Part shown: positions 1 to 64,000 of the stretch, piece after piece | Numbering within the stretch: position 1 is the first letter of the stretch | How the letters are laid out: each line of letters begins with the position of its first letter | Position numbers and translations under genes: made by a program | Notes under the pieces: model-generated | The model's input: only the letters and a program-made list of their open reading frames with translations | Told to the model about the DNA's origin: nothing | Databases searched by the model: none | Assembly (NCBI GenBank): GCA_964017235.1 | Contig: OZ024935.1 | Coordinates: 93,743,207 to 93,807,206 of the forward strand | DNA from: Sabellastarte sp. h YS-2021 | Lineage: Eukaryota; Annelida; Polychaeta; Sabellida; Sabellidae | DNA length: 64,000 nt | Direction: 5' to 3'

Positions 1-47
1 GTAAATGTGCATATTTACTGAAAATCTCGGTAAATATGCATATTTAC
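1..47. repeat. Duplicated 18-bp palindrome
   Basis: Two near-identical blocks lie side by side. The one at 30-47 is a perfect 18-bp palindrome centred on ATGCAT, and the one at 1-18 differs by a single base. Each core contains an octamer-like ATGCATAT. The repeat may begin before the window. Confidence 0.6.
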
Positions 48-734
48 TGATTTCACATATTCACTGCTACATATACATCTGGGGTAAAAAAATCTTGAGT
101 ATAGGCACTGTCTGTCAGCCAGACCAAGATAAACTAAGATGAAAGGAGAATTAGTGTATGAAAACTTGATTCATAAGGAAGTTAGATCTCATATTAGTAT
201 GAGCAAAATATGGAAATATACATGATTACTAAAGTTTAAAATAACATACATAAAGTACTAGGCTAAAGAGCAAAAACAAGGTAGGTGTACAGGGAGACAT
301 AGTAAGATTTACCAAGTAAATAAAATCTAAGTCTAGCTAATACGTTAGAACAAAAATAAGTTTATAAAAGATCATTACATAAATTGTAAGTCAAAGTCCA
401 TATATTAGCCTAATGATGATAAGGAAGAATATGGAATGTTCCAGTGTATGACATCTCAATGACAGAAACGAAAAGTAAGTCCAACATGAAAGGTCATATC
501 AGCGGCAACAAGTTCTATAATTACAAGACTACTTTCAAGGCTGAATAAGTAGATGGACAGCTAGAGTCCATTGAAACTAAAACAACCAAAAATCATGCCT
601 CCAGAATGAAAACAGCCCTGCCCACAGAGCATGAAGCAGCAGCATCTGAATATGTCATAACAATCCGGCACTGGTGAATAAGTCAATTATATGTAGCAGC
701 AACTATGGCAAAAATCCTAGCTATCTTCCCCTGG
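48..734. other. Non-coding, nothing recognised
   Basis: AT-rich sequence with no long open frame, no recognisable protein similarity and no obvious repeat boundary. Confidence 0.5.
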
Positions 735-2340
735 AAATGGTGGCAGGGAAAATGGTGTTCCTGTAAGTTTTTCACCCTCACCCAGTTATCAAGTGATAAC
801 ATATACATACACCATATGATTTAATACAATTTATATTTTTTTAAATGTAGAACTCTGTGGGTAGTTCTTGTTACAGTATTTTAACTGGGTCTTTCTCTCT
901 TTTTTGTTTCTTTGTGTCAACACCTCCAAAGCTATACTTCATATCTGGCACATATTTTCACCCAAGGTTGTGGGCTACCCGTGACTCAATCCTGCTTAAA
1001 CATGTTCTGGATTCAGATTGAGTATCGAGACTTTTCCCCCTTATTTCACATTCATATAATGTACTTATTGCCATAGAAGGTAACAACACAGAATACCTAC
1101 AAAAGAAAAGGAAGGTGTAAGTGGGGTGTTTTTGTTCAAATCTTGCAAAGGGGGTGGAAAATATAAAGATAAAATCACGGTCATAGTGACATGTTTTTAA
1201 TTTGCAAGTATTAAAGAACTCCCCTTACGATGCATCTGTGGCCAGAATCAGTTGAATTTTTTAAGCGTGAGCTACATTGAGGCTTGTGCTTTTGGAGATC
1301 ATATCATTTATTTGACTTTTTTCACCAGACTTTTATGAATGGAGTCATTGAGTGATGAGTACCCATTTCATCAGACTGAAGTTTAGCAGCAGTGGGCTAT
1401 GTTAATGCTTGCATGAGTGAACATCTGACTTCTAGGGCAATTATTGGATGTATCTAACTCAGACTTTGCTTTTGTCACCATGTTTACCTCCGCCAAGGAG
1501 GTGATGTTTTTGCCTGGGTTTGTCCATCCGTCTGTTTGTGAACAAGATAACTCAAAAGCTTATGGACGGATTTTGATGAAATTTTCAGGATTTGTCTGAA
1601 AAGGTAAATGGAAGAAATGATTCAATTTTAGGAGTGATCTGGATCACTATATGGATCTTCTGGATCAATGTAATTTTTAAAGACAGATACCTCGAAAAGT
1701 TATGGATGGATTTTGAGAAAATGTCCTAAATGGGACAAGAAACAAGTGATTAGGTTTAGGGAGTGATCTGGATCACTGTCTGGATCCACGCTTGGCGGAG
1801 GTCTCCGAGTGTTCTTGTTTATAAATTGTATTTTCTATCTTTCTGTTCCCTCACCATCCATGTGCATAACTAAAAACAGATGTGGGTAGTATTTTAACTG
1901 AAGGTACGGTCTACCCATGTCTCAGTCCCCAGATTTGACATTGAATGTAGATTTGGACTTAGTCTCCAGACATTTGTGTTTTATTTTCGACAGAGCCAGG
2001 GGCAAGGGTTTGTTGCATTCTCAGGCACTGCCTGTTTCATTCAGAAATGATCAGATAAAGGCAGTAACCTGCATATAAAGTGACTTACATAGTTATGTAT
2101 ATAATATAATCAGAGGAGAAGCTAGGATTTATGGTTTGATACACCCTGAATTTCAGAAAGTTGTGATTGCATGCAATATTTGTGAGGGGATGGGTATTGT
2201 ATATCTATTAAAATATAACATTACATAAAATCGCATGTGTATCTTTAGTGTCCCTTGCAAATTGGCCGATTTTTCTCTGTAACCAAGACGCATATGCACG
2301 TATGATGGGGTGTAAGTGAGGCTTAAACTCAGACATGTAA
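735..2340 (+). repeat. Long diverged interspersed repeat, copy 1
   Basis: This stretch aligns by eye, in the same order and orientation, with 43225-44400. Shared landmarks include 'atggtgttcctgtaag', 'catctgtggccagaatc', 'gatgtgggtagtattttaac' and 'cataatcagagg'. Overall similarity looks like roughly 70-80 percent. It holds no convincing open frame. A TIR element at 1486-1812 is inserted in this copy only. The part near 1255-1440 belongs to a shorter dispersed family also seen at 13640, 41080, 43700 and 55195. It may be a non-autonomous element or an old segmental duplication. Confidence 0.55.
1486..1812 (+). mobile_element. TIR element with ACCTCCGCCAAG ends
   Basis: The segment starts with ACCTCCGCCAAG (1486-1497) and ends with the exact inverted copy CTTGGCGGAGGT (1791-1802), followed by the characteristic tail ctccgagtg. 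Internally it has two related blocks ending in 'gtgatctggatcac'. Repeats with this end sequence are widespread in marine invertebrates. It has no coding capacity, so it behaves like a MITE. It is absent from the related repeat at 43225-44400, which supports insertion here. Confidence 0.65.
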
Positions 2341-4094
2341 TTGCAGTTTTTGTCTCACCTGAGATGAGTTTAAGTGTAAGGATTTTATACATTATCAAAA
2401 GCTTAAACAAAGACTCACAAAATAAGCTTGTGAGTTTAAATGTAACTTTGTGAATCTTTCTAAATATAGACCCTGGAGACAAAGCCCAGTTACTGATCAG
2501 CCCTTAAAATTATGCAGCTGTAGATGTGACTTGGTTATAGGCTGTTACGCAAGACAGACTGAAACAGTGGCCTGCAAAGTGGTGAGTTTTGTATCATTCA
2601 GAAATGAATGTGGAAAGGTGGTAACCTGTATATAAGGCGTTTGGCATGAAGAAGTGCAAAACATATATTGAACTGAGAAGGACACTGCTAACTGGTAATT
2701 GCAGCTGGATCACTTTCTTTCTTGGCTGTGAATCAGTGGTGGTGGCTATTTTTATCATCTCCAGATGTTGAAATTGGAATTTGTACTAGTTACTTGTGAA
2801 TTGGAGTCTGCTCTTTCATTTATTATAGAATATGTTAACTAGTGAAGTGAGCAACTTGTACACTAAAAGTTATTTACGGATGCACACTGGCTTACAGTGC
2901 AGAATCTTGAACAACTAGTTTGCCCTAATTCCTCCACCCATATATTAGTGATGCATATGAAATAGCACAGGATTTTAGTGCCGGAAGGGGGAGTTTATGA
3001 TAGGTTAATGGGTATTGCAAACTGTGTAACTATTTAAAGAAAAAATTGTGAGTGAAGTTGGGTGATTGAACTTATGAATATTTATAAGGTTACATCTGGG
3101 TTGGTTATAAAGCCATAGTAAGAAATGAAGAACCACTCTCCCAAGTGCTTATGAATATTCATGAATTGTTGTCACAGGATGTCTAGTAATGAAGTTAAAT
3201 AGACAGGAAAATATTAGAATGGCGCAATTGAACCAGAGGGGGCTTGGTTTGTACACTAACGCATAGACTATATTATTTCACCCAGACCCTCCCTCCCCTG
3301 TCGCCTTATGGCTTTATGTTTCAAAATCCAGTAGAATTGCTATTCTATTTTATTCTAACTTACTATTATTCTGCTACATGCAGCCTGAGATTGACCTTTC
3401 AGGTCATATGTGTTCCCCAGGACCTTGACCTGAGAAAATGAAACCATAGTGGACTGTATAGCTGTTAGGTTGAGGTAACTTAGCCAAGAAATGATAAAAA
3501 ATCACTTTGAGTTGAATCATTAGCAATGGCTTGCTTTGTAACTGGTTCTAGATATATAAATGTCAAGGTCGAATAGTGGGGTCAAACATTGTTTATTGCG
3601 GGTTTGCAAAATATGTAAATTAGGTAACAATGTAATAGCCAGAAATTACATAAATTCTTGGTCTTAAAATATCGTAGTTCCTAACAGTTAAAGTATATCA
3701 AAGCTTAAAAGGAACTGGTGTATATATTTAACAATGGTAGTTGTAACTCAGTTAATTTTAGTAATGATTGTGTTGAATAAAAGTTTTAACAATGTATAAC
3801 AGTCCTAAAGAATACTAATAAAAAAGCCAAAGATGTTAAAAAACATGGAAGTTTTTAATCTATCTTGTATTCTTCCCCTTCCTATAGGCACTGAACTACC
3901 GGTCAACCCTGGCTGTTGAAAAGGATGCAAAACAAAAATAAATCTAAATCAAAATAAGAATTCTGGGGACTTTAAAAATCAATTACATTAAAAATAGCAC
4001 TATTAGCACTTCCAAGATACCACATTTTATGAAAGATTTAGTGTGTTTGGATGTCTGTAAGCAGTTTTGTCTCCTTAAGAGGTCAAACTTAACT
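2341..4094. other. Non-coding, no gene recognised
   Basis: Short frames only, none with recognisable domains. At 3392-3406 there is a palindrome of nuclear-receptor half-sites (TGACCT, 3 bp, AGGTCA), with another TGACCT at 3426-3431. The 3890-3935 part resembles the tail of a SINE seen at 56461-56620 ('ggctgttgaa.aggatg'). Confidence 0.45.
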
Positions 4095-4099
4095 CAAAG
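4095..4099. repeat. Target site duplication CAAAG (left)
   Basis: Exact match to 12558-12562, directly abutting the outer ends of the two LTRs. Confidence 0.85.
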
Positions 4100-5884
4100 T
4101 GCTGATACCGGGGGGGCAGATAAACGATTGCTTCATACACACATTTATGGAATGCGGTTTAACTGTAAATACATAACATATAAACAATCAAACAATAACA
4201 CTGTATTAACAATAATGTCATATTACATCAATTTCATTAGAATCTTGAGACATTAGCTTTATCAATGAATAATATAGTTTCACATCAAATATTCCTATAA
4301 AGGTTTAATGCCTTGGAACAATCCTAATTTTATTACTCAAATGTTCATTATAGCTTATTAATAAATAATTTGTGATTAATTCTATACATGGACAAAGATT
4401 ACACACTAATACATAATAACAATGCAATCACTCTTAAAACTGCACAGGTGTACAGTTACTGAAACTTTACAACATACTAGCACATGCGCACAAATTAACA
4501 CAGTCTAGAATCTGTTAATTATGAATGAGTTCTATGACTTAGTAAGTACTTTTGTATATATATATTTCAGATCAAATAATTATTAATTTTAGCCTTAGGA
4601 AAGGCTATCCAAATTGGACAATTACAACTGTACATCACATATAGTAACAGATAATTCCTTCAAATACAACATTAATTCTCAAACACATTTAAGTGCAACA
4701 ATTCTATATCTTACATTTATCTAGATGTTATTAGAACTGAATATTATTATAGCACTTGAACAAATTAAATTAATCAAAGACTTCATAAGAATAATTCATA
4801 CTTACAGAAATCTGTGGACTGTCCCCAATATCAAACTTGTTGTCTTTTAACACTTCTAACACTTGTAACACTTGTAATACATATAACACTTGTAATAGTT
4901 ATAACACTTGTAACCCTTTTATATTTTGTCCTTTAAAACTTTTAAGTTGTCGCTTGTAGCACTTATAACATTTGTATTTATCAGTTTGTCACTTCAAAAT
5001 ATCATTTTATCATAATTACACTGCAGTCTGCAAGGAAGAGAACCTCTGGGTTAAGCAAAAAGCTGGTGTAACCCGTAAGTATCCTCAGTTGTGTTGTCCT
5101 TCAGCCTGCTAGTGTGAAAATCTGAATTTTACTAAAAAACCTGATATTTTATAGGCAATACATGAAGCCAAGCTAGCCTCATTTTGAAACAAGGTGAAGC
5201 CTAAAATATATGTGCATATAAATTTTGTATATTATATTTACTGTATTTCCATATACTGTATTCAGTTGTCATCATTTGTGTTATTTACACCAAATATAGG
5301 CCAGGATTGGAATGAGTAACATTGCATTTAAGCACCAAAAGTAGGGTATGAGACTGATGATGTACAGTCATAAAAACACAAGCCTGTATGCATGTAGTTG
5401 TACATAAGTGGCTAGTGTAAAACATGGGGCTGCCATTGTTGAGCCAGCCCTGGGTAGCTCGTTGACTTTCTACTGTAGGCCTTATGAAACTGATGTCCAA
5501 CCATAAACAAAGGCCCACAAACTCACTGAAGTGTTTACACATGCAAATAGAAATATACATATAAATCAGTAAAATATTCTACTGATACTGAAATCAGAAA
5601 TATAAAAAGTAAACAAATATATTTGACTTATGCAGCATTCCTAAATTAAGTAAAGATCCCTTCACTCATTGCTTACATTTATATTCAGATAATCACACAA
5701 TACCATCTATCAATTACTAAATTAAGTGTTTTACCTAGTAAAATTCAATTAACAAAGTTTCAAGATTTGGTAATATAAACTCTTGAGTATAAATTCATAT
5801 TATAAACAGGCAACATTCCTTTGTGTTACAAATTTTATATAAATATTTATGTATCAGGATGCTTGGGCTGTACAGCACCCAACA
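4100..5884 (-). repeat. 3' LTR of Bel/Pao element
   Basis: A 1785-bp direct repeat of 10806-12557. In plus orientation it opens TGCTGATACC and closes CACCCAACA. It carries a 33-bp stretch near 4581-4614 and a few bases near 4379 that are missing from the 5' LTR. An array of 'aacacttgt' repeats lies near 4850-4915. A 91-codon open frame (5285-5560, minus) is identical in both LTRs but has no recognisable domain. Confidence 0.92.
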
Positions 5885-6145
5885 CTCCCGGGCCAAATGG
5901 CTTATTTTAGCCATTTTAGATATGATACAAATGTTAAGTGTTCAATCATAATGATGGCAGTATTGATATTCTTCTAGACACAGTTCAATCATGATATTTT
6001 ACCTTCAAATTCATTGGGATAACACAATACTTACCTTATAGACATGTTTTTGTTGATCAAATAGCTTTAATATACAAATTCATACTTTAAGGTGATCAAT
6101 ATAGTATTACATGATTACATAACAATTAATTACTTTAAACAGTGT

Positions 6146-8623
6146 CTAAACAGTCCTGGAATCCAGCATAATCAGCCTTTGAATGAGTCTCTTCAGTGTG
6201 CCTTGCTGTGTCTTGACAGTTGCTGATCTGACTAACCCATCATCACCAGTACTAACACTCTCCACTCTTCCAAGTGGCCATAGATTTCTATGGGTTTGAA
6301 GATCTTGTATTAGAACTAGATCACCAATTTTAACATTCTCTTCTGGGTGATGCCACTTATTCCTCCTCTGCATTTCGAGTAGGTATTCAGCCTTCCACTT
6401 ACACCAGAACTGGTCGGCAATGTACTGTGCATGCCTCCATCTCCTACGATACTGGTCCTTTTCATTGAAATCTCCCCAGGCCAAGCCTGGAGCATCTTTT
6501 AGCATCAGGAGATGATTTGGTGTTAAAGCTGCCAGATCTTGAGGGTCACTGCTCACCTTTGTAATGGGCCTGCTGTTAACTATGTTTTCTGCCTCGCAAA
6601 GAAGGGTGTCCAGTATCTCGTCATTCAAGCTTGCCTTCAGTAGCATTGAATTGAGCACTCGCTTGATTACTCCAATGAGCCTTTCCCAGACCCCTCCTGT
6701 GTGTGGTGCAGCTGGTGAGTTAAAGTGCCATGCAACTCCATTTTCCAGGCTGTACTTTTCAATGATTGTTTTGTCCATGTCCTTCATTGCCCTGTCTATT
6801 TCTGTCTGGGCTCCGACAAAGTTGGTCCCATTGTCTGACCATATCTTCTTTGGCATTCCTCTACGTGCTGAGAATCGCCTGACTGCATTTATGTAACTGT
6901 CTGCATCTATTGATGTCAGCTTTTCTAGGTGGACTGCCCTTGTTGTGAGACAGGTAAAAAGGCATCCATATCGCTTGACAGAAGATCTTCCTTGTTTTAC
7001 GAGGTAAGGGCCAAAACAATCCACACCCACATAGCTGAATGGGGGGTGGTCACCATCCATTCTCTCAAGGGGGAGATCAGCCATCTTCTGCTTGCATGGA
7101 TTGGCATAAAGCCTCTTGCAGGTAAAACATTGCTGCAGCACTTGTCTCGCAACCTTTCTGGGCTGTGTTATTCCAATCTGACGGTCTGTTGGCCACTGGG
7201 ATCTGTATTTCCTCAAAAATGCTGGTCCATACCACCACGTCTTAAGCTGCCCTGGTGTAGCCCCTATTGTCAAAAGGTCTGCTGGATTCCATTCCGACGC
7301 AACATGCTTCCACTGTTGGATATCAGTCAGGGAACATATAGTGCTTATTCTGTTGGCCTTGCTCATTGGTAGGCCCATGTGATCTTGAATGTATCTTGAC
7401 AGCTTGGCAGACAGCACTGCAGCTTGAAGTTCCAGGCGAGGTATGGTTGTGCTCCTTAGTGGGGAGACACGTGATTTGCCGCATAGTAGATTGACTTCCA
7501 CTTTTCCTTCCTTGCTGACTGTTCGGATGTAGGCACAACACCCATAGGCCACACTGCTGCTGTCCGAAAACATGTGAAGCTCAATATTTTGGTCCTTGAC
7601 CAGTCCTGTTACCATTCTTCTCCTCAGTTTGACATCAAGTTCAGATGACATGCAGTGCGTCCATCTGTCCCAATCAGCTTGGAGGTCTGCGGATACTGCT
7701 TCATCCCAGGTGAGCCTTCTCCTAGTTGCTTCTTGTAGAAGAAGCTTTCCTCTTATCATCAGTGGGTTCAGTAGTCCCAATGGGTCAAAGATAGATGCCA
7801 CTGAGCTGAGCATTTGTCTTTTGTTGACCGGACCTATTCTCAATTTCCAGTCTCTCTTACCGAAGCAGATTGTGTCATCCTTTGTGTTCCATTTCATGCC
7901 TAGAGTGTGACTGTAAATCCGATCCGTCAGGCTGTCATCCTTTACAATGTCATCCGCACTAATGTCTTCCAGCACCTCAGGTGAATTCGAGATGAACTTC
8001 GTCAAGTGGAATCCTCCACCCTGCAATTGCTGCTTTACATCACGTGCCAAACGCCTGGCTTCCTCTATGCCCTCAGCCGAATGGGCACAGTCATCAATGT
8101 AAAATGATTTGTCGATCACTTCACTAACATCTTGCATTTGCTCCTTACTGTTGTTGACTATTCTTTTTAGAGCATAAGTTGCAGCACCAGCTGACCAGAC
8201 AGCACCAAATACATGGCGTGTCATGCGGAAGACTGATTCATTTCCGTCTTCATCCCACCAAAGGAAACGGAGTGCATCTCTGTGTTCTTCTGGAACCACA
8301 GTCTGGTAGTACATGGCTTTGATATCTGCCATGAATGCCCATTGAAATCGTCTGAATCTCAGTAGCACACTGAGAAGTTGGTTGGACATATCTGGTCCCT
8401 TGTGAACTTTGTCATTGAGACACTCTCCTTGGTACCTTGCAGCACAATCAAACACTGGACGTAATTTTCCAGGCTTCTTTTCCGTAATGACTGCTTGATG
8501 AGGCAGGTACCATGTTCTGTCACTGTACATCTTGTCATTAACTTTCTCTGCATGTCCATCATGTAGGAGCTTCTTTATTTCCTTGTCATACGCATCAAAC
8601 AGGGACCTTCTTTGCAAGCTCAT
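6146..8623 (-). CDS. Bel/Pao Pol: RT, RNase H, integrase, DUF5641
   Basis: An 825-codon frame, the pol part of the element. It would copy element RNA into DNA and integrate it. The RT has D100 (motif A) and a YIDD box at 175-178. RNase H shows D354 and E398. The integrase core has an intact D535, D597, E647 triad, and a DUF5641 domain ends the protein. Two stretches normal for the family appear to be missing in frame: the third RNase H aspartate region near residue 423, and most of the segment before the integrase core near residue 480, which leaves only the C499/C502 pair of the HHCC zinc module. The Met start overlaps the upstream stop as ATGA. Because Bel/Pao normally uses a single Gag-Pol frame, this is probably a 1-nt break rather than a true start. 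Confidence 0.9.
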   Translation of the reverse strand: MSLQRRSLFDAYDKEIKKLLHDGHAEKVNDKMYSDRTWYLPHQAVITEKKPGKLRPVFDCAARYQGECLNDKVHKGPDMSNQLLSVLLRFRRFQWAFMADIKAMYYQTVVPEEHRDALRFLWWDEDGNESVFRMTRHVFGAVWSAGAATYALKRIVNNSKEQMQDVSEVIDKSFYIDDCAHSAEGIEEARRLARDVKQQLQGGGFHLTKFISNSPEVLEDISADDIVKDDSLTDRIYSHTLGMKWNTKDDTICFGKRDWKLRIGPVNKRQMLSSVASIFDPLGLLNPLMIRGKLLLQEATRRRLTWDEAVSADLQADWDRWTHCMSSELDVKLRRRMVTGLVKDQNIELHMFSDSSSVAYGCCAYIRTVSKEGKVEVNLLCGKSRVSPLRSTTIPRLELQAAVLSAKLSRYIQDHMGLPMSKANRISTICSLTDIQQWKHVASEWNPADLLTIGATPGQLKTWWYGPAFLRKYRSQWPTDRQIGITQPRKVARQVLQQCFTCKRLYANPCKQKMADLPLERMDGDHPPFSYVGVDCFGPYLVKQGRSSVKRYGCLFTCLTTRAVHLEKLTSIDADSYINAVRRFSARRGMPKKIWSDNGTNFVGAQTEIDRAMKDMDKTIIEKYSLENGVAWHFNSPAAPHTGGVWERLIGVIKRVLNSMLLKASLNDEILDTLLCEAENIVNSRPITKVSSDPQDLAALTPNHLLMLKDAPGLAWGDFNEKDQYRRRWRHAQYIADQFWCKWKAEYLLEMQRRNKWHHPEENVKIGDLVLIQDLQTHRNLWPLGRVESVSTGDDGLVRSATVKTQQGTLKRLIQRLIMLDSRTV

Positions 8624-10743
8624 TGTATGGGTCTCCAGCGCTTCTTAGCAAGTTTCTGGTTGCTTGGCATGACTATGCCTCTCTTGAATGGTATAGGCAG
8701 AACAAAGTGTCCATCTTTGAAGTGCGCAGTCTTGTCCCATAGCTCTTTCACCCCACGTTCCTCTTGAGAATATTCCAAAGAGCTGGCATCCGTTCCTTCT
8801 AGGTCGGCATTCCACATGTGATCAATTTTTGCACTTAACTCCACATCAGACATGTTCACAAAGTGAGACATGACCTCCTTTGGGTGCCTTTTGTGATGTG
8901 CTGGACCACTCAAAGTCCAGCCCAGCCGGCAGCGAACAGCAAAAGGATCTGTAGACTTTCCGCTCCTTACTTCTAAAGGCAGCAGAATACTGCTGTTATC
9001 TTGCCCGATTAAGAGACCCAGACGTGACCCAATGTCTCTTGGCAACTTTGGTAACACAATGCCTTGCAAATGCTGGTATCGTCTGAGGTGTGGTATATCT
9101 ATGGTGGCTGTTTGAAGTGGTATGGTACGAACCACAAATACATTGGCGAGTTGGATGAGTGCTCCATCTTCTCCCTTGATGCTTAAGTCGACCATCCAGC
9201 TGCACTTCTTCTCTGCCTGGTGATTCAATGTGTCTAGGCTGTATGTGATCTGCCTCCTGTTGACCCCAGCCAGAAGCACTATTTCTTCTGTGCAGAAAGT
9301 TGCATTGCTCCCGGTGTCAAGGAGTGCAAATGTACTTGCACCTCCATCAAACATTACGCCTAACACTGGCATGTATACGGAACCTCCGTTTGCTTCAGTT
9401 CCTGCCGCCGCATTTCCCAACCTTCTGTTGCTGTCAGCCACTGTCATGCCCTGTCTTGGAGTGTTCAGCAATGGTCCTGTATTCTGGGAAAGTTCATCAC
9501 TCACATGAAGAAACTTTGTGTGTTTTGCACCACAGCCCGGGACGCCACAGCGGCAACCACGCTTACACTCTGATGTTGTGTGGTTGTCGTATAAACAGTT
9601 ATGACAGAGCTTTTTCTGCTCTACGAAGGCCAATCTCTCTCTTGGTGTTTTTGTTTTAAACTGTGCACAGTCCCATAATTTGTGGTCTTCGTTGCACAAC
9701 TTGCACGGCCACGTTTTCCTTGCATGGCTAGTGGTCTGCAAGGCCTGGTTGGTGTGGACCGTCTTCTTCACAGCATAACGGTCCGTCTGTCTTGCGGTTG
9801 GTTTGACTGCCAGCCTTCTCTCTCCCCACATCGGGTCATTGGCAATTTCTGCCTGGGAAGCAATATATTTCATAAGCTCTTTGATCCCAGGGTAGCGCCC
9901 TTTCTCTTCACGGTGTTCCACAGCCTTGATCCGCCACTTGTTTTGCATGTAGCTGGGAAGGCGCATTACCACTTGCTGCATGAAACTGCGGGTGTCTAAC
10001 TCCTTCTCACTCTTCAACTGTAGGAGTGTGTTGTATCCATTCCGGAGATCATCTGAGAGCTGCCGTATTTCTGCAGGTGTCTTGGCAAGCCTACTGTCAT
10101 GGAGTTCACCTAATGTAGCTTCAACGATCAGGTCACTGTCCCCAAACCTCTTCTTGAGTACGCCAAGGGCTTTTTGATAGCCATCGTCACTGAAAACACA
10201 GGGCTGTATCGCACTCTTTGCAGCCCCTGTGGTGCAGTCCAGAAGACGGATCAACTTTATCTCGTCATCATCGATCCCCTTCACTGATTGCACAAAAACC
10301 TTCATGAATGTGGTATACTCAATGGGGTTACCGTTGTATGTGCCTACATCAAGTTTGGGCATGGCGAGTAGTGACGCAATCCCGGAGAGGCCACCCTTGT
10401 TGGACATTGCACTTCCTTTATTAGTGTCATCTTCTCCTTTCAAATGGCTTTTCCCTTTCTTGAGCACGGTGATGTACTCCCCTCGGGCCTGCTCCAAGAA
10501 AGCATCCGCCACATCCAGGTCTGCTTCCTTCGTCAGAAAAGTTTCATAGCTCACACAGGCCTCACTGAGTTCATCAAAAGCAGACTTGAGCTCAGCAAGT
10601 GCTGCTTCCACTTGATCGTTGTCACCTTCCTCAATCCTCTGCACAACAAGGCCTGCTGCTCGTCCTAGCTGTCCACGCTTGGAGCGACGATTCTTCCTCG
10701 CATCTCTTGCAGCTGCCTGCTCTTCTTCTGTTGGTGCAGACAT
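8620..10743 (-). CDS. Bel/Pao Gag and aspartic protease, start of RT
   Basis: A 707-codon frame starting at the first ATG after the 5' LTR. A charged, coiled N-terminus (about 1-110) leads into a DUF1759 Gag-like region (about 130-290). Zinc knuckles follow at 347-359 (C-x2-C-x3-H-x4-C) and 380-393 (C-x2-C-x4-H-x4-C), with a further Cys-rich motif near 397-413. The retropepsin-like DUF1758 protease has its active DTG at 476-478. The frame ends at residue 707 inside the RT N-terminal conserved segment (KKRWRPIQ), which continues in the next frame. It would package element RNA and cleave the polyprotein. Confidence 0.9.
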   Translation of the reverse strand: MSAPTEEEQAAARDARKNRRSKRGQLGRAAGLVVQRIEEGDNDQVEAALAELKSAFDELSEACVSYETFLTKEADLDVADAFLEQARGEYITVLKKGKSHLKGEDDTNKGSAMSNKGGLSGIASLLAMPKLDVGTYNGNPIEYTTFMKVFVQSVKGIDDDEIKLIRLLDCTTGAAKSAIQPCVFSDDGYQKALGVLKKRFGDSDLIVEATLGELHDSRLAKTPAEIRQLSDDLRNGYNTLLQLKSEKELDTRSFMQQVVMRLPSYMQNKWRIKAVEHREEKGRYPGIKELMKYIASQAEIANDPMWGERRLAVKPTARQTDRYAVKKTVHTNQALQTTSHARKTWPCKLCNEDHKLWDCAQFKTKTPRERLAFVEQKKLCHNCLYDNHTTSECKRGCRCGVPGCGAKHTKFLHVSDELSQNTGPLLNTPRQGMTVADSNRRLGNAAAGTEANGGSVYMPVLGVMFDGGASTFALLDTGSNATFCTEEIVLLAGVNRRQITYSLDTLNHQAEKKCSWMVDLSIKGEDGALIQLANVFVVRTIPLQTATIDIPHLRRYQHLQGIVLPKLPRDIGSRLGLLIGQDNSSILLPLEVRSGKSTDPFAVRCRLGWTLSGPAHHKRHPKEVMSHFVNMSDVELSAKIDHMWNADLEGTDASSLEYSQEERGVKELWDKTAHFKDGHFVLPIPFKRGIVMPSNQKLAKKRWRPIQ

Positions 10744-10805
10744 CTCTTTGTTTACGCTTCTTGAGGTGTGCCTCTTAAGTTGTCACTTCGGAGATTTCTT
10801 TAAAC

Positions 10806-12557
10806 TGTTGATACCGGGGGGGCAGATAAACGATTGCTTCATACACACATTTATTGAATGCGGTTTAACTGTAAATACATAACATATAAACAATCAAACA
10901 ATAACACTGTATTAACAATAATGTCATATTACATCAATTTCATTAGAATCTTGAGACATTAGCTTTATCAATGAATAATATAGTTTCACATCAAATATTC
11001 CTATAAAGGTTTAATGCCTTGGAACAATCCTAATTTTATTACTCAAATGTTCATTATAGCTTATTAATAACTAATTTGTGATGCATGGACAAAGATTACA
11101 CACTAATACATAATAACAACGCAATCACTCTTAAAACTGCACAGGTGTACAGTTACTGAAACTTTACAACATACTAGCACATGCGGACAAATTAACACAG
11201 TCTAGAGTCTGTTAATTATGAATGAGTTCTATGACTTAGTAAGTACTTTTGTATATATATATTTCAGATCAAATAAATTGGACAATTACAACTGTACATC
11301 ACATATAGTAACAGATAATTCCTTCAAATACAACATTAATTCTCAAACACATTTAAGTGCAACAATTCTATATCTTACATTTATCTAGATGTTATTAGAA
11401 CTGAATATTATTATAGCACTTGAACAAATTAAATTAATCAAAGACTTCATAAGAATAATTCATACTTACAGAAATCTGTGGACTGTCCCCAATATCAAAC
11501 TTGTTGTCTTTTAACACTTCTAACACTTGTAACACTTGTAATACATATAATACTTGTAACACTTGTAATAGTTATAACACTTGTAACCCTTTTATATTTT
11601 GTCCTTTAAAACTTTTAAGTTGTCGCTTGTAGCACTTATAACATTTGTATTTATCAGTTTGTCACTTCAAAATATCATTTTATCATAATTACACTGCAGT
11701 CTGCAAGGAAGAGAACCTCTGGGTTAAGCAAAAAGCTGGTGTAACCCGTAAGTATCCTCAGTTGTGTTGTCCTTCAGCCTGCTAGTGTGAAAATCTGAAT
11801 TTTACTAAAAAACCTGATATTTTATAGGCAATACATGAAGCCAAGCTAGCCTCATTTTGAAACAAGGTGAAGCCTAAAATATATGTGCATATAAATTTTG
11901 TATATTATATTTACTGTATTTCCATATACTGTATTCAGTTGTCATCATTTGTGTTATTTACACCAAATATAGGCCAGGATTGGAATGAGTAACATTGCAT
12001 TTAAGCACCAAAAGTAGGGTATGAGACTGATGATGTACAGTCATAAAAACACAAGCCTGTATGCATGTAGTTGTACATAAGTGGCTAGTGTAAAACATGG
12101 GGCTGCCATTGTTGAGCCAGCCCTGGGTAGCTCGTTGACTTTCTACTGTAGGCCTTATGAAACTGATGTCCAACCATAAACAAAGGCCCACAAACTCACT
12201 GAAGTGTTTACACATGCAAATAGAAATATACATATAAATCAGTAAAATATTCTACTGATACTGAAATCAGAAATATAAAAAGTAAACAAATATATTTGAC
12301 TTATGCAGCATTCCTAAATTAAGTAAAGATCCCTTCACTCATTGCTTACATTTATATTCAGATAATCACACAATACCATCTATCAATTACTAAATTAAGT
12401 GTTTTACCTAGTAAAATTCAATTAACAAAGTTTCAAGATTTGGTAATATAAACTCTTGAGTATAAATTCATATTATAAACAGGCAACATTCCTTTGTGTT
12501 ACAAATTTTATATAAATATTTATGTATCAGGATGCTTGGGCTGTACAGCACCCAACA
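10806..12557 (-). repeat. 5' LTR of Bel/Pao element
   Basis: A 1752-bp direct repeat of 4100-5884. As the upstream LTR it should hold the element promoter and polyadenylation signals. It is in the same orientation as the receptor gene at 12894-16335 and lies directly downstream of it, so read-through transcripts could end or be processed here. It has an extra 'acttgtaac' unit near 11550 relative to the other LTR. Confidence 0.92.
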
Positions 12558-12562
12558 CAAAG
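12558..12562. repeat. Target site duplication CAAAG (right)
   Basis: Exact match to 4095-4099, directly after the CACCCAACA end of the LTR. Confidence 0.85.
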
Positions 12563-12893
12563 CTCTGGGATTATGGGGTTACATCTCATTTAACATTCGA
12601 TGCCATAAAATAATTTCTCCTTAAACTCTACATGTCATGCATTTTTTCATGTGTCTGTGAAGTAAATGTAAAATTATGCTTTGACACGAACAGATACCCA
12701 ACGTTGACTAGTTTGGTAAGATTAATAATACTTGCATTAAAGAAATCCCTCAAATGAAATAATTATCAATGGCTAAATTTGTTTAAGCATTTATACATGT
12801 ATATACAATGAGCAACTGATATTTACATATTTACATAGTTTGTGGTGTCAGCAAGAGTACACATTTCAAAACTTCATATCAATGTCTACAGCA
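12563..12893. other. 3' flank or 3' UTR of receptor copy A
   Basis: Sequence between the retrotransposon and the stop codon of copy A. The part next to the stop resembles the corresponding flank of copy B (about 50390-50461), so it was included in the duplication and probably belongs to the 3' UTR. Confidence 0.5.
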
Positions 12894-15800
12894 TTACACA
12901 GCCCTTATGGTTTGATAAGAGCTAGGAGTGCTGGTGATTTCTCTTTCTCCAAGCTCTTGATAATCTGTTATATCTCTCCTTTGTGTATCTTGTGCAACAG
13001 CAGACATCTCATCCAAAGGTATTTCATAATCAGCATTACCAGCATTGTTTCTTGATCCTACAGAATGGATGTTGGACATTTCTGTGACACGTATTGGCTG
13101 TTTACTCTTTGAAATTTGGTTTCTGTGCCACAGTCTGAATACAATGGTAGAGAGAACCAGAGTGACCAATGCAGAAACCACTGAACAAACAACAGCTGCA
13201 AGGGCTATTTGGTTCGAGCATGAATCTGCAAAGAATATGTACATATGCTAACAGTAACTTTACAGCTTTGACAGTCTAAATGAGAATAATGACAGTGGAA
13301 CGACTTATATAAGTTTTAGCATAATACAATGCTTGCCTTCGAAATAGTTTTATTACTCACCCAAGAGTCACCCAAGCATTTACTTGATATGTAACATGAA
13401 AAGAAGCCATGGGTAGAAAATCAGATTACAAATATTAGTTTTATCCTTTAAAGGTGGTTCCTGAAGTGTAAATTACTTGTAAAACTATATTAAACAAGAG
13501 GACTCAGAGAGTAAAAACCTCCACAAAAGCACATAACAATAACTAAATGGATAAGTTGGACCTGATATTTTTGTATCCAGATGGTAATAAAGATCACTCT
13601 AAAAACTTAATGGGATCTGCACTGGACCAAGGCCCAACTCTCCTTTTTAAGCGTGAGCTCCCGTGAGGTTCACACTTCTAGAGATCACTTCCTTTGTTTC
13701 CGGACTTTCATGAATTGTGGCATGGCCACAATGACTATTGGTCTTTTACAGAAGTTAAACAGCTATGGAATACATCCGTACTGGGATGGGTTACCGCTTC
13801 AGTGCACTACTTATGTCTCTGATGGCTTTATGCTAGAGTTAATACACCAAAATCCCTTTTTGCCTTGTTTCATGAAGATATAATCAGTAGTATTTGCATA
13901 ATCATGCTAACAGACAAATGTTTGAAAAAATATATCTCCTTGGCAGAGGAAATAAACAGCTGATGATCAGATTGTTCTCTGAACCATTTATAAGGTTCTG
14001 ATATCAGAGATTGATATACACAGCTACAGAGCCCTATGTAGGATATGATATATTTTTTATGTCAGTATCAAGACAAATTATTAGAGCAACATTCATTATC
14101 TGTTTATGCCACACTTTATTTAGTTTTTTCATTACCTTTAGATGCATCTCTGCATGTTATCTCAGTAGTTGTTGCCAGGCTTTCAGAACAAGTACCTCCT
14201 TGGTAACCTTCTTTGCAACCTCCAGGACAATCAAGTCCTGTGACGTGGTCGCATGTTCCTACTTTGCAGTGACATGTCATCTTACAGTCTTGACCAAAGT
14301 ACCCTGGGAAACACCCTGTTAAAAATTGCATTAAAAATACATTTGTTTGAAAGATTCAATTTTTTTTTAAAACTATTGATTTTTACAAACAAAATAAACA
14401 ATCGAACAAATTTTGAAAGTAAGTCCTTCCTTTTGAAATACATTAATATAGTTCATTTCAGCAGCATGAGTTAATAAACTTTCACACATATCTTTTAGTC
14501 AAACAAACATCTCAATAAAACATGTCAGTATGACACATGTTTTAGTTTATTTGTAACAAAAAAATCTTGCCTGTTTCACAGGTGTTGCCTGTGTATCCAG
14601 GATTACAGCCCCTGTTACAATAGCCAGTTTGTTGAGAACATTCATCTTTGCAGTTGGGAGGACAATCAAGTGTACACCTGTCACCATGTGTACCCAGAGG
14701 GCATTCTGAAGTCATACCATTTTATCAATTTAACAACAATTTTAAACATTCAAAACCCAATGCATGAGTTCAGATGGATTGTTCCACAGCCATATCACCA
14801 AATTCTCACTACAAAATGACAATGACTATTCAACATTAACAGCCATTTTATTATTTTATATTATACTTTACATCATTTATTATCAGCATACAGTGAGATG
14901 ACATGCTAGAGTAAGTTAATTATTAAAGGTAGTGAAAAGAAAGGTTTAATTTTGTAAAAAGTACCCTCAGAGCAGTTATTTCCTTTGAATCCTGAATCAC
15001 ACTCTCCATTAGGACATGCACCATCTGCTGTAAACTTGTCACATGGTGGATTCTTACAGTTTGATGAACAGTTGTGTGCACACTCCACACCATAGGTTCC
15101 ATCTGGACAGACTATACGATTCATAATTATTTAACTTAGATGAAAAAGTCATATGCTTATGTACACATTTCAGTAGAAAGCGAAACTCTGTAATTAAGGT
15201 ACATCTTTTATTGACCTATTTAAGAAAATTTCCTAACAGTAAGGTACAGGAACGTATTATCAATACAATGGCACACAAATAGTAAATATAGTGGGATTTG
15301 ATCAATAACTCACAGGCTTTAAGTATTCATACAAGGTTGAAAATGTTTGGTACTTTGGTATGTTACATTTGTATAAGCATTGTGAATACTATATAAACGG
15401 GAATTTCTGTATGAAATATAAAAACATAACTCATTTAAAATCATTTAAACTGGTAATAATATATTGTCTTTGCTTATCTAGAAAATACTATTTGAGTAAG
15501 GTATCCATTTGATTTTCTAAATGTACCTGCACGCACCCCAACTTCACATAAATTTATAATTGGTTCTGGACGTGTAACACTCAAATATCTGCAACAAACA
15601 ATCACAAATGCTTGTAAAAGTTCAACTTATATATCAAGATAATTTGGCAACAAATTCGATATTTCATTGAATAATGTTGTATGAGTGTCTTTAAAGATGT
15701 ACAAACCTGGCAGTTATGGGCACATCACAATTAAACGTCCTGGTTGCACTATTCCCAAAATTTCCATCAAAATGTAAGCATAGGTACTTGTCATCATCCT

Positions 15801-16335
15801 TATATGGATTGAATGTTTTATTTGATCCATATATGGGAAATCCATTCAGTCTGTGCGCTGGAAGTAATAAAAATAAAACAAACTAAGAGAGGAACATTAT
15901 ACTGAAGGACAATATTTTTGACATATGACAAAAAATAACATTTTTCCTTTTTCATGTTTTCATAATATAACCATCATCTTAAAGACAGTGTGAGTCACTG
16001 AGCAGCTGTCATGATATGACATGAAATAAATCCCTTAATGTTGCATTTGCTTAATTAAATATATATTTTTTCTTCTTACTCACAACAATCTTCAATTCAA
16101 TTGGTAAGAGCCACAGAGAACACAGTCACAAAGGATCCCATGTCCACAGCCCACCATGGTTTCTCCTTATTTGGGAGTGTATGTGTACAGGAGCATTCTT
16201 TAAAATTATTATCAGTGTTTCCATCTACAGCCTTGTCACTTGTCCCGTCTATTCTCATGCCATTATTTCCAGTTTCAGAATAAACTGAAGACTGATTCGT
16301 GGGCTTTCCAATGAGACTGAATGTGTACATCCCAT
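12894..16335 (-). CDS. FTP lectin-EGF-transmembrane receptor, copy A
   Basis: Seven exons read on the minus strand: 16335-16084, 15857-15707, 15588-15527, 15111-14965, 14705-14571, 14315-14136, 13225-12894. Phases agree across all junctions and give about 419 residues before the final stop. Exons 1-3 encode a fucolectin/tachylectin-4/pentraxin (FTP) domain with DKAVDG, PWWAVD, HRLNG and LCEVGV motifs. Exons 4-6 encode Cys-rich MEGF-like EGF modules and a short Thr-containing stalk. Exon 7 has a membrane span (IALAAVVCSVVSALVTLVLS and following) and a tail of about 80 residues with Tyr motifs YEIPL, YQEL and YQTI. The likely role is a surface glycan receptor; this is inferred. Exon 1 has an in-frame TGA at 16097-16099 where copies B and C have CGA. 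The exon 5 donor is GC rather than GT. The first exon with the signal peptide was not found. It could be a polymorphic or recent pseudogene. Confidence 0.8.
13498..13640 (-). repeat. Degenerate copy of the CTTGGCGGAGGT element
   Basis: Inside the last intron of copy A, the words 'gtatccagatggtaa' and 'gatcactctaaaaac' and the end 'actcagagagt..acctcc' match, in antisense, the element at 1486-1812 and its relatives. The ends are eroded. Confidence 0.4.
13640..13880 (+). repeat. Dispersed repeat family R, intron copy
   Basis: It shares 'aagcgtgagct', 'ttctagagatca', 'ctttcatgaattgtggc' and 'gtctctgatggctt' with copies at about 1255-1440, 43700-43860 and 55195-55650 (plus) and 18175-18440 and 41080-41275 (minus). 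Non-coding; class unknown. Confidence 0.55.
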
Positions 16336-17904
16336 CTACAATAGAATTTACAGTTATATATGTTCTATGTTTTAACTAAAGACTAACTTGCAGTCTTGTG
16401 TATAAAAGAACCACACCCATCTCTAGTTTCAGTATGAACTGAAGACTGATTGGTTGTCGAGGAGAGGTGCAACTCCAATCTAAAATATATACTATAAATC
16501 TTCTATGAATTGAATGAAGACTTATTTGCAGGTATGTAAGTCTAGGTCACACTGTAATGCAAAATGAAAACCTATCAAGCAAATCTACAGCTACTCTGAT
16601 CTAATCTATTCACAAAACCTGCCAAGCAAATCAACAGCTACTCTGATCTCATGTATTCGCATTAAAGACCGTCTTCTGAGTGGCTATACTTGATAGAGTA
16701 ATTTTATTATTTTATCTACTTTACTAACTTTAAAGTATTATTCTAGAAAATTCTAGAATGGTTGCAACCTCTCCCATCTCTAAAGGGTGTCTCAAAAAAT
16801 TTTTAATAGAAGGGATAAAACCTTTTATAATTATTCTAGAAAATAATAACTATAAATAATGTTATTAAAAAGAAACTTTGACATCTATGTAATATAGATT
16901 AATTAAAGGCACAGATTGAAATAACACAAGTGACTATTAACTGTATTTCACAAATTCTTTAGTATAATGGGGAGGGAACTCATCAAAAACAAGTAATTTT
17001 CAACACATTCGGGCTTATATTATTATTATTAATACAATTTACAATTAAAAACCTTTTTAGTATTTTCCGTGTTCCAACCAATAAAAAGTACTGAAACTTG
17101 TATATCTTTCAAGAGTAAGTCCCAATTTCAATAATAATCTAAATACACAACAGCACGTAATGCCAGTTAAAACTTGACAAGGAGTACTAAATAAATATAC
17201 ACCATTAAAACTGTACAGCTACCCCAGTAAAAAGGTAAGATTGCACTAAGAAATCTGTGTTTCTGAAAGAATTAGCAAGATGTAATTAAGACTACCTACT
17301 GTAACGCATCCCGGCAATAATATGACAAGATTTATAAATACATTACAAGAGTATGAAGACCTCTTAATAGCAGGGGCCTCTTAATAGATCTTTATATCTC
17401 CCTTTAGGTCTTTAAATTGGCCTCTCACAAATTTTTCATGATACTTTCAGATATTTACATTCATTATTTAAGTAAGCTTGTGTATAATTATTAGCATATA
17501 AAATTGTCTAGTTGCCTGTGAAGAGATTAAGCACAATGAAATTTAGTCAAGTTGATTAAATCAAGGACAGTATATGTCCAAATTGAGGATGTCAAGTGAA
17601 GCTGTGGAACCATGATGGATCAATACACTGACATTCCAGTGGTTAATTTTTGATGCTGAAACATTTCTTTCACACTGATGCAGGTCAAGTTAGCTATAAA
17701 ATGAGGTCACCAAGGGAACAGATAAAGTGCACAGATTTCTCGCATACTAAAGCTGACCAAATCAGTTAGAAGCTGAGGTTGCCCATCAATATTCACCCTT
17801 ACATTTGTACCAAGTGGACAGTGATCGATAACTTTGGGGACCCAACAATGACTTGAGGTCAAATAACAGATAAAAATTTCATTACAGACCATAAGGAAAA
17901 ACAA
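16336..17904. other. Upstream intron or flank of copy A
   Basis: No exon recognised. At 16390-16545 there is a degraded second copy of the exon 1 / intron boundary. Near 16555-16660 a 44-bp unit is imperfectly repeated ('gcaaatc.acagctactctgat'). A 65-codon minus-strand frame (17707-17904) with a hydrophobic start ends exactly at the boundary of the tandem array; I do not recognise it. Confidence 0.45.
16390..16545 (-). repeat. Partial duplication of FTP exon 1 border
   Basis: The words 'agtttcag.atgaactgaagactgatt' and 'aagacttatttgcag' repeat, with drift, the end of exon 1 and its upstream intron (16255-16400). It is a small local tandem duplication and is not translatable. Confidence 0.45.
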
Positions 17905-18174
17905 AGGGTAGATTATTATTCACATATTAATATGGGTGAAACGCAAATTTTATTTGAAGAGATTTTAAGAGCTTAAAAGTTTTGGTGGTATGGCAGGAAG
18001 TGCAAGAAAAAGTGAAGTCAGGTTTTGATAAATTATACAGATGCAACCACATTGTAAAACTTTGCAAAACATTCCACTGCCCATAATTTTCTAACATTGC
18101 ATCTGGGAGTCTCAGAGCGTCCTATGCAAACCTCACAATTGGGTGGTCTATTGACTACTTTTCCTCAACATGTC

Positions 18175-18440
18175 TTGAGTGGGTATAAGTACCAGCCACA
18201 AAGCCATCAGTGACATGAGTAGTGCACTGAAGAGGTCACCCATCATAGTACTAACGTAACCCATTGCCGCTTAACTTCTGTAGAAGACTGACACTCATCG
18301 CAGTACATCACAATTCATGAAAGTCTGGAGACAAGAAAAAACAGTAAGAAAAGTGATCTCCAGAAGCACGAGCCTTGTTAGAGCTGGCACTTAAAATAGA
18401 TGCAGGAGAGCCTTGCAAAGGTTGTTTTTGCAGAAAAACT
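18175..18440 (-). repeat. Dispersed repeat family R, inverted copy in unit 1
   Basis: Reverse-complement match to 13640-13880 ('gtgcactgaagagg', 'cattgccgcttaacttctgtagaaga', 'caattcatgaaagtctgg', 'agtgatctc.agaag'). The same segment recurs in the other two units. Confidence 0.5.
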
Positions 18441-19194
18441 TTAATAGCTCACGCTGGACACAGTGTATCATCAGTAAGTCGTGGAACTTGACCAATATGG
18501 TCATCTGATGTTTCTTACTAATTCTTAAGTTCCATTTTGTGTTCCAGATTCACAACTATTGTGTCTTTTCAGCAAATTGTCTTAAAAGGCCTTAACTGAA
18601 TGTGGGACCACATTCGGCATGTGAAGACAACAAACATGGTAAGATGAAATCAGTTCTAAATAATTTAGGGTCCTGTAATGAATTACACCTTGTGTCTAAA
18701 TATGCAGGGAAGAGCAGATTTGCTATTTTGTTATATGAATCTGAAATATGTTTTTATAATAAGTGTCAGATGGGTCTAGTCTAAGGATTCTAAAAGTGCA
18801 TGCAACATAACCTTTGAAAATCAGAGGGCTAGAAGTCTGCTACTTCATCAATGGTCTGAAATTTTGGTTTAAATTTCTGGACAGCTCAAACAGTTCTGTC
18901 AAAACATTCAAATTAATGGAACTGTAGTTCAGGGTAAGACAGAACTAATAGCTGTATGCTTGTGTACATCTTTTGGCTTAGATAACGGGTGAAGTAAAGC
19001 ATTGTTGGTCAGTCTAAATGTCAAATCAATGCTTTCAGTGTGATATCTCTGTCAAATAACATACTTCATCCGACTGAGCTCTGGCAGAATAATGGTTTGT
19101 AACAGTTTGACTAAATAGCTCATTATTTGATCACTAAAATTGATATTGTAATAAATTTATGTCAGCATAATCTCTCAAGTAAGCTTATGTCACC

Positions 19195-19856
19195 CTAGGG
19201 CCGGATTCACAAAAGGCCTCAAGTCTTAGATTTTGCTCAAATCTGAGATTTTGGTCTCAGCTGAGATTCTGCTCAAGTTGAGATTCACAAAAGGGATCCT
19301 AGCCGAGACCAAAATCTCAGACATGTTTTGAGGTGGGACCAATCAAAATTGATGTAACATTCTGTTGAGATCAGTTTAAAGCATACACATTTATATTTAC
19401 AACTATCCCACATGTACTCAGATTTTATAATATTTTCTATCTAATAAAATGTTTTCTTTTTACTATGATTTGTACTGCCATACAAAATAACTGATTAAAA
19501 CAGCAAAACAAACCATTCGTGAAAATTAGTAATGTAACTGCTTTACTGTTGTTTTCATACAAACTCTTTGTATATATTCATGTTTTAGGTCAAAAGTTAT
19601 AAATATGTGATACTTGGCAATTTTTATTTTGTTATGAGACTTGTAACTACAGATACTCTATTTTATGAAAACTTAAGTCACCCCCTAGGCAGTCTCAGAT
19701 TTGAGAGCAAATCTGAGCCAAATCTCAGCCTGAGATCTTTTGTGAATTCCAGCTGAGCAAAAGGTCTTAAATATGAGAAAAATCTAAGATAAATCTTAGA
19801 TTTGACACAAAAATATCAGATTTGAGACTTAAGACCTTTCGTGAATCCAGCCCCAG
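19195..19856. mobile_element. Foldback element F1, unit 1
   Basis: A 662-bp element with long inverted termini. The left arm starts CTAGGGCCGGATTCAC and the right arm ends GTGAATCCAGCCCCAG. The arms are built of degenerate 'tcaaatctgagattt' type words. There is no open frame. It is a MITE or foldback-type element; its target duplication could not be fixed. Confidence 0.7.
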
Positions 19857-19967
19857 TGTCATATTTGTTTACGTGTCAAACTTGTAACTGACAGTAATAC
19901 ACTTTGTTAAATGAGCACAGTTCTGAAAAAGTCGGAACATCTCAAAATGTGACCTCATTGCTAACAG

Positions 19968-20665
19968 CAGGGGCCGGATTCACGAAAGGTCTCAAGTCTT
20001 AGCCAAATCTCAGCTGAGCTTTTGCTCAAATCTGAGATTTTTGTCTCAGCTGAGATTCCACTTAAGCTGAGATTCAGGAAAGGAATCTCAGCTGAGACAA
20101 AAATCTCAAGTCAAGTTTTGAGTCTGGACCAATCAAAACTGATGTAACATTTTGTAACATTTTTGAGATTAGTGAAAAGTATACACATTTATATTTTACC
20201 ACTCTGCCATATATACTCACATTTTAGAATATTTTTAATCAAGCAAAACATTGTCTTTTTACTTTAATTTGTACTGACATTCAAAAGAACTGATTATAAC
20301 AGCAAAACAAGCCACTCGTGTAAATTTGTAATGTAAATGTTAACTGTTGTTTTTGTACAAATTCTTAATATAAATTCATATTTTGTGTTACAAGTTAAAT
20401 AATATGTCATACTTCACTATTTTCATTTTGTTTTGTGACTTTTTATTACATACACTCTATTTTATGAAAACTTAAGTCACCCCTAGGCAGTCTTAGATTT
20501 GAGACCAAATCTGAGAAAAATCTTAGCCTGAGATCTTTTGTGAATCCCAGCTGAGCAAAAGGTCTCAAATCTAAGAAAAATCTTAGAAAAATCTAAGAAA
20601 AATCTTAGATTTGAGACCAAAATCTCAGATTTGAGACTTGAGACCTTTCATGAATCCGGCCCCTG
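19968..20665. mobile_element. Foldback element F2, unit 1
   Basis: A 698-bp relative of F1 with cleaner termini CAGGGGCCGGATTCACGA and TCATGAATCCGGCCCCTG. The centre aligns with the centre of F1, so both belong to one family. They lie only about 110 bp apart. Confidence 0.75.
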
Positions 20666-21240
20666 GGTAATCCAAGTTGATCTCAGTATTGTGAGAAACA
20701 TGATCTCCACTACATTGTTAAGACTTGACTTCATCAGTTCATCTAGGAATCTGCAGCACTTTACCAATAATATTTGTAATATAATCTATGTTATAACACA
20801 GACAGAGTTCCCAGCATTTCTGATCCCTCACGAAGAGTCTAAGAGGAGTTATAGCTTACTTTTATGCTTTGACTTTTGGTATTTCTGATAATTTATTAAA
20901 TATCTTTAACTTAATGAAAAGTTACACTTACAAGTGGGGAGTGTTATTAAAAAATGTCACTTAAAGCTTAATGTGTTACTGGATATAATTTGCTTTTTAT
21001 TGTCAGTATATCAACAAGCTTACACAGGCACTGACCCACTTTGGAGTTAATGATAACGGTTCACGTAGCTGTAGTTTATAGCCTACCTGGGTAACAGTTG
21101 TAACAGTTTTATGTCTTAAAGTTCTATCTTATAGTTTTAGCATGTAGGTACAGGCTTGTATTTTATGTGGCACTCGTTTAATGTTTCATGTGACGTGATG
21201 AACAGGTGTTAATATTTATATTTAATATTTGATTGCCCCT

Positions 21241-21287
21241 GGGCGCCTGGGCGGTTATATATTAAAGTGATGTTGGCCCAGGCGCCC
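21241..21287. other. GC-rich perfect 12-bp hairpin
   Basis: GGGCGCCTGGGC (21241-21252) is matched by GCCCAGGCGCCC (21276-21287) across a 23-base AT-rich loop. In units 2 and 3 the left arm has two changes (gggcacctgggt), so the stem is intact only in unit 1. Confidence 0.6.
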
Positions 21288-23679
21288 TTGTTATGTAGGT
21301 ATTAACATATAATTATTTCTTTTTAAATAAAATTTTGACTCAATGCTTATCTTTTTATTGGAGCCTGTTGGGCGTCCTTCACTTGAACTGATTGTACTTA
21401 CACTGTGCCTGAACGTGTGGTATCCACAAAACAAATGTTAGTATCCAAATCCCCCACATTGCAATTACAATTTTCCCCCTTTTTATGAAAACTAATGTCA
21501 ATAAGTGGACTAATATTATATTATGTACTCCAGAACACTTTTGTATCATCATTGCAAAGGTATTCTAACACTCCTGGTATTATGAGCTTTTTTGTACATA
21601 TGTGTTAAGTTATATACACAATCTTCTTACACAGTACACACTAAGGTAAGACATCATTGGAAAATCAGACATTGTGTATAGTGTTTTCAGTGGATGTTTT
21701 GACATAAGGGAGTAAATTTCACCAAATATAAATAGCAATCAAAAGGTATACCAATAATACTGTAGCATTTTATATGGGGATTTTGTTATATTTATCCAAA
21801 CACATCAAACCATGTAAAATGATGAAACATATTTTTATTGAAACTACTTGCCCAATATTTCTCAATGGGTTAGTCTAAATTTGCAATTTGTTGAAGGCTG
21901 TGCCAATAATCACCGAATGTCATTAACATTTAATGTATATGTGTCATTTCTTAGGCCAATGGAAACATGTTATTTGTTTAAGATATTAGTATTAGTATTA
22001 GATAGTTTAAGATTTCTATTGTGGCTACTATGTGTACTTCAAAACCTGCAAGTACCAGTGAAGGTAGTAGCAATAATAACAGGTGACGTAAAATAGTAAC
22101 ATGGCACAGTTTGTTTTCTATTCACTAATAACATCCAGAAGTCTCCAGGTTAGTGACTATGAAGATGTAGATCAGCAGCGATGAATGGATTAAGTAGACC
22201 AAGACATTATTTGGATCCCAACATAGTATAAGGTTTACAATGAATTAAATCAACAAGTCCAGCTTTATACAATCAAGTGCAAATTAAACAAGTGATAGGG
22301 TAGCCACCAAGTGCTAGTCAACCATGTTACAATAATGCACCCGTGTGCCAGTCAATCAAGTGGCTATACAGTAGCTTCATTACAAGGCCAACACTGCACA
22401 CTGGGTTGAAGGTAATTCCAGGACACAGCAGAGGTGATGTCAACACTGGTGGCACCACCAGAAAGCAGACTCCACTTCCACATCAGGCAGGCTAATGAGC
22501 GGGCAGACTGCCAGCACCTCCACCACAACCAAGGATATACAACCTTAACCAGAATGGGTACTGATCGCAAGTGCTACAAATCCACTTGTGAATAATTGTG
22601 TGTTTGGGGGGGGGGGGAGATGAAAATAAGGGGAGTCTTCTACTGACAAAACCAAGAATCTTTATGCGAATTGCAGAAGAGCTAACACAAAAATAACTTA
22701 CTGTAAATTAGTAAATAGAAAATTTCAGTTATTTGAAGGTGGGCCCCAAGGAAGAATCTCTCAAATACTTTGATGCTGGGTAGTGAAAGGAAGGGGTTGC
22801 GCCTTTTGTGGCTTAACATATTTTGCTATCAATGGAAAGCTTTAAATGTCTAATTATTTAAATTAATTTTTACAACTCATAAATAATAATGAACAAATCA
22901 AATTTTCTTGTGGTGTATTTGACTGGCAAGCCATTAAATACCACATGAGAGTTTTTCTTTTGTTAAAAGTGTCCAATATTTTTTCACATTGCTCATTACT
23001 CATTCAAATTTCAGACAAAATGACACCTTGACAGCAATTCATTATGTATTTGCTTTCTTTTATCAAAATACTTCAACATATTAATTAGTACTGAAGTCAT
23101 TATATCAGAAGGTAAATTCACTTAATTAACAGATGTTATGTTGGTTGTTTTAAATTTCAGAAAACAAAAAATTTACATTATATGATTATATGGAAGTCTG
23201 TCTAAATGTGTGTCCGCGGGATTGTACTGTAGAATATTTTTATAATATCATACTAATATTTGGTGATTGATTTTCAATGCTCAGAATAGAATAAATGATA
23301 TGCTTTTTACTATGAGCAAATCATGATCGATTTTATAAAAAAACAAAATATTTGGTTTTAAATTATAATAAGGGATCACAAATTGAATATGTTAAGTAAC
23401 ATATTGGCCTTGCACAATTGATGAGCAACTGAGTCATTTTGTGCCAGAGTAGTGGAGACAGTTGATGCTAAGGCAGAATAACAATGCCAGTCAAGTACAT
23501 GTTCTTTATGTAATGAATAACTTTATATCACTTAATCTCTGTCATCCGACCACCTCTAAGACACAAAATACATGTCCAGAATGCAAAGCAAAGGTCACAT
23601 GCTATAGCAGGGTCAGCTCCAGAGATGTTATTAAAAGGAAAGACTTTTAAGGAGGGTATGATTTGTTTGAAAGGTAAGT

Positions 23680-23854
23680 TTTATCACCATGGGTAATTTT
23701 GTGGGCAGAGGAAACCAGTACATACAGTTGATCTGCACTGTAATCTGCCGACTATTGGTTAGCAACAACCAACTTCCCAACCTGAGGTCTGGGGTTTGAA
23801 CCGCCGACCTCAGAGGTGGGAGGCTAGTGTGGTATCACTGTGCCACCATGGCCC
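23680..23854 (-). mobile_element. tRNA-derived SINE, unit 1
   Basis: On the minus strand it begins GGGCCATGGTGGCACAGTGA (A-box-like) and has GGTTCAAACCCC (B box) about 50 bases on. Its body matches the SINEs at 42637-42850 and 55403-55588 ('gggcagaggaaaccagtac'). Confidence 0.65.
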
Positions 23855-24292
23855 TTGATTTGCTGAAAGTAACAACATACTAGCAGTAGAATACTTTAGT
23901 GTTCTCAAGAGGAGTACATGAAAAAATTAACCAATTTCCCTTGTGTAGATCATATTCTTGTGTTTTGTTAAATCGGTTATTTATGCTGGATTGGGTGCCG
24001 CTTTAAAATGTGTTTGACAGAAAAGAGAGGGGAAAAATGGAATGAACAGACATTTAAATCCAGTTTCTTTAATTGCTGTGTTCCACTGAGGCTGACTTGT
24101 TGGTAACTATTGATTTTTGGGGGGTCAGCAGTAATGTTTATAGAGTCAGTTAGGATCATTTGTAGTTCTCCGGCCTGTCACGGCGAACCAGCAAAGTATC
24201 ATGTTTGATATTTCACTGACCCACACAAGTTTATAAACTCCTGGAAAGGACTAATAGATGCCAGCTTCTTCTGCCCCCTGGTAGCTGCTATC

Positions 24293-24481
24293 TCAGATCC
24301 TGTCCTCCTGACCAGCCAATTCCCCCACATGATTGAAATAGTCTTTCAGTCGGTCTCATTGATGTTTGGCTCCCTCAAAGGATTCCTGTAATTTTCATCT
24401 GGTACATACACAACTTACTAATTTTCCCTGTTTGCTTCTCCCTGGTGTGTTGTGAGCATGATATGCAACACCACACATGTT
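24293..24481 (-). pseudogene. Harbinger transposase C-terminus, unit 1
   Basis: Minus-strand fragment covering the last part of a PIF/Harbinger (HARBI1-like) transposase. It reads TCVVLH near its start and KDYFNHVGELAGQEDRI before a stop, with internal stops and shifts between. It is cut at the unit boundary, where the next unit begins. Confidence 0.65.
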
Positions 24482-25768
24482 AGGGTAGATTATTATTCAC
24501 ATATTAATATGGGTGAAACACAGATTTTATTTGAAGAGATTTTAAGAGTTTAAAAGTTTTGGTGGTATGGCAGGAAGTGCAAGAAAAGTGAAGTCAGGTT
24601 TTGATAAATTATACAGATGCAACCACATTGTAAAACTTTGCAAAACATTCCACTACCCATAATTTTCTAACATTGCATCTGGGAGTCTCAGAGCGTCCTA
24701 TGCAAACCTCACAATTGGGTGGTCTATTGACTACTTTTCCTCAACATGTCTTGAGTGGGTATAAGTACCAGCCACAAAGCCATCAGTGACATGAGTAGTG
24801 CACTGAAGAGGTCACCCATCATAGTACTAACGTAACCCATTGCCGCTTAACTTCTGTAGAAGACTGACACTCATCGCAGTACATCACAATTCATGAAAGT
24901 CTGGAGACAAGAAAAAACAGTAAGAAAAGTGATCTCTAGAAGCACGAGCCTTGTTAGAGCTGGCACTTAAAATAGATGCAGGAGAGCCTTGCAAAGGTTG
25001 TTTTTGCAGAAAAACTTTAATAGCTCACGCTGGACACTGTGTCATCAGTAAGTTGTGGAACTTGACCAATATGGTCATCTGATGTTTCTTACTAATTCTT
25101 AAGTCCCATTTTGTGTTCCAGATTCACAACTATTGTGTCTTTTCAGCAAATTGTCTTAAAAGGCCTTAACTAAATGTGGGACCACATTCGGCATGTGAAG
25201 ACAACAAACATGGTAAGATGAAATCAGTTCTAAATAATTTAGGGTCCTGTAATGAATTACACCTTGTGTCTAAATATGCAGGGAAGAGCAGATTTGCTAT
25301 TTTGTTATACGAATCTGAAATATGTTTTTATAATAAGTGTCAGATGGGTCTATTCTAAGGATTCTAAAAGTGCATGCAACATAACCTTTGAAAATCAGAG
25401 GGCTAGAAGTCTGCTACTTCATCAATGGTCTGAAATTTTGGTTTAAGTTTCTGAACAGCTCAAACAGTTCTGTCAAAACATTCAAATTAATGGAACTGTA
25501 GTTCAGGGTAAGACAGAACTAATAGCTGTATGCTTGTGTACATCTTTTGGCTTAGATAACGGGTGAAGTAAAGCATTGTTGGTCAGTCTAAATGTCAAAT
25601 CAATGCTTTCAGTGTGATATCTCTGTCAAATAACATACTTCATCCGACTGAGCTCTGGCAGAATAATGGTTTGTAACAGTTTGACTAAATAGCCCATTAT
25701 TTGATCACTAAAATTGATATTGTAATAAATTTATGTCAGCATAATCTCTCAAGTAAGCTTATGTCACC

Positions 25769-26429
25769 CTAGGGCCGGATTCACAAAAGGCCTCAAGTCT
25801 TAGATTTTGCTCAAATCTGAGATTTTGGTCTCAGCTGAGATTCTGCTCAAGTTGAGATTCACAAAAGGGATCCTAGCCGAGACCAAAATCTCAGACATGT
25901 TTTGAGGCGGGACCAATCAAAATTGATGTAACATTCTGTTGAGATCAGTTTAAAGCATACACATTTATATTTACAACTGTCCCACATGTACTCAGATTTT
26001 ATAATATTTTCTATCTAATAAAATGTTTTCTTTTTACTATGATTTGTACTGCCATACAAAATAACTGATTAAAACAGCAAAACAAAACATTCGTGAAAAT
26101 TAGTAATATAACTGCTTTACTGTTGTTTTCATACAAACTCTTTGTATATATTCATGTTTTAGGTCAAACGTTATAAATATGTGATACTTGGCAATTTTCA
26201 TTTTGTTATGAGACTTGTAACTACAGATACTCTATTTTATGAAAACTTAAGTCACCCGTAGGCAGTCTCAGATTTGAGAGCAAATCTGAGCCAAATCTCA
26301 GCCTGAGATCTTTTGTGAATTCCAGCTGAGCAAAAGGTCTTAAATATGAGAAAAATCTAAGATAAATCTTAGATTTGACACAAAAATATCAGATTTGAGA
26401 CTTAAGACCTTTCGTGAATCCAGCCCCAG
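25769..26429. mobile_element. Foldback element F1, unit 2
   Basis: Copy of the F1 element with the same CTAGGGCC and GCCCCAG termini. Confidence 0.7.
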
Positions 26430-26540
26430 TGTCATATTTGTTTACGTGTCAAACTTGTAACTGACAGTAATACACTTTGTTAAATGAGCACAGTTCTGAA
26501 AAAGTCGGAACATCTCAAAATGTGACCTCATTGCTAACAG

Positions 26541-27239
26541 CAGGGGCCGGATTCACGAAAGGTCTCAAGTCTTAGCCAAATCTCAGCTGAGCTTTTGCTC
26601 AAATCTGAGATTTTTGTCTCAGCTGAGATTCCACTTAAGTTGAGATTCAGGAAAGGAATCTCAGCTGAGACAAAAATCTCAAGTCAAGTTTTGAGTCTGG
26701 ACCAATCAAAACTGATGTAACATTTGGTAACATTTTTGAGATTAGTGAAAAGTATACACATTTATATTTTACCACTCTGCCATATATACTCACATTTTAG
26801 AATATTTTTAATCAAGCAAAACATTGTCTTTTTACTTTAATTTGTACTGACATTCAAAAGAACTGATTATAACAGCAAAACAGGCCACTCGTGTAAATTT
26901 GTAATGTAAATGTTAACTGTTGTTTTTGTACAAATTCTTAATATAAATTCATATTTTGTGTTACAAGTTAAATAATATGTCATACTTCACTATTTTCATT
27001 TTGTTTTGTGACTTTTTATTACATACACTCTATTTTGTGAAAACTTAAGTCACCCCCTAGGCAGTCTTAGATTTGAGACCAAATCTGAGAAAAATCTTAG
27101 CCTGAGATCTTTTGTGAATCCCAGCTGAGCAAAAGGTCTCAAATCTAAGAAAAATCTTAGAAAAATCTAAGAAAAATCTTAGATTTGAGACCAAAATCTC
27201 AGATTTGAGACTTGAGACCTTTCATGAATCCGGCCCCTG
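26541..27239. mobile_element. Foldback element F2, unit 2
   Basis: Copy of F2 with CAGGGGCC and GGCCCCTG termini and the full inner array of 'aaaaatctaag' words near the right arm. Confidence 0.72.
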
Positions 27240-30200
27240 GGTAATCCAAGTTGATCTCAGTATTGTGAGAAACATGATCTCCACTACATTGTTAAGACTT
27301 GACTTCATCAGTTCATCAGGAATCTGCAGCACTTTACCAATAATATTTGTAATATAATCTATGTTATAACACAGACAGAGTTCCCTGCATTTCTGATCCC
27401 TCACGAAGAGTCTAAGAGGAGTTATAGCTTACTTTTATGCTTTGACTTTTGGTATTTCTGATAATTTATTAAATATCTTTAACTTAATGAAAAGTTACAC
27501 TTACAAGTGGGGAGTGTTATTAAAAAATGTCACTTAAAGCTTAATGTGTTACTGGATATAATTTGCTTTTTACTGTCAGTATATCAACAAGCTTACACAG
27601 GCACTGACCCACTTTGGAGTTAATGATAACGGTTCACGTAGCTGTAGTTTATAGCCTACCTGGGTAACAGTTGTAACAGTTTTATGTCTTAAAGTTCTAT
27701 CTTATAGTTTTAGCATGTAGGTACAGGCTTGTATTTTATGTGGCACTCGTTTAATGTTTCATGTGACGTGATGAACAGGTGTTAATATTTATATTTAATA
27801 TTTGATTGCCCCTGGGCACCTGGGTGGTTATATATTAAAGTGATGTTGGCCCAGGCGCCCTTGTTATGTAGGTATTAACATATAATTATTTCTTTTTAAA
27901 TAAAATTTTGACTCAATGCTTATCTTTTTATTGGAGCCTGTTGGGCGTCCTTCACTTGAACTGATTGTACTTACACTGTGCCTGAACGTGTGGTATCCAC
28001 AAAACAAATGTTAGTATCCAAATCCCCCACATTGCAATTACAATTTTCCCCCTTTTTATGAAAACTAATGTCAATAAGTGGACTAATATTATATTATGTA
28101 CTCCAGAACACTTTTGTATCATCATTGCAAAGGTATTCTAACACTCCTGGTATTATGAGCTTTTTTGTACATATGTGTTAAGTTATATACACAATCTTCT
28201 TACACAGTACACACTAAGGTAAGACATCATTGGAAAATCAGACATTGTGTATAGTGTTTTCAGTGGATGTTTTGACATAAGGGAGTAAATTTCACCAAAT
28301 ATAAATAGCAATCAAAAGGTATACCAATAATACTGTAGCATTTTATATGGGGATTTTGTTATATTTATCCAAACACATCAAACCATTTAAAATGATGAAA
28401 CATATTTTTATTGAAACTACTTGCCCAATATTTCTCAATGGGTTAGTCTAAATTTGCAATTTGTTGAAGGCTGTGCCAATAATCACCGAATGTCATTAAC
28501 ATTTAATGTATATGTGTCATTTCTTAGGCCAATGGAAACATGTTATTTGTTTAAGATATTAGTATTAGTATTAGATAGTTTAATATTTCTATTGTGGCTA
28601 CTATGTGTACTTCAAAACCTGCAAGTACCAGTGAAGGTAGTAGCAATAATAACAGGTGACGTAAAATAGTAACATGGCACAGTTTGTTTTCTATTCACTA
28701 ATAACATCCAGAAGTCTCCAGGTTAGTGACTATGAAGATGTAGATCAGCAGCGATGAATGGATTAAGTAGACCAAGACATTATTTGGATCCCAACATAGT
28801 ATAAGGTTTACAATGAATTAAATCAACAAGTCCAGCTTTATACAATCAAGTGCAAATTAAACAAGTGATAGGGTAGCCACCAAGTGCTAGTCAACCATGT
28901 TACAATAATGCACCTGTGTGCCAGTCAATCAAGTGGCTATACAGTAGCTTCATTACAAGGCCAACACTGCACACTGGGTTGAAGGTAATTCCAGGACACA
29001 GCAGAGGTGATGTCAACACTGGTGGCACCACCAGAAAGCAGACTCCACTTCCACATCAGGCAGGCTAATGAGCGGGCAGACTGCCAGCACCTCCACCACA
29101 ACCAAGGATATACAACCTTAACCAGAATGGGTACTGATCGCAAGTGCTACAAATCCACTTGTGAATAATTGTGTGTTTGGGGGGGGGGGAGATGAAAATA
29201 AGGGGAGTCTTCTACTGACAAAACCAAGAATCTTTATGCGAATTGCAGAAGAGCTAACACAAAAATAACTTACTGTAAATTAGTAAATAGAAAATTTCAG
29301 TTATTTGAAGGTGGGCCCCAAGGAAGAATCTCTCAAATACCTTGATGCTGGGTAGTGAAAGGAAGGGGTTGCGCCTTTTGTGGCTTAACATATTTTGCTA
29401 TCAATGGAAAGCTTTAAATGTCTAATTATTTAAATTAATTTTTACAACTCATAAATAATAATGAACAAATCAAATTTTCTTGTGGTGTATTTGACTGGCA
29501 AGCCATTAAATACCACATGAGAGTTTTTCTTTTGTTAAAAGTGTCCAATATTTTTTCACATTGCTCATTACTCATTCAAATTTCAGACAAAATGACACCT
29601 TGACAGCAATTCATTATGTATTTGCTTTCTTTTATCAAAATACTTCAACATATTAATTAGTACTGAAGTCATTATATCAGAAGGTAAATTCACTTAATTA
29701 ACAGATGTTATGTTGGTTGTTTTAAATTTCAGAAAACAAAAAATTTACATTATATGGAAGTCTGTCTAAATGTGTGTCAGCGGGATTGTACTGTAGAATA
29801 TTTTTATAATATCATACTAATATTTGGTGATTGATTTTCAATGCTCAGAATAGAATAAATGATATGCTTTTTACTATGAGCAAATCATGATCGATTTTAT
29901 AAAAAAACAAAATATTTGGTTTTAAATTATAATAAGGGATCACAAATTGAATATGTTAAGTAACATATTGGCCTTGCACAATTGATGAGCAACTGAGTCA
30001 TTTTGTGCCAGAGTAGTGGAGACAGTTGATGCTAAGGCAGAATAACAATGCCAGTCAAGTACATGTTCTTTATGTAATGAATAACTTTATATCACTTAAT
30101 CTCTGTCATCCGACCACCTCTAAGACACAAAATACATGTCCAGAATGCAAAGCAAAGGTCACATGCTATAGCAGGGTCAGCTCCAGAGATGTTATTAAAA

Positions 30201-30243
30201 GGAAAGACTTTTAAGGAGAGTATGATTTGTTTGAAAGGTAAGT

Positions 30244-30418
30244 TTTATCACCATGGGTAATTTTGTGGGCAGAGGAAACCAGTACATACAGTTGATCTGC
30301 ACTGTAATCTGCCGACTATTGGTTAGCAACAACCAACTTCCCAACCTGAGGTCTGGGGTTTGAACCGCCGACCTCAGAGGTGGGAGGCTAGTGTGGTATC
30401 ACTGTGCCACCATGGCCC
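30244..30418 (-). mobile_element. tRNA-derived SINE, unit 2
   Basis: Tandem-array copy of the SINE at 23680-23854, with the same A- and B-box words. Confidence 0.65.
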
Positions 30419-30856
30419 TTGATTTGCTGAAAGTAACAACATACTAGCAGTAGAATACTTTAGTGTTCTCAAGAGGAGTACATGAAAAAATTAACCAATT
30501 TCCCCTGTGTAGATCATATTCTTGTGTTTTGTTAAATCGGTTATTTATGCTGGATTGGGTGCCGCTTTAAAATGTGTTTGACAGAAAAGAGAGGGGAAAA
30601 ATGGAATGAACAGACATTTAAATCCAGTTTCTTTAATTGCTGTGTTCCACTGAGGCTGACTTGTTGGTAACTATTGATTTTTGGGGGGTCAGCAGTAATG
30701 TTTATAGAGTCAGTTAGGATCATTTGTAGTTCTCCGGCCTGTCACGGCGAACCAGCAAAGTATCATGTTTGATATTTCACTGACCCACACAAGTTTATAA
30801 ACTCCTGGAAAGGACTAATAGATGCCAGCTTCTTCTGCCCCCTGGTAGCTGCTATC

Positions 30857-31045
30857 TCAGATCCTGTCCTCCTGACCAGCCAATTCCCCCACATGATTGA
30901 AATAGTCTTTCAGTCGGTCTCATTGATGTTTGGCTCCCTCAAAGGATTCCTGTAATTTTCATCTGGTACATACACAACTTACTAATTTTCCCTGTTTGCT
31001 TCTCCCTGGTGTGTTGTGAGCATGATATGCAACACCACACATGTT
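30857..31045 (-). pseudogene. Harbinger transposase C-terminus, unit 2
   Basis: Same fragment as at 24293-24481, truncated at the junction with unit 3. Confidence 0.65.
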
Positions 31046-32332
31046 AGGGTAGATTATTATTCACATATTAATATGGGTGAAACACAGATTTTATTTGAAG
31101 AGATTTTAAGAGTTTAAAAGTTTTGGTGGTATGGCAGGAAGTGCAAGAAAAGTGAAGTCAGGTTTTGATAAATTATACAGATGCAACCACATTGTAAAAC
31201 TTTGCAAAACATTCCACTGCCCATAATTTTCTAACATTGCATCTTGGAGTCTCAGAGCGTCCTATGCAAACCTCACAATTGGGTGGTCTATTGACTACTT
31301 TTCCTCAACATGTCTTGAGTGGGTATAAGTACCAGCCACAAAGCCATCAGTGACATGAGTAGTGCACTGAAGAGGTCACCCATCATAGTACTAACGTAAC
31401 CCATTGCCGCTTAACTTCTGTAGAAGACTGACACTCATCGCAGTACATCACAATTCATGAAAGTCTGGAGACAAGAAAAAACAGTAAGAAAAGTGATCTC
31501 TAGAAGCACGAGCCTTGTTAGAGCTGGCACTTAAAATAGATGCAGGAGAGCCTTGCAAAGGTTGTTTTTGCAGAAAAACTTTAATAGCTCACGCTGGACA
31601 CTGTGTCATCAGTAAGTTGTGGAACTTGACCAATATGGTCATCTGATGTTTCTTACTAATTCTTAAGTCCCATTTTGTGTTCCAGATTCACAACTATTGT
31701 GTCTTTTCAGCAAATTGTCTTAAAAGGCCTTAACTAAATGTGGGACCACATTCGGCATGTGAAGACAACAAACATGGTAAGATGAAATCAGTTCTAAATA
31801 ATTTAGGGTCCTGTAATGAATTACACCTTGTGTCTAAATATGCAGGGAAGAGCAGATTTGCTATTTTGTTATACGAATCTGAAATATGTTTTTATAATAA
31901 GTGTCAGATGGGTCTATTCTAAGGATTCTAAAAGTGCATGCAACATAACCTTTGAAAATCAGAGGGCTAGAAGTCTGCTACTTCATCAATGGTCTGAAAT
32001 TTTGGTTTAAGTTTCTGAACAGCTCAAACAGTTCTGTCAAAACATTCAAATTAATGGAACTGTAGTTCAGGGTAAGACAGAACTAATAGCTGTATGCTTG
32101 TGTACATCTTTTGGCTTAGATAACGGGTGAAGTAAAGCATTGTTGGTCAGTCTAAATGTCAAATCAATGCTTTCAGTGTGATATCTCTGTCAAATAACAT
32201 ACTTCATCCGACTGAGCTCTGGCAGAATAATGGTTTGTAACAGTTTGACTAAATAGCCCATCATTTGATCACTAAAATTGATATTGTAATAAATTTATGT
32301 CAGCATAATCTCTCAAGTAAGCTTATGTCACC

Positions 32333-32993
32333 CTAGGGCCGGATTCACAAAAGGCCTCAAGTCTTAGATTTTGCTCAAATCTGAGATTTTGGTCTCAGCT
32401 GAGATTCTGCTCAAGTTGAGATTCACAAAAGGGATCCTAGCCGAGACCAAAATCTCAGACATGTTTTGAGGCGGGACCAATCAAAATTGATGTAACATTC
32501 TGTTGAGATCAGTTTAAAGCATACACATTTATATTTACAACTGTCCCACATGTACTCAGATTTTATAATATTTTCTATCTAATAAAATGTTTTCTTTTTA
32601 CTATGATTTGTACTGCCATACAAAATAACTGATTAAAACAGCAAAACAAAACATTCGTGAAAATTAGTAATATAACTGCTTTACTGTTGTTTTCATACAA
32701 ACTCTTTGTATATATTCATGTTTTAGGTCAAACGTTATAAATATGTGATACTTGGCAATTTTCATTTTGTTATGAGACTTGTAACTATAGATACTCTATT
32801 TTATGAAAACTTAAGTCACCCGTAGGCAGTCTCAGATTTGAGACCAAATCTGAGCCAAATCTCAGCCTGAGATCTTTTGTGAATTCCAGCTGAGCAAAAG
32901 GTCTTAAATATGAGAAAAATCTAAGATAAATCTTAGATTTGACACAAAAATATCAGATTTGAGACTTAAGACCTTTCGTGAATCCAGCCCCAG
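32333..32993. mobile_element. Foldback element F1, unit 3
   Basis: Copy of F1, nearly identical to that of unit 2. Confidence 0.7.
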
Positions 32994-33104
32994 TGTCATA
33001 TTTGTTTACGTGTCAAACTTGTAACTGACAGTAATACACTTTGTTAAATGAGCACAGTTCTGAAAAAGTCGGAACATCTCAAAATGTGACCTCATTGCTA
33101 ACAG

Positions 33105-33779
33105 CAGGGGCCGGATTCACGAAAGGTCTCAAGTCTTAGCCAAATCTCAGCTGAGCTTTTGCTCAAATCTGAGATTTTTGTCTCAGCTGAGATTCCACTT
33201 AAGTTGAGATTCAGGAAAGGAATCTCAGCTGAGACAAAAATCTCAAGTCAAGTTTTGAGTCTGGACCAATCAAAACTGATGTAACATTTGGTAACATTTT
33301 TGAGATTAGTGAAAAGTATACACATTTATATTTTACCACTCTGCCATATATACTCACATTTTAGAATATTTTTAATCAAGCAAAACATTGTCTTTTTACT
33401 TTAATTTGTACTGGCATTCAAAAGAACTGATTATAACAGCAAAACAGGCCACTCGTGTAAATTTGTAATGTAAATGTTAACTGTTGTTTTTGTACAAATT
33501 CTTAATATAAATTCATATTTTGTGTTACAAGTTAAATAATATGTCATACTTCACTATTTTCATTTTGTTTTGTGACTTTTTATTACATACACTCTATTTT
33601 GTGAAAACTTAAGTCACCCCCTAGGCAGTCTTAGATTTGAGACCAAATCTGAGAAAAATCTTAGCCTGAGATCTTTTGTGAATCCCAGCTGAGCAAAAGG
33701 TCTCAAATCTAAGAAAAATCTTAGAAAAATCTAAAATCTCAGATTTGAGACTTGAGACCTTTCATGAATCCGGCCCCTG
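33105..33779. mobile_element. Foldback element F2, unit 3
   Basis: Copy of F2 lacking about 24 bases of the repeated inner words of the right arm, probably a slippage deletion. Confidence 0.72.
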
Positions 33780-36700
33780 GGTAATCCAAGTTGATCTCAG
33801 TATTGTGAGAAACATGATCTCCACTACATTGTTAAGACTTGACTTCATCAGTTCATCAGGAATCTGCAGCACTTTACCAATAATATTTGTAATATAATCT
33901 ATGTTATAACACAGACAGAGTTCCCTGCATTTCTGATCCCTCACGAAGAGTCTAAGAGGAGTTATAGCTTACTTTTATGCTTTGACTTTTGGTATTTCTG
34001 ATAATTTATTAAATATCTTTAACTTAATGAAAAGTTACACTTACAAGTGGGGAGTGTTATTAAAAAATGTCACTTAAAGCTTAATGTGTTACTGGATATA
34101 ATTTGCTTTTTACTGTCAGTATATCAACAAGCTTACACAGGCACTGACCCACTTTGGAGTTAATGATAACGGTTCACGTAGCTGTAGTTTATAGCCTACC
34201 TGGGTAACAGTTGTAACAGTTTTATGTCTTAAAGTTCTATCTTATAGTTTTAGTATGTAGGTACAGGCTTGTATTTTATGTGGCACTCGTTTAATGTTTC
34301 ATGTGACGTGATGAACAGGTGTTAATATTTATATTTAATATTTGATTGCCCCTGGGCACCTGGGTGGTTATATATTAAAGTGATGTTGGCCCAGGCGCCC
34401 TTGTTATGTAGGTATTAACATATAATTATTTCTTTTTAAATAAAATTTTGACTCAATGCTTATCTTTTTATTGGAGCCTGTTGGGCGTCCTTCACTTGAA
34501 CTGATTGTACTTACACTGTGCCTGAACGTGTGGTATCCACAAAACAAATGTTAGTATCCAAATCCCCCACATTGCAATTACAATTTTCCCCCTTTTTATG
34601 AAAACTAATGTCAATAAGTGGACTAATATTATATTATGTACTCCTGTACACTTTTGTATCATCATTGCAAAGGTATTCTAACACTCCTGGTATTATGAGC
34701 TTTTTTGTACATATGTGTTAAGTTATATACACAATCTTCTTACACAGTACACACTAAGGTAAGACATCATTGGAAAATCAGACATTGTGTATAGTGTTTT
34801 CAGTGGATGTTATGACATAAGGGAGTAAATTTCACCAAATATAAATAGCAATCAAAAGGTATACCAATAATACTGTAGCATTTTATATGGGGATTTTGTT
34901 ATATTTATCCAAACACATCAAACCATTTAAAATGATGAAACATATTTTTATTGAAACTACTTGCTCAATATTTCTCAATGGGTTAGTCTAAATTTGCAAT
35001 TTGTTGAAGGCTGTGCCAATAATCACCGAATGTCATTAACATTTAATGTATATGTGTCATTTCTTAGGCCAATGGAAACATGTTATTTGTTTAAGATATT
35101 AGTATTAGTATTAGATAGTTTAATATTTCTATAATGGCTACTATGTGTACTTCAAAACCTGCAAGTACCAGTGAAGGTAGTAGCAATAATAACAGGTGAC
35201 GTAAAATAGTAACATGGCACAGTTTGTTTTCTATTCACTAATAACATCCAGAAGTCTCCAGGTTAGTGACTATGAAGATGTAGATCAGCAGCGATGAATG
35301 GATTAAGTAGACCAAGACATTATTTGGATCCCAACATAGTATAAGGTTTACAATGAATCAAATCAACAAGTCCAGCTTTATACAATCAAGTGCAAATTAA
35401 ACAAGTGATAGGGTAGCCACCAAGTGCTAGTCAACCATGTTACAATAATGCACCCGTGTGCCAGTCAATCAAGTGGCTATACAGTAGCTTCATTACAAGG
35501 CCAACACTGCACACTGGGTTGAAGGTAATTCCAGGACACAGCAGAGGTGATGGCAACACTGGTGGCACCACCAGAAAGCAGACTCCACTTCCACATCAGG
35601 CAGGCTAATGAGCGGGCAGACTGCCAGCACCTCCACCACAACCAAGGATATACAACCATAACCAGAATGGGTACTGATCGCAAGTGCTACAAATCCACTT
35701 GTGAATAATTGTGTGTTTGGGGGGGGGGGATGAAAATAAGGGGAGTCTTCTACTGACAAAACCAAGAATCTTTGTGCGAATTGCAGAAGAGCTAACACAA
35801 AAATAACTTGCTGTAAATTAGTAAATAGAAAATTTCAGTTATTTGAAGGTGGGCCCCAAGGAAGAATCTCTCAAATACCTTGATGCTGGGTAGTGAAAGG
35901 AAGGGGTTGCGCCTTTTGTGGCTTAACATATTTTGCTATCAATGGAAAGCTTTAAATGTGTAATTATATAAATTAATTTTTACAACTCATAAATAATAAT
36001 GAACAAATCAAATTTTCTTGTGGTGTATTTGACTGGCAAGCCATTAAATACCACATGAGAGTTTTTCTTTTGTTAAAAGTGTCCAATATTTTTTCACATT
36101 GCTCATTACTCATTCAAATTTCAGAAAAAATGGCACCTTGACAGCAATTTATTATGTATTTGCTTTCTTTTATCAAAATACTTCAACATATTAATTAGTA
36201 CTGAATTCATTATATCAGAAGGTAAATTCACTTAATTAATAGATGTTATGTTGGTTGTTTTAAATTTCAGAAAACAAAAAATTTACATTATATGGAAGTC
36301 TGTCTAAATGTGTGTCAGCGGGATTGTACTGTAGAATATTTTTATAATATCATACTAATATTTGGTGATTGATTTTCAATGCTCAGAATAGAATAAATGA
36401 TATGCTTTTTACTATGAGCAAATCATGATCGATTTTATAAAAAAACAAAATATTTGGTTTTAAATTATAATAAGGGATCACAAATTGAATATGTTAAGTA
36501 ACATATTGGCCTTGCACAATTGATGAGCAACTGAGTCATTTTGTGCCAGAGTAGTGGAGACAGTTGATGCTAAGGCAGAATAACAATGCCAGTCAAGTAC
36601 ATGTTCTTTATGTAATGAATAGCTTTATATCACTTAATCTCTGTCATCCGACCACCTCTAAGACACAAAATACATGTCCAGAATGCAAAGCAAAGGTCAC

Positions 36701-36781
36701 ATGCTATAGCAGGGTCAGCTCCAGAGATGTTATTAAAAGGAAAGACTTTTAAGGAGAGTATGATTTGTTTGAAAGGTAAGT

Positions 36782-36956
36782 TTTATCACCATGGGTAATT
36801 TTGTGGGCAGAGGAAACCAGTACATACAGTTGATCTGCACTGTAATCTGCCGACTATTGGTTAGCAACAACCAACTTCCCAACCTGAGGTCTGGGGTTTG
36901 AACCGCCGACCTCAGAGGTGGGAGGCTAGTGTGGTATCACTGTGCCACCATGGCCC
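36782..36956 (-). mobile_element. tRNA-derived SINE, unit 3
   Basis: Third array copy of the SINE at 23680-23854. Confidence 0.65.
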
Positions 36957-37393
36957 TTGATTTGCTGAAAGTAACAACATACTAGCAGTAGAATACTTTA
37001 GTGTTCTCAAGAGGAGTACATGAAAAAATTAACCAATTTCCCTTGTGTAGATCATATTCTTGTGTTTTGTTAAATCGGTTATTTATGCTGGATTGGGTGC
37101 CGCTTTAAAATGTGTTTGACAGAAAAGAGAGGGGAAAATGGAATGAACAGACATTTAAATCCAGTTTCTTTAATTGCTGTGTTCCACTGAGGCTGACTTG
37201 TTGGTAACTATTGATTTTTGGGGGGTCAGCAGTAATGTTTATAGAGTCAGTTAGGATCATTTGTAGTTCTCCGGCCTGTCACGGCGAACCAGCAAAGTAT
37301 CATGTTTGATATTTCACTGACCCACACAAGTTTATAAACTCCTGGAAAGGACTAATAGATGCCAGCTTCTTCTGCCCCCTGGTAGCTGCTATC

Positions 37394-37965
37394 TCAGATC
37401 CTGTCCTCCTGACCAGCCAATTCCCCCACATGATTGAAATAGTCTTTCAGTCGGTCTCATTGATGTTTGGCTCCCTCAAAGGATTCCTGTAATTTTCATC
37501 TGGTACATACACAACTTGCTAATCTTCCCTGTTTGCTTCTCCCTGGTGTGTTGTGAGCATGATATGCAACACCACACATGTTTAAAAAATGTCTCTGACA
37601 TCCCTTGGCCTTTACTCCATGGAGTTCAGTAGTATCCTGAATCTCTTAACTATTATTCCAAAAGCATTCTCCACCACCCTCCTGCCTCTGAAGATCCTGT
37701 AGTTTGTTCTTCTTTCTTCCCTTATGAGCTGTCTTCTGCTGTAGGGTTCTACCATTCATGGCATCAAGGCAAATGCATCATCTCCCCGCAGGAAATAATA
37801 CTGCAAAGCTGGTCCTCCCTCCCCCAGTGATTCAGGTGTCAGAAGAGCCAATGTGCCATCCTAAATCTTCTCCCTAAAATCACTTCTGTTGAAAAACTTG
37901 GCATCAGATAAAGATCAACTTCACCCACAATCTATCTAGAAGAATCTGTATTCTGTGTTCAGCAG
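37394..37965 (-). pseudogene. PIF/Harbinger transposase (HARBI1-like) remnant
   Basis: Minus-strand reading reveals successive HARBI1 motifs: a GSLSDAKFFNRSDF-like start, LALLTPESLGEGGPALQYYF, LRGDDAFALMP (a catalytic Asp region), [20 protein letters not shown] (catalytic Glu), TCVVLH and KDYFNHVGELAGQEDRI at the C-terminus. Stops break it at several points and the N-terminal half is missing. The functional enzyme would be a DDE nuclease that moves Harbinger elements. The break between unit 3 (up to 37582) and its flank lies inside this gene. Confidence 0.8.
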
Positions 37966-38515
37966 GGCTAGTAGCACCAGGGAAAAGAAACCTGGTATCC
38001 TGGGATATCAGTGTGTTTTAGCTTTGCCAAGAGGTTGTTGTAGCATCCATTTTTCTTGTTACTACAGCTGGTTGTGGCATCCTTTTTCTTGTTACTACAG
38101 CTTGTTGTGGCTTGATACAGCTTGTTGGTTAAGGGTTTATTGCTTGTCCTCATAGTTTCCCATCTTGTCATGGATAAAATACTCCTAAAACCAAGTCAGG
38201 ACGGGATCTTGATCCAGACAAGCCAGGATGTACAACGTCCTGTCGTTAAATGAAACCAACCCAACATTTTCACACTCTTTTTCGTGAAGTTGTGTCCCTG
38301 ACTTCCGAATTTTGCAACCAAACCTAGAGTCGTAGAGTCAGTACAGAGTCAGCTCCAGTGGAACACCCCCATAAGTCATGTATAGTAAAAATATTTTTTC
38401 TTTGACAGCAACCTTTCTAAAGAAATATGAGGAGTTGGTGAGTCACAGATTGCAAAACAAAATAATACCACTTCATATCTGAATATTGCAAAAAATAGTT
38501 CATTCCTTTACTCAC
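37966..38515. other. Non-coding flank with short tandem repeat
   Basis: Between about 38033 and 38130 a 33-bp word (gttgtagcatcc, ttcttgttactacagct) is repeated two to three times. No gene recognised. Confidence 0.45.
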
Positions 38516-38763
38516 TACAGCAGGTAAGTCGATTTGTAATATCCACAGAGGATACAGTAACATAGGCTTCCATGCCCACAGCCTACCATGGATTCTCCTC
38601 TTTAGAGAGTGTTTGAGTACAGAAACCCTGTATAAAGTTATTATATCAATGCTACCATCTACAGCCTTGTCATATAAACCATTCAAACTGCCAAAGATTG
38701 CGAAGGAAAAATAGACCTGTAGATCTGTAGGCTTCTCCAAACGACTAAATATGTAAGTCCCAT
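38516..38763 (-). pseudogene. Isolated FTP lectin exon, copy C
   Basis: Homologous to exon 1 of copies A and B. It has the same acceptor and first codons, YDKAVDG in one frame, then a shift into a frame that reads the PW..VGMEAYVTV and ITNR motifs. The codon matching the copy A stop is CGA here. A splice donor (GTGAGT) is kept at its end. No neighbouring exons 2-7 were found, so it is a relic of a third gene or of an extra lectin domain. Confidence 0.65.
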
Positions 38764-41079
38764 CTACTATTATCAAATGAAGAGGTTGGATGACTTTGCA
38801 GTCCACATTATTTGCCAATGACATGCTTTAAACTATGTCAGTGTTACAAAGAAGTCACTTTCTAGTAGTTATCAATTAGTGGTATCAAATGAAAAGCCTG
38901 TCACCTCTGTATGTTTGACCCCCCACTCAAGTGGTAATGCTGATGATCTTTTCTATAACTCTGGCTGTTGAATGCTATGTAACGGACTAACTTCGACTTT
39001 GTAAACTGGTTACATCTGATGTAAATCACACATGCAGTGGCTATGTTGCACAAGTCTGCTATTTTGATTGCTATTCTATTAAGGATTGTTGCAAGGTAGT
39101 ACATTTCTGACAATGGCAACTGCAACAACAATGACAGTTACTACTGTCAGTTTGAGGACTATATAATTATAGCATTTCATTTGTTCTCTTAAAAAACAAT
39201 ATAGCTTTAATTAAATGATTTAAGAACTTTCTAATTGTCTGCCAGTTCAAAATCTGAAATCGGAATTTGTCCAATGGTTTTCTTTTGAACAGAACTTCGT
39301 TTGAAGCACAGCCTTTGAATATTTAAGGTGCTAAATTTCAATCAATTAACTTACCTGCCAGTAATGGTAGATACCATGAAACTAAATAATATCAACACAT
39401 TGCCTGATTTTAGTGTCCATACCACAAACAGGTTGGTAGCCATAGTGGTGTTGCATTCAATGCACCATCTTATGCCCTTTTCACACTACAAGTGGTGCGT
39501 ACAGCAGTGGAAGTTTTACTCTGCCGTGGAAGAGTCTCCAGGTCGCCTGATTTTGTCTGAGTTAATCACACTACAGGTGGATAGCCACTGATTGGACACA
39601 GTTTTTACCATCAATAACAGTAGGATGACAGTGCTACAAACACTGGTCATGGAGAAGCAAAATCCATTAACCTCAACTCACCTTCAATAGCCATTGCACG
39701 AGCATGTGGCAAAACGACCAATATCTTATCTCACCTTATGTCACCATATTACACCAAAAGATGACTGAATCACAAACTTATGTACATCGTGGACAACACA
39801 TTTGGTTACCCCAGTAAGAAATTCATATGCACATGCCCAAATTGTCTGTGCATGCCCACAATACCAAATTCAGAGGCAGAAATTTGAAGTCTGAAGGTAA
39901 TGGATGGTTTGCCACTGACTTGCAAGGTCACAGTAGTCGGGCAGTGATCCAAGGACAGGGATGTTTAACACAAATGCAGCTTTCCGCTGGTGATACTGCC
40001 TGTAGTGTGAAAGGGGTATAAGGGGTAAACCAACCTTGTCTTCTTTCAGAATAAACCAAAGACTCATCTTTTATATTGCTTTTGAGCCACGATAGCCTCT
40101 CCCTTGTGACTCTTGCCTCTAGAATTCAAAGGTTAAGGAAATTGTAATCAGGTCAGTTTGTTTGTTTGTCCTGGTGGATAACTTAAATCTGATACATTGT
40201 ATGCAGGTTATATATTCAAACAACATGGAGTCAAACTGTGACTGGGCCTCTTCAAAGAAAGTTGAATTTTTTTGTGAATTTTCCGCACATCGGGAACACA
40301 AATATTTAAGACTCCCATTTATAACTACCTTTGTTTACCCTGGAATAAAGAAGTGTGGAATTGTTAGGTTAAAAGTGGTAATTGTACTTACATTGTGCAT
40401 GAATGGGTTTGGTACACAAAACAAATATCAGTATTAAAATAATACACATTTTATCCATGCTTTTTAATAATATCTTTACCGATGTATTGACTTTATTACA
40501 CCCTACACTTCAGTAAAGCTCAAAACAACACATGCTTTACATTTAACTCATAGGCATTTGAAATGTACTTCTATTTTCCCTTAAATGTCAGACAAATATA
40601 GTTCACCTGTGGGAAATCATTAGAATGCAGTATCACACAGGTGTACACTATTTATGCCGATTTTAATGGCACAAGGAAGTTTATTTTAGAAAAAAAGAGT
40701 CACACATAACACGATGCATACAGATAATACTTGATTTTTATGACAGAAGGAAGTTTGATGTACATAAAGGAATCACGCCGTTCGGGGTATATACAGAGAT
40801 AATACTCTTTATTTATCTTTATACTCTTTATTACTCTGCATAGAGCTTTTATTGTGTATTTAAAAGATCCCGCCATGGTTAGATAATGCATTGAAAATGA
40901 AACCATTCATAGATATGTAAATAAAATCCAAACTTATGTGAAATCAGCAAGCCTGTGTACTTTAGTCCATTATATAATGTCACAATATTTATAATAAACA
41001 GGAGCCTTTATGGATGAAAGAAAAACAGTGGAAATCATTTTTATACTTTTACATGTTAATGTTAATTTGAACAAGGCCA
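38764..41079. other. Non-coding, no gene recognised
   Basis: Only short frames without domains. Near 40370-40440 a short word set ('gtacttacattgtgc', 'cacaaaacaaat') also occurs in the tandem units at 21390-21450, so part of this is repeat-derived. Confidence 0.4.
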
Positions 41080-41275
41080 AAAAATGTTTTCGTCTACGTG
41101 AATGAGCTGCAAAAGCCATCAGATACACAAGTGGTGCACTCAGACGATTACCCATCAAAATACTAATGTAGCCCATTGCTGCTCAGCCTCAGTGATGAGA
41201 CTGATATTCATCACACTATGCTTCCATTCCCGAATGTCAGGTGAAAAAGTGATCTCTAGAAGTACTTAAAATCTG
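41080..41275 (-). repeat. Dispersed repeat family R, inverted copy
   Basis: Reverse-complement relative of 13640-13880, sharing 'agccatca', 'gtggtgcactc', 'cattgctgctcagcctc' and 'agtgatctctagaag'. Confidence 0.45.
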
Positions 41276-41981
41276 ATGTCACTAATAGTAGAAATATTTT
41301 TCTGTATTTTGTACGGGTGTATACATTTCAACAGTATCTCCTTAATTATTTATGACCTTAGGCCTAACAACCCTGCGGCTGATAATAATTATTGATACAG
41401 TGCTAAAATATTTTATGTTGAAAAATTAACATTTACTTGTGATTAACTGAAACCACAATTTGATATATTTAACAGTCACAGAAAAGGAAGGTTCAGTTAA
41501 AAGCAAATGTAAGGGAGCTTGGAAATGCCATATTTTGTAGCTACCATATGTCACTCGGTAAATTGTATATTGAAACTAGTACCTAGATATCTAGAACATT
41601 CAAGTTACTAAGAAATTAGTTCATTCAATTTCAAGTTCAATGAGTGTTCAAAGGTTAAAATGCTAGGTTCTATCAGCTCAGTATAGCAAAACTTCTTTCT
41701 AAATTTCTTGTGATAAATCCCCTTTTTCGAATTTTATTATTTTGAATTAACATGACAACTACACGTGAAAACTTGCAAATAAATAAATGCCCCCAAACCA
41801 TAACGAATACTGAACTTTGATTCTACAAATTCACGTGACGTACTCCCTCCCAGTCTTGACTAAAGTTCTGAGAAATGGAATAAGACTCTCCGACTTAATT
41901 AAGTCTTGGTAGGGCCAGGCTAACTTGGTTCAATCAACTTTTGGTTGTTCTTGGTTAATACTTAAGTTGTATATCATACCT
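41276..41981. other. Non-coding, nothing recognised
   Basis: AT-rich with no open frame of note. Confidence 0.4.
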
Positions 41982-42178
41982 ACCATGTTATACCAGTTAT
42001 CTAGTGACAGGTAGCTAGAAGGGCGGAAGAAATGAATACATACAGTTGGCAAGGTTATGTACTGTAAACTGCCGGCCAACTGCATGAAAATACCACATTT
42101 GACACATGACATTGGGCTAGACTATTAAAATCTCTGAGGAGGGAGGTAAGTATTTTATCACTTTATCGCCATGGCCCA
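41982..42178 (-). mobile_element. Degraded tRNA-derived SINE
   Basis: It keeps 'gaagggcgga', 'tgtactgtaaactgccg' and the head 'gggccatggcgata' of the SINE family in antisense. The B box has eroded. Confidence 0.45.
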
Positions 42179-42636
42179 CTTTACTTAAATAAACTAAATG
42201 GACAGAATTTCTATAATATGACAAGATATTTATATACCAGACAGAAGTTGCCTATGCTTAGAAATTAAATATGAGGGATAATGTGCAAGAGATTTACTTA
42301 TATTGAAGTGTAACTTGAAAGAAACTGTAACTGATCTGAATGGTTGATGCCTTAAAAAGATCACTTTAAAATGCTCTTTTATGCAACCCTTCCCTGTGCA
42401 TATCCAAGTTTATATGTGAATACGTTTCTCATTTTCATTTGATACAACTGGTATCATTCAGGATCAAAATTTCTAAAACATCTACATAACAGATTAAGAT
42501 ATTTTTTTAACTTGAAGTATCTTCATTTAAACACAAGTACCACTGATATTTCCCCAGGACGACCCTAATGTCAAAAATTACTTTCAACTGGGATAATATA
42601 AGACGCATAATTGCCCTGTAAGATAACAACATGAAA

Positions 42637-42850
42637 CATTTATTTATTTGGGGTTTAACGTCACTTTCAACGCTGTACAGGTCATATCACGATGGGTAGT
42701 TGGAAGGGCAGAGGAAACCAGTACCTAGAGTTCATTAAGATTCTGTACTGTAAACTACCGCCCAACGGCAAGCAACTACCAGCTTTCCCACTTGAGGCCG
42801 TGCCAGGAACTGAACCCCGGCCTCAGAGGTGGGAGGCGAGAGTGTTACCA
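42637..42850 (-). mobile_element. tRNA-derived SINE with AT-rich tail
   Basis: On the minus strand, a tRNA-like head with B box GGGTTCAGTTCC is followed by the 'ctcaagtgggaaagctgg' body and a 3' tail ending 'ccccaaataaataaatg'. The same tail is seen at 55565-55585. Confidence 0.6.
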
Positions 42851-43224
42851 AACAACATGAAACAGTTTAATATTTAATATAAACTGTGTTATGCTACCAT
42901 TAACATTAGTGAAAGACAAATAGTACAGTAATGTCTTATTAATACACATAAAAGTGCTCTTGTATGGATCAGTTTTTAAGTATGCAATTCACCCTTAAGT
43001 GTCACATGGTGTCATCAAAGCTGTTTTATTTTCTCCACATTTTTGCCAATTAAATGCCACCGTTTACATGAGTAAATTAAAAACGGAGCTGCTTTTTACT
43101 ATTCCACATCTGGCCACACTCATTCACCACTCAATAGTTCAACTGCATAACCACAATTGTTATTTTCCAGACAAGAGTAGGGTACTACTTATTTTCAAAT
43201 TTACCCAACTGGCCACCACCAGGG

Positions 43225-44400
43225 ACTGAGTCAGTGGAAGGCACAATGGTGTTCCTGTAAGATTTTTCAGTGTCACTCCTAAAGGGAAAAATGTGATATT
43301 AATTGGGAAGTAGTGTATTTTAATTGGGTTTATCTGTTTCTTTGTGTTCGAGAACAGCTCAAAAACTATACATTAAATAATTGGGATTGTCTGTTTCTTT
43401 GTGTTTGACCACAAATCGAAAACTTTTCATCAGATCTGGTTCATTATTTTCACACAAGGTTGCAGTCTGTCTACCTGTGACTCATTCCTGCTCAAACGTG
43501 ACTAGGATATTGAGCCCACAGAAAGGGACAGCGCAGAATACCACAAACAACAGACAAGAAAGGTGTGTGTAGTTGGCCAGTTTGATGCAAATCAGTTAAA
43601 GAGGGAGAAATACAAACATAAAATTATGGTCACGGTGATGCACTCTTTTTAAATTGCAAGTAATAAAAAAAATCCCAAACAATACATCTGTGGCCAGAAT
43701 CTTTTGATGTCTTAGCAAGAGCTCTAGCGAGGCTTGTACTTCTAGAAATCTTTTTTATTTATTTCATTTTTGTTGTCACCAGACTTTCATGAATTGCGGC
43801 TTTGGTTGATGAATATCCATCTCATCACTGAAGTTCAGCAATGGGTTATGTTGGACAGTTGACCGTCTGACTTCTACGCCAGGTACGGGGTGAATCTGAT
43901 TCAAACGCAGTTTTTGTTACCAGATTTTCATAATGTGTAGTGCACTACTTATGTCTCCAATTTATTTGCAGCTCGAGCATGTAGACCGAAAGACTTTTCA
44001 TCCTTCTTTATTGTTGTTGTTACATTGTCCTTGTAATTCTACATCTTTCTCTACACTGACGATCCATGTACATAGGTTAAAAACTGATGTGGGTAGTATT
44101 TTAACTAAAGGTAGGGTCCTTTAGACCTCAGTCCTCAAATTTGATTGTGAATGTACAATTCTTGACTTAGTTTCCAGACTTTTTGTGTTTTGTCTCCAAT
44201 ATTAACCAGTGGGCTAGGGTTACTTTCTCAGATACCACCTGTTTCACTCAGAAATGAACATATGAAGGCAGGCACCTGCATCTCAAGGGCTGGTATAGTG
44301 ATATACATAACATAATCAGAGGGGAACCTGGGATTCTTCGTTTAGTACCTGATCTTTTAGGGAGTTGTGGTTTTCGGGACCTCATGAAGGTGTGGCCGAG
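43225..44400 (+). repeat. Long diverged interspersed repeat, copy 2
   Basis: Collinear with 735-2340 but without the 0.33-kb TIR element. It includes a family R segment at about 43700-43860. No coding frame recognised. Confidence 0.55.
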
Positions 44401-45590
44401 GTCAGTTCTGAAGAAGTTTTGTAAACCTTAAATTATTTTACTTCATACCAAAAATTCATGTGGCAGCTTCTGATTGGTCACCCATTAGTCTTCGTTTTGA
44501 ACCCTCCTTCACTCTGCCATTTTGAAGTTGGAATCACACAAGACAACACCTAAAAATTTGCCCACCCATTGTCAACCCTCCCCTTTAATTTAAGTGTTTC
44601 TTACTGTTTCATGTTCTTTGTAACTGTATTACTGCTTGTAGATATATATTTTCAGATTGCTACATATAACATGGTGGTCAAGTGCTAATATTCAACGCCG
44701 AAGGCTAAAAGCTAGTTTATTCACTGGCCCTTCTTCCTTATGGACACAATATATGTGTTTTGCTTCACACTTGATTGTGCTGGCTTTATTTGCTGAAGTA
44801 ATGCTCCAGTTAGCTGCTCTGCATGTTGTTCAATGTCCTGAGTCACGTGTGATGTCTTGCCTTCTGCATAAAGATCAAGAACTATGTTGTTGCTTGTGCC
44901 ACCTAAATATATATATGTATAATGAACTCTAATTTTGTGTATATTGTCACATGATGCCATTGTATATTAATGATTATTCAAGTCGTATATTATACCATAC
45001 AATGTTTTACATAATGCAATACACATAAAACATTAGTTGGTAGGTGTGGTCACCAGTCTAGTTGTGATCATGAGCTAAACTATTGTCAAGCAGAGGCTGC
45101 ATGGTGCAGTCACTAAGGGCAAACAATATAATTTAGTGAGGGGATCACAACGACCACCCTTCCAAAAACTAAACAGCAGTGAGTTCTTATTGTCTTTTAA
45201 TCTTTTAATCTACTGCAATGCAGACTGATGTACCTGTGGTTAACTCTATTTTATCATTATCTTAATTGGCTTTATATTAACACTGCAATGCACAGATGTG
45301 CACTTGCAGTTATTTGTTAATTTACTGCAATACAAAATGATGTACTTGCAGTTTCTTGCATCATTTTCCTTATTTTAATTGACTATGGTCGTCACTGATC
45401 ATAACCAACTTTACCTTCAGGGTATCTTTTCTTCACCCTGTACATTGCTTATACATGATTGATAACAATTTTACCACAAATACTTAAATTTTAAATGTTA
45501 AATGAAGATCCAATGGGATCAGGAATTTAGAATACACTGACTTTAGCTACTGGCCTTCTTGCCTTACCCGGCCACGTCTGTCAGCTGGGA
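44401..45590. other. Non-coding, no gene recognised
   Basis: Two overlapping 80-90-codon frames on opposite strands near 44657-44960 have no recognisable features. Around 45220-45350 a word 'actgcaatgca.a.tgatgtac..g.agtt' recurs about three times. Confidence 0.35.
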
Positions 45591-45593
45591 ATT

Positions 45594-45817
45594 TGACCTC
45601 TGTTTGACCTTGGAGGTCTTGCCTGACCTTGCATAACTTCCTTTGTCTTTGCATGATTGCTGCTCGACTGGCTGGCAGCTTGGGCAGTTTATAGAACCAA
45701 AGGACTTTAGATATGTAATCATTCATTACTGACCAAGCTGCTCGCCTTTCGGTGACCTTGTCATGTGATATTGACCTTCAAAGGTCGAAGGTCGGGATGT
45801 CATCTTGGAACTGACCT
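45594..45817. promoter_or_regulatory. Cluster of TGACCT/AGGTC hexamers
   Basis: TGACCT occurs at 45594, 45605, 45624, 45753, 45772 and 45812, with AGGTC words near 45614, 45782 and 45789. Two pairs form everted repeats with 3-bp spacers. AGGTCA is the half-site of nuclear hormone receptors. It may be a regulatory cluster or part of an unrecognised repeat; no gene start is known nearby. Confidence 0.3.
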
Positions 45818-47784
45818 CAGTTAAAGGTTAAATACATGTTTCATTTGCTGGGTGGGTTTCTTGGCCAGCTAAGGAAATACAAGCATTATAAATTTTACAA
45901 ATGTTGTGCCTGGTTAACATCAGGTAGATATAGAAAATTTTAAATACTAATTAAATAAAATTTTAATCCCATATTGTTTTTCCTTTAAATTCTTACTAAC
46001 TTCTTGGGAACTGATATGGAATATATGTTACTGTATGGGATATTGTATATTTCATTAATGATTCTACTAAAAATGGTATGCCAGGGCTTACTAGATTATA
46101 CACAAGATACTCCCCCGATAATGTTAGGAATATATTAAACAGAGGATTGAACTACTAATCAGTAACTGAGCCACCTTCCTTTTTTGCGGAGTTTCAGTGT
46201 TGACAATTTTTATCATCCTTAATCTTGATATTGGAATTTGTACTTCTTATCTGTGACATAAAGTATGCTTTAATCGAGCTTAAGTCCTGTAAAAGTGGGC
46301 TCAAATTAGAATTAAGGTAATATATACTTAAATAAATAGCTTTTATGCTGAAGTTATTAGTACTAGGCGTCTATAAATCATTCCCATATTTATTCAGAAT
46401 GTGTTCCCACATCACACCCGGTTCACACTCACTAATGCAGGCCTCACAAGTTGTACAACAAGTCATATGTATATAGCTCATCAGGACTTGTTTGTGACTT
46501 GACACATTTTGTGTCTTGGTAATCAGCATAAGGCCTTGTAAGTTTGATGTAACTTTATTAGGTAGGATTCATTCTCTACACTATGGATATCATTTCCACC
46601 TGCTTTGAAGTGATTAAAATCCTCATATGAGCTTCCACGTGCTCAATTAAACTCAAAAGAGCAGGAAGGCTAGAGGTGGGAGTGGAAAGTCTATATAGGG
46701 AAACATGTTTATGAATGTACACTACCAAAGTACGTGGTTCAATTACTGGGCAGTTCATGAAAGAAAATTCAAATTTCCATCAAATCCTACCACATCAGAT
46801 GTACAGCATGGCCTAAGGCAAAAATAGGCATTTTTTCAAAACATGGCTCAAAAATCACAAAACAGTGTCAACTTAAACAGTTTCAGATAGAAAAAAACAT
46901 TCCATTGATAGCATGCATGGTATTATAGCAGGTTCTAAGTATCAAAATAATTACCAACCTTTCAGATCATATTATATTTAAGAAATTTGGTTCAGTAGTT
47001 TATGACAGACAGTTTGTCGTCTTATGCCTAAGTCACATCTCTCCATTTCACTGGTATGAATCAGCCACAAATTAAGTTGTGGCCCAAATTATCTGTAACA
47101 TCCTATTCACACTACATGTCATTTCATTCTGTCTGACTTATTCACAGCACAGGCAGACGATTAGACAAAGTTTTTAACCATCAATAACAATGGAATGAGA
47201 CTACTACAAACAATGGTCACGGACAGGCAATCATCATTAACTTTAGCTCACCTTATGTAGTCATATTACAGGAAAATGCTGTAATGGCTACACAAGTGCA
47301 CTGCCCTCCTACTATATTACACCAAGCTAACACTATGTAGCAGTTTGTAGCTATATACAGGGTAGTACTTTGCAGAATGTATGTCAGTGTTGCGAAACCT
47401 ATCCAAAATGTTTACCACAAACTTAGTCTGAATAATGGTCATGGAGGTTGTAAGTAAATCCTTTCAGCATGTAACATGCTGTACATCTGATATGGTAGTA
47501 TTATGGAAACACAATGTTTTATTGCCAAATGGATCTACCAGTGAGTCAAAGTAGTATCATCCTGCTGCTATCATCCTAAAGCCACAGTCTTCCCCCTCTT
47601 CTTATATTTGCAGTTTTTTATTAATTATACTTGAGTCATGCATTACGTCATACAGTATGTATAGCTAGTGTTTCACCATTTTGTAACTACTTTACTGTTT
47701 ATGTATATCTTTTCGTTTTAATATTATTTTTAAGAGCAGAATTTTCGGTAAAATTAACAGATAACACATAATTTATCCATTAAA
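45818..47784. other. Non-coding, no gene recognised
   Basis: Short frames only. Part of 47030-47300 resembles 39470-39760 ('caataacaatggaatgagact', 'accatcaataac'), an unclassified repeat. Confidence 0.35.
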
Positions 47785-49640
47785 GCTTCTTAACAGGTCC
47801 TCTGTTGCTGTTCTACCTGATTACACAAGTAAAACCGACCTTGCAAACACTTTCTGTAAGTTCCTTTATGACAAAATCCTCAAAATAAGATCCACACTGC
47901 AGTCATCAATACCATCTTTAGTTACTAGACCCAACCCCACTAAAAATACTCTGTCCTCTTTCACACCTGTGTCCGAGGAAGAACTACTCAAAATTCTAAA
48001 GTCCTCCCCATCCAAATCATGTGACCTTGACCCGATTCCGACGTCACTGGTCAAGGAGTGTGCTGATATTCTCATCACCCCCATCACTAAAATTGTAAAT
48101 TATTCAATCACAGAAGGTAGTCTTTCCAACTGTTTTAAGATGGCATATGTCACCCCCCTTCAAAAGAAGCCGAGCCTTGATAGAAATATCCTCAAAAACT
48201 ACAGGCCTGTGTCAAACCTCAGCTTTATATCTAAACTTATTGAGAAGGTGGTGGCAAAGCAGCTAAATGAATTTATTTCGCACGAGGGGCTCTTAAACGT
48301 CAACCAGTCTGCTTATAAGAGTTCCCACTCCACTGAAACTGCATTGTTGAAGATTCAGAATGATATAGCTCTTTCAGTGGACTCAGGAAAGGCAGTGGCC
48401 CTAACATTATTAGACCTCTCAGCGGCGTTTGATATGATTGATCATTCGCTTTTATATGACTGCTTGCATGACTGGTTTGGTCTAGATGGTACTGTTTTGT
48501 CATGGATCAAATCGTATCTTTCAAACAGTAAACAAAAAATTAAAATAGGTGATAGTTTCTCTGAGGCGGTAATACTCCCTTTTGGAGTCCCCCAAGGCTC
48601 TGTGCTGGGTCCTCTCCTTTTCACCCTCTACACTAGTCCCCTCAGTCAAGTTATTTCAAAATTCAATGTTACTCATCACCTGTATGCCAATGACACCCAG
48701 ATCAACCTAGCAGTTGACTCCAGGAACTTTGACTCTAGCATTGAAGAGCTGACTGAGTGTCTCAAGTCTGTACAGGAGTGGATGGACGGTGTCAAACTAA
48801 AACTAAACCCAAAAAAACGAATTTATCATTATAGGTCAAAAAGCCATCAGAGAGTGGCTTGCACCAAATTTCCCTGTTCCACTCCTCCAAAACAATATCT
48901 CTCCGTCGGTGTAAAATATCTCGGTGTTATTTTTGACTCAGACAACTCCTTTGACAATCATATTGCCAAGGTTTGCAGAGCATGTTACTATAATCTTCGT
49001 GATTTGCGACGAATTCGCAAATTCCTTGGAGTCAAGACAACAATACTTCTGGCAAATGCTATGGTCAGTAGTCGTCTAGACTACTGTAACTCTTTACTCC
49101 ATGGGGTAAGCAAGTCCAACATAGCCAAACTACAGAGAGTCCAGAATGCTCTTTGCCGCATCATCTTCAGACTTGACAAAATGAGTCATGTTAAACCCTT
49201 TTTGAAAAAACTCCACTGACTCCCAATTCAACATCGCATCCTCTTTAAGTATAATCTTTTGGTATTCAAGGCTATTAATCTTTCACAGTCCCCGTATCTT
49301 TCAGCTTTAATAAGATCGAGCAGTCTCACTCGTGGCAACAGGCTATCTATCTCCTCAACCCACCCTAAGAAGCACATAGGCAGGGGTGCCTTTGCAGTAG
49401 CTGCACCAGCTGAATGGAACAAGCTGCCACAGACTGTCAGATTTCAGCAAACAATAGATGGTTTCAGAAGCCAGCTAAAGACCTACTTGTTTAGGCTGGC
49501 ATACCCACCACCTTAGTTATACCCTGGCGGCAACAATGAGAAACAAAGTGAACCTTTTTTATGATAATGGATAGAGTATGACTGGTTTCATGTACAATAT
49601 ATTATACTTTGCACCAAAATAAAATTTTGCATGAAACAAC
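47785..49640 (+). mobile_element. 5'-truncated LINE (CR1/L2-like)
   Basis: A non-LTR retrotransposon fragment. The same frame can be read from about 47785, before the first Met at 47969, and past a stop at 49217-49219 to 49516. The endonuclease domain is missing. A short 3' UTR follows. It lies upstream of, and opposite to, receptor copy B. Confidence 0.85.
47969..49516 (+). pseudogene. LINE reverse transcriptase, inactivated
   Basis: RT motifs appear in order: NYRPVSNLSFISKLIEKV, TLLDLSAAFDMIDH (motif A), GVPQGSVLGPLLF (motif B), HHLYANDTQ (motif C) and LKLNPKK (motif D). The motif C aspartate is replaced (YAND instead of YADD), which should abolish polymerase activity. A TGA at 49217-49219 replaces the Trp of a conserved HWLPI motif, and the frame then continues to its natural end (AEWNKLP motif). 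Motifs fit the CR1/L2/Rex1 side of the Jockey group; the exact clade is not determined. Confidence 0.85.
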
Positions 49641-50461
49641 AGCATGACAAAGAAGCAGTTTGCATAACCACTTGTGGTGGTCAAACCAACACAGAGGTGA
49701 CAGCCTGTTATTAGATGCCACATTTACTAACGACAAGACCACTGATGACTTCTTTGAACCTTCAGTGACAATTAAGTTTAAAACATCACATCATTGCATG
49801 TTACAACTTATCATAAAATAAATATTTACATTTTGGGTTGACAAAGGTAAAAAATTCACCTTCAGAAAAAGGTTGAATTTAACATGAAAGCCTTACAATT
49901 TAATATAATAGATTCCTGGAACTCTATTATTTCTGGAAACCTACCGTTACACATTACACTATTATTGCATTTTACGGAAAGCTTATACTCCATAGTACAT
50001 GTTTAATATATATATTTGATTTAAAGAAGCGTCTGCTCTTTACTATATATAAAATTTTTACCGTGTAATTATATACTGTAAAACCCAAATATTTTTGATT
50101 ACATGCATATAAAGAGAAAGCAAAACTTGCAATGCAACCTAAAAGCTTTCTTTTTACAAGTAGTGTGTAAATATATCAAATGCTTAAAGTAGGAAAAGGC
50201 TTGCTGCACAGACTGTGTTCTTATGTCATTTGCATATGCATATAATGGATAATCAAAACTAATATTACAATGTAATTAATCTAATTAAGCTCACAACTAG
50301 CAATTGTATTTGATATTTATCAAACAAAAACCTCTAAAACACATTGTACAGATTCATTATTTATATAATAAGCAATTTCTATTAAATTACATGCTACTGA
50401 TGTCAACAAGAGCATGCAATTCAAAACCTCTTTGTCATTTTATATGTTAAAATCAAATGCA
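49641..50461. other. Intergenic, 3' flank of copy B
   Basis: No gene. The last 80 bases resemble the 3' flank of copy A and were probably part of the ancestral 3' UTR. Confidence 0.4.
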
Positions 50462-53257
50462 TTACACAACTCTTACAGTTTGATAAGAGTTGGGGGTGTT
50501 GCTGATTTCCCTTTCTCCAAGCTCTTGATACTCTGTTGCATCTTTTCTTTCTGTTTGTTTAGTGACAGTAGACATCTCTTCCAAAGGTACTTCATAATCA
50601 ATATAGCCAGTATGGTCTCTTGTCTCAGCAGAATGAATGTTTGACAGATCCTTGACATGTGAATGATCCTTAGTTTTTGAAATTTGCTTCCTGTGCCATA
50701 GTCTGAATACAATGATAGAGACAACCAGAGTGACCAATGCAGAAACCACAGAAGAGACAACAGCTACAACAGCTATTTGACTTGACTGTGAATCTAAATG
50801 GAACATATACATATTGCAACAAGTAAAATTTGATGGATCAAAGCAAAGTTATGACAGTAAACCTACTTATTTTTGGTTTTGCATATTACTATATTCTTTT
50901 TTCAAGTAGTTACATTATTACCAAATTTTGCTTTTGAAGTTATCTAAATATTTAAACTGTCTTCAACGTGAAAAGGTTTAAGTTTTCTAGGCTGTTTCTA
51001 TAAGCTAAGCTAATTTGAAAATTTCATTTTTAAATGAACAGATGATTATAAGGTTCTACACAACTAAAACAAACATGTACTACATTTTAAAATAAAGGTT
51101 CCCCTGAATTCACATGTTCTATCAATATTAAGATATTATATTTTCCTTATGTCAATAAGAAGACAAACAAATAAACCAACATTCAAGATATTAATAGTAT
51201 GTATTGTTTTGTAATTTTTTACCTCTTAATGCTTCTTCGCATGTAACCTCAGTTCTTGTTGTTGTTGTTGTTAACATTGTTGTTGTCAGACTTTCAGAAC
51301 AAGTGTCCCCTTTGTAACCCTCTGCACATCCTCCAGGACAGTCCAATCCTGTCACATAGTCACATGTTCCTTGTTTGCAGTGACATTCCCACTTACAGTT
51401 CTGACCAAAGAAACTTCTGAAGCACTCTTCAGAAAAAATTGTTAGAAATCAATAAAATTGTTATATCTTCAATTATAAATTTAAGTAGAAATACCATTAA
51501 AGTAAATTAAGTCATACTATATTCAACGGTATTATTGACTTTTAAAACTCTATTGAAGAATTAATGTATTTAATTTGTTATTAATCCCTCAAAGAAACAT
51601 TGCAGTTTAAATAGAACATATATTTTGATCGAGTTTACAGTTTAGAAATGAGACAATGAGATGTAGTGAACCCAGTACACTTTACTTTATTACAATTACT
51701 CTATAGAAGTAATACATCAATGCCAACTTTTTAAAAAGCTTATTTAAAAGACAAATATTAAGCTGTCACTGTTGGATGTGCATGCATGCACGCATGCATA
51801 AGCTACACTCCAGGAGTAAGCAAACTCAGGAAGATTCAATTCGAAGTCCAGATAAAATATGCTATAATGCTACAACCCCTGACTATCGTCATAATATAAC
51901 TGTCATGGAGCATCAGCCAAGTTACCCCACTATCATGGCAATATAAATAAGACTTATAAACAGGTGCACACTTATATTTTAAGTTATTATTCATAATTTA
52001 TATATTATTTGTACTGAAACAATTACAGCAATATATTATGCCCTTTATATACTAGTAATAACCTGTAAGCCATTAAGACTGTTATTGTGTGATGATGCTC
52101 CACTTAGATTAGCTATGCTATGAACACAAAGTTGTCCCCATATATAAATTATTCATAATTAAAAGAAGGAAGTGAAACAGGCCAAGTTTATTTCAAAAAC
52201 AGTAAAAATCCTTGGCTATTTCCCAAGTGTCACCGATGTATCCAGGATTACAGCCTCCATTACAGAAACCAGTTTGTTGAGAACACTTATCTTTGCAGTT
52301 TCGAGAACAATCAAACCTACACATGTCTCCATGTTTATTTACCCAGAGGGCATTCTGAAATTATGCCATTTTGGCAGTGCACCAACAATTTCTTAAACCC
52401 CAAAACTCATGGCATATGTCAGAACAGATCATATATTCTATTGATCAGTTAGAGTGGTACATCAAAAATAACAGTGACCATTTAATAATTTGATCGTTGA
52501 ATTCATATAATCTTTTGTTAATTTTTATGCGTAAGGTGACATATGCAGAAAAAGCAAATTATTCACTATAGTAGAAAGAAAGTGCCTGATCCTGTGTAAT
52601 TAACATTAAATGTACAACATAACTTTGTGAAAGTTACCTTCAGTGCAGTTATATCCATAGAATCCTGATTTGCATTCTTCATTAGGACATGCACCATTAG
52701 CTGTAAACTTGTCGCAAGGTGGATTCTTACAGTTTGCTGAACAGTTGTGCACACACTCCTCGCCATAGGTTCCATCTGGACAGACTACAATTTACAATTA
52801 TTTAACTTAGATTACCACATGTAATGTACCAGTAAATTGTTTGAATAAAAATCAAAACTCTGTATTTAAACTACATGTTTTACTCACCGAATTTCAGGAT
52901 ATATTTGGTAACAGTAAGGTAAAGGGATGAACAAAAAAAACACATCAAAGATTGTGACATCTGATTAATAACCCACAGGCTTTAAAATATTCATACAAGA
53001 ATGAAAATTATATATTGGTAAAACACTGTAAAATGTTAACTTTGCATTAGTACTTTAAATACTATGTGAATAGGAGACAAATATTTTTGTAGGAAAATAT
53101 ATATTATCAATTTACAATGGTAGTAATATATTTTCTATGTTTATCTTGAATATCCTATTTGAGAAACTATCCTTGTTTTTTTTTTCTAGCATTACCTGCA
53201 CGCACCCCAACTTAACATAATGTTAGAATAGGAGAGGAACGTAAAACACTCAAGTAT

Positions 53258-54039
53258 CTGCAACGAAAAAAATTCACAAATGTGTGTACAAAACTTCAAG
53301 ATCAATACTTCATTAATTTTGACTGGTTCGGCTTGGAAGGTTCCTACCAGGCCAGTTTAGTGTGGTCTTAACTATTAAGCCTATTTTCAACAAATGATAT
53401 CACACATGGTGATGGCAATATTATAATAGCTTCTGGTATGAGCATTATTTTGTCAATCTTAATGACGGATCAGTTTTCCACCATTGTGCTTCAATAATAA
53501 ACCAACTAAGTCAGTTCAAAGCAGTAATGGTTTGTACATGTATGTAGATATACTGGTTGATATGTCAGCCTTTTTGGTTCAGATACGGCATGATGTGGAT
53601 CATAATAGATGTAATTATCCAAATGAAAAATTAACAATGCAATGTATCCAGAGAACTCCTATCAGGTTACAGGGGCAAAATAATGTATTTTGTAAACATT
53701 TTAAAACAAAACAAAATCAAGACATTAATCAGTTTCATTTGCAATTAATTTTACTCTGTATAAAGTAAGTAGAAACTTTGAAAAAGAGTGAGTTGCATAA
53801 TACTACCGCATTGTTGGAAGTTTATTGGCTACATATTCTCTATCTTTCATGTTAACTCAAAGAACCAACCCATCCCATCATCCCTCTTCTATTTACCTTT
53901 AGGGTACCTTATGAGAGCTCTTAAGAGGTTTTTCAAAATTTTCAAAAAGGTGACACTGAACATATATTGCCATCTTTTTTGTGTCAAATACGTCCTCCCC
54001 ATATGATAATCACATTGAAATCAACTTTTAAGTTACTCA
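53258..54039. other. Intron of copy B, nothing recognised
   Basis: No domain or repeat border recognised; short frames only. Confidence 0.35.
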
Positions 54040-54249
54040 CATTCATTAACTGAAAGATACAGGCTCAAGGATGTCAATTTATCAATGTCCTTGAGGTTCT
54101 TTAACATGCCACTAGGGATATAACCCAGTGAGAGAGGACCACTAATTTAAGTGGGCATCTGAGCCACTATGTATCTGTTTGTACCTGGGTTTGAATCCAC
54201 ATCCTCTGAGTTCCTGGACAAGTGTGTTACCTGCTAGGCCACAGTGGCA
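54040..54249 (-). mobile_element. tRNA-derived SINE, second type
   Basis: On the minus strand the head is GCCACTGTGGCCTAGCAGGT (A box) with B box GGATTCAAACCC 40 bases on. The body contains 'ccactagggatataaccc' in plus sense. Its head differs from the 23680 type. A further head fragment lies at 54385-54443. Confidence 0.55.
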
Positions 54250-54449
54250 GAAGGATTTTTCAAAAACACCCCGTCATCGCGTTTTGGTAAAAACCCACAA
54301 ACACCAGTCACAGGTACATTCTAGACCTATATCCACACGTTGGAAAGGATTTTCTGATCAATCTGACCATAAATGCCTGAATGGGAGGCATTTGATTTTT
54401 GTGTTCCTAGGCAAGTGTATCACCCACTAGGACACAGTGGCACATTGAA

Positions 54450-55190
54450 CCAAAATAATCATAATATACCAAAATACCCCACAAATGATGCACACAAGTC
54501 AAGTTGGTCACATCTTGGATGCCAGCCAGGAATGACATAGCCTAAGTTTAAGAGTGCAGAGATTAAGATTATTGTTCAAAATGATATCAAAATGTGATGA
54601 CTTTGAAAAATAAATCATTTTTTTTCATTCTTTACTTACAATGACAAAATCAAAGATAACTGTTAAAAAGGTCATATTTTGGAAATTTTTGATACTTACT
54701 CTTGGCAGATAAGATGAAAAGTTGTTCAAATCAACTGGTAATTTGATTGATTGTAGAAGTAAGAGACTTATCAATTTAAAAATTAAAAACAAAATATGAA
54801 CACATTATTAAATGAAATACACATTTGTAAAAACATCATCATAGTAATATGAATAGCACCCACAATTACTTTGTCTCTTGCATCAAAACATGAAATAACT
54901 TAAAATATTAATCAAGAACAGAGTTCCTGAATTTCACTTGTAATGATATAGAAATACTAAACTTGGGGGTTTATTAAAATCCCGAATGAATTTTTAGCAC
55001 AAAATCATGAAAAAAGTCCTTAACTTAAGTGTGGCATGTCCTTCAAATATGATATATACATGTATAAATACAACAACTATTTTAACAAAATATGTTTGTG
55101 TGTAGTTATTAAATTTTACAACATAATTATCTGTGTTGTATTTTAACATACATGGAAATAATAAAACAACAAAAAAGTTTTTAAGTTAGA
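54450..55190. other. Intron of copy B, nothing recognised
   Basis: AT-rich, no open frame or repeat that I can place. Confidence 0.35.
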
Positions 55191-55194
55191 GCTC

Positions 55195-55655
55195 TATTTA
55201 CGCTTGTGCTTCTATAGATCAATTGTTTTTTTTGTTTTTTTTTTGGTCTCCGGATGTTCATGAATTGTGGTGTGGCCACAATGAATGTCTCTGTTTCACA
55301 AAAGTTGTGGTTTGACCATAACTTCTATTGGTCTTTTACAGAAGTTAGGAGGTGATGGGCCATGTTAGTAGCCCGATGTGTTACCACTTCTGTGCACTAC
55401 TCTTGTTTTTGATCAGATCAGAGTTCGAATCCCAGTCTAACCTCAAGTGGGAAAGCTGGTATTTGCTGACCGTTGGATGACATTTTACAGTACAGAACCT
55501 TGACCAACTGAATGTACTGGTTTCCTCTGCCCTGCCAACTACCTGTCGTGATACCACCTGTAAAACCCCAAATAAACAAATAAATTGTGTCTCTGATGGC
55601 TTTGCGCTCATGCTATTGGACCGAAACTCCTTTTGGCCTTGTTTTACAAGTGGCC
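55195..55655 (+). repeat. Dispersed repeat family R, split by a SINE
   Basis: Matches 13640-13880 in two parts, 55195-55402 and 55589-55655, with a SINE between. The junction words (tgcactactc, then gtctctgatggctt) are contiguous in the intron copy of gene A. Confidence 0.6.
55403..55588 (+). mobile_element. SINE inserted in family R repeat
   Basis: B box GTTCGAATCCC, body 'ctcaagtgggaaagctgg' and tail 'ccccaaataaacaaataaa'. TTGT at 55403-55406 and 55585-55588 may be the target duplication. The head before the B box is short, so the 5' end is probably truncated. Confidence 0.6.
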
Positions 55656-56460
55656 AACTGGTTGATTTGCCCACGCAGCTCAAATATACAATTAAGTTAC
55701 AGAATTAATAGAATTTTAAGAAATACAAAAGTGCAGTAGTTTTTTAAATATTATACCCATAACAATAGATAAGAAATTATAAAAAATAACAAAATAAAAC
55801 AATTATTATCGGAAAGCAATGGATTTACTTTTGAGGGATATCCACTTTTCTCTTGGTTTTACAGCATCACTTGATAAACAACATTTAAATAATTTATGCC
55901 TTGGTTATGTTAAAGACCTTGTAATTAACCAGTTGGCCATATGAGCAAAATATGTCACAAATCTGGCACCTTTGGGTTTGACCTTGGGACCAAAGGACTG
56001 TAAAATATTGACTGTATTTAAATTGGTTATATACTGGGATAATCATGTTTACATAGTTAATATATTTAACTTTTATAAGCCACAAATAATAATATATTTG
56101 CATTGCTAGGCAGATTAGGCACTAGAAAAGTATTTTAATCACATGTGTAATGATACTAGTTATATGTTTGATTTGGTATCTTGTACTTATGGTGTTTTTT
56201 GTTATTATTGTTTCAAATTTACCTGAATTTTCAGTGTACCTGTAATAAACCTTACAAAAATATTTTTTTTACTTCTTCAACAATTAACTCACATATGCAA
56301 CAATTATAACATGACAAAATGTTAGAAAATTTAAACATTGGATCTTACAAGGTATCATTACTCCTTATTTATTTTGCAATGTTGATTATGACATGATGAT
56401 GGATTAAAATATAAGGAAAATACAGAATTTGAAGGTTTGGTCTTGATATTTATGTATGAC

Positions 56461-56620
56461 GCCCTCAGTGACCTAGTGGTCAGCAAGTTTGGCTTCTGAT
56501 TACAGGCTGTCACATCTGTGTGGGTTCGACTCACAGTGACAATGCTAAAGACCTGTCCCGAGGAGACCCAGGCTGTTGAACAGGATGTAAGCCCTAACTT
56601 TGACTTCCGATATATATATA
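56461..56620 (+). mobile_element. tRNA-derived SINE with TA-repeat tail
   Basis: The head has A box TGACCTAGTGGTCAGC and B box GGGTTCGACTC, the body 'gaggagacccaggctgttga' and a (TA)n tail near 56609-56622. It is a third head type in the window. Confidence 0.55.
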
Positions 56621-56880
56621 TATTCCAGTAGGGAATCCGGTAGGATAATTGAGGGGTTCGATTATATGAAGGAAAACAAAATTCACTGTTCATGGCTTAC
56701 CGAGTGGGCGATAATTGAAGAAAAAACGTTTTTATGTATATTTGTGTAATATAATGTAACTGATCCTCTAATTGTTGCTTATTTGCTCCATATCTATGAA
56801 TATTATCATGTTTATTTAAAATATTACTTGAATTTTAACTGAGTGTGTTCGGTGGTACATGCATTGTGGACGTTTTAATG

Positions 56881-56988
56881 TAGAAATAAACTACTCATGC
56901 TTGGACTTTATCAGCCCTCGTCCTTTATTTGAGGTTATTTTTGTGATTGAATCGCGGAAAAAGTTCAAGCATGAGTAGTTTATTTCTA
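56881..56988. repeat. 29-bp inverted repeat (hairpin)
   Basis: 56881-56909 and 56960-56988 are reverse complements with one mismatch, separated by 50 bases. The arms contain 'actactcatgctt'. It lies about 190 bp before the Crypton remnant. Confidence 0.65.
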
Positions 56989-57177
56989 TTATAAAATGGC
57001 ATTGTTTTTTTATGTTTATATGTGGTGTTTCTTTTTGAGATTATTACGGCTGTTCCATCTTCTGAACGTGAGTATAGGCACTAAAACTATATGCTATGGT
57101 CTGTTACATTTCGGGCGTGAAACTTACTTTTTATCCCGGAAAAAGTGAAGCTGTTTTTTTTTGCAATTTTCAGCAAA

Positions 57178-58915
57178 ATGGCTAAAAATTTCAGTGAAAC
57201 AGGGATCGTTAGATATAAAAGTTGTGACTATGTGGTTTTAGATTCTTGTGAGAATCGAAATACATACAAACTTTGGAATTTAGACAATGGAGAAACAGAA
57301 ATTGTTGAAGACATTGAAAATGTTCAAAAAGTCCAATTGAAACTTTAGATATATTTGGTGATAACGAAATGGAAGAAATAGGAAATTTTGATTTGTTTGA
57401 TGAGAATGAGTTAGTTGGGGATATTTTTGAAGTTGACTCTATAGTTTTGGATCATAACTATGCAAGTATAAGTGATACAAATAAAGAGAAAATCACAGAA
57501 GAATCATCCGTTCATTTTGAATCAGCAAATGAAGTTGAAATTGTACCAGAGATGAAAAAAGTACAAACATTTCAAGATATAAAGACTAAAAAGAAGACGA
57601 TCTCAATAAACTGGCTGCTGCTAACACATTGCCGAAAACAAAAATAGCAACTAAATGGGCAGTTCCAAGGTAAAATACTTACTGTTTATAACTGTAGTGA
57701 TAATATTTTTGATTTTTTGAAATTGGAATTATGTGGTTATATTTTTGGATAACATTCAATTGTCAGAATAGTAAGGAAATTTTTTCTAATATTTTAGAAT
57801 GGCTGTCTGATCGAGGGTATGACATTGAGTTTGAGGAATTGCCAACTGACATATTAGTTGAAAGGCTCCATAGATTCTATGGTGAAACAAAGGGTACAGA
57901 ATATGCAAAATCCTCATTACTCGTACTTCGAGCTGGGATCAATCACCATATTACTGGTCCTCCATTTAATAGAGTTGTGAACATAATCCTGGATAAAGAA
58001 TTTCAGCTCGCGAACAAAGTCCTTTTAGGAAGAATTAAATAGAACAGGAAAGATGGCCTCGATAGTATAACACATAAATTGTCCATTTCTTCAGGAGATG
58101 TTAGAAAAATGTACAGTTTAGGAACACTTTCCAACAATAACCCTTAGTCACTATTAGCTAAGGTTTTCTTTGAATTAGCCTTACATTTTGGCTGAAGAGG
58201 GAGGGAAGGATGGAAGAATATTAAAAAGTCCTCCTCTGTATTCCAGCAGAATGATCAAAGTAGCCAGGTGGAGTATGTAACCCTAAACTACAACGAGGCT
58301 ACCAAAAAAAAATCATGGAATACAACTTAATTTGAAGAAGGACCAGCGTATGTATAGTGTCCCAAATGATGATCTGTGTCCAGTTAAGTCCTTGCGATTA
58401 TATATGCAAAAATTAAGTGATACAGAACAATTTCTCCAAAATCCAAGGACGAAAGAGAATTTAGCTGCAGATGAAAATTGTTTTTTTTTTTTGGAAAATT
58501 GGGAGTGCACAGCATAGATAACATGATGAAAAATATTTCAATTAGGGCCAATCTCTCCCAAATATATACTAACCATTGTATAAGGGCCACAACAACAACA
58601 GTTCTTGCACATGCCGATATTCAGCACAACGATATAATTGCAGTTACCGGCCACAAAGATCCCAAAAGCCTTATTCCCTATGTGACAAGCACACGCAACA
58701 ATAAGGAAGAGATATGTCTGCCATTCTGCATCACTTTGGCAAGAGTGTGGAATTGCCAAATTCCACAGCTACCTCAAAAGAAGGACAATCCGTGACAAAT
58801 TTTTCCAGTGAAAATAACCTAGCCAGTTGGAACGATATGCCCATGAAGTTATTTCAATCAAACGCAATAACTGGTGGCCAGTTCAACATCAGTTTCAATA
58901 TAAATAAACAATAAT
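57178..58915 (+). pseudogene. Crypton-type tyrosine recombinase (DUF3504-like)
   Basis: Read across several frames, this is a DUF3504/KIAA1958-like protein as found in animal Cryptons. An acidic N-terminal part (57178-57600) is followed by a SAM-like segment (57762-58042: EWLSDRGYDIEFEELPTDI, LRAGINHHITGPPFNR). A catalytic region (58100-58770) has SNNNP, RGREG, TLNYNEATKK, LCPVKSLRLYMQKL, YTNHCIRATT (H-x-x-R), VTGHKDP and a final Tyr in IPYV. At least four shifts or stops break it, including TAG and TGA near 58147-58193. A splice-like gap at about 57669-57761 may be an old intron. It is antisense inside the large intron of copy B. Confidence 0.75.
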
Positions 58916-60289
58916 CTTTAAAATGTGACATAAAATTATTGGACACTTGTTTTTTGTTTGCTGTTGATGTTTTTCAGATGTATATTGACATTTTAAGTTT
59001 ATTTGTTGTTGTTTTCTTTTCATGAAATCTTTGCTGAATTATTGAATTCATATTTGTTCTTGTAATAAAGTTTGCCATTTATTTGCAGTTGTATTAAGAT
59101 TTCTACCAGTTCGGGTTTTAGCATTGATCATAACTTTTGGTGTGTTTCTTTGATAAATGGTGAAACAAACACCATGTCTGTAGATTGGAACAGCGTCCAT
59201 TAGTTTCTCTATAAAGTACTCTCACGAAATGTGCAGAGACGCGTATTCGTCGACTGCGCAGGTGTCCGTTTTATAATTTTAAATAAGCATTGTCACACAT
59301 TTTGTCTATTGAAAAACTCTGGGAGATTATTGGTTGTTAAACCCAAAGTAGTGTAGCAGGGTTGTGTAATTGAATTAATCTCTCCCCTGTTGTAACAAAG
59401 AAGTTTGGCTTTTTGTGGATGGTATGTTTTATAAAGCACGGGAATTATTAGTTTCTGAGAATGTGTAAAATTGTGTATTATCGCTCATGCTAGATGGTGC
59501 ATTATATTTAGGGAGACAAAGTTTCGGTTCAGTTAATCTGAAGATTCAGATAATAGAAGGCCAGATAATCAAGGTTCTACTGTATATCTTTCTGTGTGAA
59601 ATATGAACATGATATTGCTGTGGATTTCTCATACACGGCCTCGAAAATAAAAATAAGTATATATAAAACTTTAGTCTATGCAAAAGTGCATTAAATACAG
59701 AATATATTATCTATTTCTTATTAACAAATTGGAGATAATTATTTAAGATACACTTATGATTGTAGTAAAATAAATATATTCGCGATGCTAAATTCCATGA
59801 ACAAATAATAGTTCAACATGTCCATGATGGGTAAAATATTGGACTCACCTACCACTGGTTAGGTTATTTACTTTGAATTTCTACCCTACCTTTTATCAGG
59901 AATGTTGCTAGTTGTTTAATGATGCCTTCTTAAATATTTCAAAATATGAAAATTATTCTACACATACTTCTACCAAGGTTAAAAACCTGCAATATTGCTT
60001 ATGAGTGTACTGATAAATCCTGTTAAAGATTTCTGGATTCAAACAGTAAACCAGATCACATCCAAAATTTAGTAATTTAATCACCTATTTTGTGTTCCAT
60101 TTTTGACATTTCCTGAAAAACTATCTCAAATCCATGTAAAACTTTTCGAGTAACTTTGCAAAAAATAACAAATGCATGTTATTAATAACATATTTTCATT
60201 TGCATAGAAAATAATAAAACGCCAACAGTATAAATGAAAGGTGTCCCAACTTTATTATTAAGTTAATCTTTAAACATTATTTTAAAGAC
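58916..60289. other. Intron of copy B with a pogo-like end
   Basis: Mostly non-coding AT-rich DNA. At 59516-59583 the reverse complement begins ACAGTAGAACCTTGATTATC, which resembles the terminal repeat of pogo/Tigger elements. A similar, poorer block lies at 56636-56660 in the same orientation, so no complete element could be framed. Confidence 0.3.
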
Positions 60290-61144
60290 CTGAAAGTGAA
60301 GGGTTGATCACATGTGAAACTCCTGGTTGCATTGTCGCCAAATACTCCATCAAAACGTCTGCAGAGAAGTTTATCATCATCCTGGTATGGATTAAATGTT
60401 TTATTTGATCCATATATTGAAAATTCATCCAATCTGTGTGCTGGAAATAAGAAAAGCAAAAAGAAAGCAAGAGTGCCATGACATATGTACAGGCCAACAA
60501 ATAATTATTATTTATAGACTTTCAGGAACTTTCTTCATTTGGCCGAGGCTAGGATTAAAAGAAAAGCTGTTTTAAAGGTCAAGTGCTTAAAGAGAGGCTT
60601 CCTTCATAGCAAAATAACAAGTCATGGTTCTCCTTGTCCTAAATTATGACTTTAATATGTGTTTATAGTATTACCATCATCTGTAACATGTGAGTTTAAC
60701 TGAGGAACCATCCTGACGGCACCATAGCTAAACACTAACTGCACATTAAATCAATATTTTTTACTATTTACCATGTCCCAATAGATTACTTATTGAAAGA
60801 TATGAAATCTTCCAGTGTTGACTTCTTTGTGTAATAAATTGTGTTACTTACTATTTATAAGTCGACTGGTAAGAGTTACTTATGTTACTTACAATTTCTT
60901 TGTCGGTTGGTAAGATCCACAGCGAACACAGTAACAAATGATTCCATGTCCACAGCCCACCATGGATTTTCTTCATCTGGGAGTGTATGTGTACAGGAAC
61001 CAAAATTAAATCGAGTATAAGTCTTTCCATCTACAGCCTTGTCACTTGTGCCAGAAATCATGGAAAATCTAAGATCTCCAGGTTGAGAATTGACAGAAGA
61101 CTGATTTGTGGGCTTGCCAAGAATACTGAGAGTGTAAATTCCAT

Positions 61145-61392
61145 CTGCAATATAAGTAGCAGTACATGTTCTCTGAATTGTTATAAGATTAATGTACAGG
61201 CTTGGGTATATAATAACTCACAGTAAGTTTGGTGGAGTGAAGAATAATTGTAATAGAATACTTGTAGACCTGTATATGTAAGAACCACAGAAAGATGAAT
61301 GAAGTGTAACCTTTCGTAAATACCATAAAATTGATAAAGAGAAAATGAAAACAGCTCTCCTGCCTTCTGAATCATCCAAGGAAGCCAACACT
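61145..61392. other. Upstream intron of copy B
   Basis: Its first 70 bases resemble the intron upstream of exon 1 in copy A (words 'acatgttctctg' against 'tatgttctatg', and 'aggcttgggtataata' against 'agtcttgtgtataaa'). The exon that should precede exon 1 was not found before the LINE begins. Confidence 0.4.
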
Positions 61393-64000
61393 CTCTATTA
61401 ACAATATCACACTACCTTGTCCACCCTCATCGACAAACATGGACCACCACATACCAAACATATCAAGGCGAAGTACAACAAAATGGTAATTGTGGCAAAA
61501 GAGACCAAGTGTTTTTTCGAAGGCATTTGGCACAGAAATAAATCTACCTTCAGTAGATCTCAATACACGCAGAAAGTCCACAAGTACAATAAAATCTGCA
61601 TGCAGGCCAAATCTGAATTCCTCAGAGCAAAAATTTGGGACAATCACCACAACCCACAAGAATTGTTGCAAGTCCTGGGTGATGTGTTACACAGACTCCC
61701 AGCAAAGATCCTCCCATCGATAAATCCCCCTCAGCTTTTGGCTGACAGATTTGTGGAGTTCTTTACAGATAAAATTGAAAAAAAAATACGCTCAACTTTC
61801 TCTACTTCCCTGAATTTGCAACACCTCACCCCAGACTCTCCTCCCCCATGTTTGCCTCTTTCTCTACTGAAACTGAAGATCAAGTTACCAAAATCATTAT
61901 AGACTCTCCAACTAAATCATGTTCCCTTGTCCCACTTTTCTTCTTGAGTATCTGGATATTCTCATCACCCCCATCACTTCAATAATCAATGCCTCTCTTG
62001 AACAAGGTAAGTGTCCTAATATTTTTATGCAGGCCCATGTAACCCCAATCCTCAAAAAATCATCGTTAGACAAAGACGTTTTCAAAAACTACAGGCCTGT
62101 CTCCAATCTAAACTTAATTTCAAAGATACTTGAAAGGGAAGTAGCAGCCCAGCTACAAACTCACCTTGATGAAGCCGGCCTGATGACTGCCTTCCAATTG
62201 GCTTATAGAAAACACCATTCTACTGAAATTCTACTTTAATATTCACAATCATACTCTTCTCAATATGGCCAAAGGGTCTGTTACATCTCTTACCCTTCTA
62301 GATCTCTCCGCCACGTTTGATACCATTGACCACACCATTCTCCTGTACAGACTAAATGGCTACTATGGAATCAGTAAACTGGCATTCTGCTCATTCAAAT
62401 CATACCTGTTGGGAAGGACACACTCGGTCAAGGTAGACAGCACACCCTTATGTTCTGTTGTCCTCCAGTATGGGGTTCCTCAGGGCTCTGTCCTTGGTCC
62501 ATTTTTTTTCTCTCTATACTAACCCAATCAGCTCAATCATTCACTCTCACAGTAGTATTAATTACCATTGCTACACTGATGACATCCAGTTATACATTAC
62601 ACTCTCTTCAGCAAATTTCTTTCACTCTGTACAAAAACTAAACAATTGCCTAAACAACATTAAAAATTTCATGTTCACAAATAACTTAAAACTCAATCCT
62701 GAAAAAAACTGAGTTCATTTTGGTAGGTTCAAAAAACAACCGTAAACAACTCCTTCCTCACTTTCCAGTCAATATTCTTGGTAATCAGGTCTCACCAGCA
62801 GAGTGTCACCTTCTCTGACCATGTGTCACAGGTCACAAAGTCCACTAGAGTTCATGTGAGAGACCTTTACATAATTTGTCCCCTTTCCTACGGTCACGGG
62901 CAAGTGCAGTAGCAGTTTCCGGTTGTCTTCAAGTTGCAACAGGAAAAGACAAAAAGTTTAACTTAACAAATTTATTTAACAATCAAAATAATGATTAGAG
63001 TCAACTGGTATGCTCTCAATAATACATACAATGATACAATAATGAAACCTATCTGACCTGACCACTGTGAATGACAGTTAAATTTATCCACTGAATCCAG
63101 CAATCTGTTCTGTGATCTGTCCTGTGAAATGTCCAGTGTCCACTAACACACAGATATCTGTATCCTGTGATTCGTTCAATGTTCCATAACATGAAATGTC
63201 CTTATCCTGTGATTCTTTTGATATTCACTCACACAAAATGTCTGTATAGAGATATTCAGAGTTTTTGCACAACTGTACTGTCTGCTCCAAGATATGGACA
63301 ATTTCCAAAATGCAGTAAGTCCACCCTCTGATAGAATCATACACTGTATGTAATAAGTAATATCCAAAGTACAGCAAATCTATCCAGACATGGTAGAAAG
63401 TTCACTCCAGCAAAAGTTCACAACAACAGAAATACTTTTAAAACACCAATAGCTTTGCTTATAGCCAATAAATACTATATTCATCTGTGGCTAGGTGTAC
63501 AGTGCTTATATATGGCTATAGCAAGGGCCAGAAGCTTAGAGAAGCTCATAGAATGTTACAGAACTAACTTGAAAGCAACACCTGTCACCAGATTCTCCAA
63601 GGAAGTTCAAGAGACTGCTGGTAATTGAGTTTCCCGAAATCTACTAATATAATCACTGAGGTTATTAGAAGAATTTCCCCAGTCTATAAATAGATCAGTA
63701 CTGCATAGCATATAAAAATAATTGATAACACAATTACCTTATATGGCAATATATAGACATGAAGCTTAAATTAAACAATGCATTTATAGTGCCCATATAT
63801 GTAACACCTTCTAGACCTTAAAACATCAGTCCTTCTAGCAAATGCTTTGGTGAGCAGCAGATTGGACTACTGAAATTCCCTGTTCTTATCACTCACTGAT
63901 TTTGAGCTAAGGAGATTGCAGTTAGTCCAAAGCTCACTCTGCAGGGTTGTCACCCATTCCTCAAAATTTTCTCACATCACCCCTTAACTGAAAAAACTCC
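61393..64000 (+). mobile_element. Second CR1/L2-like LINE, broken and interrupted
   Basis: Related to the LINE at 47785 but with more upstream sequence. 61393-61902 encodes the endonuclease-RT linker (TTLSTLIDKHGPP and following). 61919-62239 has NYRPVSNLNLISKILEREV and a stop after HSTE. 62265-62705 has LTLLDLSATFDTIDH, YGVPQGSVLGP and the intact catalytic box CYTDD in a third frame. At least three shifts break it. The RT thumb continues at 63807 (LDLKTSVLLANALVSSRLDY) after an insertion and runs off the window. Confidence 0.8.
62888..63806. mobile_element. 0.9-kb insertion inside the LINE
   Basis: LINE homology stops after 'tgtcccctttcc' (62877-62888) and resumes at 'ccttctagacc' (63807). 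The near-repeat CCTTTC/CCTTC may be an imperfect target duplication. In antisense the insert starts TGTTACATATATGG, like an LTR end. It has no coding frame, but inner words of the type 'cctgtgat.t' recur several times near 63110-63215. A solo LTR is possible but not shown. Confidence 0.5.

Follow-up and report, generated by a model that had tools for sequence, protein, structure and literature searches.

A tandem array of putative F-type lectin receptors with ITAM-like tails, and a unit that appears to carry phosphatase domains, in a sabellid annelid genome

The gene at 16335-12894 on the minus strand of the 64,000-nucleotide stretch analysed here (the window) is best explained as a member, itself probably null, of a tandemly arrayed family of type I receptors. 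We consider it somewhat better than even, at a probability of roughly 55%, that these are lectin-gated ITAM-type receptors, with signalling predicted, and that they form pairs with phosphatase receptors built on the same ectodomain. Eleven related tails lie on one strand within 282 kb of contig 11 (C11, 93.70-93.98 Mb). Read from sequence, a single cluster holds a shared ectodomain that is followed by phosphatase (PTP) exons in one unit, U1, and by ITAM-like tails in the others. The initial annotation of this DNA had proposed a lectin-EGF receptor with an ITAM-like tail; it contained neither the in-frame TGA, the signal-peptide exon and the damaged paralogue at 61144-50462 nor the tandem array with its phosphatase-tailed unit.

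With its probable signal-peptide exon included, the focal gene has eight phase-consistent exons on the minus strand; an F-type lectin domain comes first in the product and is followed by three EGF-like modules, a single membrane span and the tail. The seven exons proposed earlier were all present within 16335-12894, with AG acceptors, GT donors (one GC) and consistent phases. The first lectin (FTP) exon (16335-16084) is entered and left in phase 1, the second (15857-15707) is entered in phase 1 and left in phase 2, and the third (15588-15527) reads YLSVTRPEPIINLCEVGVRA. EGF-like modules a (15111-14965), b (14705-14571, with the GC splice donor) and c, the last with a short stalk (14315-14136), are followed by the exon for the membrane span and the cytoplasmic tail, which contains YEIP and YQEL-x11-YQTI (13225-12894, stop codon included). 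Since all introns are in phase 1 save the last within the lectin domain (phase 2), the lectin block and each EGF exon are symmetric modules. The one membrane span of the annotation was recovered as a single hydrophobic stretch near residues 330-362 of the focal model, and the membrane exon reaches its stop codon 76 residues past column 34 of the tail alignment, with no phosphatase domain. A GC-AG intron after EGF exon b occurs at the same position in units U1, U3, U4 and U8 of the array; U2, U6 and U7 have GT there.

A probable signal-peptide exon (21459-21402, minus strand; MWGIWILTFVLWIPHVQAQ), recognised by eye and by conservation, lies about 5 kb upstream of the lectin exons and ends in phase 1. 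It falls below the hydropathy cut that was applied to the membrane span. An exon resembling it is present in U2, U3, U5, U6 and U7; U1 has merely a match of 26-30 bases, and a search of U8 found none. Intron 1 of the focal gene contains a 3.86-kb tandem duplication (28336-24482 versus 21763-17905, 99.1% identity), the far end of which may exceed the 12 kb compared. It includes a second copy of the signal-peptide exon (28032-27975), and two identical ones precede the lectin exons. The duplication is either recent or an assembly artefact.

After splicing, the focal model comes to 438 codons, with a sole internal stop at codon 99, an in-frame TGA (16099-16097, minus strand) in the first lectin exon that directly follows ALTN. 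At this site U1, U2, U5, U6, U7 and U8 encode Arg (CGA in four, CGT and AGG in the others), and U3 is frameshifted just ahead of the matching codon. The lost residue aligns with Arg79, part of the fucose site of eel agglutinin according to the portion of PMC5712786 available. A change from CGA to TGA in the focal copy would be a CpG transition. Because of this codon, the focal copy is probably null in the present assembly, so that the proposed union of a lectin head with an ITAM-like tail in one receptor applies to the family, and only in part to the copy in which it was first noticed. The gene might still yield a receptor if the three lectin exons were skipped, since exit from the signal-peptide exon and entry into EGF exon a are both in phase 1, and the rest of the 438-codon model has no other internal stop. 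We think such an EGF-only ITAM receptor improbable, as the stop fits a C-to-T change at CpG, a common type of nonsense mutation.

We then looked beyond the focal copy, which we continue to regard as probably null. With the focal tail as query, the genome from which the window comes (1.79 Gb) gave 12 matches, 11 of them on the minus strand of C11 at 93.698-93.981 Mb; the twelfth, on C14, had an E value of 0.26 and three TGA codons and was dropped as a chance match. Over 257 kb analysed contiguously, eight units (U1-U8) repeat the order lectin-1, lectin-2, lectin-3, EGF a, EGF b, EGF c and tail on one strand, with the exceptions that U3 has no EGF c match and U1 no ITAM-like tail. The same 257 kb also hold one broken lectin fragment and one partial unit. 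Because order and strand recur across the array, the lectin exons and the tail exon are parts of a single gene. The alternative, that the FTP and transmembrane exons come from separate genes, is further answered by three siblings that are open from end to end in eight exons: U2 (428 codons), U6 (437) and U7 (443). U8 is open across the seven exons analysed. Nine of the 11 tails have an upstream lectin-exon match with no intervening tail; for those at 93,918,789 and 93,958,586, no upstream lectin-exon match was found before another tail.

Other copies are damaged, namely U3 (frameshift), U4, U5, the L021 copy and the fragment at 38764-38532. Within the window, paralogue U5 runs on the minus strand from 61144 to 50462, with its signal-peptide exon outside the window. 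Its lectin exons lie at 61144-60893, 60440-60290 and 53257-53196 (the last with a TAA), its EGF exons at 52784-52638, about 52342-52220 (frame broken) and 51426-51223, and its tail exon, with YQEL-x11-YQTV, at 50793-50462. The broken lectin-exon fragment (38764-38532, minus strand) has a frameshift and an in-frame TAG. Elsewhere on C11, at 93.878-93.891 Mb, an extra lectin exon (93,890,449) and EGF exons (93,881,354-93,880,244) occur with no tail before the next unit; they could be a truncated unit or could read into U8, giving two lectin domains. The window also contains two long adjoining ORFs (6146-10782, minus strand; 832 and 720 aa) that by eye read like a BEL/Pao-kind retroelement (pol with an integrase-like part; gag with a protease-like part), and a 484-aa ORF (47765-49219, plus strand) that by eye reads like the reverse transcriptase of a non-LTR element.

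The focal tail contains YQEL, 11 residues and YQTI, with tyrosines and spacing as the initial annotation had given them. The ITAM consensus is Yxx[LI]-x6-12-Yxx[LI], a pattern that goes beyond chance expectation here: when the focal tail was shuffled 20,000 times, it arose in 134 cases (0.7%). The 11-residue spacing is identical in all 11 tails and exceeds the 6-8 of classical ITAMs. The strict form Yxx[LI]-x11-Yxx[LI] is present in eight tails, the focal one included; the exceptions are U5 (YQTV), L020 (YQEV) and L021 (YQEP at the first site). We aligned ten of the tails, leaving out L021, which has a stop in the span. The invariant columns were R35, Y89, L92, G93 and Y104, and Y89 and Y104 are the two tyrosines of the motif. 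A third tyrosine (that of YEIP) is found in five of ten tails, and no further column within 35-108 has Tyr in more than two. At the membrane edge (column 34), five of ten tails likewise have a Tyr.

Omega was pooled over pairs of tails, and synonymous divergence was similar across regions. For the eight motif codons it was 0.179 with eight tails and 0.197 with ten, compared with 0.391 and 0.502 for the membrane span and 0.643 and 0.735 for the mid-tail. These values support a stronger selective constraint on the tyrosine pair than on other parts of the tail. They also bear on whether the array is mostly made of decaying duplicates whose tails are alike only through recent common ancestry. The damage to U3 (frameshift, EGF c not found), U4, U5, L021 and one fragment would agree with decay. 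Three copies are nevertheless open from start to stop, and motif omega is 0.18-0.20 even though synonymous divergence has reached about 0.55-0.7, which makes general decay very unlikely. Genome searches that used either the focal tail or the L019 tail as query brought up no tail outside the array apart from the discarded C14 match, and a scan of GTDB genomes for tail relatives gave 18 pattern matches, none of which was confirmed.

Constraint on the tyrosines could also reflect sorting. The endocytic signal is YxxPhi, with L, I, M, F or V as Phi, and the array could then encode recycling glycan-binding scavenger receptors that are internalised by AP-2 without ITAM signalling. Both sites fit this signal, with L, I or V as Phi, in 10 of 11 tails, against eight of 11 for the strict ITAM spelling. 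We nonetheless hold this explanation to be a minority one, although the most credible of those that we set against ITAM signalling. The 11-residue spacing is kept in all 11 tails without an indel, and after the first site G is invariant and E and R nearly so in the ten aligned tails; to our knowledge, AP-2 binding requires neither a fixed spacing nor G, E or R after the first site. An inhibitory tail, or a general SH2 docking tail of ITIM/ITSM-like kind that recruits an SHP phosphatase, appears very improbable. The ITIM consensus is [SIVL]xYxx[LIV], and the second site of the focal tail, SxYxxI, has this spelling; across the alignment, however, the residue at -2 is S, I, V or L in just one of ten tails at either site.

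The FTP fucolectin-type domain of the initial annotation was borne out by siblings of the focal copy. The lectin domain of U2 matches FBP32 (3cqo; E 5.4e-34) and eel agglutinin (1k12; 7.1e-21) across its length, and spliced U6 and U7 match PF22633 at 8.4e-14 and 4.6e-15. In the focal copy, the first half of the domain reaches the PF22633 cut-off (32.9 bits), and the second half has a weak PF00754 match only (19 bits; cut-off 28.2). For the EGF modules, none of the Pfam EGF models was above cut-off. They are EGF-like as described, the best solved-structure (PDB) match of the U7 modules being Tie2 (2.7e-7).

The array heads are homologous to the F-type lectins FBP32 and eel agglutinin over the whole domain, and some copies keep the His and RxDx4R. 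The fucose motif of F-type lectins is His ... RxDx4[R/K] in the part of PMC5712786 available to us. The focal copy fails it because its Arg codon is TGA; RxDx4R is kept in U1, U2 and U8, and the Asp is lost in U5, U6 and U7. In U2 the His-Arg spacing is 27, compared with 24 in the published motif. Given the altered motif in U5, U6 and U7, sugar binding by the array heads may have diversified. Across six units, pooled omega was 0.18-0.43 for the exons of the lectin domain and of the EGF modules (lectin exon 3 left out), indicating purifying selection on average, and this value, which averages over sites, gave no sign of overall positive selection on the head exons. Multi-domain F-type lectins combine with CCP, C-type lectin, pentraxin, transmembrane, EGF-like and other domains (PMC5712786); unlike the array, the forms in the available portion of that source are described with no ITAM tail.

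U1 lies at the low end of the array; its lectin exons start at 93,670,177, and its EGF exons reach down to 93,646,843. Its membrane exon, 0.9 kb after the third EGF exon, has a different sequence, and at E values up to 1 it has one further match in the genome, at 94,050,627. That match is just ahead of same-strand PTP exons at 94.039-94.021 Mb, and the genome-wide lectin-exon search gave no lectin exon near this second gene. PTP exons that are colinear with U1 and share its strand also lie downstream of it. Two ORFs that by eye resemble a PTP start, KNRYINI near 93.6349 Mb and NRVKLKQIDDNPLSSYINASYI near 93.6319 Mb, precede exons with PF00102 matches, which cover positions 50-82, 133-176 and 177-222 of the profile. 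One more PF00102 exon further on (positions 38-74) was taken for a second phosphatase domain. The signature HC|SAGIGRTG is intact and split over two exons, and the TAA counted in the stretch at 93,608,406 is placed after the exon in our present reading. U1 appears to carry phosphatase domains on the same lectin-EGF head; what links the exons, in genomic DNA, is their position and their order across some 32 kb. Its phosphatase exons depart at places that we take to be usually conserved in PTPs (NWRM, YLGSTDKT), and because of these differences phosphatase activity of U1 is not assured.

Compared with the first lectin exon of U7, which has an ITAM-like tail, that of U1 is 76% identical; four others at 94.7-96.3 Mb of C11 are at 49-58%, and those outside 93-97 Mb of C11 at 39-47%. 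The high U1/U7 identity, set against 39-47% elsewhere, suggests that head and tail recombined inside the array, whichever came first. In the whole genome we found 47 lectin-exon matches at E values up to 0.001. Of the 35 that lie outside the array, at least 21 are followed by a same-strand PTP match no more than 150 kb away, and 14 have no such match among the matches listed, which are the best 150 of 309 candidates; PTP matches on the opposite strand within 150 kb numbered none of 35 among those listed. The 35 exons fall into a handful of clusters and are not independent. Between 93.646 and 94.021 Mb there was no PTP match among the matches listed (best 150 of 309). Lectin-exon clusters with downstream phosphatase exons on the same strand occur on C11 at 75.0-76.7 Mb and on C18 at 85.2-86.1 Mb, and further ones on C11 at 45.0-45.1, 80.9-81.05 and 24.3-24.5 Mb. 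Since downstream PTP matches are common outside the array, lectin-EGF-phosphatase receptors are probably a large family in this genome, with EGF exons read in the array only. The ITAM-tailed array looks like an offshoot of that family. The ectodomain is the same in U1; the focal tail has a different membrane exon and no phosphatase domain.

Among known systems, the oyster C-type lectin receptors CgCLec-HTM and CgCLec-TM1 are reported to bind bacteria and, through their ITAM-like tails, to associate with Syk (PMC13027682, in the part available). They share with the array a transmembrane lectin head and an ITAM-like or hemITAM tail, and the predicted products of the array are expected to work like a lectin ITAM receptor. 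The oyster receptors differ in their C-type lectin; the array has an F-type lectin, three EGF-like modules, a two-tyrosine motif and a phosphatase-tailed unit. The idea that the layout belongs to no described receptor class thus has to be narrowed, for lectin receptors with ITAM-like tails and Syk are published in oyster. What survives of it is the F-type-lectin version and the phosphatase pairing: neither an F-type lectin with an ITAM tail nor one paired with phosphatase tails was found among the literature matches listed, mainly non-subscription papers, and the available parts of PMC8902148 and PMC5877582 hold nothing on an F-type-lectin/ITAM architecture. In a snail genome, the portion of PMC7895826 available names fucolectin and MEGF among expanded families and abbreviates PTPRK in the same figure legend; relatives of the array may be included there under BLAST names.

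The kinship to Draper/MEGF10-type receptors that had been suggested proved weak. Draper signals through Src42A, its own ITAM and Shark, and EGF modules, a single span and an ITAM are points of likeness between Draper/MEGF10/CED-1 and the array (PMC4503800 and PMC8092387, in the parts available). Unlike those receptors, the array units have three EGF modules only and an added lectin head. Two full-length siblings gave no EMI match at E values up to 0.1, NPxY is absent from all ten aligned tails, and on these two grounds the array receptors are not members of the Draper/MEGF10 group. Vertebrate paired receptors have similar ectodomains and opposed tails (PMC3533184, in the part available). The negative partner in the array, if the tails are indeed opposed, would differ from theirs in carrying the phosphatase itself in place of an ITIM.

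In the mechanism that we propose, the lectin head would bind surface glycans of microbes or altered cells, with a fucose-like specificity where the His/Arg-x-Asp/Arg site is kept and a changed one where it is not. Clustering would then enable phosphorylation of YQEL and YQTI by a Src-family kinase, and a Syk/Shark-type kinase with tandem SH2 domains would dock on the phosphorylated tail and lead to phagocytosis or effector signalling in haemocyte-like cells. The genome has 42 SH2 matches, and no Syk or Shark was identified among them. Relatives with the same head and a phosphatase tail would act as counterweights on meeting the same ligand, as in vertebrate paired receptors.

A broader proposal, which we put forward tentatively and with less confidence than the pairing itself, is that the array represents an invertebrate paired-receptor system. 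One F-type-lectin/EGF ectodomain in a tandem array would be joined either to an ITAM-type activating tail or to a catalytic phosphatase tail, with tail exons exchanged at a phase-1 intron, and the counterweight to glycan recognition would be a receptor that acts as the eraser in its own right. If this is true, lectin-triggered ITAM signalling and activating/inhibitory pairing would have arisen or persisted in an animal without adaptive immunity, and the brake would be a receptor phosphatase instead of an ITIM. The array offers a concrete test system for this, with matched heads, two kinds of tail and natural nulls.
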